IMG/VR virus record: IMGVR_UViG_3300042561_000031 | Location: 1 to 34,891 of that record | Source: a virus | Length of the DNA stretch: 34,891 nucleotides | Reading direction: 5' to 3' (one strand) | In this document: positions 1 to 34,891 of the stretch, piece by piece | Numbering within the stretch: the stretch's first letter is position 1 | How the letters are laid out: every line of letters starts with the position of its first letter | The notes under the pieces: generated by a model | What the model was told of the DNA's origin: nothing | Database searches by the model: none | The model's input: only the letters and a program-made list of their open reading frames with translations | Program-made: the position numbers and the translations under genes

Positions 1-208
1 CGGGACTGACGAACACTCTTAGCATGTTCAGCATCCTTCTGAGCCTTATAAGCAGTCTCATGTTCAGCAGCAGTAGTAGTTACACCATCAACAGTAGTAT
101 CTACAAAGACAGGGCCAAGGATGTGTTTTGTGTACCACTTACCATCAATCTGCTCGACACCAGAGGCTTGAGAGTATTGGTAAACAGTACCACCAGTAGC
201 TTGTGGGC
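1..208. repeat. Terminal imperfect repeat, left copy (partner 34681-34891)
   Basis: These 208 bases align along their full length with the last 211 bases of the window. The outer parts are nearly identical, including a 50-base exact match at the inner end. The central 50 or so bases (about 61-130) are heavily substituted, with a net 3-base difference that keeps the reading frame. The alignment begins exactly at base 1 and ends exactly at the last base, as expected when a circular or circularly permuted genome is assembled through two strain variants of one locus. A tandem paralogue is less likely because joining base 1 to the right end puts the copies in an unproductive frame. Confidence 0.75.
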
Positions 209-350
209 CTTCAAAGACTACATCAGCACCCAAAGCAGTTAAGACTTCAGTTGTTGTTGTCTCCCATGATGGGCCACCATTGGCTTTTGTGTATGCACGA
301 AATTCTGCTTCGTACATGACTTGTCCTGTTTGTGCGATTCGTATTTGCAT
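1..350 (-). CDS. Tail fibre assembly (chaperone-like) protein, C-terminus cut by window edge
   Basis: Reads leftward from ATG at 348-350 (MQIRIAQTGQVMYEAEF...) and runs off base 1 with no stop. About 116 residues are visible. They are homologous to the partial protein at the right end of the window, with identical blocks such as VYQYSQASG, EQIDGKWYTK, LGPVFVDTT and HETAYKAQKDAE. That other copy ends in a TDWRFRSDM...WPVEPQ tail typical of phage tail fibre assembly proteins. The two partial genes together describe one protein of about 155 residues that presumably helps fold or attach the fibre encoded just downstream in the map. The middle of the gene differs strongly between the two copies. 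Family placement rests on the other copy's C-terminus. Confidence 0.6.
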   Translation of the reverse strand, partial: MQIRIAQTGQVMYEAEFRAYTKANGGPSWETTTTEVLTALGADVVFEGPQATGGTVYQYSQASGVEQIDGKWYTKHILGPVFVDTTVDGVTTTAAEHETAYKAQKDAEHAKSVRQS

Positions 351-360
351 TGTGTTCCTT

Positions 361-2349
361 TTAAGCAATAGCTAAGAAGATGTAGCTGACTCCGTTGCTG
401 TTAGCCAAGTTGCCACCAGCGTTGCTCAGTTCAAACCCTGTTGAAGCAGTGTCAACCCAATCGGTGTTGGTGACTTCAGCAGACGCATATGGGCTGTTTA
501 ACCACAAATATGGGTCGTTCCCTGACACGATGCCTCGTGCAGTGTCCCAAACGTACCAATTACCCGTGGTGCTGGAGGCTTTAATAAGCACAAACCTAGC
601 ACCACCTGTGAACCCACAGTTGATGGTTTGAGTTGAACCAGTGCCTGTGTATGAGCCTACTTTGGAAACACCTGCACAAGTGGCAAATAGGTAGGCAACA
701 TGAGTTCCACCTGATTGGCTTAGATAACTACCCACAGTAAACTGGGTTGATGTTGGCGTTGTATCGTTCCAAATGTTAATCCAATAGTCTACCGCTGTTG
801 TGTCGTTTAAAGCCAAATATCCACCATTTCCAATAAACGATGCGTAAACAAACCAAGACCCCGCTGTTGCTGAATCTCTACGTTTAACAATCATCATCTC
901 AGGCACAACAGTTAAGTTATGCGTCAAGGCTTGAGCACTTCCCGTCCCTGTATAGCAACAAACATCAAAGAAGCTAGGGGCACGTTTAAACTGCCAGCCA
1001 ACATAAGTTCTTCCTGTGTAGTTTAGCGTGTAATTTCCTAGGGTAATTCCATCTTGTTGAGCAAATGAATATTGCCCGTAACCGGGGCTGTTTGTGGTTT
1101 CGCTGGCTGTTAAACTTGATACAAGAAGCAAGCCACCAACAGTGTCTGTACCTCGTAAACGATCGTAAAAATAGTTTTGATTAAAGCCGGGATTACGTTC
1201 TGAGCCAATAAACAGATCTGTTGGTGAACCAATTCCAGCAATACTACGAGTTGCTGATTGTGTTGTTGTATTTCCAGACCATATTTCTGCGTCAAACACA
1301 CTAGTCCCACTCGTAGGCACTTTCATCGGGCCTCTGCGAATGGCTATGTAGATGTAGGTAAAAGATGGAGAAGCACCATTGATAGAAAAACCAGTTGCAT
1401 TTGGAACAACAACGCCAGCATCTGCCTGTTCTGCGTCAGACAAATTTGGTTTTAATACAGGCTCTCCAGTAGGTGCGGTTACTGGCATACCACGCATTGA
1501 ATCAACAAGTCGCCAGTTGTCCGCTACATCTGTTGTTTTGTATAAAACCCATTGAGGCTCGTACCCAAGGCTGACTTGAGATACATTTCCACTTCCGTTA
1601 GTCGTAAACGACCCACACGAAATCACATTGTCTGTACCAGTTAGGCCAAAGCCTCCTGCGTCATGGGCGAATAGGTAGGCTACGTAAGTGCCACCAGAAG
1701 CGTTGACGTTTGCGCTAGTACCAATAGAAAATACAGTTGACGTAGGGGTTGTGCTATTCCACAAAGCTCCGCTATCACTGGCTACAGCACTTGTTAAATT
1801 TAATGATACAAATTCTGTATTGCTCAAACTTCTATGGTAAACCCGCCAATCACCTGTAGAGTCTGTGCGCTTGACAATAATGCAAGCTGGCACACTTCCT
1901 AGTGAATGAGAAATTGTTCTATTAGCACCTGAGCCTGTCCAAGTTTGAATATCAAAGAACTTTGGTGCTTTTGCTATAGACCATGAAACTTGAGGGTAAG
2001 TATTAAAGTTAACACTCGATTGAGTACCTATTGAGAAACCTGTTGTGTCAAACGAAGTCAATGTTCCCGCTGTTGTAACTTCAGCATCAGTTAAATTTGA
2101 AAATAATCTTTTTGTTGCACCACGAGCAGTATCAAATAACTGATGGTCAGACCCTGCAAATGTTCTGTTTTTAATCCAAACCAGCCCACCCTTAGTAGCT
2201 AAATCAATTCCATTTTCAATAGAACGTGCAGTAGCATTGCCTGTGTAAAGGTATGTGCTAAAACATGACTCTATATAGTTTGGCTCGGCAACAACACCTC
2301 CTCCGAATCCATCGTAGGATGCAGCCCCACTCGTAGCTTGTAACGGCAT
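361..2349 (-). CDS. Tail fibre or receptor-binding protein with duplicated beta-rich domain
   Basis: A 662-residue Gly/Ser/Thr-rich protein. Two long segments are related: roughly residues 135-235 (starting FFDIQTWTGSG, ending GGTYVAYLFAHDAGG) and 460-560 (starting FFDVCCYTGTG, ending GGTHVAYLFATCAG). Each contains a SHSLG/THNLT turn, an IVKRxDS strand and a WNxTTPTST motif. This repeat type is common in fibres of aquatic phages (I believe it is catalogued as DUF7483, not verified). It lies at the promoter-distal end of the structural operon, after the other fibre gene and the homing endonuclease, and next to the fibre assembly gene. Expected role is host adhesion at the tail tip. The function is inferred from composition and position. 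Confidence 0.75.
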   Translation of the reverse strand: MPLQATSGAASYDGFGGGVVAEPNYIESCFSTYLYTGNATARSIENGIDLATKGGLVWIKNRTFAGSDHQLFDTARGATKRLFSNLTDAEVTTAGTLTSFDTTGFSIGTQSSVNFNTYPQVSWSIAKAPKFFDIQTWTGSGANRTISHSLGSVPACIIVKRTDSTGDWRVYHRSLSNTEFVSLNLTSAVASDSGALWNSTTPTSTVFSIGTSANVNASGGTYVAYLFAHDAGGFGLTGTDNVISCGSFTTNGSGNVSQVSLGYEPQWVLYKTTDVADNWRLVDSMRGMPVTAPTGEPVLKPNLSDAEQADAGVVVPNATGFSINGASPSFTYIYIAIRRGPMKVPTSGTSVFDAEIWSGNTTTQSATRSIAGIGSPTDLFIGSERNPGFNQNYFYDRLRGTDTVGGLLLVSSLTASETTNSPGYGQYSFAQQDGITLGNYTLNYTGRTYVGWQFKRAPSFFDVCCYTGTGSAQALTHNLTVVPEMMIVKRRDSATAGSWFVYASFIGNGGYLALNDTTAVDYWINIWNDTTPTSTQFTVGSYLSQSGGTHVAYLFATCAGVSKVGSYTGTGSTQTINCGFTGGARFVLIKASSTTGNWYVWDTARGIVSGNDPYLWLNSPYASAEVTNTDWVDTASTGFELSNAGGNLANSNGVSYIFLAIA

Positions 2350-2351
2350 TG

Positions 2352-3026
2352 TTATTCCTTATCTTTACAGTTATCAAAGTGCCAACGCTTTGCAACATTG
2401 ACAGCGATAGATTTTTGGCAATGAGGACAATCAACTTTAAGTTTTGGCAAACCCTTGCGCATTGCACTCATTTTAGCTTTTGATTCTTCAGATTGCTTAC
2501 GCCCTTTCATTGGACTAGGGCGACCTAATAATGCTTCAGAAGTCTTACGCTTTGTTTCTTCAGATGGCCTATAAGCTGTAGTCAATCTGGCTTTGGCGAT
2601 GTTTGCTCGACCTTCTTCAGACTTAGGTTTTCGCATCTTTTGTTTTGTTTCTTCAGAAACTATGCGACCTTTAAACAACTCAGATACATACTTTAAATGT
2701 TCTTCAGTATGCTTGTAACCTTTAGCACCATCACCACCATCTGTCATATTGGTCAATGGTATGCCAATATCACGCATTTCAGCAATTAACAAACACTCAA
2801 AATCAATAGCCTGTGCATCTGAAACATTTTCTTCAACTTTGGTAATGATTGGTTGTATACCAAGTGACATAAGTTTACGAATCTTATTTAGCTTCTTTGA
2901 CTTGCGCTTAGTGTAATACTTAGCCTCATCTAAATGAAACTCGCAACGCTTACCATGCCCCTTACCAACGTAAAAGGGCATCCCATTTCTAGGGTCAGTC
3001 AGCGTGTAAACGTAGGCGGTGTTCAT
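2352..3026 (-). CDS. GIY-YIG endonuclease with NUMOD3-type repeats (homing endonuclease)
   Basis: 224 residues. The N-terminus has a degenerate GIY-YIG signature: AYVYTLTDP followed about ten residues on by PFYVGKG, then basic residues and an acidic ECLLIAEM segment where the catalytic Glu would sit. The middle has at least three SEE(T/S)K-type DNA-binding repeats with following glycines (SEETKQKM, SEETKRKTSEALLGRP, SEESKAKMSAMRKG), the pattern of NUMOD3. The C-terminus holds a CPHC...HFDNC putative zinc site. The start overlaps the stop of the fibre gene at 3026 by one base, and only two bases separate its stop from the next fibre gene. This is a free-standing mobile gene dropped between two tail genes. 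Residue-level catalytic competence is not proven. Confidence 0.85.
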   Translation of the reverse strand: MNTAYVYTLTDPRNGMPFYVGKGHGKRCEFHLDEAKYYTKRKSKKLNKIRKLMSLGIQPIITKVEENVSDAQAIDFECLLIAEMRDIGIPLTNMTDGGDGAKGYKHTEEHLKYVSELFKGRIVSEETKQKMRKPKSEEGRANIAKARLTTAYRPSEETKRKTSEALLGRPSPMKGRKQSEESKAKMSAMRKGLPKLKVDCPHCQKSIAVNVAKRWHFDNCKDKE

Positions 3027-5092
3027 TAAGCCTTAAATTGTGTGTTGCTTGCCAAGACTGTAAATGTTGCACTACCTGTTTTTATCAAAAGATAGCGGTA
3101 ACTGTCTATTCCACTAGCATTTCCAGCAGTAGGCGCACCACCTAACCAACGTGTAGTCACACCAGATGTAGTGCCATCAACTTGCACAGCAGAATTGTAG
3201 TAAGCAGTAGAGCCTTGAGTAACCAAGAAAGCCACAGTCATTGATTGACCTGTACTCATCAAAGTATTCAATGATGTACCGCTAGAGCCTCTGAAATTAA
3301 CAGTCCAGTTAGCACTTGCGTTGCTTGTGTAGTACAGAACAGACTGAGTTGTAATGTCGTAAGCAATCGTGCCAGTAGCCGCAGTAGCTGATACTGTTGC
3401 TACTTCTGCTGCATCGTTTAAGACAATGGCGGTAGCAGATGAAGTTCCTGAGAATGTCTGTGTAGCCGTGAATGTCTGGGCAGAGTTTGTAACTGCCGTA
3501 TTAGCGTTATAGGCTTGTACGTTAGTACCGATTGCCAAACCTAAGTTAGTCCGAGCAGTAGCAGTATTAGATACATCAGATAGGTTGTTAGTATTAACTA
3601 AGAAACCACCTGCGGTAAAAGCCGCTTGTGACCAAGCCGATCCTGTCCACACATAAAGAGTGCTTACTGTTGTATTCCAGTACAAAGCACCCGTTAGGAG
3701 AGCATTGCCATCATTATCTACAGAAGGAGCAGAAGACTTAGAACCTAAGTATCTGTCATCAAAAGCATCGTATGAGGCTGCCGCATTGGTTTCGCTAGTA
3801 GCCGCATTGCTTGCACTTGTAGAAGCATTAGAAGCACTTGTAGATGCGTTTGAAGCACTTGTAGCCGCATTAGAAGCAGAAGTAGCCGCAGCAGTAGTTG
3901 AACCAAAAATCGAATCTATTTCAGTTTTGGTATAAGCATTTGTAATGTTATAGCCACCAATAGTCGTAGGATTCGTTCCTGCCGTTGCACGACCATAAGC
4001 ATCAAAAGTCACAGATTGGTAAGTGCCTGGCGTTACACCAGAAGTAGCCAAATCAATGTTGTCCGAATTGACAACAATACGACCTGAAGATGCAGTTCCT
4101 ACATTGAGAGTGTTACCTGTCTTTGTAAGACCATCACCCGCAGTAATCTGACCCGCACCTGAGAACTGCGCCCATGTGATAGATGTGCTTCCCAATGTCC
4201 CACCTGCATCAATCGTGCAGATAAAACCAGAGTCAGCGTTAGTTGTGCCTTTTTCAACAAAGGTAAAAGCCGCCACCAACTCAGCATAAGTGTCAGCATC
4301 TGTTGTGCGAGTCCAAGAACCAGAAGCACACAAATAAATACCATTTTGTGAGGCAGTAGATTGGTCTTTAACCAAGACCCGATCACCAGCAACAATCGAG
4401 ATGCCATCAATGGTTTGTGCGCCAGACAAAGTGATGTTTGCAGTAGTAGCTGCAACCACAGAGGCTTTTGCATCAATACCTTGGGCTAGTGCATCCACAT
4501 AACCCTTGGTAGCCGCATCAGAATCGTTTGTAGGGCTTGCCAAACCAGTAATGGTTGCCGATGTACTGCTATCCATGTCCAATGAGCCAGAGATGGTCAC
4601 ATTGTTGAATGTAGAAGTGCCAGAAGCCGCAGTGACATTGCCTGTCAGGTTGCCCGTTACGTTGCCTGTGACGTTGCCTGTAACTGCACCCGTTACATTG
4701 CCTGTTACGTTACCTGTGACCGCACCTGTCAATGGGCCACTAAAGCCTGTATTTGCCGTGATGTTTGTGCCAGTAATAGCAAGTGGAGATGAACCACCAA
4801 TTACCGCACCATTGATTGTTCCCGCACTAATAGCGGCAGAAGCAATCGTAGCGGCTGTGCTAACAGTAAGGTTAGTAAATGTTCCCGCTGCGGCAGTAGT
4901 TCCACCAATCACAGCACCATTGATCGTTCCACCAGTAATCGTGGCAGATGAGTTATCTGTCTTTGTTGCTATAGCAGTAGCAATATTATTGAACTCTGTA
5001 TCAATCTCAGTACCCTTAACAATTTTTAGAGGATTGCCAGGCGAGAGATTATCTTTGGTTGCAAAGTTAGTGGATTTTGAATAATTAGACAT
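3026..5092 (-). CDS. Tail fibre / tail appendage protein with low-complexity repeats
   Basis: 688 residues, ATG at 5092 behind an AGGAT ribosome site. The N-terminal STNFATKDNL...GTEIDTEFN segment is a common start for fibres attached to podovirus tails. Residues around 125-155 form a (V/L)TGN repeat (GNVTGAVTGN and similar). Residues around 390-440 form an alanine/serine heptad-like repeat (ATSASNAST), predicted to be a trimeric coiled rod. A beta-rich C-terminal half follows, with a TARTNLGLAIGT motif frequent in fibre tips. The gene sits directly after the tail nozzle gene. Fibre function is well supported by composition and place. Which fibre binds the receptor cannot be told from sequence. 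Confidence 0.8.
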   Translation of the reverse strand: MSNYSKSTNFATKDNLSPGNPLKIVKGTEIDTEFNNIATAIATKTDNSSATITGGTINGAVIGGTTAAAGTFTNLTVSTAATIASAAISAGTINGAVIGGSSPLAITGTNITANTGFSGPLTGAVTGNVTGNVTGAVTGNVTGNVTGNLTGNVTAASGTSTFNNVTISGSLDMDSSTSATITGLASPTNDSDAATKGYVDALAQGIDAKASVVAATTANITLSGAQTIDGISIVAGDRVLVKDQSTASQNGIYLCASGSWTRTTDADTYAELVAAFTFVEKGTTNADSGFICTIDAGGTLGSTSITWAQFSGAGQITAGDGLTKTGNTLNVGTASSGRIVVNSDNIDLATSGVTPGTYQSVTFDAYGRATAGTNPTTIGGYNITNAYTKTEIDSIFGSTTAAATSASNAATSASNASTSASNASTSASNAATSETNAAASYDAFDDRYLGSKSSAPSVDNDGNALLTGALYWNTTVSTLYVWTGSAWSQAAFTAGGFLVNTNNLSDVSNTATARTNLGLAIGTNVQAYNANTAVTNSAQTFTATQTFSGTSSATAIVLNDAAEVATVSATAATGTIAYDITTQSVLYYTSNASANWTVNFRGSSGTSLNTLMSTGQSMTVAFLVTQGSTAYYNSAVQVDGTTSGVTTRWLGGAPTAGNASGIDSYRYLLIKTGSATFTVLASNTQFKA
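3790..3895. repeat. Tandem repeats encoding SASNAST-type rod
   Basis: Imperfect tandem units built on a gcacttgtag/gaagcatta-like pattern encode the seven-residue (S/T)SASNA repeat in the fibre protein. Such repeats can vary in copy number by slippage. Confidence 0.7.
4631..4732. repeat. 12-base tandem repeats encoding (V/A)TGN units
   Basis: About eight near-identical 12-base units (variants of gttgcctgtgac on the plus strand) encode the TGNV/TGAV run of the fibre protein. The unit stays a multiple of three, so copy-number change would keep the frame. Confidence 0.75.
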
Positions 5093-5095
5093 GGT

Positions 5096-6640
5096 TTATC
5101 CTATCTTGCCTTCTTTGGCTTGAAGTTCAATTTTCTGAATTGACAACTGAGTGCCATTGATAGTGGCTTCGTAACCAGTTTGTACGATTTTACCCGCACT
5201 AGACGCATTACTTGTTAATGCTTTAATTGGTATACCGCTTGAGTAGTCTGCAACCGCATATTCACCAACCCCATACTCGAAATAGCCTTGAGGTGGAATA
5301 AAGACGTTCTCTGACTGATAAGCACCCGAATAATCAAAAGCCCACTTGATTGTGAGGAACTGGTTAGAACCACCGATCACCACGGCAGTAATAGACTTCA
5401 GAATGGAAATCTGATTAGGATTGCCTAAGTCAGCATTGTTTGTGTAGTACAGGAATCGATAAGTAGAAGCATCATCAAGATAACCACCATACTTACCAAT
5501 GTAGCCGTTCTTGCCAATGTATAAATCACCATTTCGCAACGATCTTAGTGCAGTTGGTGAAATACTATCCCATTTGGTTACACGGGAAGCACCATCTTGC
5601 AGAGATTGTTTGGTATCAAAGCAGTAGACTTGCAAAGTAGCTGGCAGAACAAGCAGATAAAAAGCATTCTTCTCTGAATAAACAGACTTGACGTTTGCTA
5701 GTGTTTCTCCAGACAAGGAAGATTCCAAATCAAATCGAACATTCTTAGAAAGGTCTCGCAATGGAGCAGACTTCTCTTGAATTGTCCTCATCAATGAGCG
5801 AACACCTGAGTCTGACAAGAAAACAACATCAGTACCAATACTTTGAATGGTATCTCTAGCGATACATCCAATAGAGCCTACTGTGTCGCTCAGAACAAGT
5901 GATGCGGGAGTAGAAGCACCAGAGTAAACAAGAATCTGCTTCTTACCAAAGATAAACAAGAAATCATTGTGAGCTGCCAAGCCCATGACTTCATCAGCAC
6001 CATTAGGCCATACACGAGATACATCCAATGAGCCTGAAGTGCCACCACCCCATACATGACCTGCAATCAGATCAGAAAAGGTAACAGTTACTTTGTCAGT
6101 AGATGTATTAGCTACCCACAAGCGACCAAAAGCTGAAATAGCAATGTTGGCTTGAGGAACTGTAGCTACATAACCAGACTTCTCTGACACTCTGCGATAA
6201 GTAGTTGTACTTACTGCGGGGTCATAAATGAGAGGATCGTGACCAGTTTGGAAGAAGTATGCAATGCCATTCAAAGATGCACACTGCCAATTACTTGCTG
6301 AAATAGTAGGAGCAGAACCGCCACCACCATAGGTCAACTCAGTCACCGCATTAGCAGTACCAAGTTTAAATATCTTGTTGTTTCCAGCAAACAGAACTGT
6401 CAAAGTCCCATCGTTTTGAACTAACTCATGGATAACACCAACATCGTTAGCACCCAAAGCACCAGAGGAAGAGTTAACCCTTGACCAACCTTTTCTAGCA
6501 CCAATACGACCATACTGATCCAAGATGCAGTTAGTTGCAACCAAAGCAAAACCAGCCCCTAAATCAAGGGGAGAATCTTCAGTATTCAGGCCATAAAAGC
6601 CTGGTGCTGAGAGACTGTAACTTTGGAGTGCTGATGCCAT
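5096..6640 (-). CDS. Tail nozzle / stabilisation protein (P22 gp10 or T7 gp12-like role)
   Basis: 514 residues, starting MASALQSYSLSAPGF. The opening (APGFYGLNTEDSPLDL, then TNCILDQYGRIGARKGW) is characteristic of the long beta-propeller-like proteins that close the podovirus tail below the portal and adaptor. Repeated short beta strands with hydrophobic alternation, and few charged helices, fit a propeller. Start and stop abut its neighbours (one-base overlap at 6640 with the adaptor gene; fibre ATG four bases after its stop). Order portal-capsid-adaptor-nozzle-fibre matches known podoviruses. No enzyme motif is seen. Confidence 0.75.
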   Translation of the reverse strand: MASALQSYSLSAPGFYGLNTEDSPLDLGAGFALVATNCILDQYGRIGARKGWSRVNSSSGALGANDVGVIHELVQNDGTLTVLFAGNNKIFKLGTANAVTELTYGGGGSAPTISASNWQCASLNGIAYFFQTGHDPLIYDPAVSTTTYRRVSEKSGYVATVPQANIAISAFGRLWVANTSTDKVTVTFSDLIAGHVWGGGTSGSLDVSRVWPNGADEVMGLAAHNDFLFIFGKKQILVYSGASTPASLVLSDTVGSIGCIARDTIQSIGTDVVFLSDSGVRSLMRTIQEKSAPLRDLSKNVRFDLESSLSGETLANVKSVYSEKNAFYLLVLPATLQVYCFDTKQSLQDGASRVTKWDSISPTALRSLRNGDLYIGKNGYIGKYGGYLDDASTYRFLYYTNNADLGNPNQISILKSITAVVIGGSNQFLTIKWAFDYSGAYQSENVFIPPQGYFEYGVGEYAVADYSSGIPIKALTSNASSAGKIVQTGYEATINGTQLSIQKIELQAKEGKIG

Positions 6641-7284
6641 TAGACCGCCACAAAGTTGTCTTCGGGATAACGAGTGCTTTCCAATGCAATAGCATCAGAG
6701 AGCATTCCTCTAAACAAAGCATAAGCCTCATTAGAGTTAGTTCCACCATCTTCACCACGCTCAATCAAAGCACGAGAATAAGCACTTTGAGCAACCAAAT
6801 AATCTAAGACTTTTACAGATGTGCCATCAGCAGACAGATTAGCCTGTGGGACAGTTACATCAAACTTCAATGTATATACGCCATCAGGAACTGGGAACAA
6901 ATCAATCTTTGTGTCGCCATTGCCATCTACACCACTAAAGCAAAACTCTGAGGGAATAGACTGTGAAGGTGTACCAAAGTTGAGCTTGCGGTTCATGTCC
7001 GCAACAGTAGTGTTATCTAAAGTAATAACACTTGTGGTATTGATAGCATCGTTAACACGAAACTTCTGACCAACACCAGTTAAAGCATAGGAGCTTGTGC
7101 CAGAAGCAGTAGTAACTGTAATTGTTTGAGATAAGACATTCCATGAATAAGCATCTTCAATCTGACGCTTACCATCATTGACAAACTTGCCAATCAAAGC
7201 AGAATAGGCGGTTTCGCCAACAGTAGATACTGTGCTTTCACGCAAGCGAACTAACACATCGTTAACAAGTTCTAAATAGGTCAT
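6640..7284 (-). CDS. Head-tail adaptor / tail tubular protein A-like
   Basis: 214 residues. The N-terminal helix MTYLELVNDVLVRLRES and the GKFVNDGKRQIEDAYSWNVL motif are typical of the phage adaptor proteins that dock below the portal (T7 gp11-type role). The C-terminus is helical (YLVAQSAYSRALIERGEDGG) and closes with a region that may contact the nozzle. ATG at 7284 overlaps the stop of the preceding gene by four bases (ATGA), so translation is probably coupled. The product next in order is the nozzle, consistent with sequential assembly of the short tail. Confidence 0.75.
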   Translation of the reverse strand: MTYLELVNDVLVRLRESTVSTVGETAYSALIGKFVNDGKRQIEDAYSWNVLSQTITVTTASGTSSYALTGVGQKFRVNDAINTTSVITLDNTTVADMNRKLNFGTPSQSIPSEFCFSGVDGNGDTKIDLFPVPDGVYTLKFDVTVPQANLSADGTSVKVLDYLVAQSAYSRALIERGEDGGTNSNEAYALFRGMLSDAIALESTRYPEDNFVAV

Positions 7285-7616
7285 GTTCGTTGCGCTCCTG
7301 ATACTTCAAATGTGGCAATAAAACTGAATGTACTTGCACTTTGAGTAGTAATTTGAATTCTATCGCCTTCTTCTAAAACGATATAAGCATTGCCATCAAA
7401 CTGAAGGTATTGCTTAGATGTAAAGTCGTAATTAGTAAGAATATCCAAGGTTGTGGCAGCACTTGCGTCATACCATTGAACAGTAATGTGCTTAGTCGAA
7501 CCACCAGTATTGTGAATGTACATCACAGTAAACTTGGCGTAATAACCCGTAGGAACTGTATAAACAGTTGTCAGCGTTGCGGCTGTTGGGTTAATTCCGA
7601 CAGATACTGGTCTCAC
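7281..7616 (-). CDS. Small structural protein, GTG start
   Basis: 111 residues of beta-rich sequence (HITVQWYD, YIVLEEGDRIQI) with no recognised catalytic motif. The start is GTG at 7614-7616, overlapping the upstream TGA (GTGA). Similar short beta-sandwich proteins sit beside adaptor genes in small podovirus genomes and are thought to be head-tail or tail accessory proteins. A structural role is inferred from position and composition only. Confidence 0.65.
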   Translation of the reverse strand: MRPVSVGINPTAATLTTVYTVPTGYYAKFTVMYIHNTGGSTKHITVQWYDASAATTLDILTNYDFTSKQYLQFDGNAYIVLEEGDRIQITTQSASTFSFIATFEVSGAQRT

Positions 7617-7891
7617 TTCATATTCCTCTTAGAGATCGCTTTGGCTTTAGCTTTAGCGTCTTCCTTGGATGTTGCGCCCCAAGCTCTAAGAGAAAGTAAA
7701 AGTCGGGTAGGCTTTCCATCTTTCATCTCAGCGCCAGGCATATTGCCCATTCGTGCTAAAAAGGATGCCCTACGAGGGTTATCTCCCGACTTAACTGGTG
7801 GTTTTAAATTGCCACCTGTTTCTGCATTATACGATGCTCTGCCTTTAGCATTCAAGCCCCCTTTGGGGTTTTGATGCGCTTTTAAGGTCAT
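7613..7891 (-). CDS. Small basic conserved phage protein (DUF6321-like)
   Basis: 92 residues, strongly basic. The pattern PKGGLNAKGRASYN, then GGNLKPPV, then PRRASFLARM matches a small domain I associate with DUF6321, found next to structural genes in many environmental phages. The function is unknown. It is coupled by ATGA overlap to the gene before it and GTGA overlap to the gene after it. Its charge suggests nucleic-acid or capsid-interior contact, which is speculative. Confidence 0.65.
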   Translation of the reverse strand: MTLKAHQNPKGGLNAKGRASYNAETGGNLKPPVKSGDNPRRASFLARMGNMPGAEMKDGKPTRLLLSLRAWGATSKEDAKAKAKAISKRNMK

Positions 7892-8034
7892 TTCTTTTTA
7901 GCAGTCTTCGCTGCTTGCTTAAATGACGCCTCAGTAGGTGCGCCTTTAGAACCAACCTTACGCATCTTTTCCTTAGAACCCGCTTTGATGCGTTCTTGTT
8001 TGGCATTGATGTTAGCGTAGAGACCTTGTTTCAT
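7888..8034 (-). CDS. Small basic protein, 48 aa
   Basis: Starts ATG at 8034 (MKQGLYANINAKQERIKAG) and ends TGA at 7888-7890. Both ends overlap neighbours as ATGA, the layout used across this whole block. Lysine/alanine-rich throughout, ending AAKTAKKK. Its opening recalls a recurrent small phage protein of unknown function that travels with the next two genes. No domain can be named. Confidence 0.7.
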   Translation of the reverse strand: MKQGLYANINAKQERIKAGSKEKMRKVGSKGAPTEASFKQAAKTAKKK

Positions 8035-8186
8035 TTCTTACCCTTTGGTTTAGACATACCTGCTTCGGATAAAGCAATAGCCACAGCCTGTTTTGGATTA
8101 GTAACGACCTTTTTATTGGTAGTCAACTTGCCCTTACCAAACTCAGTCATTACCTTGCTGATCTTCTTTTGGGCTTTAGTTTTCAT
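8031..8186 (-). CDS. Small basic protein, 51 aa (DUF6496-like)
   Basis: ATG at 8186, TGA at 8031-8033, overlapping the next start by four bases. The core KVMTEFGKGKL followed by VTNPKQAVAIALSEAG matches the short domain I know as DUF6496, widespread in phages and a few bacteria with no known function. Very rich in lysine. It lies two bases after the stop of the beta-rich virion protein gene at 8188-8472. Confidence 0.7.
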   Translation of the reverse strand: MKTKAQKKISKVMTEFGKGKLTTNKKVVTNPKQAVAIALSEAGMSKPKGKK

Positions 8187-8187
8187 A

Positions 8188-8472
8188 TCAATACATGATC
8201 TTTGCGATGATTGTTCCAGATGTATACGCTGTGCAATTGGCTCTCAAATACTTAGGAGCATTAGCCAAAGTAACAAAGCCGTCAGCCGTTAAAGCAGTGC
8301 CAACAGTGCTAAATGTTGTGCCATCAAGACTACCTTGAAGGGCAACAGTAGCAGTTGTGATACCTGTAACGTGTAGAATTGCTGGCATACCAGCATCTAC
8401 CTGAACAGCCTTAGAAGCACCTGTAGCAGTAACAGAGCTAAGAAGGGTAACGGGAGAAGTTAAAGAAGACAT
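8188..8472 (-). CDS. Small beta-rich virion protein, possible capsid decoration
   Basis: 94 residues of Thr/Ala/Val-rich beta sequence (ATVALQGSLDGTTFSTVG) with a discoidin/jelly-roll feel common in decoration and fibre-like accessory proteins. ATG at 8472 overlaps the upstream TAA by one base. No cysteines are arranged as a metal site. A virion role is inferred from neighbours and composition. A tail accessory is the alternative. Confidence 0.55.
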   Translation of the reverse strand: MSSLTSPVTLLSSVTATGASKAVQVDAGMPAILHVTGITTATVALQGSLDGTTFSTVGTALTADGFVTLANAPKYLRANCTAYTSGTIIAKIMY

Positions 8473-8657
8473 TATTTACCCCTTGTGGATTTTTTCATCA
8501 TATTGGTAGCAGTACGACCACCACGAGTAGGCATAGCTTTAGGCTTACCAATAGCAATCATTACAGTAACGGGCATAGATTTCTTCTTGCCATACTCTTT
8601 GGCTTCTTTCTCGCCTTTTTCTGTGTATGGGAATTTCTTGTTTCCAACTTGTGGCAT
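8472..8657 (-). CDS. Small basic protein, 61 aa
   Basis: Starts MPQVGNKKFPYTEKGEKEAK behind AGGATTTAT. Continues with a hydrophobic VTVMIAIGKP patch and a basic GGRTATNMMKK tail. The opening VGNKKFPYTEKG is a recurring pattern in small phage head-region proteins. The function is unknown. The high Lys/Arg content is shared with its neighbours, so these small proteins may be packaged with DNA, which is speculation. Confidence 0.65.
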   Translation of the reverse strand: MPQVGNKKFPYTEKGEKEAKEYGKKKSMPVTVMIAIGKPKAMPTRGGRTATNMMKKSTRGK

Positions 8658-8665
8658 ATAAATCC

Positions 8666-8869
8666 TTATCGAACTAGCTTGGTTGCAATGAAAGAAATGA
8701 TACCGCCAACAACAGAGGCGATTGCCATTCCAACGAAAAAGCCACCTTTAGACTTGTTTGCCATTTCTAAAAGCGTTTTAATATCTTGGCGAAGTGCATG
8801 GACTTCATTCTGTAAAGCCTCAACTTGAGCTTCCAACTTACCAAATTCTCTTGGATCAATTTCCGACAT
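8666..8869 (-). CDS. Coiled-coil membrane protein, holin-like
   Basis: I place the start at ATG 8869 (MSEIDPREFGKLEAQVEAL) after GAGGTTGAAA rather than at more upstream codons, because it has a ribosome site and the upstream codons lie inside the preceding gene. Residues 8-40 form a coiled coil, followed by KSKGG and one membrane segment at about 43-63 (FFVGMAIASVVGGIISFIA). This layout resembles small XhlA/holin-accessory proteins of phages. It is far from the lysis cassette at 27-28.6 kb, so it could instead be a virion membrane-contact protein. Confidence 0.6.
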   Translation of the reverse strand: MSEIDPREFGKLEAQVEALQNEVHALRQDIKTLLEMANKSKGGFFVGMAIASVVGGIISFIATKLVR

Positions 8870-9032
8870 TTTCAACCTCTTTCCTTGGTCTGCCCAACTT
8901 AGGTTTGTCTTCAACTTTCTTTGGAGTTTCCTCAACAAGGACGTATCCTTCGTGACCTTTCATGCTATCAATATCATGTTGATAGGTGAAAGTAACTGTG
9001 TTTCCCGACTTTAGACAACGAAAAGTAGCCAT
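8856..9032 (-). CDS. Small protein with basic GRPRK tail, 58 aa
   Basis: ATG at 9032 with GGAG five bases upstream, stop at 8856-8858, overlapping the next gene by 14 bases. The sequence begins MATFRCLKSGNTVTF and has a QHDIDSMKGHEGY middle. The tail contains KPKLGRPRKE, an AT-hook-like core (GRP). It is the first gene after the strong terminator at 9042-9067, so either read-through or an unseen promoter must supply its transcript. The function is unknown. Confidence 0.7.
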   Translation of the reverse strand: MATFRCLKSGNTVTFTYQHDIDSMKGHEGYVLVEETPKKVEDKPKLGRPRKEVENVGN

Positions 9033-9041
9033 AAAAACTCC

Positions 9042-9067
9042 AAAAAAAGGGGGGTATTAGCCCCCTT
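9042..9067 (-). terminator. Rho-independent terminator after the second head gene
   Basis: On the minus strand AAAGGGGGC, a short TAATA loop and CCCCCC are followed by seven T. The hairpin begins four bases after the stop of the gene at 9071. It is the strongest intrinsic terminator in the window and separates head genes from tail genes. Confidence 0.85.
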
Positions 9068-9070
9068 TAA

Positions 9071-9394
9071 TTAAACTGCACGACCAATGATCAAGGTCAA
9101 TGTAGTTGATGCCAAGTCTACAGAACTGCCTGTAGGGTTGTAAGTTACGATAGTAACTGTATCAGCGGCTGAAACATAGGCTCTGCGAACCAAACCTGCC
9201 TCAGAAACGCCAACAGACATACCGATAACCATATCGCCTAGCTTTACGCCTGGTACTGTAACTGTATCTGTAGCGGTTGCAGTAGTAGATACTGATCCGC
9301 TATCAAGAGTGCATGAAACGTCCCAAGTGTCTGTAAACAAACCACGGAACTGGTCATTGCCCCTGCGGGAAACGACTGCTGTTGCTGCTGCCAT
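9071..9394 (-). CDS. Head protein downstream of the major capsid gene
   Basis: 107 residues from ATG 9394 (MAAATAVVSRRGNDQF), chosen because AGGAG lies ten bases upstream; an in-frame extension has no ribosome site. Beta-rich (VSTTATATDTVTVPGV, VTIVTYNPTGSSVDLAS). Bracketed by a terminator on each side, it forms its own transcriptional step after the capsid gene. Probably an abundant minor head or decoration protein; this is inferred from location only. Confidence 0.65.
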   Translation of the reverse strand: MAAATAVVSRRGNDQFRGLFTDTWDVSCTLDSGSVSTTATATDTVTVPGVKLGDMVIGMSVGVSEAGLVRRAYVSAADTVTIVTYNPTGSSVDLASTTLTLIIGRAV

Positions 9395-9412
9395 AATAAA
9401 TCTCCTTGATGT

Positions 9413-9446
9413 AAAAAATCCCCCCACCGATTAAGGCGAGGGGAAA
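9413..9446 (-). terminator. Bulged rho-independent terminator after the capsid gene
   Basis: On the minus strand CCCC-TC-GCC pairs with GGT-GGGG (two-base bulge, small loop), followed by GGATTTTTT. It sits just after the capsid stop at 9456 and would let part of the transcripts end there, as the terminator after gene 10 does in T7. Confidence 0.7.
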
Positions 9447-9455
9447 AGGCAACTA

Positions 9456-10418
9456 TTAGGCTGGAACTGCTAACGCAAATGCGCTAGAAGACAAAGCTGC
9501 ACCAGTTGTGGCGGCTGTACGCATTGCTTTCACACCATAAAGTGTGTCAGATGTGAACAAGGTAGCCAAGTAGTCTTGTTTGTACTGAGTTTGTGAGCGG
9601 ATGCCCATTTGCTCAACCAAGACCATAGAGTCTTTGTGACCCATCAAGCAGATACGATCTGTTGTGGAGTTACCAGCAGCAGTATCAGCATTGCTTGTTG
9701 TGAACACGGGGATACCATACAGTTGACCGATTTCACCATTACGGATTGCATTGCCATTACCCACAAAAGCCTGCTCGGTGTAACGGGCAAGACCCATCAA
9801 CGTATTGCGGCTTGAAGGAGGAATGATAAAGAAGCGACCATCCATAGGAGTGTCGTTGTCATCCAAACGCTGAATAGTGCGACGAATAGCAGCGTCAGTC
9901 AATGCAGAAGCATTGGAAGATGTGCTGTTATAAACAGTAGTACCATCACCGCCAACAAAGGCTTTGGTGGATGTATTGCTTGTCGCATAGTCGTTAGTAC
10001 CGACAGTAGCACCATTGAATGCACGACCCAATTGGATCAAGCTAGTGTCTACTTGCTTGGCAAGCGCATAGCCAGCGTCAGCAGTGTAGAACTGGCGCAA
10101 GCTGTTCAGGGCTTGTGCTTCAACGATGTCCTCAATGAAACGTGAATACTCAAAGTGTTGGTTAATGTTAACCAAAACTTCTGTCTCAGTGTCGGCAATC
10201 AATGTAACGGCAGTAGATGCCGCTTTTGCTGTAGCTGAACCACGGGTAGGAGCTGGAATGTGAACAGTGTCACCTTTCTTGCCCTTGAAGTTCATCTTCA
10301 TTACGATGTTAGCCAAAACAAGGTTTTTCTTGTAAGCGGCTACGATTTCGTCAGACCAGATTTCTGGAATGAACGTTGCTGCGGTGGTTACTGTTACCGC
10401 TGGTGTTGGATATGCCAT
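9456..10418 (-). CDS. Major capsid protein
   Basis: 320 residues, MAYPTPAVTVTTAATFIPEIWSDE. The opening with FIPEIWSDEI, then KGDTVHIPAPTRG, is the usual N-arm and E-loop start of HK97-fold coat proteins of this phage type. Later RRTIQRLDDNDTPMDGRFFIIPPS and ALAKQVDTSLIQLGRAF match the conserved P and A domain strands. It follows the scaffold gene by 23 bases and is followed by a terminator, as expected for the most abundant product. No protease gene is visible nearby, so maturation probably does not need a dedicated protease. Confidence 0.9.
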   Translation of the reverse strand: MAYPTPAVTVTTAATFIPEIWSDEIVAAYKKNLVLANIVMKMNFKGKKGDTVHIPAPTRGSATAKAASTAVTLIADTETEVLVNINQHFEYSRFIEDIVEAQALNSLRQFYTADAGYALAKQVDTSLIQLGRAFNGATVGTNDYATSNTSTKAFVGGDGTTVYNSTSSNASALTDAAIRRTIQRLDDNDTPMDGRFFIIPPSSRNTLMGLARYTEQAFVGNGNAIRNGEIGQLYGIPVFTTSNADTAAGNSTTDRICLMGHKDSMVLVEQMGIRSQTQYKQDYLATLFTSDTLYGVKAMRTAATTGAALSSSAFALAVPA

Positions 10419-10441
10419 GATTAAATCTCCTAAAACAAATT

Positions 10442-11185
10442 TTAACGAACCCGTTTCTCTATGTACGCTTGCATGATTTCATCACTAAGCGCTGCATAAC
10501 GATCTGGGTCTCTCAACTGAAGCTGAATAAGGTCAGCCCTTCGATATACCTTCTTTGATGATTCACCAGAACCACCTACATCAACACCTACTGCCTTTAA
10601 GTTCTGCTTGCGAGTTACCTCACCCTCATCACTTACTTGCTTACTTTTTACAGTGCGTAGCTGTTTATAGGTAGATAGCAATTCATTGGCTGAGTCGTAA
10701 TCGTATCCAGAATCGGCTTGCTCAAAGATTTTAATGCGAATAGGGCTAGACTTCACCCAATTTGCAAAGTCCTGATCTTTAGCAATTTCGCCAAAGTCGG
10801 GATGTTCTTGCGCTAACCTTTGCTGAATTTGCGCCCTTTTCATCTCTTGCGTAACTTGACGTGCCGCTAGGATGTCAGGGTGATTATCAACAGTCCTTTG
10901 AACTGCCTTCTGTGGATTCTCAAAGAAATCTACTTCAGGCTCATCCTGTCTAGTCTGTTGCTGTCGTGAACCAAGGTTCTGTTTGATAAGTTCATCGGCT
11001 AACTTTCTGACCTCGCCTACTTCCTGCGCTTGCTTTCCAATTAGCTTTTCAGCCTCTTGGTGCATCTTCACAATCTCGTCTAAACTTTTATCCCTGTATT
11101 TCTCAGGAAGTTCAGCCTTTTGCTCGATCTTCTGTTGTTCAATCTCTAACTCGCCAAACTCTTCTTTTTCATCATCAACTAACAT
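10442..11185 (-). CDS. Capsid assembly scaffolding protein
   Basis: 247 residues, highly charged and mostly helical, with coiled coil in residues 5-85. Central text IQQRLAQEHPDFGEIAKDQDFANWVKSS is cut here in part: the conserved core is HPDF, then FANWV, then the YDYDSANELL helix, typical of T7 gp9-like scaffold proteins. The C-terminus (YAALSDEIMQAYIEKRVR) ends in a basic amphipathic helix, the usual coat-binding element. Position just upstream of the capsid gene and AAAGGAAAT ribosome site agree. Confidence 0.85.
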   Translation of the reverse strand: MLVDDEKEEFGELEIEQQKIEQKAELPEKYRDKSLDEIVKMHQEAEKLIGKQAQEVGEVRKLADELIKQNLGSRQQQTRQDEPEVDFFENPQKAVQRTVDNHPDILAARQVTQEMKRAQIQQRLAQEHPDFGEIAKDQDFANWVKSSPIRIKIFEQADSGYDYDSANELLSTYKQLRTVKSKQVSDEGEVTRKQNLKAVGVDVGGSGESSKKVYRRADLIQLQLRDPDRYAALSDEIMQAYIEKRVR

Positions 11186-11243
11186 ACTTATTTCCTTTTC
11201 CTGCCGTCAATCGGTTGTAGGAGATTCAACTCGGCATAATTGC

Positions 11244-11471
11244 TTATGAGTTGAGTTTGCGTTCACTCTTCAACTTATCGGTATGACTCTTATCAAACTT
11301 CCCGTGGGCAGTAGGAAAAGAGCCAGACCAACCTTCTAGTCGAAAAGCTGGCGCTGATAAAATGCGATGAGTTTCCTCACCACAATCACACACAAGACTT
11401 GTTGTCTCATAAACAACAAATCTCTCTGTCTTATGCCCGTTTATACAGGCAAATTCATACATTCTTCTCAT
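11244..11471 (-). CDS. FmdB-like zinc-ribbon small protein
   Basis: 75 residues. MYEFACINGHKTERFV is followed by CDCGEETHRILSAP, giving the C-x3-H...C-x-C arrangement of small zinc ribbons resembling the FmdB family. The rest (FRLEGWSGSFPTAHGKFDK) resembles phage versions of this protein. Two ATG codons are possible (11471 and 11462). It overlaps the previous gene by 17 bases. The position between portal and scaffold is odd for a regulator, and a virion assembly role is possible. Confidence 0.7.
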   Translation of the reverse strand: MRRMYEFACINGHKTERFVVYETTSLVCDCGEETHRILSAPAFRLEGWSGSFPTAHGKFDKSHTDKLKSERKLNS

Positions 11472-11694
11472 TTAAGTCCTCAAATGCTCTTTCGCTGACT
11501 TGTTTCAAGTTTTTCAGCCAAATAAGTATAGATAACTCGCCTTTTCTGAATTGTAAACTTTTTTCGTCTGCAATTGTTGAGATATTATTTAAAGGCTCTA
11601 TCATTTTGTCAACATCTTCCATTAAATCTATCCACCCTTGAGTGGACATCATGGAAAATCTCTCTTCGTAGTACTTCTGAAGTTCTGGATTCAT
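11455..11694 (-). CDS. Small helical protein between portal and zinc-ribbon genes
   Basis: 79 residues, MNPELQKYYEERFSMMSTQGW, helical and mixed-charge with no membrane segment or cysteine. The ATG overlaps the portal stop as ATGA. The segment ERFSMMSTQGW...LMEDVDKM recurs in proteins of the same place in other small podoviruses, as far as I recall. Function unknown; a portal-scaffold cofactor is one guess. Confidence 0.65.
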   Translation of the reverse strand: MNPELQKYYEERFSMMSTQGWIDLMEDVDKMIEPLNNISTIADEKSLQFRKGELSILIWLKNLKQVSERAFEDLNEKNV

Positions 11695-13664
11695 TGTCTA
11701 GTCATCTGTTTTTCAACAATCTTAGCCTTATTCTGAATATCAGCTTCTTTAAGCATCAATTCAGCAACTTTGACACGCTTATCAAACTCTCGTGAAGCCA
11801 AAGCGTCATCAGTAGGCAGGTTTTTGGTATTAGCCGCCATACTCTTTGCTTGCAACTCAATAGGCATCAATTGCGCTTCAGTCAATAACTTTTGCGCTTC
11901 AGCCTTATTCTGCTCTGCCTGTGTAGTTTGGACAGCAATCTGTGCTTGAGCCAGTTGCATAGCCAATTGTTGTTGCATCTGAGCCGCTTGTTGAGCCTGT
12001 GGATCAGCAGTAGCCATCTTGTCTAGCATCTCGATCAACTCAAATCTGTTTGACAGAGAAGAATTAGCCATGATGCCCTTCAAAATGATAGGCAAAACAG
12101 GTGTATTAGGGCCAAGAGTCTGCAAAAGGGCAATGAACTGTTGTTGCTCATGCTCTCTAGCAATGATTCCGAGTGCTGCCGTAGGAATGAACTTCATGTC
12201 CACAGTAGGGTAACGCTCTGGATCGAACTGCATATAGCGGTAAGCGGCTTTGGTGATGAAGGGGATCATAAAATCCTCTTGGAAGTTCACCAATGTACGC
12301 TTGTATTTCTTGATAATCGAGGCAGTAGCCATCGAAATACCGCCCTGACCCGCATCTCTGGAGACAGCAGTAACCATTCCCTGAGAATCAAGAGTGCCTG
12401 TTGCCATCAAAAGCATACGTTCAAACTCTTTGGCAGTTGTCAGGTTAGAACCATCAGTATTACCGAACTTGAACGGGAACAGAATCTCATTGGGATTGCC
12501 GTTTGTCAGGATAGCTTTACCTGGCTTTACTTCAAACTTAGCACCACGTGGTAGACGGGTAGCATCCATAGCCATCATTGGGCTAGTTGTGAGAGCTAGT
12601 GAATCTAAGTGTGAACGAACTTGGGCATCTATGGCTTTTTGTGAGTTATAAGCCTTCTCAACAGTACCACGACCCAACAAGCGATTAGGAACTGTATCGT
12701 CTTGATAAGCAAGGATTGGGCGATCCTTCATCATGTATGGGTTCTTTTCTGCCTTCAGAAGAGTCCCATCATTGGCGATAACGACAATAGCCTCAACCAG
12801 ATCAGAATACTCATCCTGAATACTGTTTTCAGGGAATAAGTCTTCTACTTCGCCATTCTCTTCGTTCTCTAGTTGCTCAAGATACTCTCTAGGAACTAAG
12901 CCATAGTAGGTCAAAAGTTTAACTTTATCGTCTTCGTACTGGGAGACTTCTTGTGTAGGCTCTAAGTCTGTGTCCATCGAGTCAGTGCCGACCTTTACCT
13001 TGCGGTAGATGCCTTCTTCTTGACCTTTTACGATCTTGTGGATGGAGACATACTTCTCGATAGCCACACCCATACAGTCATCAATAGATGTTCCATTAGG
13101 GTCAAACAGGAAGTTACGGGGGTTAACAGGAACAATCTTGACTGCAATGCGGTCTTGTTCTACGACACCGATAGCGGCTTGTCCCATTTGACCAGGTATT
13201 GCTTGAGTAGCGGGGACAAAGACTTTCTCTGTTTTGACAACAATCTCACCGATGCCCGTACCATAGATTTCAGCAAGTAACTCAATCTGGTCAATAGACT
13301 TGCGAATCTTATCGACTTTGAAGTCTTCCATGAGTTGTGCTTTGATGGCAGCAACATCTAAGGGGCTACCATTGACATCACGAATATCGTCTTGAATGTC
13401 AAAGAACTCACCCTGACCAAAGATAGCTTCCATGATTTCGGCATGGCGGGTTTCTACGGCTTGTTGGGTAGCGGGGGTAACAATACGGCTACGCTCTGAC
13501 TCACGGGTTTTATCTTGGGCATCCCATTCACCATTGAAGATGCGCTCGTACTCTAGCCAATCGGTTAGGCAATTGACATCTCTCCAATCCCTCCACCTGT
13601 CACAATGGTTGACAACAAAGTTAACTATCTCTTTGTCTGAGTCGCTAGGTTCTTGGAATTCCAT
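11691..13664 (-). CDS. Portal protein (head-to-tail connector)
   Basis: 657 residues. The N-terminus is tryptophan-rich and helical (CDRWRDWRDVNCLTDWLEYE), then SRIVTPATQQAVETRHAEI, matching podovirus portals. Middle strands include VNPRNFLFDPNGTSIDDC and ILAYQDDTVPNRLLGRGTV, with the long helix region after MAMDATRLPRGAKFEV. The C-terminal third is Gln/Ala-rich (PQAQQAAQMQQQLAMQLAQ), which forms the barrel helices that project into the capsid. The ATG lies two bases after the terminase stop. The length is in the usual range for barrel-type portals. Confidence 0.9.
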   Translation of the reverse strand: MEFQEPSDSDKEIVNFVVNHCDRWRDWRDVNCLTDWLEYERIFNGEWDAQDKTRESERSRIVTPATQQAVETRHAEIMEAIFGQGEFFDIQDDIRDVNGSPLDVAAIKAQLMEDFKVDKIRKSIDQIELLAEIYGTGIGEIVVKTEKVFVPATQAIPGQMGQAAIGVVEQDRIAVKIVPVNPRNFLFDPNGTSIDDCMGVAIEKYVSIHKIVKGQEEGIYRKVKVGTDSMDTDLEPTQEVSQYEDDKVKLLTYYGLVPREYLEQLENEENGEVEDLFPENSIQDEYSDLVEAIVVIANDGTLLKAEKNPYMMKDRPILAYQDDTVPNRLLGRGTVEKAYNSQKAIDAQVRSHLDSLALTTSPMMAMDATRLPRGAKFEVKPGKAILTNGNPNEILFPFKFGNTDGSNLTTAKEFERMLLMATGTLDSQGMVTAVSRDAGQGGISMATASIIKKYKRTLVNFQEDFMIPFITKAAYRYMQFDPERYPTVDMKFIPTAALGIIAREHEQQQFIALLQTLGPNTPVLPIILKGIMANSSLSNRFELIEMLDKMATADPQAQQAAQMQQQLAMQLAQAQIAVQTTQAEQNKAEAQKLLTEAQLMPIELQAKSMAANTKNLPTDDALASREFDKRVKVAELMLKEADIQNKAKIVEKQMTRQ

Positions 13665-13666
13665 TC

Positions 13667-14926
13667 TTATACCCCACTAATAATATCTACAGGTTGCCAA
13701 TCCTCGCTATCATCTTCTTCCATGTAAGATGTAACAGCCAGTTGGTCAATGTAACTGAGGGAGTCAGGTAAGTCATCATGGACTCCTTGAGCAGGGAACA
13801 GGATTAACTGGTCTACAAACTCATCCCAATCTTCTTCCGAATTTAACACAATTCTGCCATGCTCGAACCTACCTTGTAAAGCCCAGATGATTCTGTCTGC
13901 TTTTTTTCTATTCCCGTGGGTCAAATCTATGATGTGAGCATAGGTGTTGTTCTTTCGCATCAAGTCCGACAAGTAGGGCAAAACAGCGTTCTTTAACGCC
14001 CCCCTCTCTATCCCCACACTCAAAGGGCGGTAGTCCCGAATAGCAATCAGTATCTTAGAGGCGGTTTCTCGGATGTCCCATCTTCCATGTTCAATCTTCT
14101 CAACAAACCACTTCCCATCGTCTGTTACCTTAACGATTGAGATGGCAGACTCGTCCAGACGCTTCTTAGAGTTGGCTGCTTGTTTGGCAACCTCCTCGAA
14201 TCCTGCAAGGTCAACAGCGATGTAATAGCTTCCATGTTCAGGTTTAACCCCGTATTTGATCCACTCTTCCTTGAAGATATCCGAACCCGCATTGGTAAAG
14301 GAAGCCATAAACTCTTGCTTAAAAGCGAAAGAACTTAGGGTCTTTTTAGCGGAATCTATCTCTGCTTGGTCAATCAAGGGGTTATCAGCAGTGGTGAAGT
14401 GCCATGACTTCCAATCAGGATCATCTTCCGACTCGCCTAGTTTGAAGGTATCGTAGAACCAATTTCTACCTTTAGGAGTGCCGATGAAGAGCGCCCTCCC
14501 CCGTTTATCAGACAAACTGGCTCGAATGACTTGTTCCCATGCCTCGGGTTTAATATCGGCAACCTCATCAAGAACGGCATAGGTCAAACTAACGCCACGG
14601 AGCGTATCAGGTCTATCCGCACCACGAACGTATATCCTAGCCCCGTTTATCAGGGTAATGTCTAGATTATTCACATGGGAGGACTGAATAACCTCTCTGC
14701 CAAGGTCTAGCAACAAGTCCCAGATAATCTGTCTTGATTGTCCCATAGTGGGACTCACATAAAGAACCGCAGAGCCTTGTGGACACTTGAGTCCTTCTAT
14801 CAGTAGGGTAACTGCCGCCATACGTGACTTACCGCACCTACGCCCAGCAGCCACAACCTTGAACCTTGTTTGGTCTTTGAATACCTCTTGTTGCCAAGGA
14901 AGTAGAGAGAAGTTCAGATCAGCCAT
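13667..14926 (-). CDS. terL: Terminase large subunit (packaging ATPase/nuclease)
   Basis: 419 residues. Walker A is AAGRRCGKSR near residue 27. Walker B is the AVLDEVADI segment with acidic LDE. An IGTPKGRNWFYDTF coupling motif follows. The C-terminal RNase H-like nuclease has YIAVDLAGFEE (first Asp), a middle acid near VGIERGAL, and HDDLPDSL (last acids). This is a compact terminase that translocates DNA into the prohead and cuts it. It overlaps the small subunit gene by eight bases and is followed by the portal gene. Confidence 0.95.
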   Translation of the reverse strand: MADLNFSLLPWQQEVFKDQTRFKVVAAGRRCGKSRMAAVTLLIEGLKCPQGSAVLYVSPTMGQSRQIIWDLLLDLGREVIQSSHVNNLDITLINGARIYVRGADRPDTLRGVSLTYAVLDEVADIKPEAWEQVIRASLSDKRGRALFIGTPKGRNWFYDTFKLGESEDDPDWKSWHFTTADNPLIDQAEIDSAKKTLSSFAFKQEFMASFTNAGSDIFKEEWIKYGVKPEHGSYYIAVDLAGFEEVAKQAANSKKRLDESAISIVKVTDDGKWFVEKIEHGRWDIRETASKILIAIRDYRPLSVGIERGALKNAVLPYLSDLMRKNNTYAHIIDLTHGNRKKADRIIWALQGRFEHGRIVLNSEEDWDEFVDQLILFPAQGVHDDLPDSLSYIDQLAVTSYMEEDDSEDWQPVDIISGV

Positions 14927-15281
14927 ACTTAGCCTCTACATCTTCAGGTTGTTCATCAATGATTGTCGGTTCTTGTCCTAGTCCTGTGATATTGATGGTT
15001 ACGGCACTTCTCTGACTCTTGTCCTTTTCAAACAAAGAAACAGGAAGAGTCCTATCAAGACACATCTTGAGTGCTACCAACTGGTGAGGATGCTCATCAT
15101 TAAGGGCTATCTCAATAACCTTCTGAGCCACATCCTTACCTCCAGACCTAATCATCAGCTCTTTAAGCTCCTTGAGACGTTGATGGTCTGTCTTAGGTAG
15201 TACTAGGGGTGGATTGTCAGCAAACCTCTGTATGGTCATCTTGACGCTTCCCTTTGGTCTTCCTCTTCCTCTTTTTTCCAT
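14919..15281 (-). CDS. Terminase small subunit (putative)
   Basis: 120 residues. The basic N-terminus (EKRGRGRPKGSVKM) is AT-hook-like and fits DNA recognition. The rest is helical with a KELKELMIRSGGKDVAQKVIE pattern and an acidic C-tail. It lies directly upstream of the large subunit with an overlap of eight bases, which is the standard place. Sequence identity to a named family is not evident by eye; the call is mainly positional. The start is behind AAGGAGGACAAA, the strongest ribosome site in this operon. Confidence 0.7.
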   Translation of the reverse strand: MEKRGRGRPKGSVKMTIQRFADNPPLVLPKTDHQRLKELKELMIRSGGKDVAQKVIEIALNDEHPHQLVALKMCLDRTLPVSLFEKDKSQRSAVTINITGLGQEPTIIDEQPEDVEAKYG

Positions 15282-15618
15282 TTTGTCCTCCTTGGAATGG
15301 ATTAGTTCATTTTAGCTTTTTCTGAGGGTGGGATGCTCCACAAATATCTACACACAGACGCTACCCCCTCCCCCCCCATACATCTCCTAGGGTTTACCCT
15401 CATGTCTTTTTATACAGTACTGTCCAGGCATACAGATCAGGGTTTTCCCTACTGTACAAATAACCAGGTAAGCTGCAGATGCGAATGATTCTCATTAACG
15501 TTTCATGCAGTGAGAGAGAGTGATGCACCTTTTCAGGGTTACTTGAATCTAAACGAGAACTATTCTTATTTACTCTTCCCTTACTGTTTACCTTACCTTA
15601 TCCCTTATTGATTCCTCT
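15282..15618. promoter_or_regulatory. Non-coding control region upstream of the terminase operon
   Basis: 337 bases without a convincing gene. It contains two palindromes AGGGTTTACCCT (15389-15400) and AGGGTTTTCCCT (15439-15450) spaced 50 bases centre to centre. Between them lie a perfect ACAGTACTGT palindrome (15414-15423) and a CTGT-N8-ACAG LexA-type pattern (15420-15435). A minus-strand TATAAA at 15409-15414 could be a -10 box, without a good -35. A long C tract lies at 15364-15377. A palindrome AATGATTCTCATT lies at 15484-15496. The region probably carries the leftward late promoter and operators. Confidence 0.55.
15418..15437. promoter_or_regulatory. LexA-type palindrome candidate (CTGT-N8-ACAG)
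   Basis: TACTGT, eight bases, then ACAG matches the SOS operator rule used by many Proteobacteria. It partly overlaps the ACAGTACTGT palindrome. One such match is expected by chance in about every two windows of this size, so support comes only from its location in a control region. Confidence 0.3.
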
Positions 15619-15831
15619 TCATTGGGGTTGTTGGTTGTTTACCGAGATTCCTAATGAATCCAAATCCATGTTCGGTCTAAACCCTTTGTTATAAGCCCAT
15701 TGGTACAGGTCTAGAACGTTCTCAAAGCCCTTGGTTAAATCACCTTGACCCGCAGACAACAAAATGATTCTTTGAGGGTCTGTGAGGATTCTCAAGAAAT
15801 TTCTAGTGTTAGGGCTTGAGGGTCTAGCCAT
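15619..15831 (-). CDS. Small hypothetical protein upstream of the terminase region
   Basis: 70 residues, MARPSSPNTRNFLRILTDPQ, including a short helix and a QGDLTKGFENVLDLYQWAYN segment. No motif is recognised; cysteines are absent. It reads leftward from the AT-rich divergent region at 15832-16021 and precedes the 337-base control region. AGGAT lies about 11 bases before the ATG, which is a loose but usable ribosome site. It could be a regulator but nothing in the sequence shows that. Confidence 0.5.
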   Translation of the reverse strand: MARPSSPNTRNFLRILTDPQRIILLSAGQGDLTKGFENVLDLYQWAYNKGFRPNMDLDSLGISVNNQQPQ

Positions 15832-15941
15832 TGTCCAAATATCCTAATAAATTGAATTAATTAATTATTGCATACTTTAATTCTAAGGGTAAATACTGAT
15901 AGGGTTTTGGAGGGGTCTTATAAATCAACAACTTACGAGAG

Positions 15942-15969
15942 TTGGCACGAATCTTCCCTGCTATATATA
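15942..15969 (+). promoter_or_regulatory. Candidate rightward early promoter
   Basis: TTGGCA at 15942-15947 (one change from TTGACA) is followed by TGC and TATATATAT at 15962-15970, giving a -10 box at 14-16 bases spacing with an extended TGN element. It sits about 50 bases before the first plus-strand gene in an AT-rich divergent region (15832-16021). Confidence 0.6.
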
Positions 15970-16002
15970 TGAGAGGGTAAGATTTTCTCTCTTTTCTTAA
16001 TC

Positions 16003-16016
16003 TTTTTAATAGGTGT
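16003..16016 (+). promoter_or_regulatory. Shared ribosome-binding leader TTTTTAATAGGTGT (copy 1 of 4)
   Basis: The same leader recurs at 16397-16409 (first T missing), 16629-16642 and 16942-16955, each four or five bases before an ATG. A fifth gene (ATG 17735) has only the AGGTGT core at the same spacing. AGGTG can pair with the 3' end of 16S rRNA, so it works as the ribosome site and decides the starts of these genes. Confidence 0.75.
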
Positions 16017-16021
16017 ACACA

Positions 16022-16234
16022 ATGACCAGATCAGAACAGTTTGCCATCCATGAATGGCTTTTCGACTACCCAAAAACTTTAAGCTTTGACGACATTCTTT
16101 ATTTGTTGTTAGACCCAAAAGACACAAGCATTGTCCCTTATCCACAAGGCGAAGCAATGTCTAGACAAGATTTAGCCAACTACATTTCTGGAACACAAAC
16201 TCACTTCGCATTCGTTACAGGGGAAACAGTATGA
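16022..16234 (+). CDS. First early gene, 70-aa hypothetical protein
   Basis: Start at ATG 16022 is set by the shared leader; an in-frame GTG at 16013 lies inside that leader and is not used. The protein (MTRSEQFAIHEWLFDYPKTL) is acidic and soluble, with a SFDDILYLLL helix and a SRQDLANYISGTQTHFAF end. No family recognised. It is first behind the early promoter and its stop overlaps the next ATG. Small acidic early proteins in phages often inhibit host enzymes or defences; that is only a general expectation. Confidence 0.65.
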   Translation: MTRSEQFAIHEWLFDYPKTLSFDDILYLLLDPKDTSIVPYPQGEAMSRQDLANYISGTQTHFAFVTGETV

Positions 16235-16326
16235 ACGACAACCACAAAGACATTCTTACCGCCATCTTGGTTGGCTTAACCCTTTGTGCAGGGTTGTTGG
16301 CTTACTTTGACGTTTTGGTCAAATAA
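16231..16326 (+). CDS. 31-aa single-pass membrane peptide
   Basis: ATG overlaps the preceding TGA (ATGA). The peptide is MNDNHKDILTAILVGLTLCA, continuing to VLVK. Residues 8-28 form one membrane helix with a short polar N-terminus. It is too short for standard gene callers. Translational coupling and the clean membrane segment support it; no function can be assigned. Confidence 0.55.
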   Translation: MNDNHKDILTAILVGLTLCAGLLAYFDVLVK

Positions 16327-16338
16327 TTTTAGGCTGCA

Positions 16339-16350
16339 AGGGTTATCCCT
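16339..16350. promoter_or_regulatory. Operator-like palindrome AGGGTTATCCCT
   Basis: Third member of the GGGTTNNCCC palindrome set, in the 88-base gap between two early genes. The others are at 15389-15400, 15439-15450 and 23444-23455. Confidence 0.45.
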
Positions 16351-16414
16351 AGCAACCAGGTACTCTCAAAGCAACTAAAATTCTCTCTCAATCAACTTTT
16401 AATAGGTGTTAACA

Positions 16415-16621
16415 ATGAAATCATATACACAAAACGAAATCAACGATCTAGCAGAATCTGCCCTTGACGTTGCCTGCTCATTTGTTCAAGAACAATTGAA
16501 CGTCCAAACAGGAGATTTAGCGGGCTTATTCTTTTCAGGCAAAGCCAAAGAAATGATCCTTGATGTTTTAAAGGATTACATTTCACAAGAGATTCAATTT
16601 AACGAATTGCCAACAGAATAA
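16415..16621 (+). CDS. 68-aa hypothetical early protein
   Basis: ATG 16415 chosen from the shared leader, five bases after AGGTGT. The protein (MKSYTQNEINDLAESALDVA) is helical and acidic: a long amphipathic helix in the first half, VQTGDLAGLFFSGKAKEMIL in the middle, and a final acidic helix. No cysteines, no membrane segment, no known motif. Same leader and size class as the other early genes. Confidence 0.65.
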   Translation: MKSYTQNEINDLAESALDVACSFVQEQLNVQTGDLAGLFFSGKAKEMILDVLKDYISQEIQFNELPTE

Positions 16622-16646
16622 TCTTAAATTTTTAATAGGTGTCAAA

Positions 16647-16937
16647 ATGAAATATTACATTGAATATAACAATATCCCAACTCGCCATAATACTAAGCAA
16701 ACAATTGAAACAGATAGTCCACAGTTATTTGTAAATATGATTGGTGAGAATGAATTGGCATTGACTAATTATGCAAAACGATATCTAAATATCGGCAATT
16801 ATGGGGCACTCATTTGCCGAATTTATCAAGAGGATTTAAATAAAAATCAGCTAGAAATACTTTTTAAATACCAAGAGCATTTCGGTTCAAGATTACGCAA
16901 AATTTTGAACAATTCTCCCAAAGAAATTTTAGTTTAA
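16647..16937 (+). CDS. 96-aa hypothetical early protein
   Basis: Starts MKYYIEYNNIPTRHNTKQTI four bases after the shared leader. Beta strands at the start are followed by a helical C-terminal half (QLEILFKYQEHFGSRLRKIL). The opening MKYY and its A+T-rich codons resemble the later gene at 17956 (MKYYKAIFDS), so the two may be distant paralogues. No motif recognised. Confidence 0.65.
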   Translation: MKYYIEYNNIPTRHNTKQTIETDSPQLFVNMIGENELALTNYAKRYLNIGNYGALICRIYQEDLNKNQLEILFKYQEHFGSRLRKILNNSPKEILV

Positions 16938-16959
16938 CTTTTTTTTAATAGGTGTCAAT

Positions 16960-17742
16960 ATGCGAAATCCATACAAAATGATCCTCCAAAATGAGGGCTT
17001 ACCTTACAAAACCCTCTTGGGCACTGCATCCACAAAAACAGTGAAAGGGGAAAAGCTTGGGTTTTTAACCGCCATCCTCTACTTAACACCAGACGAGAAT
17101 CTATGCCCTTTGGCTAGGTTAGCGGGTTGCATGGATGGCTGCCTTTATTCTGCGGGTAGAGGGGCTTTTAATTCGGTTCAAAAGGCTAGACAAGCCAAAA
17201 CCGATTTTTGGTATAACAACCAAAGGGCATTTTTACTTTCCCTTTGTGCGGATATTTGGCGTTTGCACTATACCTCTGCCAGAAATAATGACCAAAAACT
17301 CCTGGTACGTTTGAATGGCACTAGTGACATCCCTTGGGAAAACTTCCCAATTTTGTTTGATGGTGATATTGATGGAATCGGTAGGACGATTTTTCAATTA
17401 TTTCCCGATGTTCAGTTTTACGATTACACAAAACACCCTTCAAGAAATTTACAGGGCAAAACGTATGGAAATTATGATTTGACCTATTCATTCTCCAACA
17501 TTACCCCAAAGCCCATTTCAATCAAGGGGCTGACCAACAAAAATAACTCTAGGGTTGCAGTAGTTTTCCAAAAAAAGGAGGATATTCCTTCAAGCTTCCG
17601 ATCTTGGGAAGTTATTGATGGAGACGACACAGACGTTAGACACATTGAACCCAAAAATGTAGTTGTTGCCCTTTATGCCAAAGGTAAGGCTAAAAAGGAT
17701 CATTCAGGTTTTGTTCAAATTAAAGGTGTTCATTATGCATAA
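16960..17742 (+). CDS. Gp88-like protein (cysteine-containing, phage gene product 88 family)
   Basis: 260 residues. The cluster LCPLARLAGCMDGCLYSAGRG (residues about 49-69, three cysteines) followed by FNSVQKARQAKTDFW, then VRLNGTSDIPWE and a VQFYDYTKHP strand, is the pattern I associate with the mycobacteriophage Gp88-like family. That family is widespread in phages and has no firm biochemical role. C-terminal parts (RVAVVFQKKED, EVIDGDDTDVRH, VVVALYAKGKAKKD) continue an alternating alpha/beta fold. The three Cys and Asp/Asn residues could bind a metal or Fe-S. The start follows the fourth shared leader. It is the largest gene of the early cluster. Confidence 0.65.
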   Translation: MRNPYKMILQNEGLPYKTLLGTASTKTVKGEKLGFLTAILYLTPDENLCPLARLAGCMDGCLYSAGRGAFNSVQKARQAKTDFWYNNQRAFLLSLCADIWRLHYTSARNNDQKLLVRLNGTSDIPWENFPILFDGDIDGIGRTIFQLFPDVQFYDYTKHPSRNLQGKTYGNYDLTYSFSNITPKPISIKGLTNKNNSRVAVVFQKKEDIPSSFRSWEVIDGDDTDVRHIEPKNVVVALYAKGKAKKDHSGFVQIKGVHYA

Positions 17743-17959
17743 ATTTCAATTGTCAATAGAAAATTCTGAATTTTCAGGCAAAGATAAATCAAAATCTATT
17801 TTGAATATTATCAGACACTACAAAGGTGAAATAGATGATATTAATAATTCAACTATTTATTTTGGTTTTCCAAATGAATTGGAACAATTATGCACAAATG
17901 CTGCATTAAATGAGATTAGTGTTTGTTCTGATATTTGTTATTATGGGGTTAAAAAATGA
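17735..17959 (+). CDS. 74-aa hypothetical early protein
   Basis: ATG 17735 (MHKFQLSIENSEFSGKDKSK) overlaps the preceding gene by eight bases and has AGGTGT five bases upstream, inside the coding end of that gene. Contains KSILNIIRHYKGEIDDINNS and a cysteine-bearing C-terminus (SVCSDICYYGVKK). Looks like a small alpha/beta domain. No family recognised. Confidence 0.6.
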   Translation: MHKFQLSIENSEFSGKDKSKSILNIIRHYKGEIDDINNSTIYFGFPNELEQLCTNAALNEISVCSDICYYGVKK

Positions 17960-18198
17960 AATACTACAAAGCCATATTTGATTCTAGACGTTTTCACTTT
18001 GAAGCTTATGCCATTAATGAAACATTAGCTAAAGAACACCTAAAAAAGGGATTAAATAATCACGCTAAAGATTATCAGATGCCCCTTGATTGGTGGCATG
18101 AATATGGAGGGGATATTTATGTTGTTGAAATTGAAATCGGTAGACCTGATTTTAATTCATGCTATCGGGACAATCATTTAATACTGGAGAAAAAATGA
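17956..18198 (+). CDS. 80-aa hypothetical early protein
   Basis: MKYYKAIFDSRRFHFEAYAI, ATGA-coupled to the gene before. Pattern of strand, helix (NETLAKEHLKKGLNNHAKDY), then DWWHEYGGDIYVVEIEI fits a compact alpha/beta domain. Charge is balanced and there is no membrane segment. Possible distant relative of the gene at 16647. Function unknown. Confidence 0.65.
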   Translation: MKYYKAIFDSRRFHFEAYAINETLAKEHLKKGLNNHAKDYQMPLDWWHEYGGDIYVVEIEIGRPDFNSCYRDNHLILEKK

Positions 18199-18248
18199 TT
18201 TATGCTTGTGTTGCCCTAATCCTCCGAATACTTAGCGGGAAACGCTAA
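18195..18248 (+). CDS. Possible 17-aa hydrophobic peptide
   Basis: ATGA-coupled to the previous gene with GGAGAAAA before the ATG. The peptide (MIYACVALILRILSGKR) is a short hydrophobic helix with a basic tail. It could be real or chance; only coupling, the ribosome site and hydrophobicity support it. Confidence 0.3.
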   Translation: MIYACVALILRILSGKR

Positions 18249-18257
18249 ACACCAAAG

Positions 18258-18278
18258 CCCTCTTAGGAGGGTTTTTTT
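18258..18278 (+). terminator. Rho-independent terminator of the early cluster
   Basis: CCCTC, loop TTAG, GAGGG, then seven T on the plus strand. It ends the rightward early operon shortly before the convergent leftward gene at 18319. Confidence 0.85.
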
Positions 18279-18318
18279 ACGTCTGGCATGGTTGGTATGG
18301 ACAAGCCCTTAAAAACGC

Positions 18319-18609
18319 CTAGAAAGGGCTTTTAGACCCTTTGGTGGGCATTTCCTCGCACAATCTTCGGATTGTTTCATTCAGTGCGTCTATTTCATCC
18401 ATTTTATTGATTGCCCAAGCCCTTCGTTGACCATGCCATCCCATCACTGGGTTTCGGTGGCAATCTACACAAAGGGCAATGCAGGTATATTGCAAGCCCT
18501 GTTTGTAATGGTGGGCTTCTGTTGGTGGTGATGCCTGGCAAACTGAACATGGGAGGGATTTAACCCTTGCAAGGTGCAACCTCTCTTTGGCGTTCAGTTT
18601 ATTGTTCAT
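18319..18609 (-). CDS. Ref-like HNH recombination-enhancement nuclease
   Basis: 96 residues from ATG 18609, which overlaps the previous stop (ATGA). It has a CSVC pair, then EAHHYKQGLQ, then CIALCVDCHR and GWHGQRRAWAI. The paired Cys and HH...CxxCH arrangement is that of small Ref-type HNH nucleases of phages, which in P1 enhance RecA-dependent recombination by targeted cutting. It is last in an operon with RusA and a methyltransferase, which suits a recombination or DNA-degradation role. The C-terminal helix EIDALNETIRRLCEE may dimerise. Confidence 0.75.
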   Translation of the reverse strand: MNNKLNAKERLHLARVKSLPCSVCQASPPTEAHHYKQGLQYTCIALCVDCHRNPVMGWHGQRRAWAINKMDEIDALNETIRRLCEEMPTKGSKSPF

Positions 18610-18929
18610 TGGGTTGCTTTTACTTCCATGCGGGCTGAGTATTGGTTTGTTCTCCAAACCTCAATTCTGGCTTGAGCTGCAGTCATTAGCCATCGGTAAT
18701 TCTCCTCTTTTTCTACCGCCTCTCTAATGCCCTCCAATATTTCAACATAATCAGCGTGTGCATAAGCATAGGTTTCTTGTTTACCCAAAACCTCAATTCC
18801 CGCATTTGCCATTAATTGGGCTTTGCGGGATTTTCTAAACTCCTCCAAGTACATCCGATCCGCTTTTGCTTTTGCATACAAAGGTGCGGTATCGATTAAG
18901 TATTGGATGGCTTTGGTTGGTTCGTTCAT
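18606..18929 (-). CDS. 107-aa helical hypothetical protein in recombination operon
   Basis: MNEPTKAIQYLIDTAPLYAK, then KADRMYLEEFRKSRKAQLMA, and a long helix through YVEILEGIREAVEKEENYRW to AQARIEVWRTNQ. Entirely helical with probable coiled coil. It is coupled at both ends by ATGA overlaps to the Ref-like gene and to the gene at 18926. Similar proteins accompany Ref nucleases in other phages, as I recall, but no function is established. Confidence 0.65.
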   Translation of the reverse strand: MNEPTKAIQYLIDTAPLYAKAKADRMYLEEFRKSRKAQLMANAGIEVLGKQETYAYAHADYVEILEGIREAVEKEENYRWLMTAAQARIEVWRTNQYSARMEVKATQ

Positions 18930-19162
18930 ACATCCTCCAACTTATAGTTGAGTTTGTGATTCTGAAACCGCATAGCTGCCTCAATGTCTAGTTCTTTGAA
19001 TTGCTCGTCAGAGAATAGCCCAATGACGTTTTTGCCCTCAAACCAAACCTCTTTGATGGACTCGTTATAGGTTGTCTCTCCATCGTTTTCATACTCATAA
19101 ACGACAGTAACAATCTCGCTACCTGCACCTGTGGTTGTGTCAAATTCCCAAGTTTTTTCCAT
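18926..19162 (-). CDS. 78-aa acidic hypothetical protein
   Basis: ATG 19162 with AGGAGTGAATC upstream. Beta-strand start (EIVTVVYEYENDGETTY), then EVWFEGKNVIGLFSDEQ and a helix LDIEAAMRFQNHK. Strongly acidic. Overlaps the next start as ATGA. No recognised domain. A 65-base gap before it (19163-19227) holds a loose AGGGATAAACCCT palindrome. Confidence 0.6.
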   Translation of the reverse strand: MEKTWEFDTTTGAGSEIVTVVYEYENDGETTYNESIKEVWFEGKNVIGLFSDEQFKELDIEAAMRFQNHKLNYKLEDV

Positions 19163-19227
19163 GATTCACTCCTGTTAAAAATTAAATGTTATTCCTGTTT
19201 TGGAATGTTTTGAATAGGGATAAACCC

Positions 19228-20070
19228 TTAGTCTCCGCAAAAACACGCTATTGCCTCTTCGGTTTTGTCAAACATATCTGTCTGAGACAAAGCATATTTG
19301 TGCATTTGGGCATAGCTTGGGCGGTCTTTGCGGAACTTTGCCCCATCCCCAAAGGTTTCAGTTGATTGACTAGCAAGTTCTTCAATGTTCATCCACCATA
19401 AAGCCCTTTCGGGTTTTTCTTGGATCAGGGATTGGATTTGATGGGCGGGCTTCAAAAAGCACAAATCACAATTCCCATGCATCGTTACCCCATTGTTGTT
19501 TGGCAATTTAAGGTCAAATGCATGATTCCTCCAAAACTCACCAACGTGTTCCTTGGTAATTCCTGCCGCCACAAGTGGGGTTCTGCTTCTCTCAATCTTT
19601 GCTGCCCTTCGTTGTTCGTCTGCCCGAATGCCAACCCAATCCATGTTTTCGTTATGCTTCCATCCTAAAGACTTCAAATAATGATGAATAACTCGAATCT
19701 TCATGTTGATTGTGCAGAACCTGGCAACAGGGTTTGGCAGATTGAACTTACCATTTTGCTTGATTGAGTCTAAAAAAGGCTCACCATTTCGGCTTGCAGT
19801 CTCGTAAGTAACAACCCTGAAACGCTCTTTTGGGGTTTCATGGGCTTTGTACTCAAGCCAATTTATCTTGACACCCCAATTTGTCTCGCAATCATGGACA
19901 AACTCCAAAGTCTCCTCGCACTCCTTGCCTGTATTGGCAAAACAAACGATTGCTTCGGGCGGGAGGCTCATGTCGTGAGCCTGTAGGATGCGGTAAAGCA
20001 TATAAGCCGATGTTCTACCTCCTGAGAAGCTGATGCAAGTTGGCTCAATAATTTCAAATGGGTTGCTCAT
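19228..20070 (-). CDS. PAPS-reductase-family ATP pyrophosphatase-like protein
   Basis: ATG 20070 chosen because it overlaps the RusA stop (ATGA). 280 residues. Near the start is ISFSGGRTSAYMLYR, the PP-loop of ATP-pyrophosphatases, followed by VCFANTGKECEETLEFV as in the PAPS reductase/DndC superfamily. Later come RFCTIN, a CDLCFLKPA segment and a terminal CFCGD, so several cysteines could hold an Fe-S cluster or a substrate sulfur. Family members reduce PAPS or transfer sulfur in DNA phosphorothioation. The other Dnd proteins are absent here, and context with a methyltransferase and RusA points to DNA modification or nucleic-acid processing. Confidence 0.8.
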   Translation of the reverse strand: MSNPFEIIEPTCISFSGGRTSAYMLYRILQAHDMSLPPEAIVCFANTGKECEETLEFVHDCETNWGVKINWLEYKAHETPKERFRVVTYETASRNGEPFLDSIKQNGKFNLPNPVARFCTINMKIRVIHHYLKSLGWKHNENMDWVGIRADEQRRAAKIERSRTPLVAAGITKEHVGEFWRNHAFDLKLPNNNGVTMHGNCDLCFLKPAHQIQSLIQEKPERALWWMNIEELASQSTETFGDGAKFRKDRPSYAQMHKYALSQTDMFDKTEEAIACFCGD

Positions 20071-20495
20071 TCCAAACACTCCTTAACGCAAATATCAACA
20101 CCTGGCAGACTCGAATAAACCTTGGTAACGTGGATGTTTATGATCTGCGAGTCGTCATGGTAAACAACCCCATTCATGCCATCTTCTACGCTTTTGAGGA
20201 TATTACTTGCGTCAGGCTTCTTTGTTGGCTTCTCTGACCCGTTATCAATGGCTTCTAACCGCTTTTTGGTGCATGACTTAGGGATTGGCACTCGAATGTA
20301 AAGATAAAGGCTAACAGGGGTTTCCAATGGTTCAGAAGCACCCATTGCCTCGATTGCAGAATCCCTGATTAAAGTCTCATAGGTTCTAGTTTTCTCAGGG
20401 GTGTAAGTTTGCACAAAGTTTCCCCTCTTGACGTATCTAGCCCTTTGTTTGCCAACAGGGTTAGCGTCTACTTTGAATGTCACCATAAATGTCAT
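20067..20495 (-). CDS. rusA: RusA-family Holliday junction resolvase
   Basis: 142 residues from ATG 20495, overlapping the methyltransferase stop as ATGA; upstream in-frame codons lie inside that gene. NPVGKQRARYVKRG and TPEKTRTYETLIRD are the conserved N-terminal segments. The catalytic acidic cluster shows as KKPDASNILKSVEDGMNG with YHDDSQI (Asp of KPD, Asp of VEDGM, Asp pair of HDD). The family cuts four-way junctions. Here it would resolve recombination intermediates and debranch DNA before packaging, together with the Sak3-like protein and Ref. Confidence 0.9.
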   Translation of the reverse strand: MTFMVTFKVDANPVGKQRARYVKRGNFVQTYTPEKTRTYETLIRDSAIEAMGASEPLETPVSLYLYIRVPIPKSCTKKRLEAIDNGSEKPTKKPDASNILKSVEDGMNGVVYHDDSQIINIHVTKVYSSLPGVDICVKECLE

Positions 20496-21706
20496 TTGAT
20501 TAAATCCTGAACTTTTTGTATCTTTTGTCCGATCCAATTCATAACAGGGACTGCCATGCTATTGCCTAATGCTTTGTATCTTGGGCCATCAGGGGTTTGC
20601 TTACCCTTGGGTTTGATGTTGGTGTAATTGTCTGGAAACCCTTGGAGTCTCTCGCACTCTACACAAGTCAATCTCCTGACTGCAATCTTCTGAGCAACAA
20701 AAGTCTGTGCATGATGGGATTGTGGGCTTGGTTGTAGTGCTTTTAATGCATTCGCAACCTCTAGTTCTGTCGCACTAAAGGTGTTTGCCTTTGCGTCTTC
20801 TCGGATCGAATAAGCTGACAAATGCTCCATTGATTGCACTATTGCAGGAGGATGAGCTCCTGCCGCCAATGGATGGCATGGATCACCTGATTTTGGATTA
20901 TTACCATTTTGTGGACTCGTAATTTGAGTTGTATCAAATGGGATTGGTTGGGCAATAAGGTCTGTTGCATCTTTCCAATCTCTAGCCTTCATTGCACTTG
21001 CCGTGCCATCGATTTGATATTCACCAAAAGCAGTCATTCTGGCGGCAATAGGTGTTTCTACAAACCATTGATCTTCGCAGTTGAATCCGACACGACTGAC
21101 TCCAGTGCCGCTTGAAGAGAGGGTGGGAGTGACTTTCCTCGCTTCTCTGCTCGGTTTAGTATGCCCTGACAAGCTCTCCCGCTCAAAAAGAACCGCTGCG
21201 GCAGGTCGCCAGTCTCCAAGATATCCGATAACGAACACACGTTTGCGTCTTTGGGCCACTCCGAAGTACTGAGCGTCAAGCACCCTGTATGCGAACCCAT
21301 ACCCGCAGATTGCCAACCCTCCGAGGAAGCTACCAAAGTCCCGTCCATCAGCGGAGGACAAAACGCCGGGGACATTCTCCCAGACCAGCCAACGGGGGCG
21401 ATATTGTTTAGCAATGGCAAGATAGGTAAGCATGAGGTTACCACGAGGGTCATCCAATCCTTTTCTGAGTCCTGCGACTGAGAATGATTGACAGGGAGTT
21501 CCTCCAACGAAAACATCGAAATTTGATTCAATTTGCCACTCCTTAAATTTTGTCATGTCGCCCAAATTGGGGACTGTTGGATAATGATGTTTCAACACTT
21601 GGCTCGGAAAAGACTCGATTTCTGAGAATCCAACAGGATTCCAACCTAGAGGATGCCAAGCAACTGTTGCTGCCTCTATCCCACTACATACCGATAAATA
21701 GTTCAT
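20492..21706 (-). CDS. C5 cytosine-specific DNA methyltransferase
   Basis: 404 residues with the ordered motifs of the family. Motif I is SVCSGIEAATVAWHPLGW, with GFSEIE following. Motif IV is GGTPCQSFSVAG with catalytic Cys. ENVPGVLSS is motif VI. AQRRKRVFVIGY is motif VIII. ECERLQGFPDNYT plus ALGNSMAVPVMNWIG form motifs IX-X. It makes 5-methylcytosine, most likely to protect phage DNA from restriction. The region from about residue 170 to 330 is the variable target-recognition part. No cognate endonuclease is nearby, so it is an orphan enzyme. It contains an overprinted frame (21058-21531). Confidence 0.95.
   Translation of the reverse strand: MNYLSVCSGIEAATVAWHPLGWNPVGFSEIESFPSQVLKHHYPTVPNLGDMTKFKEWQIESNFDVFVGGTPCQSFSVAGLRKGLDDPRGNLMLTYLAIAKQYRPRWLVWENVPGVLSSADGRDFGSFLGGLAICGYGFAYRVLDAQYFGVAQRRKRVFVIGYLGDWRPAAAVLFERESLSGHTKPSREARKVTPTLSSSGTGVSRVGFNCEDQWFVETPIAARMTAFGEYQIDGTASAMKARDWKDATDLIAQPIPFDTTQITSPQNGNNPKSGDPCHPLAAGAHPPAIVQSMEHLSAYSIREDAKANTFSATELEVANALKALQPSPQSHHAQTFVAQKIAVRRLTCVECERLQGFPDNYTNIKPKGKQTPDGPRYKALGNSMAVPVMNWIGQKIQKVQDLIK
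21058..21531 (-). CDS. Overprinted protein in a second frame of the methyltransferase gene
   Basis: A 157-codon frame on the same strand as the methyltransferase but shifted, starting TTG 21531 (MNQISMFSLEELPVN) or ATG 21516. The C-terminal part looks like a real domain: VCSLSDILETGDLPQRFFLS followed by RACQGILNRAEKRGKSLP, helical with an ordered charge pattern. I recall near-identical C-terminal motifs (LSDILETG, QRFFLS, GILRRAEKRGK) in proteins annotated beside or inside dcm-like genes of many phages, which suggests conserved overprinting. The N-terminal part mirrors the methyltransferase motif IV codons, so it alone proves nothing. Function unknown. Confidence 0.55.
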   Translation of the reverse strand: MNQISMFSLEELPVNHSQSQDSEKDWMTLVVTSCLPILPLLNNIAPVGWSGRMSPAFCPPLMDGTLVASSEGWQSAGMGSHTGCLTLSTSEWPKDANVCSLSDILETGDLPQRFFLSGRACQGILNRAEKRGKSLPPSLQAALESVVSDSTAKINGL

Positions 21707-21915
21707 TCAATTTGTCCATCTTTCATTTGACGCATATAAAACCTGACCCGATCTCTTGCTCCTGATCCATAAACCTTTTCGCAACGCTCAAGCCTGGCAC
21801 GAACAAAATCGTTATCTCTGTTTGATTGCCAAGTTCGGTATATTTCCCTTGCTTCGGCTTTCTCTAAAACAACTCTGTCTCCTGCATTAGAGATGTTTTT
21901 TCTACTGTATGCCAT
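21703..21915 (-). CDS. 70-aa basic helical protein
   Basis: MAYSRKNISNAGDRVVLEKA, then a charged helix REIYRTWQSNRDNDFVRARL and YGSGARDRVRFYMRQMKDG. Rich in Arg/Lys with regular spacing, so nucleic-acid binding is possible. ATGA-coupled to the methyltransferase after it. GTAGGG lies upstream of the start. No family recognised. Confidence 0.6.
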   Translation of the reverse strand: MAYSRKNISNAGDRVVLEKAEAREIYRTWQSNRDNDFVRARLERCEKVYGSGARDRVRFYMRQMKDGQIE

Positions 21916-21926
21916 AGGTATATACC

Positions 21927-22037
21927 CTACTCATCTAAGTCACCAGTTAGGATTAACGCTTCAGTAATGAGACGTACGGGATATGGTACGCCTTCCTTAA
22001 CTCTGTCTAGCAGTCTCATAGCCTCAAAATAATTCAA
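21927..22037 (-). CDS. 36-aa peptide, TTG start
   Basis: TTG at 22035-22037 overlaps the previous TGA (TTGA), with AAGGAGCAAATC just before it, an ideal ribosome site. Product begins MNYFEAMRLLDRVKEGVPYP and ends ILTGDLDE. The good spacing and coupling make it likely that this is translated. Function unknown. It fills an otherwise unexplained gap in the operon. Confidence 0.6.
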   Translation of the reverse strand: MNYFEAMRLLDRVKEGVPYPVRLITEALILTGDLDE

Positions 22038-22480
22038 GATTTGCTCCTTAATTGAGCCATTGCTTGCCTAATGTGTTCAGGCATAGGAACGGCTTTTTTG
22101 TTGTCAGCCTCAATCTTTGCGAGGGCAGGATCAATTTGCACTTCAACTTTGATCCCGAATGATTCAGGAATCTCAGCCCCATCCCATCTTTGTTGGTTCA
22201 GATAGACCAAGGGTGCGGGAATAAAAGCACCATCGTCTTTTCTCCAAGCATCGGTTGTTTTCATCCACTCAATGTGTTTGATGACCTGATCTGCACAGGT
22301 ATCACAGTAAAACTTCTTCCATTTCACTCTACAGGCAGACTTACCGCCTTTTCTGAATGATTTAGGCCAAGTCTCCCAGAATCTCTCAAAGTTATCCATG
22401 TTGTTTTCTTTAGACATAGGTTCTCCAAGGGTGGATAGAGGGGTTTCTATCCGACCTTCTCCAAGCATTATGGTATTCAT
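22034..22480 (-). CDS. Replication-initiator-like protein (phage O C-terminal domain type)
   Basis: 148 residues from ATG 22480 with AGGAGTCAATA upstream. The core FERFWETWPKSFRKGG, then ACRVKWKK and IPAPLVYLNQQRWDGAE, is the pattern of the C-terminal part of many phage replication proteins (lambda O/DnaT-like, helicase-recruiting). The usual N-terminal winged-helix origin-binding part is missing, so origin recognition would rest with another protein, perhaps the winged-helix genes at 22868 or 24982. CDTCADQ adds a small cysteine pair. The gene opens the DNA-metabolism operon. Confidence 0.65.
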   Translation of the reverse strand: MNTIMLGEGRIETPLSTLGEPMSKENNMDNFERFWETWPKSFRKGGKSACRVKWKKFYCDTCADQVIKHIEWMKTTDAWRKDDGAFIPAPLVYLNQQRWDGAEIPESFGIKVEVQIDPALAKIEADNKKAVPMPEHIRQAMAQLRSKS

Positions 22481-22704
22481 TATTGACTCCTATTGACTTA
22501 AATACAAAACGCCCCAAGTGCGCATGACGAGTTAATTCGCTTATACATTTGGCCTTGTTACCACCGTTGTACCAAATGCTTTACCAGTCGCTTAACCAAC
22601 GCTGGTCGGCAAACAGGGGGTGTTTCCTGATGTCGGTGTTTTCTTCCAAGCCATCCATGCAGATGCACTACTATCGTGTGGAGTACGGAAGCCATGATAG
22701 AAAT
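22481..22704. other. Non-coding stretch upstream of the replication gene
   Basis: No convincing gene. Open frames here on both strands also run through the structured RNA next to it and look accidental. It would hold the promoter of the leftward operon; minus-strand TATAAG at about 22531-22536 is a weak -10 candidate with no clear -35. No iterons are visible. Confidence 0.4.
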
Positions 22705-22824
22705 AAAAAAGCCGCTTGCAACTGCCCTCTGGTGGTAGTCTTTCCTAAATTCACTCCTACTGGAACTTAGGAAAGACAGAGAGCATGTGCAAACGGCCTT
22801 AACATTGTTACCTACCACAGCAAC
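22705..22824 (-). ncRNA. Candidate structured small RNA with pseudoknot and terminator-like 3' end
   Basis: Read on the minus strand. Helix 1 pairs 22788-22797 with 22711-22720 (10 bp). Helix 2 pairs 22777-22784 with 22724-22731 (8 bp). Helix 3 pairs 22767-22776 with 22739-22748 (10 bp) and closes an 18-base loop. A one-sided 7-base bulge CTACCAC (22732-22738) is the exact complement of GTGGTAG in the 5' flank (22812-22818), giving an H-type pseudoknot. The last helix is followed by TTTTTT. The two non-Watson-Crick pairs are G-U on this strand and would be C-A on the other, which sets the direction. A TTGACA promoter lies just upstream. No known RNA family is recognised. Confidence 0.7.
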
Positions 22825-22830
22825 AACTTT

Positions 22831-22857
22831 ATTGTACACAACTTTTTATTGTGTCAA
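22831..22857 (-). promoter_or_regulatory. Candidate sigma70 promoter for the small RNA
   Basis: Minus-strand TTGACA (22852-22857, perfect) and TACAAT (22831-22836), spaced 15 bases, which is shorter than the ideal 17. The predicted start near 22824 places the GTGGTAG element at the RNA 5' end. Confidence 0.6.
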
Positions 22858-22867
22858 GAGGTTTTTT

Positions 22868-23230
22868 TCAAATAAATTGATTATTTGTGATTTCGTTTGT
22901 TGGTTTTCTGCCAAACAAACGAACAGCTTGGGCGTTCATAGAAGCATATTCAGACTTAGTGAAGATGCCTTTTGCGTTTCTGATGTCAAACGGGTTTAGC
23001 AGATCACGAGGCTCTTCAACCTTCTCAGCCTCAATCATATGCGGCTCTAACGTGTACTGAGAAACCCAAGAACGACCTAGCTTAATTTTCCCAATTTTTA
23101 ATTTCTTCTTGTAGCTCATCTTGGTGCAACAAGCTGCAATAGATAGTCTGGGTATGCCTGTCAAGTCTTCTATTTGATAGGAAGTAAGTGGGCCGTTTTG
23201 TAATGCTCTGATAACTGCTTCTTGGGTCAT
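22868..23230 (-). CDS. Winged-helix DNA-binding protein
   Basis: 120 residues from ATG 23230, which overlaps the stop of the gene before it (ATGA). MTQEAVIRALQNGPLTSYQI, then EDLTGIPRLSIAACCTKMSY forms a winged-helix/HTH with recognition helix near residues 28-40. The wing is rich in Lys/Arg (KKLKIGKIKLGRSWV). The C-terminal half (NPFDIRNAKGIFTKSEYASM, VRLFGRKPTNE) resembles small phage proteins of unknown role. Could be a transcription regulator binding the GGGTTNNCCC sites, or a replication-origin binder. Its gene is directly upstream of the small RNA. Confidence 0.7.
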   Translation of the reverse strand: MTQEAVIRALQNGPLTSYQIEDLTGIPRLSIAACCTKMSYKKKLKIGKIKLGRSWVSQYTLEPHMIEAEKVEEPRDLLNPFDIRNAKGIFTKSEYASMNAQAVRLFGRKPTNEITNNQFI

Positions 23231-23406
23231 TGGTAAAGTTCCTGAATGTTGATGGGGCGGTTTATGTGGTTTTCTAGTGTTCTGCAAAGCAAAGCGGTCA
23301 CTGCGGCATTGAAGTCCTCTGGTTCGGTTACATAAGCATTAGCCATTGTGATTGCGTAATCAAGCAATGTTTCTGCACAAGTTTGTTCAATTTGTTCGAT
23401 GTTCAT
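23227..23406 (-). CDS. 59-aa hypothetical protein
   Basis: ATG 23406, stop at 23227-23229 overlapping the next ATG. Product MNIEQIEQTCAETLLDYAIT ... NIQELYQ is helical and mildly acidic. Coupling to the winged-helix gene and its place as first leftward gene from the divergent region support it. The ribosome site is weak. No family recognised. Confidence 0.55.
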   Translation of the reverse strand: MNIEQIEQTCAETLLDYAITMANAYVTEPEDFNAAVTALLCRTLENHINRPINIQELYQ

Positions 23407-23432
23407 GTGAGTAGCCTAGCATGATAAAAAAG

Positions 23433-23461
23433 TTGCGTAAATACGGGAAAACCCCTATGTA
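23433..23461 (+). promoter_or_regulatory. Weak candidate promoter with operator in its spacer
   Basis: TTGCGT (23433-23438), 17 bases, TATGTA (23456-23461). The spacer contains CGGGAAAACCCC (23444-23455), whose core is the reverse of the GGGTTTTCCC palindrome at 15440-15449. A repressor bound there would block this promoter. Confidence 0.4.
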
Positions 23462-23490
23462 AATTCTGGAATCTGTATGGCACATTAGAG

Positions 23491-23585
23491 GTGTTGAGCA
23501 ACTTTAGGGCTTGAAGTCCATCAAGCTAAACAGTTGCAATGCCATCGAAACTTGCGCTCAACACGATAGATTGCATCTAGCGCAA
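23491..23585 (+). ncRNA. Compact pseudoknotted RNA element in the 5' leader
   Basis: P1: GTGTTGA 23491-23497 with TCAACAC 23558-23564. P2 starts at the next base: GCAAC 23498-23502 with GTTGC 23533-23537, TTTA 23503-23506 with TAAA 23527-23530, GCTTGA 23509-23514 with TCAAGC 23521-23526. P3: TTGCGC 23552-23557 with GCGCAA 23580-23585. P4: TAGAT 23567-23571 with ATCTA 23575-23579. P1 and P3 interlock as an H-type pseudoknot and the helices abut with no spare bases. P1 can extend to nine pairs (GTGTTGAGC/GCTCAACAC) only by breaking the ends of P2 and P3, a possible switch. It ends 53 bases before the ATG at 23639. All pairs are Watson-Crick, so the strand is inferred from the downstream gene. 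Confidence 0.6.
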
Positions 23586-23638
23586 AGCAGGGACGAATTG
23601 CAAAAACGGACACTTTTAATAATTTAACAGGACTAAAT

Positions 23639-23839
23639 ATGCCGATTCTTAATGGAAAAAAGGTTGTAGACCTAGAAGTAGATGGAGTAGATAGCAGAGA
23701 CTTCCCAGACTTTGCTGATGCCTATTTTTCAAGTGGATGCTATGAAGATGGAACACCACTAACAGAAGATGAGTTAAACAAACTTACCGATCTGGCGGGT
23801 GATGTTCTGTGGACAATGGCTTATGAGAGTTTCCACTAA
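23639..23839 (+). CDS. 66-aa acidic hypothetical protein
   Basis: MPILNGKKVVDLEVDGVDSR, then DFPDFADAYFSSGCYEDGTP and a helix ELNKLTDLAGDVLWTMAYES. Acidic and soluble. AACAGGACTAAAT precedes the ATG. First gene of the second rightward cluster, directly behind the pseudoknotted leader, so it would be the gene most affected by that RNA. The pattern GTPLTEDELNKL...L recurs in small phage proteins of unknown function. Confidence 0.65.
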   Translation: MPILNGKKVVDLEVDGVDSRDFPDFADAYFSSGCYEDGTPLTEDELNKLTDLAGDVLWTMAYESFH

Positions 23840-24027
23840 TGAAAACACTATTTCAATTCTTTGTGGAAGAGTTCTCAGACATCCACTACTGCCCTTATTG
23901 TTTAGAAATCAAGGGGGATAAAATAGTTTGTTGCCAGGAAGCAGACTTTACTAAGTTCAAGGATTTATATATTGAACAACAAAAAGAAATTATCAATGCT
24001 GAATTAGATGAAAATCAAAGGAGTTAA
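23839..24027 (+). CDS. 62-aa zinc-ribbon-like protein
   Basis: MKTLFQFFVEEFSDIHYCPY with CPYC at residues 18-21, followed by VCCQEADF about ten residues on. The CxxC...CC layout suggests one zinc site. A helical KDLYIEQQKEIINAEL tail follows. The start overlaps the preceding TAA by one base. Function unknown. Confidence 0.55.
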   Translation: MKTLFQFFVEEFSDIHYCPYCLEIKGDKIVCCQEADFTKFKDLYIEQQKEIINAELDENQRS

Positions 24028-24028
24028 T

Positions 24029-24637
24029 ATGTCAATAGAAGCGTTACTGAAAAAAGATGTCAATTCTCATACAGAGAAGAAAAACAACCTGACCTACCTG
24101 TCATGGGCTTGGGCATGGGCAGAAGCTCTTAAAGCTGATCCTACCGCCACCTACAAAGTAGAGATGTTTGGCGACAAGTGTTTCATGGACATAAATGGTA
24201 CGGCAATGGTGTTCGTTACCGCTACCATGTTTGGCAAACCAATGACCTGTCAATTGCCTGTGATGGACTACAGAAACAAGGCCATCCCTACTCCCGATGC
24301 GTTTGCGGTAAACACTGCCATCATGCGTTGCATGACAAAGGCTTTGAGTCTGCATGGCTTGGGTCTATACATCTATGCGGGTGAAGATTTACCTGAAGAG
24401 GGCAGATCAGTGGTGATTACACCTACTCAAGGCGCACAAGATAATATTCCTCCAGAGGAATTACAGTACTTGCAAGAGATGGCAGTTGAATTGATTGCTA
24501 CCTGTGAGCAAGGTGATCCAAGGGCAGCTTGGGTTAAGTTAGAGGGAGAGAACCTAGACGATCAACAAAAGATTGCTCTGTGGACACTCCTACCTAGTAA
24601 AGTGCGTTCAGCTTTGAAAAAGGCTAAGGAAATTTAA
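24029..24637 (+). CDS. Sak3-like single-strand annealing protein (DUF1071)
   Basis: 202 residues from ATG 24029 with AAAGGAGTTAAT upstream; an in-frame ATG at 24008 lies inside the previous gene. NNLTYLSWAWAWAEALKADP, then CQLPVMDYRNKAIPTPDAF and AIMRCMTKALSLHGLGLYIY are the signature segments of the DUF1071/Sak3 family. The family anneals complementary strands in RecA-independent recombination, like lambda Bet or Rad52. The C-terminal tail is acidic and divergent. With RusA and Ref it forms the phage recombination set. The usual exonuclease partner is absent. The next gene may supply a DNA-binding partner. Confidence 0.9.
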   Translation: MSIEALLKKDVNSHTEKKNNLTYLSWAWAWAEALKADPTATYKVEMFGDKCFMDINGTAMVFVTATMFGKPMTCQLPVMDYRNKAIPTPDAFAVNTAIMRCMTKALSLHGLGLYIYAGEDLPEEGRSVVITPTQGAQDNIPPEELQYLQEMAVELIATCEQGDPRAAWVKLEGENLDDQQKIALWTLLPSKVRSALKKAKEI

Positions 24638-24638
24638 T

Positions 24639-24893
24639 ATGGACAATAAACAAAATCAGCGGGATAACAGTGGTGTACTTTTCAAATCCGACAAAATTGA
24701 AAACGAAAGGTCGCCTCAGTACAAAGGAAATATTACAGTAGATGGCAAAGACTACTGGATTTCTGCTTGGATCAAAGAAGGAAAGTCAGGCAAGTTTATG
24801 GGCTTGGCAGTATCTCCTAAAGAAGAATACAAACCAAAGCCTTCTGAGCGTTCTAAAACAACAGGGTTTGATGACGAAACAATGCCCTTTTGA
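24639..24893 (+). CDS. 84-aa conserved phage protein downstream of the annealing gene
   Basis: MDNKQNQRDNSGVLFKSDKI, then VDGKDYWISAWIKEGKSGKF and LAVSPKEEYKPK, ending DDETMPF. The acidic C-terminal -DDETMPF resembles the tail of single-strand DNA binding proteins, and the central WISAWIKEGKSGKFMGL strand pattern occurs in small phage DNA-metabolism proteins. It may act as an SSB-like or partner protein of the annealing protein, which is inferred from place and tail. Confidence 0.65.
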   Translation: MDNKQNQRDNSGVLFKSDKIENERSPQYKGNITVDGKDYWISAWIKEGKSGKFMGLAVSPKEEYKPKPSERSKTTGFDDETMPF

Positions 24894-24907
24894 GTTAATA
24901 TAAACCC

Positions 24908-24963
24908 GAGGGGAGAGCTGTGCAAAGGATTTTCCTAGCTTGCAGACGAGCAGTTTTCCCCTC
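24908..24963 (+). ncRNA. Long intercistronic hairpin
   Basis: Outer helix 24908-24920 pairs with 24951-24963 (13 bp). Inner helices TGCAA 24921-24925 with 24940-24944 and AGGA 24926-24929 with 24933-24936 close a TTT loop. Both bulges (AGC, GACGAG) are on the 3' side only. Two pairs of the outer helix are G-U on this strand and would be C-A on the other, which supports a plus-strand RNA. It lies in the 88-base gap between two genes and has no T run, so it is not a terminator. It may be a processing, stability or protein-binding site. Confidence 0.6.
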
Positions 24964-24981
24964 ACCCAATAGGAGTTAATA

Positions 24982-25314
24982 ATGACATTAGATAAAACAT
25001 GGTTTGGTGGTGCAGTAGAGAAATTCTTTGGCTCACCAGCATTTAAGTTGGTACGCAAAGAAGACCCTACAACGAGCCATCAGGCGGCTCAAGCAGTTGA
25101 TAGCACCAAGCTAGAACAAATGGTCTATGAGGCCATTAAGAGCCATCCAGACGGGTGTATATCAGACGAGATACTAGAGATGTATCCAAACTACCCATAT
25201 TCCTCTATAACAGCAAGGTATCGTGCTTTGTTAGACAAGGATTTAATTGAAGTAACGGGTGTCAAACGTGGCAAGTTTGGCAGAAATCAACGAATTATGA
25301 AATGTAAACAATGA
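24982..25314 (+). CDS. Winged-helix protein
   Basis: 110 residues, AATAGGAGTTAAT upstream. The C-terminal two thirds (TSHQAAQAVDSTKLEQMVYE, then HPDGCISDEILEMY, SSITARYRALLDKDLIEVTG) is a winged-helix pattern with wing VKRGKFGRNQR. This resembles small phage proteins that bind DNA near replication genes. The N-terminus (MTLDKTWFGGAVEKFFGSPA) is a short linker. It overlaps the next gene by four bases (ATGA). A regulatory or origin-binding role is inferred. Confidence 0.65.
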   Translation: MTLDKTWFGGAVEKFFGSPAFKLVRKEDPTTSHQAAQAVDSTKLEQMVYEAIKSHPDGCISDEILEMYPNYPYSSITARYRALLDKDLIEVTGVKRGKFGRNQRIMKCKQ

Positions 25315-25493
25315 TAGAAAAACCACCTTATTCCAAGATTAGTTATCCATCTGTGCCAAACAAGGATTTTAAATGGTCTTCAGGTTCAGACGTTCAAGCT
25401 ATTTGGAGAAAACATGGATGGACTCCACCCTCTGAGAATATGCTGCCACCCCCTCCTGAGAAGTATCAAGAGCCTTTGCGGAGAGTGCGGTAG
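25311..25493 (+). CDS. 60-aa hypothetical protein
   Basis: MIEKPPYSKISYPSVPNKDF, then SSGSDVQAIWRKHGWTPPSE and a proline-rich PPPPEKYQEPLRRVR tail. Coupled to the gene before by ATGA. A DVQAIWRKHGWTPP segment is frequent in short phage proteins near replication genes. Its stop is directly against the converging gene at 25494. Confidence 0.55.
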   Translation: MIEKPPYSKISYPSVPNKDFKWSSGSDVQAIWRKHGWTPPSENMLPPPPEKYQEPLRRVR

Positions 25494-25637
25494 TTACTTA
25501 GCCAACAGATAAAGCCCCACATTGCTAAAGGCGTACCCTGCGTACACAATAGCCATGTGTGGGTTATCCTTCCAAAGCTGTTCACCAGCAATGTAGGCGT
25601 AGATTGCCCCTGTCAAGATGATTAGCCAAGCACTCAA
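25494..25637 (-). CDS. 47-aa membrane protein, TTG start
   Basis: TTG at 25635-25637 overlaps the phosphoesterase TGA (TTGA). The product begins MSAWLIILTGAIYAYIAGEQ, followed by LWKDNPHMAIVYAGYAF and SNVGLYLLAK: two short membrane helices with a WKDNPHM turn. It ends one base after the stop of the convergent gene. I recall near-identical small proteins in other freshwater phages, which supports it. Function unknown. Confidence 0.6.
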   Translation of the reverse strand: MSAWLIILTGAIYAYIAGEQLWKDNPHMAIVYAGYAFSNVGLYLLAK

Positions 25638-26620
25638 AATGCACCTACATCAATTACTTCGCCTCTAAACTCAATCTGATTCTCATCAAATTTATGGACG
25701 AGTTCAGGCCATAAAAGCTGACCATTGAAGAAGTTTAACACCGCAAAGCCACTTCTGTGATTAGCAGGGTTTATCTCAGCATAAGTAAATTGTGGGCCAT
25801 CTGTCTCAGCCAAAGTGCCTGTATCTACCCCAAAACGATTGCCGTTATAGTCAGCAAATGGCGTGACCTTTAAGGAATGTAGATGACCCGTCACAATACT
25901 AACACCCGCATTGATAGTGTTGTTGTGAGTGGCATGAACACCACCCTTGTATCGGTGTTTGATAATACATTGTTCGGTAGGCCACACTGCCCAACAAAAC
26001 TCCCAATCTAGGAAGTGGTCTGTCAGTTTAAAGCCAATAACATCTTTAAACTGTGGTGCGTGTTGCGCTAATCTGTTGCCAAACCTAACATCGTGATTGC
26101 CCCATGTAAACAGGAGCTTTACATTATGTCGGACAGACTTTGCAATCTCCTCTATTTCGTTAAGCGCACCCTGACAAGCCTTTAGTTCTTGGATAACAGT
26201 AGTCGCTGGTTGTTCAGTTACGTCATGGCGTGATATAGACGCACCATCAAACGCATCCCCGTTACAGATGATAGCTTTGGGCTTGAACTCTTGGATAGCC
26301 CATAGAAGCCCTTTAAATGCTGTTGTTCGTTGACCAGGTATGAAGTGAGCATCTGAGAAGACTATGACAGTCCCATCTAGGATGCCAAGTTCTACTTGCT
26401 TTAAAGGAGAGAAAGACTTGGGTCTGTTTTTGTTATACAAATCCCCCCTATGGTCTTTGGCATTGAGGGTCATGTTGTATTCTTTTTCAATCCACCTTCT
26501 GCGTAAATGGACTGCCCTGTTATTTATACCAAGGTGTTCTGCCATTCTTTGTGCAGATTGAAGTTGACCCCATAGTTGGATAAACTCCATGTCGGTACAG
26601 GTTTCGTTATGAGCGCCCAT
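25634..26620 (-). CDS. Calcineurin-like metallophosphoesterase with N-terminal HTH-like region
   Basis: 328 residues. Metal motifs in order are VIVFSDAHFIPG (D-x-H), NGDAFDGAS (GDxxD), TWGNHDVRFG (GNHD), the HATHNNT segment and VTGHLHSLKV (GHxH). The N-terminal 55 residues (LQSAQRMAEHLGINNRAVHL, RRRWIEKEYN) look like a helix-turn-helix. The family hydrolyses phosphodiester bonds in nucleotides, RNA or DNA. Phage members may degrade host nucleic acid or repair ends. It lies between the zinc protease and a small membrane protein, outside the replication clusters. Substrate cannot be told from sequence. Confidence 0.85.
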   Translation of the reverse strand: MGAHNETCTDMEFIQLWGQLQSAQRMAEHLGINNRAVHLRRRWIEKEYNMTLNAKDHRGDLYNKNRPKSFSPLKQVELGILDGTVIVFSDAHFIPGQRTTAFKGLLWAIQEFKPKAIICNGDAFDGASISRHDVTEQPATTVIQELKACQGALNEIEEIAKSVRHNVKLLFTWGNHDVRFGNRLAQHAPQFKDVIGFKLTDHFLDWEFCWAVWPTEQCIIKHRYKGGVHATHNNTINAGVSIVTGHLHSLKVTPFADYNGNRFGVDTGTLAETDGPQFTYAEINPANHRSGFAVLNFFNGQLLWPELVHKFDENQIEFRGEVIDVGAF

Positions 26621-26981
26621 TGGTATCCTTAGACAGTAACTTTTCTAAAAGGTTAATGACTCTATGCTCTTGCATTTCCACTTCATCTTGAGATGATTTA
26701 GGGTCTTGCGCCACAGTCATTAAATCGTGCAGAAACACATGAAGCAACTCATGTAAAGCAGTCTGATCCAGAGACTCTGGCGTGATCTTCTCAGCACCAA
26801 AATCACCTAGTCTGTAAGTAGCCAATCGAGCAGAAGCATTAAACTCAACAGAAGCCATAGCAGCCTTTGCTGGTTTACTTCCTTTTTCAATTCTCCAATC
26901 ACCCAGACTAAGCACTTGCTGCCATTTTCTGACACTTTGTGCGAACAGTTTTGCATCTTCTGGTGTAGGAATGTTAGGCAT
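26607..26981 (-). CDS. Small zincin-like metalloprotease domain protein
   Basis: 124 residues. The zinc site is visible as ALHELLHVFLHDL, i.e. HExxH (His, Glu, His) with another His at +5 of the second, and acidic residues further on. N-terminal region (MPNIPTPEDAKLFAQSVRKW) and GDWRIEKGSKPAKAAMASVE are helical/beta mixed. Such short zincins appear in phages with unknown targets, for example processing of a host or virion protein. It overlaps the phosphoesterase gene by 14 bases, so the two are probably co-translated. Confidence 0.7.
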   Translation of the reverse strand: MPNIPTPEDAKLFAQSVRKWQQVLSLGDWRIEKGSKPAKAAMASVEFNASARLATYRLGDFGAEKITPESLDQTALHELLHVFLHDLMTVAQDPKSSQDEVEMQEHRVINLLEKLLSKDTNGRS

Positions 26982-27016
26982 TTCAACACCTTATACAGTA
27001 TTTATGACAATTTAAT

Positions 27017-27613
27017 TTAAGAAGCAAGCACAAGTAAGGCGTGATCTATGTGCTTTATGCGGTCTTCTAGCCCTATAAACCCACCATTTATCTTCTTTGT
27101 TAAAGTTTTGTAATCTTTGGAATCAGCATATTGATTCAGTTTGTGGGTGTCCCAAAACCATCCTGCCGTGAGTGCCGCATACATTGGAGTAGCCACCAAC
27201 TCAGGTTGCATTACAAAATCTACCCCTAGAGCCTGACCTGCATGGAAGTAGTTTGCATGGCCTGTCAATTGGATACATCCTCGGCCTCGGAAACGATACC
27301 CATCACCAGAAGCCTCATCCCTGTTGCCCATTCGATTAGAGTAAACAGTATTGGCAATCAACTTAGGATTACGAGCGCACATCTGAGCCTTGGCAGCATC
27401 AAACCTTTTAGGCCATAACTTCTGCAAAGCCTCTGCACGATAGTTCAAATTCTCTTCAAGAATCCTAAAGTTCCCACATTCATGCCCACATTGACCAATG
27501 AAAGCCGCTTTTCTAAGTGGATTCATAATGTCAAAACGCTCAAAAGTGGCATTCAGGGCATCTACCCACTCCGCACCAATGTGAAGTTGTTTAAGTTGTT
27601 CAGCGTTTATCAT
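27017..27613 (-). CDS. Endolysin, GH19 chitinase/lysozyme-like
   Basis: 198 residues. The N-terminal pattern FIGQCGHECGNFRILEENLN has the catalytic Glu after GH, and a second catalytic Glu falls in the NRMGNRDEASGDGYRFRGRG region (FRGRGCIQLTG follows). The family is glycoside hydrolase 19, which in phages cleaves peptidoglycan. The ATG overlaps the spanin gene by 14 bases, giving a holin-spanin-endolysin order on the leftward transcript. No signal peptide is seen, so export needs the holin. Confidence 0.85.
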   Translation of the reverse strand: MINAEQLKQLHIGAEWVDALNATFERFDIMNPLRKAAFIGQCGHECGNFRILEENLNYRAEALQKLWPKRFDAAKAQMCARNPKLIANTVYSNRMGNRDEASGDGYRFRGRGCIQLTGHANYFHAGQALGVDFVMQPELVATPMYAALTAGWFWDTHKLNQYADSKDYKTLTKKINGGFIGLEDRIKHIDHALLVLAS

Positions 27614-28097
27614 TCAACAGGTCTCTCATCTGGTTATACGAGTCTACGCAAGCGTTCAAAGCGACAGTATTCTTATCCCCTTGGGCGACTATTTCTGCGA
27701 TGGCATCGATGGTTGCTCTTTCGGCATCAGAAGGTTCATTAGTCTGTCTGTCAGATTGGCTGGTTGCTTTTGAATCTGTGGAGGTAATGGAGGCACTTGT
27801 GGGGGTTTGTAAGTTACTTGAGGGACAGAGCCGCAACTTGCCAGCACGATTGGCAACAGCAAGAGCAGTAGTTTTTTTGTTGATAGCATCATTGGCTTCC
27901 TGTAGTTTGGCAGATTGTTGAGAAAGTTTTTCAGTCATGTTTTGCTCGATCTGACGAGCTTCATCATTCTTTTTGGCAATGGCTATCTTCATGTCGCCAT
28001 CACGTTCTAGCCATCCATAGTGGTGTCCTACTTGGTATGTACCAAAGAGAGATACCAAAGCACCCACAATAAGCCACGGGAGAGGGATAGGAAACAT
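27600..28097 (-). CDS. i-spanin (Rz-like)
   Basis: 165 residues. N-terminal membrane segment about 3-24 (IPLPWLIVGALVSLFGTYQV) followed by a periplasmic coiled coil (KKNDEARQIEQNMTEKLSQQ, then KLQEANDAINKKTTALAV) and a Ser/Thr-rich linker. This is the inner-membrane partner that connects to the outer-membrane lipoprotein to fuse membranes in lysis. Another frame inside it encodes that partner. Overlaps the endolysin start by 14 bases. Confidence 0.85.
   Translation of the reverse strand: MFPIPLPWLIVGALVSLFGTYQVGHHYGWLERDGDMKIAIAKKNDEARQIEQNMTEKLSQQSAKLQEANDAINKKTTALAVANRAGKLRLCPSSNLQTPTSASITSTDSKATSQSDRQTNEPSDAERATIDAIAEIVAQGDKNTVALNACVDSYNQMRDLLNDKR
27689..27892 (-). CDS. o-spanin lipoprotein (Rz1-like), embedded in the i-spanin gene
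   Basis: 67 residues in another frame wholly within the i-spanin gene. The signal peptide (STKKLLLLLLPIVLASCGSV) ends in the lipobox LASC, with the mature Cys followed by a proline-rich chain (TYKPPQVPPLPPQIQKQP). Size, lipobox, proline content and embedded frame match lambda Rz1. GGAAGCC before the first ATG is a usable ribosome site. Starts at ATG 27892 or the next ATG. Confidence 0.85.
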   Translation of the reverse strand: MMLSTKKLLLLLLPIVLASCGSVPQVTYKPPQVPPLPPQIQKQPANLTDRLMNLLMPKEQPSMPSQK

Positions 28098-28606
28098 TAT
28101 TCAGCCTCTTTTCTTGCTTGAGCTAATTCTTCACGCTCTTGGTCATCTTCTAGGTGGTCAGGGGGCGTAGTTGGAGGAGGGCCAGGTGTCCAAGATTCAT
28201 CCAACTCAGGGTTTTTCCAAACAGGCATTGCACCAAATGGTTGACTAGGCAAACCATACGCAGATTGCGGAGGGGCATAGGACGAGTTAAAACCGCCCAT
28301 AGAGCCTCCATAACCCATTGGTTGACACATTGGTTGCGTTGGAGGATTAAACGCTCTAGCGGCACTAGACATAGCCCTTTTTCCAATAACTCCACCGATA
28401 CCACCCACGATCAAAAGAACAATGTCGTTCAGCATCTTGGTATAGGCTTGGTCAATCGGGGCCATGCTTTTGATAGGCTGAGTCACAAATGTGACCGAGT
28501 AGAGCAAAGCAGCAACAATAAACATGAGGATAAGTGTGACTGCAATCACAACAAACCCCCAAATTCTTACCTCAATCTCTTCAGTTGTTAGGTTTAACTT
28601 CGTCAA
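28097..28606 (-). CDS. Membrane protein, holin candidate
   Basis: 169 residues. Two membrane segments: about 13-38 (GFVVIAVTLILMFIVAALLY) and about 61-77 (DIVLLIVGGIGGVIGKRA). The C-terminal half is proline/glycine-rich (PPTQPMCQPMGYGG) and ends acidic. A two-helix protein directly beside the spanin and endolysin genes fits a holin, but the long proline-rich tail is unusual. A virion membrane protein is an alternative. The stop and the i-spanin ATG share one base. Confidence 0.6.
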   Translation of the reverse strand: MTKLNLTTEEIEVRIWGFVVIAVTLILMFIVAALLYSVTFVTQPIKSMAPIDQAYTKMLNDIVLLIVGGIGGVIGKRAMSSAARAFNPPTQPMCQPMGYGGSMGGFNSSYAPPQSAYGLPSQPFGAMPVWKNPELDESWTPGPPPTTPPDHLEDDQEREELAQARKEAE

Positions 28607-28778
28607 TCTTTTTCTCCAAAATTGGTGCTACTAAATACTCAGGGCAAGTCTGAGTGAATTGGCATCTAGGTTTTTGACAAGGTTCAGCATGGAAATTGTC
28701 TGGGTTTTGGCAGAAATAGCGATATTTCTCATCACAACCATGTAGCATAAAAGCTACAAATACAAGTAAGTACTTCAT
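28581..28778 (-). CDS. Small lipoprotein, 65 aa
   Basis: MKYLLVFVAFMLHGCDEKYR: short signal peptide with LHGC lipobox at residues 12-15. The mature part has five more cysteines (YFCQNP, EPCQKPRCQF, QTCPEYL), suggesting disulfides in the periplasm. It overlaps the next gene by 26 bases and is ATGA-coupled to the one before. The repeated presence of this type beside lysis genes suggests superinfection exclusion or lysis assistance, which is inference. Confidence 0.65.
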   Translation of the reverse strand: MKYLLVFVAFMLHGCDEKYRYFCQNPDNFHAEPCQKPRCQFTQTCPEYLVAPILEKKIDEVKPNN

Positions 28779-28930
28779 TTACCAAGACCAACCTTTCCAA
28801 GTAGAAGATTGACAATTCTGTCAGACAGATCATCAGGAAGGAACTTCAGAAAACCTAAGAAATACAAAGCCACGCACCCGTAAACGAATATCTTGAGGCA
28901 CATATCAAAGGTCTTCTGATACTCATTCAC
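28775..28930 (-). CDS. 51-aa membrane protein, GTG start
   Basis: GTG at 28928-28930 overlaps the previous TGA (GTGA) with AGAAGG upstream. Product VNEYQKTFDMCLKIFVYGCV continues with a membrane segment to LKFLPDDLSD and ends LLLGKVGLGK. One membrane helix (about residues 13-31). It is coupled at both ends to neighbours. Holin-accessory or antiholin is possible; nothing proves it. Confidence 0.6.
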   Translation of the reverse strand: MNEYQKTFDMCLKIFVYGCVALYFLGFLKFLPDDLSDRIVNLLLGKVGLGK

Positions 28931-29424
28931 CGACCACACCTTCTTGTTGCTTCACAGAATGTCATCAACTCATTGACACCAACAAAGACTAAAAACAAAA
29001 CAAAGAATATTCCACCGATTGCTAAACCAATCTCTAGTTGTTCTTGCTCTTTCTGCTTGGCTTCTTTCTCTGCCTTTTTTAATGCGCTTATCTCTTTGGC
29101 ATCTGCCAAGTCCATCTCTGCTTGACGGGCTTTAATCTTGTTCCAGACATCAATCTTGCCTGTCTGCATGAAGAGCATCTTTAACTCTTCCTCAAACGCT
29201 CTGGCTTGCTCTAGTGCCATCTCAATCTGGAGGGCAGTCCCCATGTTTGAGCCTTTGCCAGACTGTTTAGCCTGAAGCATGGCTTTTGTAGCTACACTTT
29301 TTGCGTCAAATAATTTCCCAATCATTGGCGCAAGTGAGCCTAGGTCATTGGCAACATTAGCTGCCTTCTTGACCATGCTGATTGCTGACTGTATGCCAGC
29401 TAGAGCTGTGATCGGATCAATCAT
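28927..29424 (-). CDS. Internal virion or membrane-associated protein with coiled coil
   Basis: Start moved to ATG 29424 (MIDPITALAGIQSAISMVKK), which overlaps the stop of the gene before and has GAGAGAAAGA upstream; a GTG at 29439 is inside that gene. 165 residues: N-terminal helix, coiled coil (residues about 80-135, AEMDLADAKEISALKKAEKE), then one membrane segment (IGLAIGGIFFVLFLVFVGVN). Similar proteins sit beside internal virion genes in small podoviruses and may be ejected with DNA. Confidence 0.65.
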   Translation of the reverse strand: MIDPITALAGIQSAISMVKKAANVANDLGSLAPMIGKLFDAKSVATKAMLQAKQSGKGSNMGTALQIEMALEQARAFEEELKMLFMQTGKIDVWNKIKARQAEMDLADAKEISALKKAEKEAKQKEQEQLEIGLAIGGIFFVLFLVFVGVNELMTFCEATRRCGR

Positions 29425-29534
29425 TTCTTTCTCTCCCACTTAATGCAAACAACCCTTCGGTTGTAAACATCACCAGTCCAAGTCCACTTAATACATCGGT
29501 ACTCTATGGTTGCCGCCAAGAGAAAGGCGATCAC
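29421..29534 (-). CDS. 37-aa basic peptide, GTG start
   Basis: GTG at 29532-29534 overlaps the preceding TGA (GTGA). Product VIAFLLAATIEYRCIKWTWT continues to GDVYNRRVVCIKWERKK. The EYRC.KWTWTGDVYNR.VVC.KW pattern recurs in small phage proteins as I recall, and both cysteines are spaced regularly. It overlaps the next ATG (ATGA). Too short for gene callers but coupling on both sides supports it. Confidence 0.6.
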   Translation of the reverse strand: MIAFLLAATIEYRCIKWTWTGDVYNRRVVCIKWERKK

Positions 29535-29623
29535 GGAAATGCCCAGATAACAATATAACTACAATAAATGACAAAACTACTAAACAAGACTGCCGCAACA
29601 AGTGCTTCAGCCCACTCTCTCAT
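29531..29623 (-). CDS. 30-aa membrane peptide
   Basis: ATG at 29621-29623 overlaps the TGA of the internal virion gene. Product MREWAEALVAAVLFSSFVIY continues CSYIVIWAFP: a single membrane helix. Its stop overlaps the next GTG. Coupled placement supports it; no function can be named. Confidence 0.5.
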   Translation of the reverse strand: MREWAEALVAAVLFSSFVIYCSYIVIWAFP

Positions 29624-31149
29624 TGCTGTGGAGGGTTCATCATGGTGCTTAACAGACCACGAGTGAAATAAGATGGTTGTTGACCAGGTGTTGTGCCTGT
29701 TAACAAACCACTCATTGCTTTTTCAGCAGATTGTCTACGCATCATTGCTTGCAACTTATCTGCGCCATAACCTGCGGCAGCAATTGGGATTGAATACTTC
29801 AAAGTCTCTGGACTACCGACACCAAAACCAACTGCACCACCAGTAATCAATTGACTACGTTGTGGATTGAATTTAGCCATTAGAGTCAACAATGGGTCTA
29901 AAGAGCTTCCTTTTGCAACTGCTTTGATGGCATTTTGCTCATCTTTACTAAACAAATTCATCTTGTTTTTGTTGGCAGCAAGACCAATAAACCCTTGGCG
30001 AATCAACTCACTTTCGGATGCGCTTGGATTCAAGGCTTTGGTTTCTGCAACATTTAAGATGTTATCGAGGGTAGAAGCACGACTTGCATTTCTAAAGTCT
30101 TTACGGGCTTCCATGATTGTCTTAACAGCAACATCAATTCCACTAGCACCAGACACCACATCTTTAGGAGACAAGGTAGCAACGTGGTCATCAATACTAT
30201 CAACCATTTCACTTGCAAGTCTACGAATGTTCTTATCTGGATTGCCTTTTAGATTGTTTGCCAATCTACGCATCTGCTCAACATTATCAAAAGTAATGTT
30301 TCCACGCTGAAGGATGCTTTCGTACTTGTTCAAAATGTTTGCAACAGGTGCGGCATTCTCTGGGATGTAATCAACAGCGTCTAAACGAGCTTTTACTTTG
30401 TCAACAAGGCTTGTAGCATTCTTGCCAGATATTTCAATCCCTTGTTCACTTACTTTTGTGTAAGCACGAGTAGCCTTTTGCTGAACATCAGCCATCGTAG
30501 TTGTTGGTTGTTTGCCTGTAGCAAGCCGACCTGCAAAGTCACCAGTAGCTTTGCCAACAGCACCAGAAACGCCCAGAGCAGCAATCGTAGCCGCCATATC
30601 GCTACCAGTTATTTCTTTGGTTATCTCTGCTACAGGTTGTGCAACCATAGGAGCAACAGTAGCAGCAGGAAGTTGACGAACTAAATCAGCACCAAAGATA
30701 GATTTGGGAGCAGCAGCCGCCATTCCACCTGCTGAAGTTAATGCTTGCATACCAACTTGAGCCGCCCGTTCAGCACCAGTTTCAGGCTCAGGAACACCCA
30801 ATTGAGTCAAACCTTTGCTTTGCTCTTTAGACAAATAAGGCATTCTCTTTTCTGATCCAACAATATTTGCACCAACATTGACTGCACCACTTAAAAAATC
30901 AGTAACGATATTTGCTGGCGCAGAAACACCAGTAACTACAGCACGAGTAGCCAAACCAAGTTGTCGTCTGAGTAAATCACCAAGACCTTGCTCTTTGGGA
31001 GCTTGAGCAGTAGGTGGAGTTGCAGGCTGGGCAGAAGGTTGTCCCTCTGCCTCACCTAAACTGGCCTTAATCTTTGCTAAAGCGGCCTCATTTGATAAGC
31101 CATCAGGCAATTCATAGGATGCGCCTTTGTATTCATAAACAGTCGCCAT
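29620..31149 (-). CDS. Internal virion (DNA ejection) protein, 509 aa
   Basis: MATVYEYKGASYELPDGLSN, then a proline-rich linker (PSAQPATPPTAQAPKEQG), then alanine/glycine-rich segments (TGVSAPANIVTDFLSGAVNV, GVSGAVGKATGDFAG) and long helices (KVSEQGIEISGKNATSLVDK). The DGLSNEAALAKI opening is typical of phage virion proteins ejected with DNA. Its place after two further virion genes and before lysis matches T7-like internal protein clusters. No lytic motif is seen. Confidence 0.7.
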   Translation of the reverse strand: MATVYEYKGASYELPDGLSNEAALAKIKASLGEAEGQPSAQPATPPTAQAPKEQGLGDLLRRQLGLATRAVVTGVSAPANIVTDFLSGAVNVGANIVGSEKRMPYLSKEQSKGLTQLGVPEPETGAERAAQVGMQALTSAGGMAAAAPKSIFGADLVRQLPAATVAPMVAQPVAEITKEITGSDMAATIAALGVSGAVGKATGDFAGRLATGKQPTTTMADVQQKATRAYTKVSEQGIEISGKNATSLVDKVKARLDAVDYIPENAAPVANILNKYESILQRGNITFDNVEQMRRLANNLKGNPDKNIRRLASEMVDSIDDHVATLSPKDVVSGASGIDVAVKTIMEARKDFRNASRASTLDNILNVAETKALNPSASESELIRQGFIGLAANKNKMNLFSKDEQNAIKAVAKGSSLDPLLTLMAKFNPQRSQLITGGAVGFGVGSPETLKYSIPIAAAGYGADKLQAMMRRQSAEKAMSGLLTGTTPGQQPSYFTRGLLSTMMNPPQQ

Positions 31150-31160
31150 GATGCTTACCT

Positions 31161-32483
31161 TTAGTCTAGTTTAATAGGGTTTTGTGCAGTACCGACCGCA
31201 GGGCCGTAGTAAGGGTCTACACCCTGTGATTTACGTCTGCTGTCAATGCGTTTCTGAGCATTCTCTTTAGCCTTTGCAGTAGATTTAGAGAAGTTACTGA
31301 GAGCCTCAAGTGTTGTCTTTGTATCATTTCCACCAAATGCCGCAATAAGTTCATTGGCAAAACGCAAAACGTCTTTGTCTGTTTGAACACCTTTAGCCGC
31401 ATCTGTCTTCAAGTTAGTAGCCTCTTGAACAGCACGTTGCAAGGCCGCATAGTTTCGGCTCTCAACACTAGAGTTACCAGCCGCATTCTGTGCTTGATAG
31501 CGTAGATTGTTTACAGGGCCGAGTTCCAAAGGTGGTTTACCCGTCCTAGGATCGGGGGTTAGTGTTGCAATAGCGGGTGCTAATGAAGTTTCACGAGCAG
31601 TTAATGAGTCAACCAATTCAAGTTCTTTGTCTTCCTCTTTTTGCAAAGAAGGAGCAAGAACTTTCGGGCCTTTTAAATTATTTGCAAACTCTTTTAAATC
31701 TTTTGCAGAATCAATTCTTATTTGAGCAATTTCTTTTGCGGAATCAACCCGCATTCGAGCAATTTCTTTAGCGGTAGCACCCGCTGTAGCAGCCGCCTCA
31801 ATCTTTGCATCAGCCAAAACTTTAGCTCTTTCTAGAGCAGCATCAGCCGCAGTTTTAGCCGCCTCAATCTTAGCTTGATTGGCCGCATCTGATGCCGCAG
31901 TTCTAGCTAGTGTGGCTTCTGTTCTGCTTGCAGATGCTGTTAAAGCCGCAATAACTTTGTCTGGAGAACCATACTTAGTTAAAACAGCAAGAATGTCATC
32001 TTGTGTGGCTGTAGTAGGAAGTTTAGCCAATTCAGCACGTAAATCTTCTTCTTGTTTAATAGACAATTGAGTCTTAGCCGCTTGAGCCAAAGATGCTGTT
32101 TCTGCTGCCCGTCTTTGTTGTGTTTGAGCCATCTCGCTCTGTGCTTGACGAGCATATTGAGCCAAAGCCAAAGCACCTTGTTGGTCGCCAGCTTGTGCCA
32201 ACATCTGAGCACCTTGCAAGATTGATTCAGGATTACTCTGATCTATCTGTTGAGCAATAGCATTGCGAGTGCTAATCATCTTCAATTGTGGGTCTTCAAT
32301 ACCCAAAGCACCACCAATGGCAGTACCAAGACCTCTAGCACCGCCATAAGTTAGTGCCGCACCACGAGATGCGGGGTCTAGTTGAGCAAGGGTAATACCT
32401 TCTTGCAAAGCACTTCTACGTTGTTGCTCACCATACATATCTGGTGTTAGTCCAAACAAACCTGCCACAATATTTTCTGCCAT
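31161..32483 (-). CDS. Internal virion protein with long coiled coil, 440 aa
   Basis: Opening MAENIVAGLFGLTPDMYGEQ is shared by many phage virion proteins. Residues about 115-270 are almost pure Ala/Lys/Glu coiled coil with a repeat (KIEAAKTAADAALERAK, ATAGATAKEIARMR, KEIAQIRIDSAK). The C-terminal part is helical and ends PYYGPAVGTAQNPIKLD. Likely one of the core/ejection proteins. It follows the Gly-rich gene by nine bases and precedes the 509-residue gene. Confidence 0.7.
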   Translation of the reverse strand: MAENIVAGLFGLTPDMYGEQQRRSALQEGITLAQLDPASRGAALTYGGARGLGTAIGGALGIEDPQLKMISTRNAIAQQIDQSNPESILQGAQMLAQAGDQQGALALAQYARQAQSEMAQTQQRRAAETASLAQAAKTQLSIKQEEDLRAELAKLPTTATQDDILAVLTKYGSPDKVIAALTASASRTEATLARTAASDAANQAKIEAAKTAADAALERAKVLADAKIEAAATAGATAKEIARMRVDSAKEIAQIRIDSAKDLKEFANNLKGPKVLAPSLQKEEDKELELVDSLTARETSLAPAIATLTPDPRTGKPPLELGPVNNLRYQAQNAAGNSSVESRNYAALQRAVQEATNLKTDAAKGVQTDKDVLRFANELIAAFGGNDTKTTLEALSNFSKSTAKAKENAQKRIDSRRKSQGVDPYYGPAVGTAQNPIKLD

Positions 32484-32492
32484 GATGATTCC

Positions 32493-34523
32493 TTAACCAA
32501 ATAAGCTATATATAGCGTTGCCAGCGGCAGTACCAAATGCGGGAGAAGAACCCAAACCGCCTAATAATGTTGAATAGGGGTTAGTAGTTGCGGCTCTACC
32601 TGTCGCTAAAGCAACGCTTTGTTCTGCACCACGAAGTCCTAATTGACCAACATTAGCACCCGCTTGAGCCGCTTGTTGACCAAGAGCCGCACCCATTGTC
32701 AAAGGTTGTTGTGCCGCACTTTCAAGTCCTGTAACTTGCCCCATAGCAGTTGTGTAAGGTGCGTAAGCGGCTTGTTGACCACCATAGTATTGACCCATAG
32801 CTTGAGAACCTTGATTCAATAGACCTGCACCAAACAAGACGTTTTGCTGACCATACTGTTGAGCATTAGCCGCCAGTTGAGCTTCTTGTTGCGCTCTGGC
32901 GTTATACAGAGCCTGTAGTTCAGGTGTTGTAGCACCCATAGTACCGCCTTGAGCAACCGCCAAACCACCACGACCTTGTTGTTGGAGTCTGTTTTGCAGA
33001 TTAGCAAGTTCAGTTTCCCTGCCTGGTTGCAACAAAGCCATCTGACTCTTTAGGTAATTTGCTGCAACTGCTTCAGGAGATTGAGCCAAATACTGATTAC
33101 CAAGACCAAACAAACTTTGTGCGCCTGTTTGCAAAGGAGCAAACTTTGCTTGTGCGCCTTCTGCTTGGACTAAACCAGACTCAGCTAACCTAACAAATCG
33201 GTCTTGAGCATTCTTAGCTTCGGGACTTAGTGTGTATCCTGCGCTAGTCAATTGACCTGTAACTGGATCAACCGCAAACTGCGAAGAGCCAAACCGAGTA
33301 GTCATTCCAACAGGTCTAAACTGAGCAGCTGCTTTAGCCGCAGCAGTCTCTCTGTCAATCATGGCTTGCGCTTTTTGAGCCGCTTCTTTAGATGTTTGTT
33401 GTTGGAGAAGACCTGCACCAGTAGTTAAACCACCAGATAGTAAAGCACCAAGTTGAGCCGCTGTAAGACCACCAAGACCTGTTCCTGCCGCTGTTCCAAG
33501 TGCTGTACCTAAACCAGTGCCTACGCCTGTACCAACGCCTGCCAAGGTAGTCCCTAAACCAGTTCCAACACCTGTTCCTACACCTGCAAGAGTAGTACCT
33601 AAACCCGAACCAGTAAGAACACCAGTTCCTAATCCTGTACCAACTCCAGTACCTAATAAAGTAGTTCCAAGACCAGAACCCGCTAAAACACCAGTTCCTG
33701 TTAATCCTGTACCTGCTGTAATTCCTGCGCCTGTTCCTGCCGCACCAAGACCTGCGCCAGTAGTAGTAAGTCCCGTTCCGACACCAGTACCAAGACCCGC
33801 TACAGTAGTTCCACCACCTAAACCACCTGCACCAGCCGCTGTAATTCCTGTACCAGTACCCATTCCTGCGACAACACCCTCAGTAGCCAATCCACCCGTC
33901 AAAGCACCTGTACCACTACCACCTGTTAGGTTTGTCAATGTACCTGTCAAAGCACCAGTAGTTAAAGAGTTAGCAAGAGCAGTTGCACCCGCAGTACCAC
34001 CCGCACCACCTAAAGCTAAATCAAGTTGAGCCAACTCAGCCATTGTTAAGCCAGTTGAGCCAACAGTAGCCGCACCTGCTCCACCACCAAGACCCGCCAA
34101 AGCAGCACCACCAAAAAGTAACCCAGCACCTGCTAAAAACTCACCAAACCCACTCTCAACCTTCTGTTGTGTACCAGTACGCTCAAGTTCACCAGTTGGT
34201 GTGTATTGGTTATAACCACCACCAGCCTGATTTTCTCCAACTCTGTAAGTCAGAACATTCTCAATACCACCAATTTGTTCGCTGTCACCTGATCCAGTTA
34301 CTTGATAAACAGGTTGAACAATGGTGTCACCAAGGGTTACTGTTTGACCCTGAGGAACAGTAGCCGCCACACGAGCCGCAACTGCACCCTCATCTAACCC
34401 AACAGCTTGAGCCATCTGAGCAGGAGAGACTCCATAGGTCTCCATAGCCGTGACGATCTGGGCATCAGTCAAGTCTGGATTAGTAAGCAGAAAATCTACA
34501 ATTTGTGCGCTAGTTACAGCCAT
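32493..34523 (-). CDS. Glycine/threonine-rich internal virion protein, 676 aa
   Basis: N-terminal helical part (MAVTSAQIVDFLLTNPDLTD, PAQMAQAVGLDEGAVAARV) resembles a small DNA-binding or LysM-like repeat. Residues about 115-345 are a low-complexity GTG/GLG glycine-zipper stretch with tandem repeats (GTGVGTGLGTTLAG). The C-terminal part is Gln/Ala-rich helices (LQNRLQQQGRGGLAVAQGGT). The glycine zipper could insert in the cell envelope during ejection. Function inferred from position at the start of the internal virion gene group. Confidence 0.65.
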   Translation of the reverse strand: MAVTSAQIVDFLLTNPDLTDAQIVTAMETYGVSPAQMAQAVGLDEGAVAARVAATVPQGQTVTLGDTIVQPVYQVTGSGDSEQIGGIENVLTYRVGENQAGGGYNQYTPTGELERTGTQQKVESGFGEFLAGAGLLFGGAALAGLGGGAGAATVGSTGLTMAELAQLDLALGGAGGTAGATALANSLTTGALTGTLTNLTGGSGTGALTGGLATEGVVAGMGTGTGITAAGAGGLGGGTTVAGLGTGVGTGLTTTGAGLGAAGTGAGITAGTGLTGTGVLAGSGLGTTLLGTGVGTGLGTGVLTGSGLGTTLAGVGTGVGTGLGTTLAGVGTGVGTGLGTALGTAAGTGLGGLTAAQLGALLSGGLTTGAGLLQQQTSKEAAQKAQAMIDRETAAAKAAAQFRPVGMTTRFGSSQFAVDPVTGQLTSAGYTLSPEAKNAQDRFVRLAESGLVQAEGAQAKFAPLQTGAQSLFGLGNQYLAQSPEAVAANYLKSQMALLQPGRETELANLQNRLQQQGRGGLAVAQGGTMGATTPELQALYNARAQQEAQLAANAQQYGQQNVLFGAGLLNQGSQAMGQYYGGQQAAYAPYTTAMGQVTGLESAAQQPLTMGAALGQQAAQAGANVGQLGLRGAEQSVALATGRAATTNPYSTLLGGLGSSPAFGTAAGNAIYSLFG
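33490..33790. repeat. Degenerate tandem repeats of the glycine-rich region
   Basis: Repeating 15-45 base units of accagtacct/gttcctaca type, encoding GTGVGTGLG and GSGLGTTL. The near-exact doublet at about 33510-33590 suggests recent expansion. The complementary strand shows a long proline-rich open frame that is only a shadow. Confidence 0.7.
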
Positions 34524-34532
34524 GATTGCTCC

Positions 34533-34891
34533 TTATTGTGGCTCAACAGGCCAAGTAATAGTCCAAGGGAAACCACTCTGCAAAGGAACATCTCTCAATG
34601 CTTGGCAGTAGTCTTTCCACTCTTGTGATGGAGTCATATCGCTACGAAATCTCCAATCAGTTTCTGTTAGTTTATCATCACGGGTCTGACGAACACTCTT
34701 AGCTTGTTCAGCATCCTTCTGAGCCTTATAAGCAGTCTCATGCTGGGTAGCAGATGTGACATTGCCAGTATCATCTGTAGTATCTACAAAGACAGGGCCA
34801 AGCACATACTTTGTGTACCACTTGCCATCAATCTGCTCGATACCAGAGGCTTGAGAGTATTGGTAAACAGTACCACCAGTAGCTTGTGGGC
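34533..34891 (-). CDS. Tail fibre assembly (chaperone-like) protein, 5' end cut by window edge
   Basis: Visible residues run from PQATGGTVYQYSQASGIEQI to the stop. A conserved LTETDWRFRSDMTPSQEWKD and RDVPLQSGFPWTITWPVEPQ close the protein, the usual C-terminus of tail fibre assembly proteins. The 5' end is missing here but is supplied by the other allele at 1-350 (MQIRIAQTGQVMYEAEF). The start codon at 34805 is not the true start. Its stop lies nine bases before the ATG at 34523. Confidence 0.7.
   Translation of the reverse strand, partial: PQATGGTVYQYSQASGIEQIDGKWYTKYVLGPVFVDTTDDTGNVTSATQHETAYKAQKDAEQAKSVRQTRDDKLTETDWRFRSDMTPSQEWKDYCQALRDVPLQSGFPWTITWPVEPQ
34681..34891. repeat. Terminal imperfect repeat, right copy (partner 1-208)
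   Basis: Aligns end to end with bases 1-208; see the left copy. The final 50 bases are identical to 159-208. The middle part is divergent and three bases longer. Confidence 0.75.

Follow-up and report, generated by a model that had tools for sequence, protein, structure and literature searches.

The leader of a phage recombination operon

We analysed a 34,891-nt stretch of viral DNA, IMG/VR record IMGVR_UViG_3300042561_000031 (hereafter the window), in which a DNA-recombination operon of about 1.9 kb runs rightward from position 23639 and is followed by convergent genes. The first gene (23639–23839, plus strand) encodes a 66-aa protein that has no PHROG or Pfam match, and the second (23839–24027, plus strand), which overlaps it at TAATG, a Cys-rich protein of 62 aa. 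Next on the same strand come a gene for a Sak-like ssDNA annealing protein (24029–24637; phrog_659, E = 2.2e-47) and, as the fourth gene, one for an 84-aa ssDNA-binding protein, SSB (24639–24893; phrog_18154, E = 8.8e-13). Translation of these genes may be coupled, as suggested by reading frames that overlap or abut. Further upstream, positions 20492–21706 of the minus strand encode a C-5 cytosine-specific DNA methylase (PF00145).

A conserved motif, TGGCACATTA (23478–23487, plus strand), lies directly 5' of a knotted RNA of about 120 bases (approximately 23491 to 23612, plus strand), which stands at the head of the operon message and is found in dozens of uncultured phages. The preliminary description of this locus had proposed a compact, interlocked RNA before the annealing-protein operon, and homologues and covariation (see below) bear this out. 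Its limits, originally drawn at 23491–23585, were reset by comparison of the homologues: the conserved element extends to about 23612, since both helix P5 (to 23603) and the GTCC/GGAC complementarity (to 23611) belong to it. Between the RNA and the start codon lies an A/U-rich spacer (23612–23638, plus strand) containing a Shine-Dalgarno-like AGGAC at 23629–23633; nearly all relatives have AGGAG at the same site, and the AGGAC of the window may reflect a sequencing error or a change that weakens the site. Across the 50 members of the family described below, the spacer has a mean GC content of 25% and is weakly folded.

Homologues of the leader RNA

Relatives of both the 66-aa gene and the Sak gene are numerous among viral contigs, and the leaders of some ten such relatives hold sequence homologous to the leader of the window. 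Scanning the viral contigs with two independent patterns of conserved blocks gave nearly identical sets of contigs. With chance matches removed and later finds added, the family comprises 50 distinct copies, the window's own included; the other copies are 68–98% identical to it. Patterns that left other parts of the element free yielded only one new true member, L478, while a scan of a genome collection with a 16-base pattern proved too loose, the matches examined among those listed being due to chance. All 50 copies lie on the sense strand, 24–35 nt 5' of an ATG. The RNA is present in 17 of 28 phage records, as a single copy in each except for one 68-kb contig (IMGVR_UViG_3300043446_000617), where two differing copies, L183 and L188, are separated by 33.7 kb, as though the contig joined the genomes of two related phages.

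A pseudoknotted fold supported by covariation

Structure and covariation were assessed on an alignment of 38 long-form homologues. Helix P1 is formed by nine pairs between GTGTTGAGC (23491–23499) and GCTCAACAC (23556–23564), all helices being on the plus strand; 93.9% of its alignment cells are paired, and seven of the nine pairs have changed on both sides. It encloses the P2 hairpin GCTTGA-AGTCCA-TCAAGC (23509–23526; arms 23509–23514 and 23521–23526, loop AGTCCA), which contains the invariant core GAAGTCCATC. P2 is paired in 96.5% of cells and has double changes at three pairs, one of which is C-G or U-A in a ratio of 19:19. P5 and P3 likewise have their 5' strands within P1, so that the nested stem P5-P3-P4 crosses P1. 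P5 consists of seven pairs between TTGCAAT (23534–23540) and ATTGCAA (23597–23603), paired in every cell; it is near-invariant and yet has two clean double changes, each at a different pair (TTGTAAT/ATTACAA in L478, CTGCAAT/ATTGCAG in L225, L226 and L228), with a G-U intermediate in L033, L171 and L222. P3, between CTTGC (23551–23555) and GCAGG (23587–23591), adjoins P1 at 23555/23556; it is paired in 94.2% of cells, showing a G-C/A-U exchange and a last pair of multiple types. The terminal hairpin P4, TAGAT-TGC-ATCTA (23567–23579; arms 23567–23571 and 23575–23579), varies in length, which opens gaps in the alignment and accompanies its lower pairing of 70.8%; double changes are found at all five pairs. 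A natural short form of the RNA (for example L112, L166, L205 and L217) has no GCCATCGAAA/GACGA internal loop but retains P1, P2, P5 and a re-paired P3.

Over the whole alignment, 93.6% of cells are paired and a double change is seen at 19 of 36 pairs. Covariation scores 0.274 as compared to 0.135 in shuffled alignments; none of 500 shuffles reached 0.274, a count that does not amount to a probability, as the aligned sequences are kin. Sliding the partners by 1–3 columns reduced pairing to 33–41%, and it is on this control and on the independent compensations, rather than on the shuffle count, that the weight of the covariation argument rests. Taken alone, the 121-nt sequence of the window folds no better than chance would allow (z = -1.4; 17 of 200 shuffles fold equally well). 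Comparison of the homologues provides strong evidence for a new phage RNA fold, and indicates that the structure was kept through evolution while the sequence and the downstream genes diverged.

A further contact may complete the fold. GUCC in the loop of P2 (23516–23519, plus strand) is complementary to GGAC at the 3' end of the conserved element (23608–23611, plus strand), and a candidate tertiary pairing between them would tie these two regions together. The two are invariant in 49 of 49 aligned sequences, which puts this pairing beyond the reach of covariation; both are retained in every complete member recovered with a pattern that required neither.

The homologues also revise the architecture given in the preliminary description, which comprised four helices. 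All four complementary pairs of arms are present in the sequence at the coordinates given there, and P1, with its nine pairs, and P4, a genuine though variable hairpin, were kept in relatives. The arms assigned to P2 and P3 were not: the former P2 (GCAACT/AGTTGC) has no double-changed pair and is paired in 76% of cells, its 3' arm being that of P5, and the former P3 (TTGCGC/GCGCAA), paired in 68.5%, is replaced by the CTTGC/GCAGG helix. The GCTTGA/TCAAGC hairpin, P5 and the GTCC/GGAC complementarity had been overlooked. A longer P1 had been suggested to compete with P2 and P3 as in an RNA switch; the nine-pair P1 coexists with the other helices.

The RNA is retained while the operon behind it changes

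Across the 50 copies, the RNA is followed by five unrelated first genes. The operons behind it differ as well: Sak in the window, Erf-like annealing proteins in L204 and L192, phrog_862 together with a Gam-like protein in L207, and an exonuclease with a different SSB family in L168. This distribution would be consistent with control of an entire, translationally coupled operon irrespective of the gene that comes first, and the pairing of one leader with unrelated recombination proteins would mean that regulation is separated from the regulated genes.

This variety bears directly on the suggestion, made in the preliminary description, of a T4 gene 32-like translational operator. In such an autogenous scheme the operon's SSB or annealing protein would bind the pseudoknot, spread over the A/U-rich ribosome-binding site and shut the operon off. 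In T4 and RB69, the gene 32 operator is a pseudoknot that stands immediately before an A/U-rich, unstructured ribosome-binding site (PMC535899), and our comparative prediction likewise places a phage leader pseudoknot before an A/U-rich, unstructured initiation region with genes for single-strand DNA proteins downstream; the window operon, with its overlapping or abutting genes, encodes both Sak and an SSB. The gene 32 operator is thus the best mechanistic analogy. The T4 pseudoknot, however, measures about 28 nt and is tied to gene 32, whereas the RNA of the window has about 120 nt and five helices and is kept while the first gene, the annealing protein and the SSB all change. Moreover, in the window the SSB gene is only the fourth, and the RNA is absent from close relatives that share its Sak and 66-aa genes. 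Since the RNA is not linked to one protein or SSB gene, it does not belong to the gene 32 type, and we regard a gene-specific autogenous operator as unlikely.

A short hairpin occupies the same slot in close relatives

The window and contig L004 are 93% identical over 22870–23487 and 94% identical over 23624–24603 of the window; between these flanks the window carries the RNA and L004 a 28-nt hairpin leader. Given near-identical flanks around differing leaders, the leader behaves as an exchangeable cassette. A first survey found the upstream motif before 76 distinct short-hairpin leaders (GTGTGGGC...CCCAC) and 50 RNA leaders, both counts referring to distinct stretches with their flanks included; a last scan, for the motif with GGYGTTRG, recovered RNA leaders only, plus four chance matches. 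Eleven of the 28 phage records are without the RNA, and eight of these have one copy of the motif, in the short-hairpin form. There is one leader per genome, the 68-kb contig having two. The RNA is evidently dispensable for phages that have the simple hairpin. The hairpin, at 2566–2592 of L004 and in relatives, occurs in variants such as GATGTGG...CCACAT and GTGGGC...GTCCAC, and appears to be a conserved hairpin in its own right.

The exchange also bears on a possible role in transcription like that of the put element of phage HK022, a nascent-RNA antiterminator or antipausing element that here would ride RNA polymerase through the early operon. putL, whose action on RNA polymerase is in cis, is situated a short way downstream of an early promoter; put RNAs have about 70 nt and two stem-loops, and occur in two copies per genome, downstream of early promoters (PMC9378689). 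Like put, the present RNA is apparently promoter-proximal in early operons and indifferent to the genes downstream, and its loops are highly conserved. Unlike put, it is pseudoknotted with five helices, is found as a single copy per genome, precedes a short operon (about 1.9 kb) that ends ahead of convergent genes, and interchanges with a 28-nt hairpin leader. We give little credence to a put-like function.

Comparison with known RNA classes

The preliminary description could match the element to no known class, and a search with the covariance models of Rfam 15 at the gathering score agrees: the window has no match to any family. Permissive Rfam searches returned chance-level matches only, both for the leader (E up to 10) and for the divergent member L213 (E up to 5). 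Neither the fold nor the family turned up in Rfam 15 or in the literature searched. Structured leader RNAs as such are a known kind; the element may also figure in a large list of predicted viral RNAs that has reportedly been published, without description there. Among named phages and plasmids, BLAST found no homologue of the RNA, and the 66-aa gene has no relative among named phages. Among named genomes, the annealing-protein gene has its nearest relative in a circular phage genome from Manatee Spring, which is without the RNA, and there is no such RNA in the closest named phage either, MW202710.1, whose operon is related. In the latter (L494), the protein of a DNA region at 3502–4128 that resembles the window's Sak gene is annotated as an 'exonuclease', and is probably a misannotated annealing protein.

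Compact pseudoknotting, invariant loop and junction nucleotides and independence from the first gene would all suit a small-molecule riboswitch. Against this, no Rfam riboswitch matches, the downstream genes are non-metabolic, the conserved internal loop is absent from the natural short form, and our search for an alternative fold that would hide the ribosome-binding site or form a terminator found none; the leader has no terminator-like site. Nor was the RNA found in 399 sampled Burkholderiales genomes, where there was one chance match only and a control pattern matched too, a result that says little, as the phage host may lie outside this sample. A riboswitch therefore seems improbable to us.

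Interlocked pseudoknots and invariant nucleotides would also fit a self-cleaving ribozyme that trims the 5' end of the mRNA, or a stable trans-acting RNA. In HDV-like ribozymes P1 interlocks with a second stem bearing a terminal hairpin, as it does here; the order of helices differs, the HDV-like hairpin following the 5' strand of the second stem whereas the P2 hairpin of the window precedes it. Known ribozyme families, HDV-like ones in Rfam included, give no match, and the RNA is always placed tightly before a start codon; we consider either of these roles very improbable. A pseudoknot ahead of a translationally coupled operon is likewise found in ribosomal-protein leaders of the alpha operon type, but the present operons have no ribosomal protein gene and the RNA no defined protein ligand.

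A cis-acting leader as the preferred interpretation

A conserved fold that keeps a fixed position within operon leaders makes the element, by the comparative evidence, a candidate structured cis-regulatory leader RNA; the rival readings (gene-specific operator, antiterminator, riboswitch, ribozyme) are all less supported. With moderate confidence, we propose that it represents a new class of structured 5' leader that acts in cis and governs either the translation of a coupled early operon or its stability. The RNA would fold on the nascent mRNA, at its 5' end or close to it, and there set ribosome loading, 5'-end stability or both. That it acts in cis after transcription is suggested by the distance to the start codon, which is kept while the genes change, and by the simple hairpin that fills the slot on the same 5' segment; a role at the level of transcription would give an identical genomic pattern. 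As the hairpin of close relatives is built on that very segment, a 5'-proximal structure would be the shared minimal function, to which the long RNA may add regulation by a further factor, either protein or small molecule.

More tentatively, and with somewhat less than even confidence, the elements may be drawn together as a new RNA class in which a P1/P5-P3 pseudoknot is closed by the loop-to-tail GUCC/GGAC contact, and which phages swap as a cassette against the simple hairpin, recombination operons of differing types thereby being regulated via a common trans factor. If this is true, the leader and not the genes carries the control of recombination operons. The RNA offers a target of about 120 nt with natural variants and RNA-less alleles, and so a handle on the control of such operons, for which the paired RNA and hairpin alleles with near-identical flanks are a ready control.

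As to how the ribosome-binding site might be reached, the joining segment J12 (23500–23506) is often pyrimidine-rich and has some complementarity to the Shine-Dalgarno sequence (ACUCU, UCCUU). Masking of the Shine-Dalgarno sequence by J12 scored a mean percentile of 0.32 over 44 distinct pairs and was not adopted, since the complementarity, weak where present, is missing in divergent members; a conserved expression platform was thus not found.

The region upstream of the RNA

The motif 5' of the RNA, in the general form TGGCAYATTA, precedes most RNA copies, the L168/L204/L207/L213 group excepted, and also precedes the short-hairpin leaders. Records with the motif have a single copy of it per genome, apart from the joined 68-kb contig, which has two. 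We regard it as a candidate promoter part or as the 5'-most transcribed segment. A reading of TGGCAC as a sigma-54 promoter was dropped: by eye there is no GC at -12, and the start would fall inside P1. Further 5', at 23432–23462, possible -35 and -10 boxes flank a AGGGAAAACCCCTA-like palindrome. A palindrome of other sequence (AGGGTTTATCCCTA) is kept there in relatives, and it resembles an operator in a divergent promoter region.
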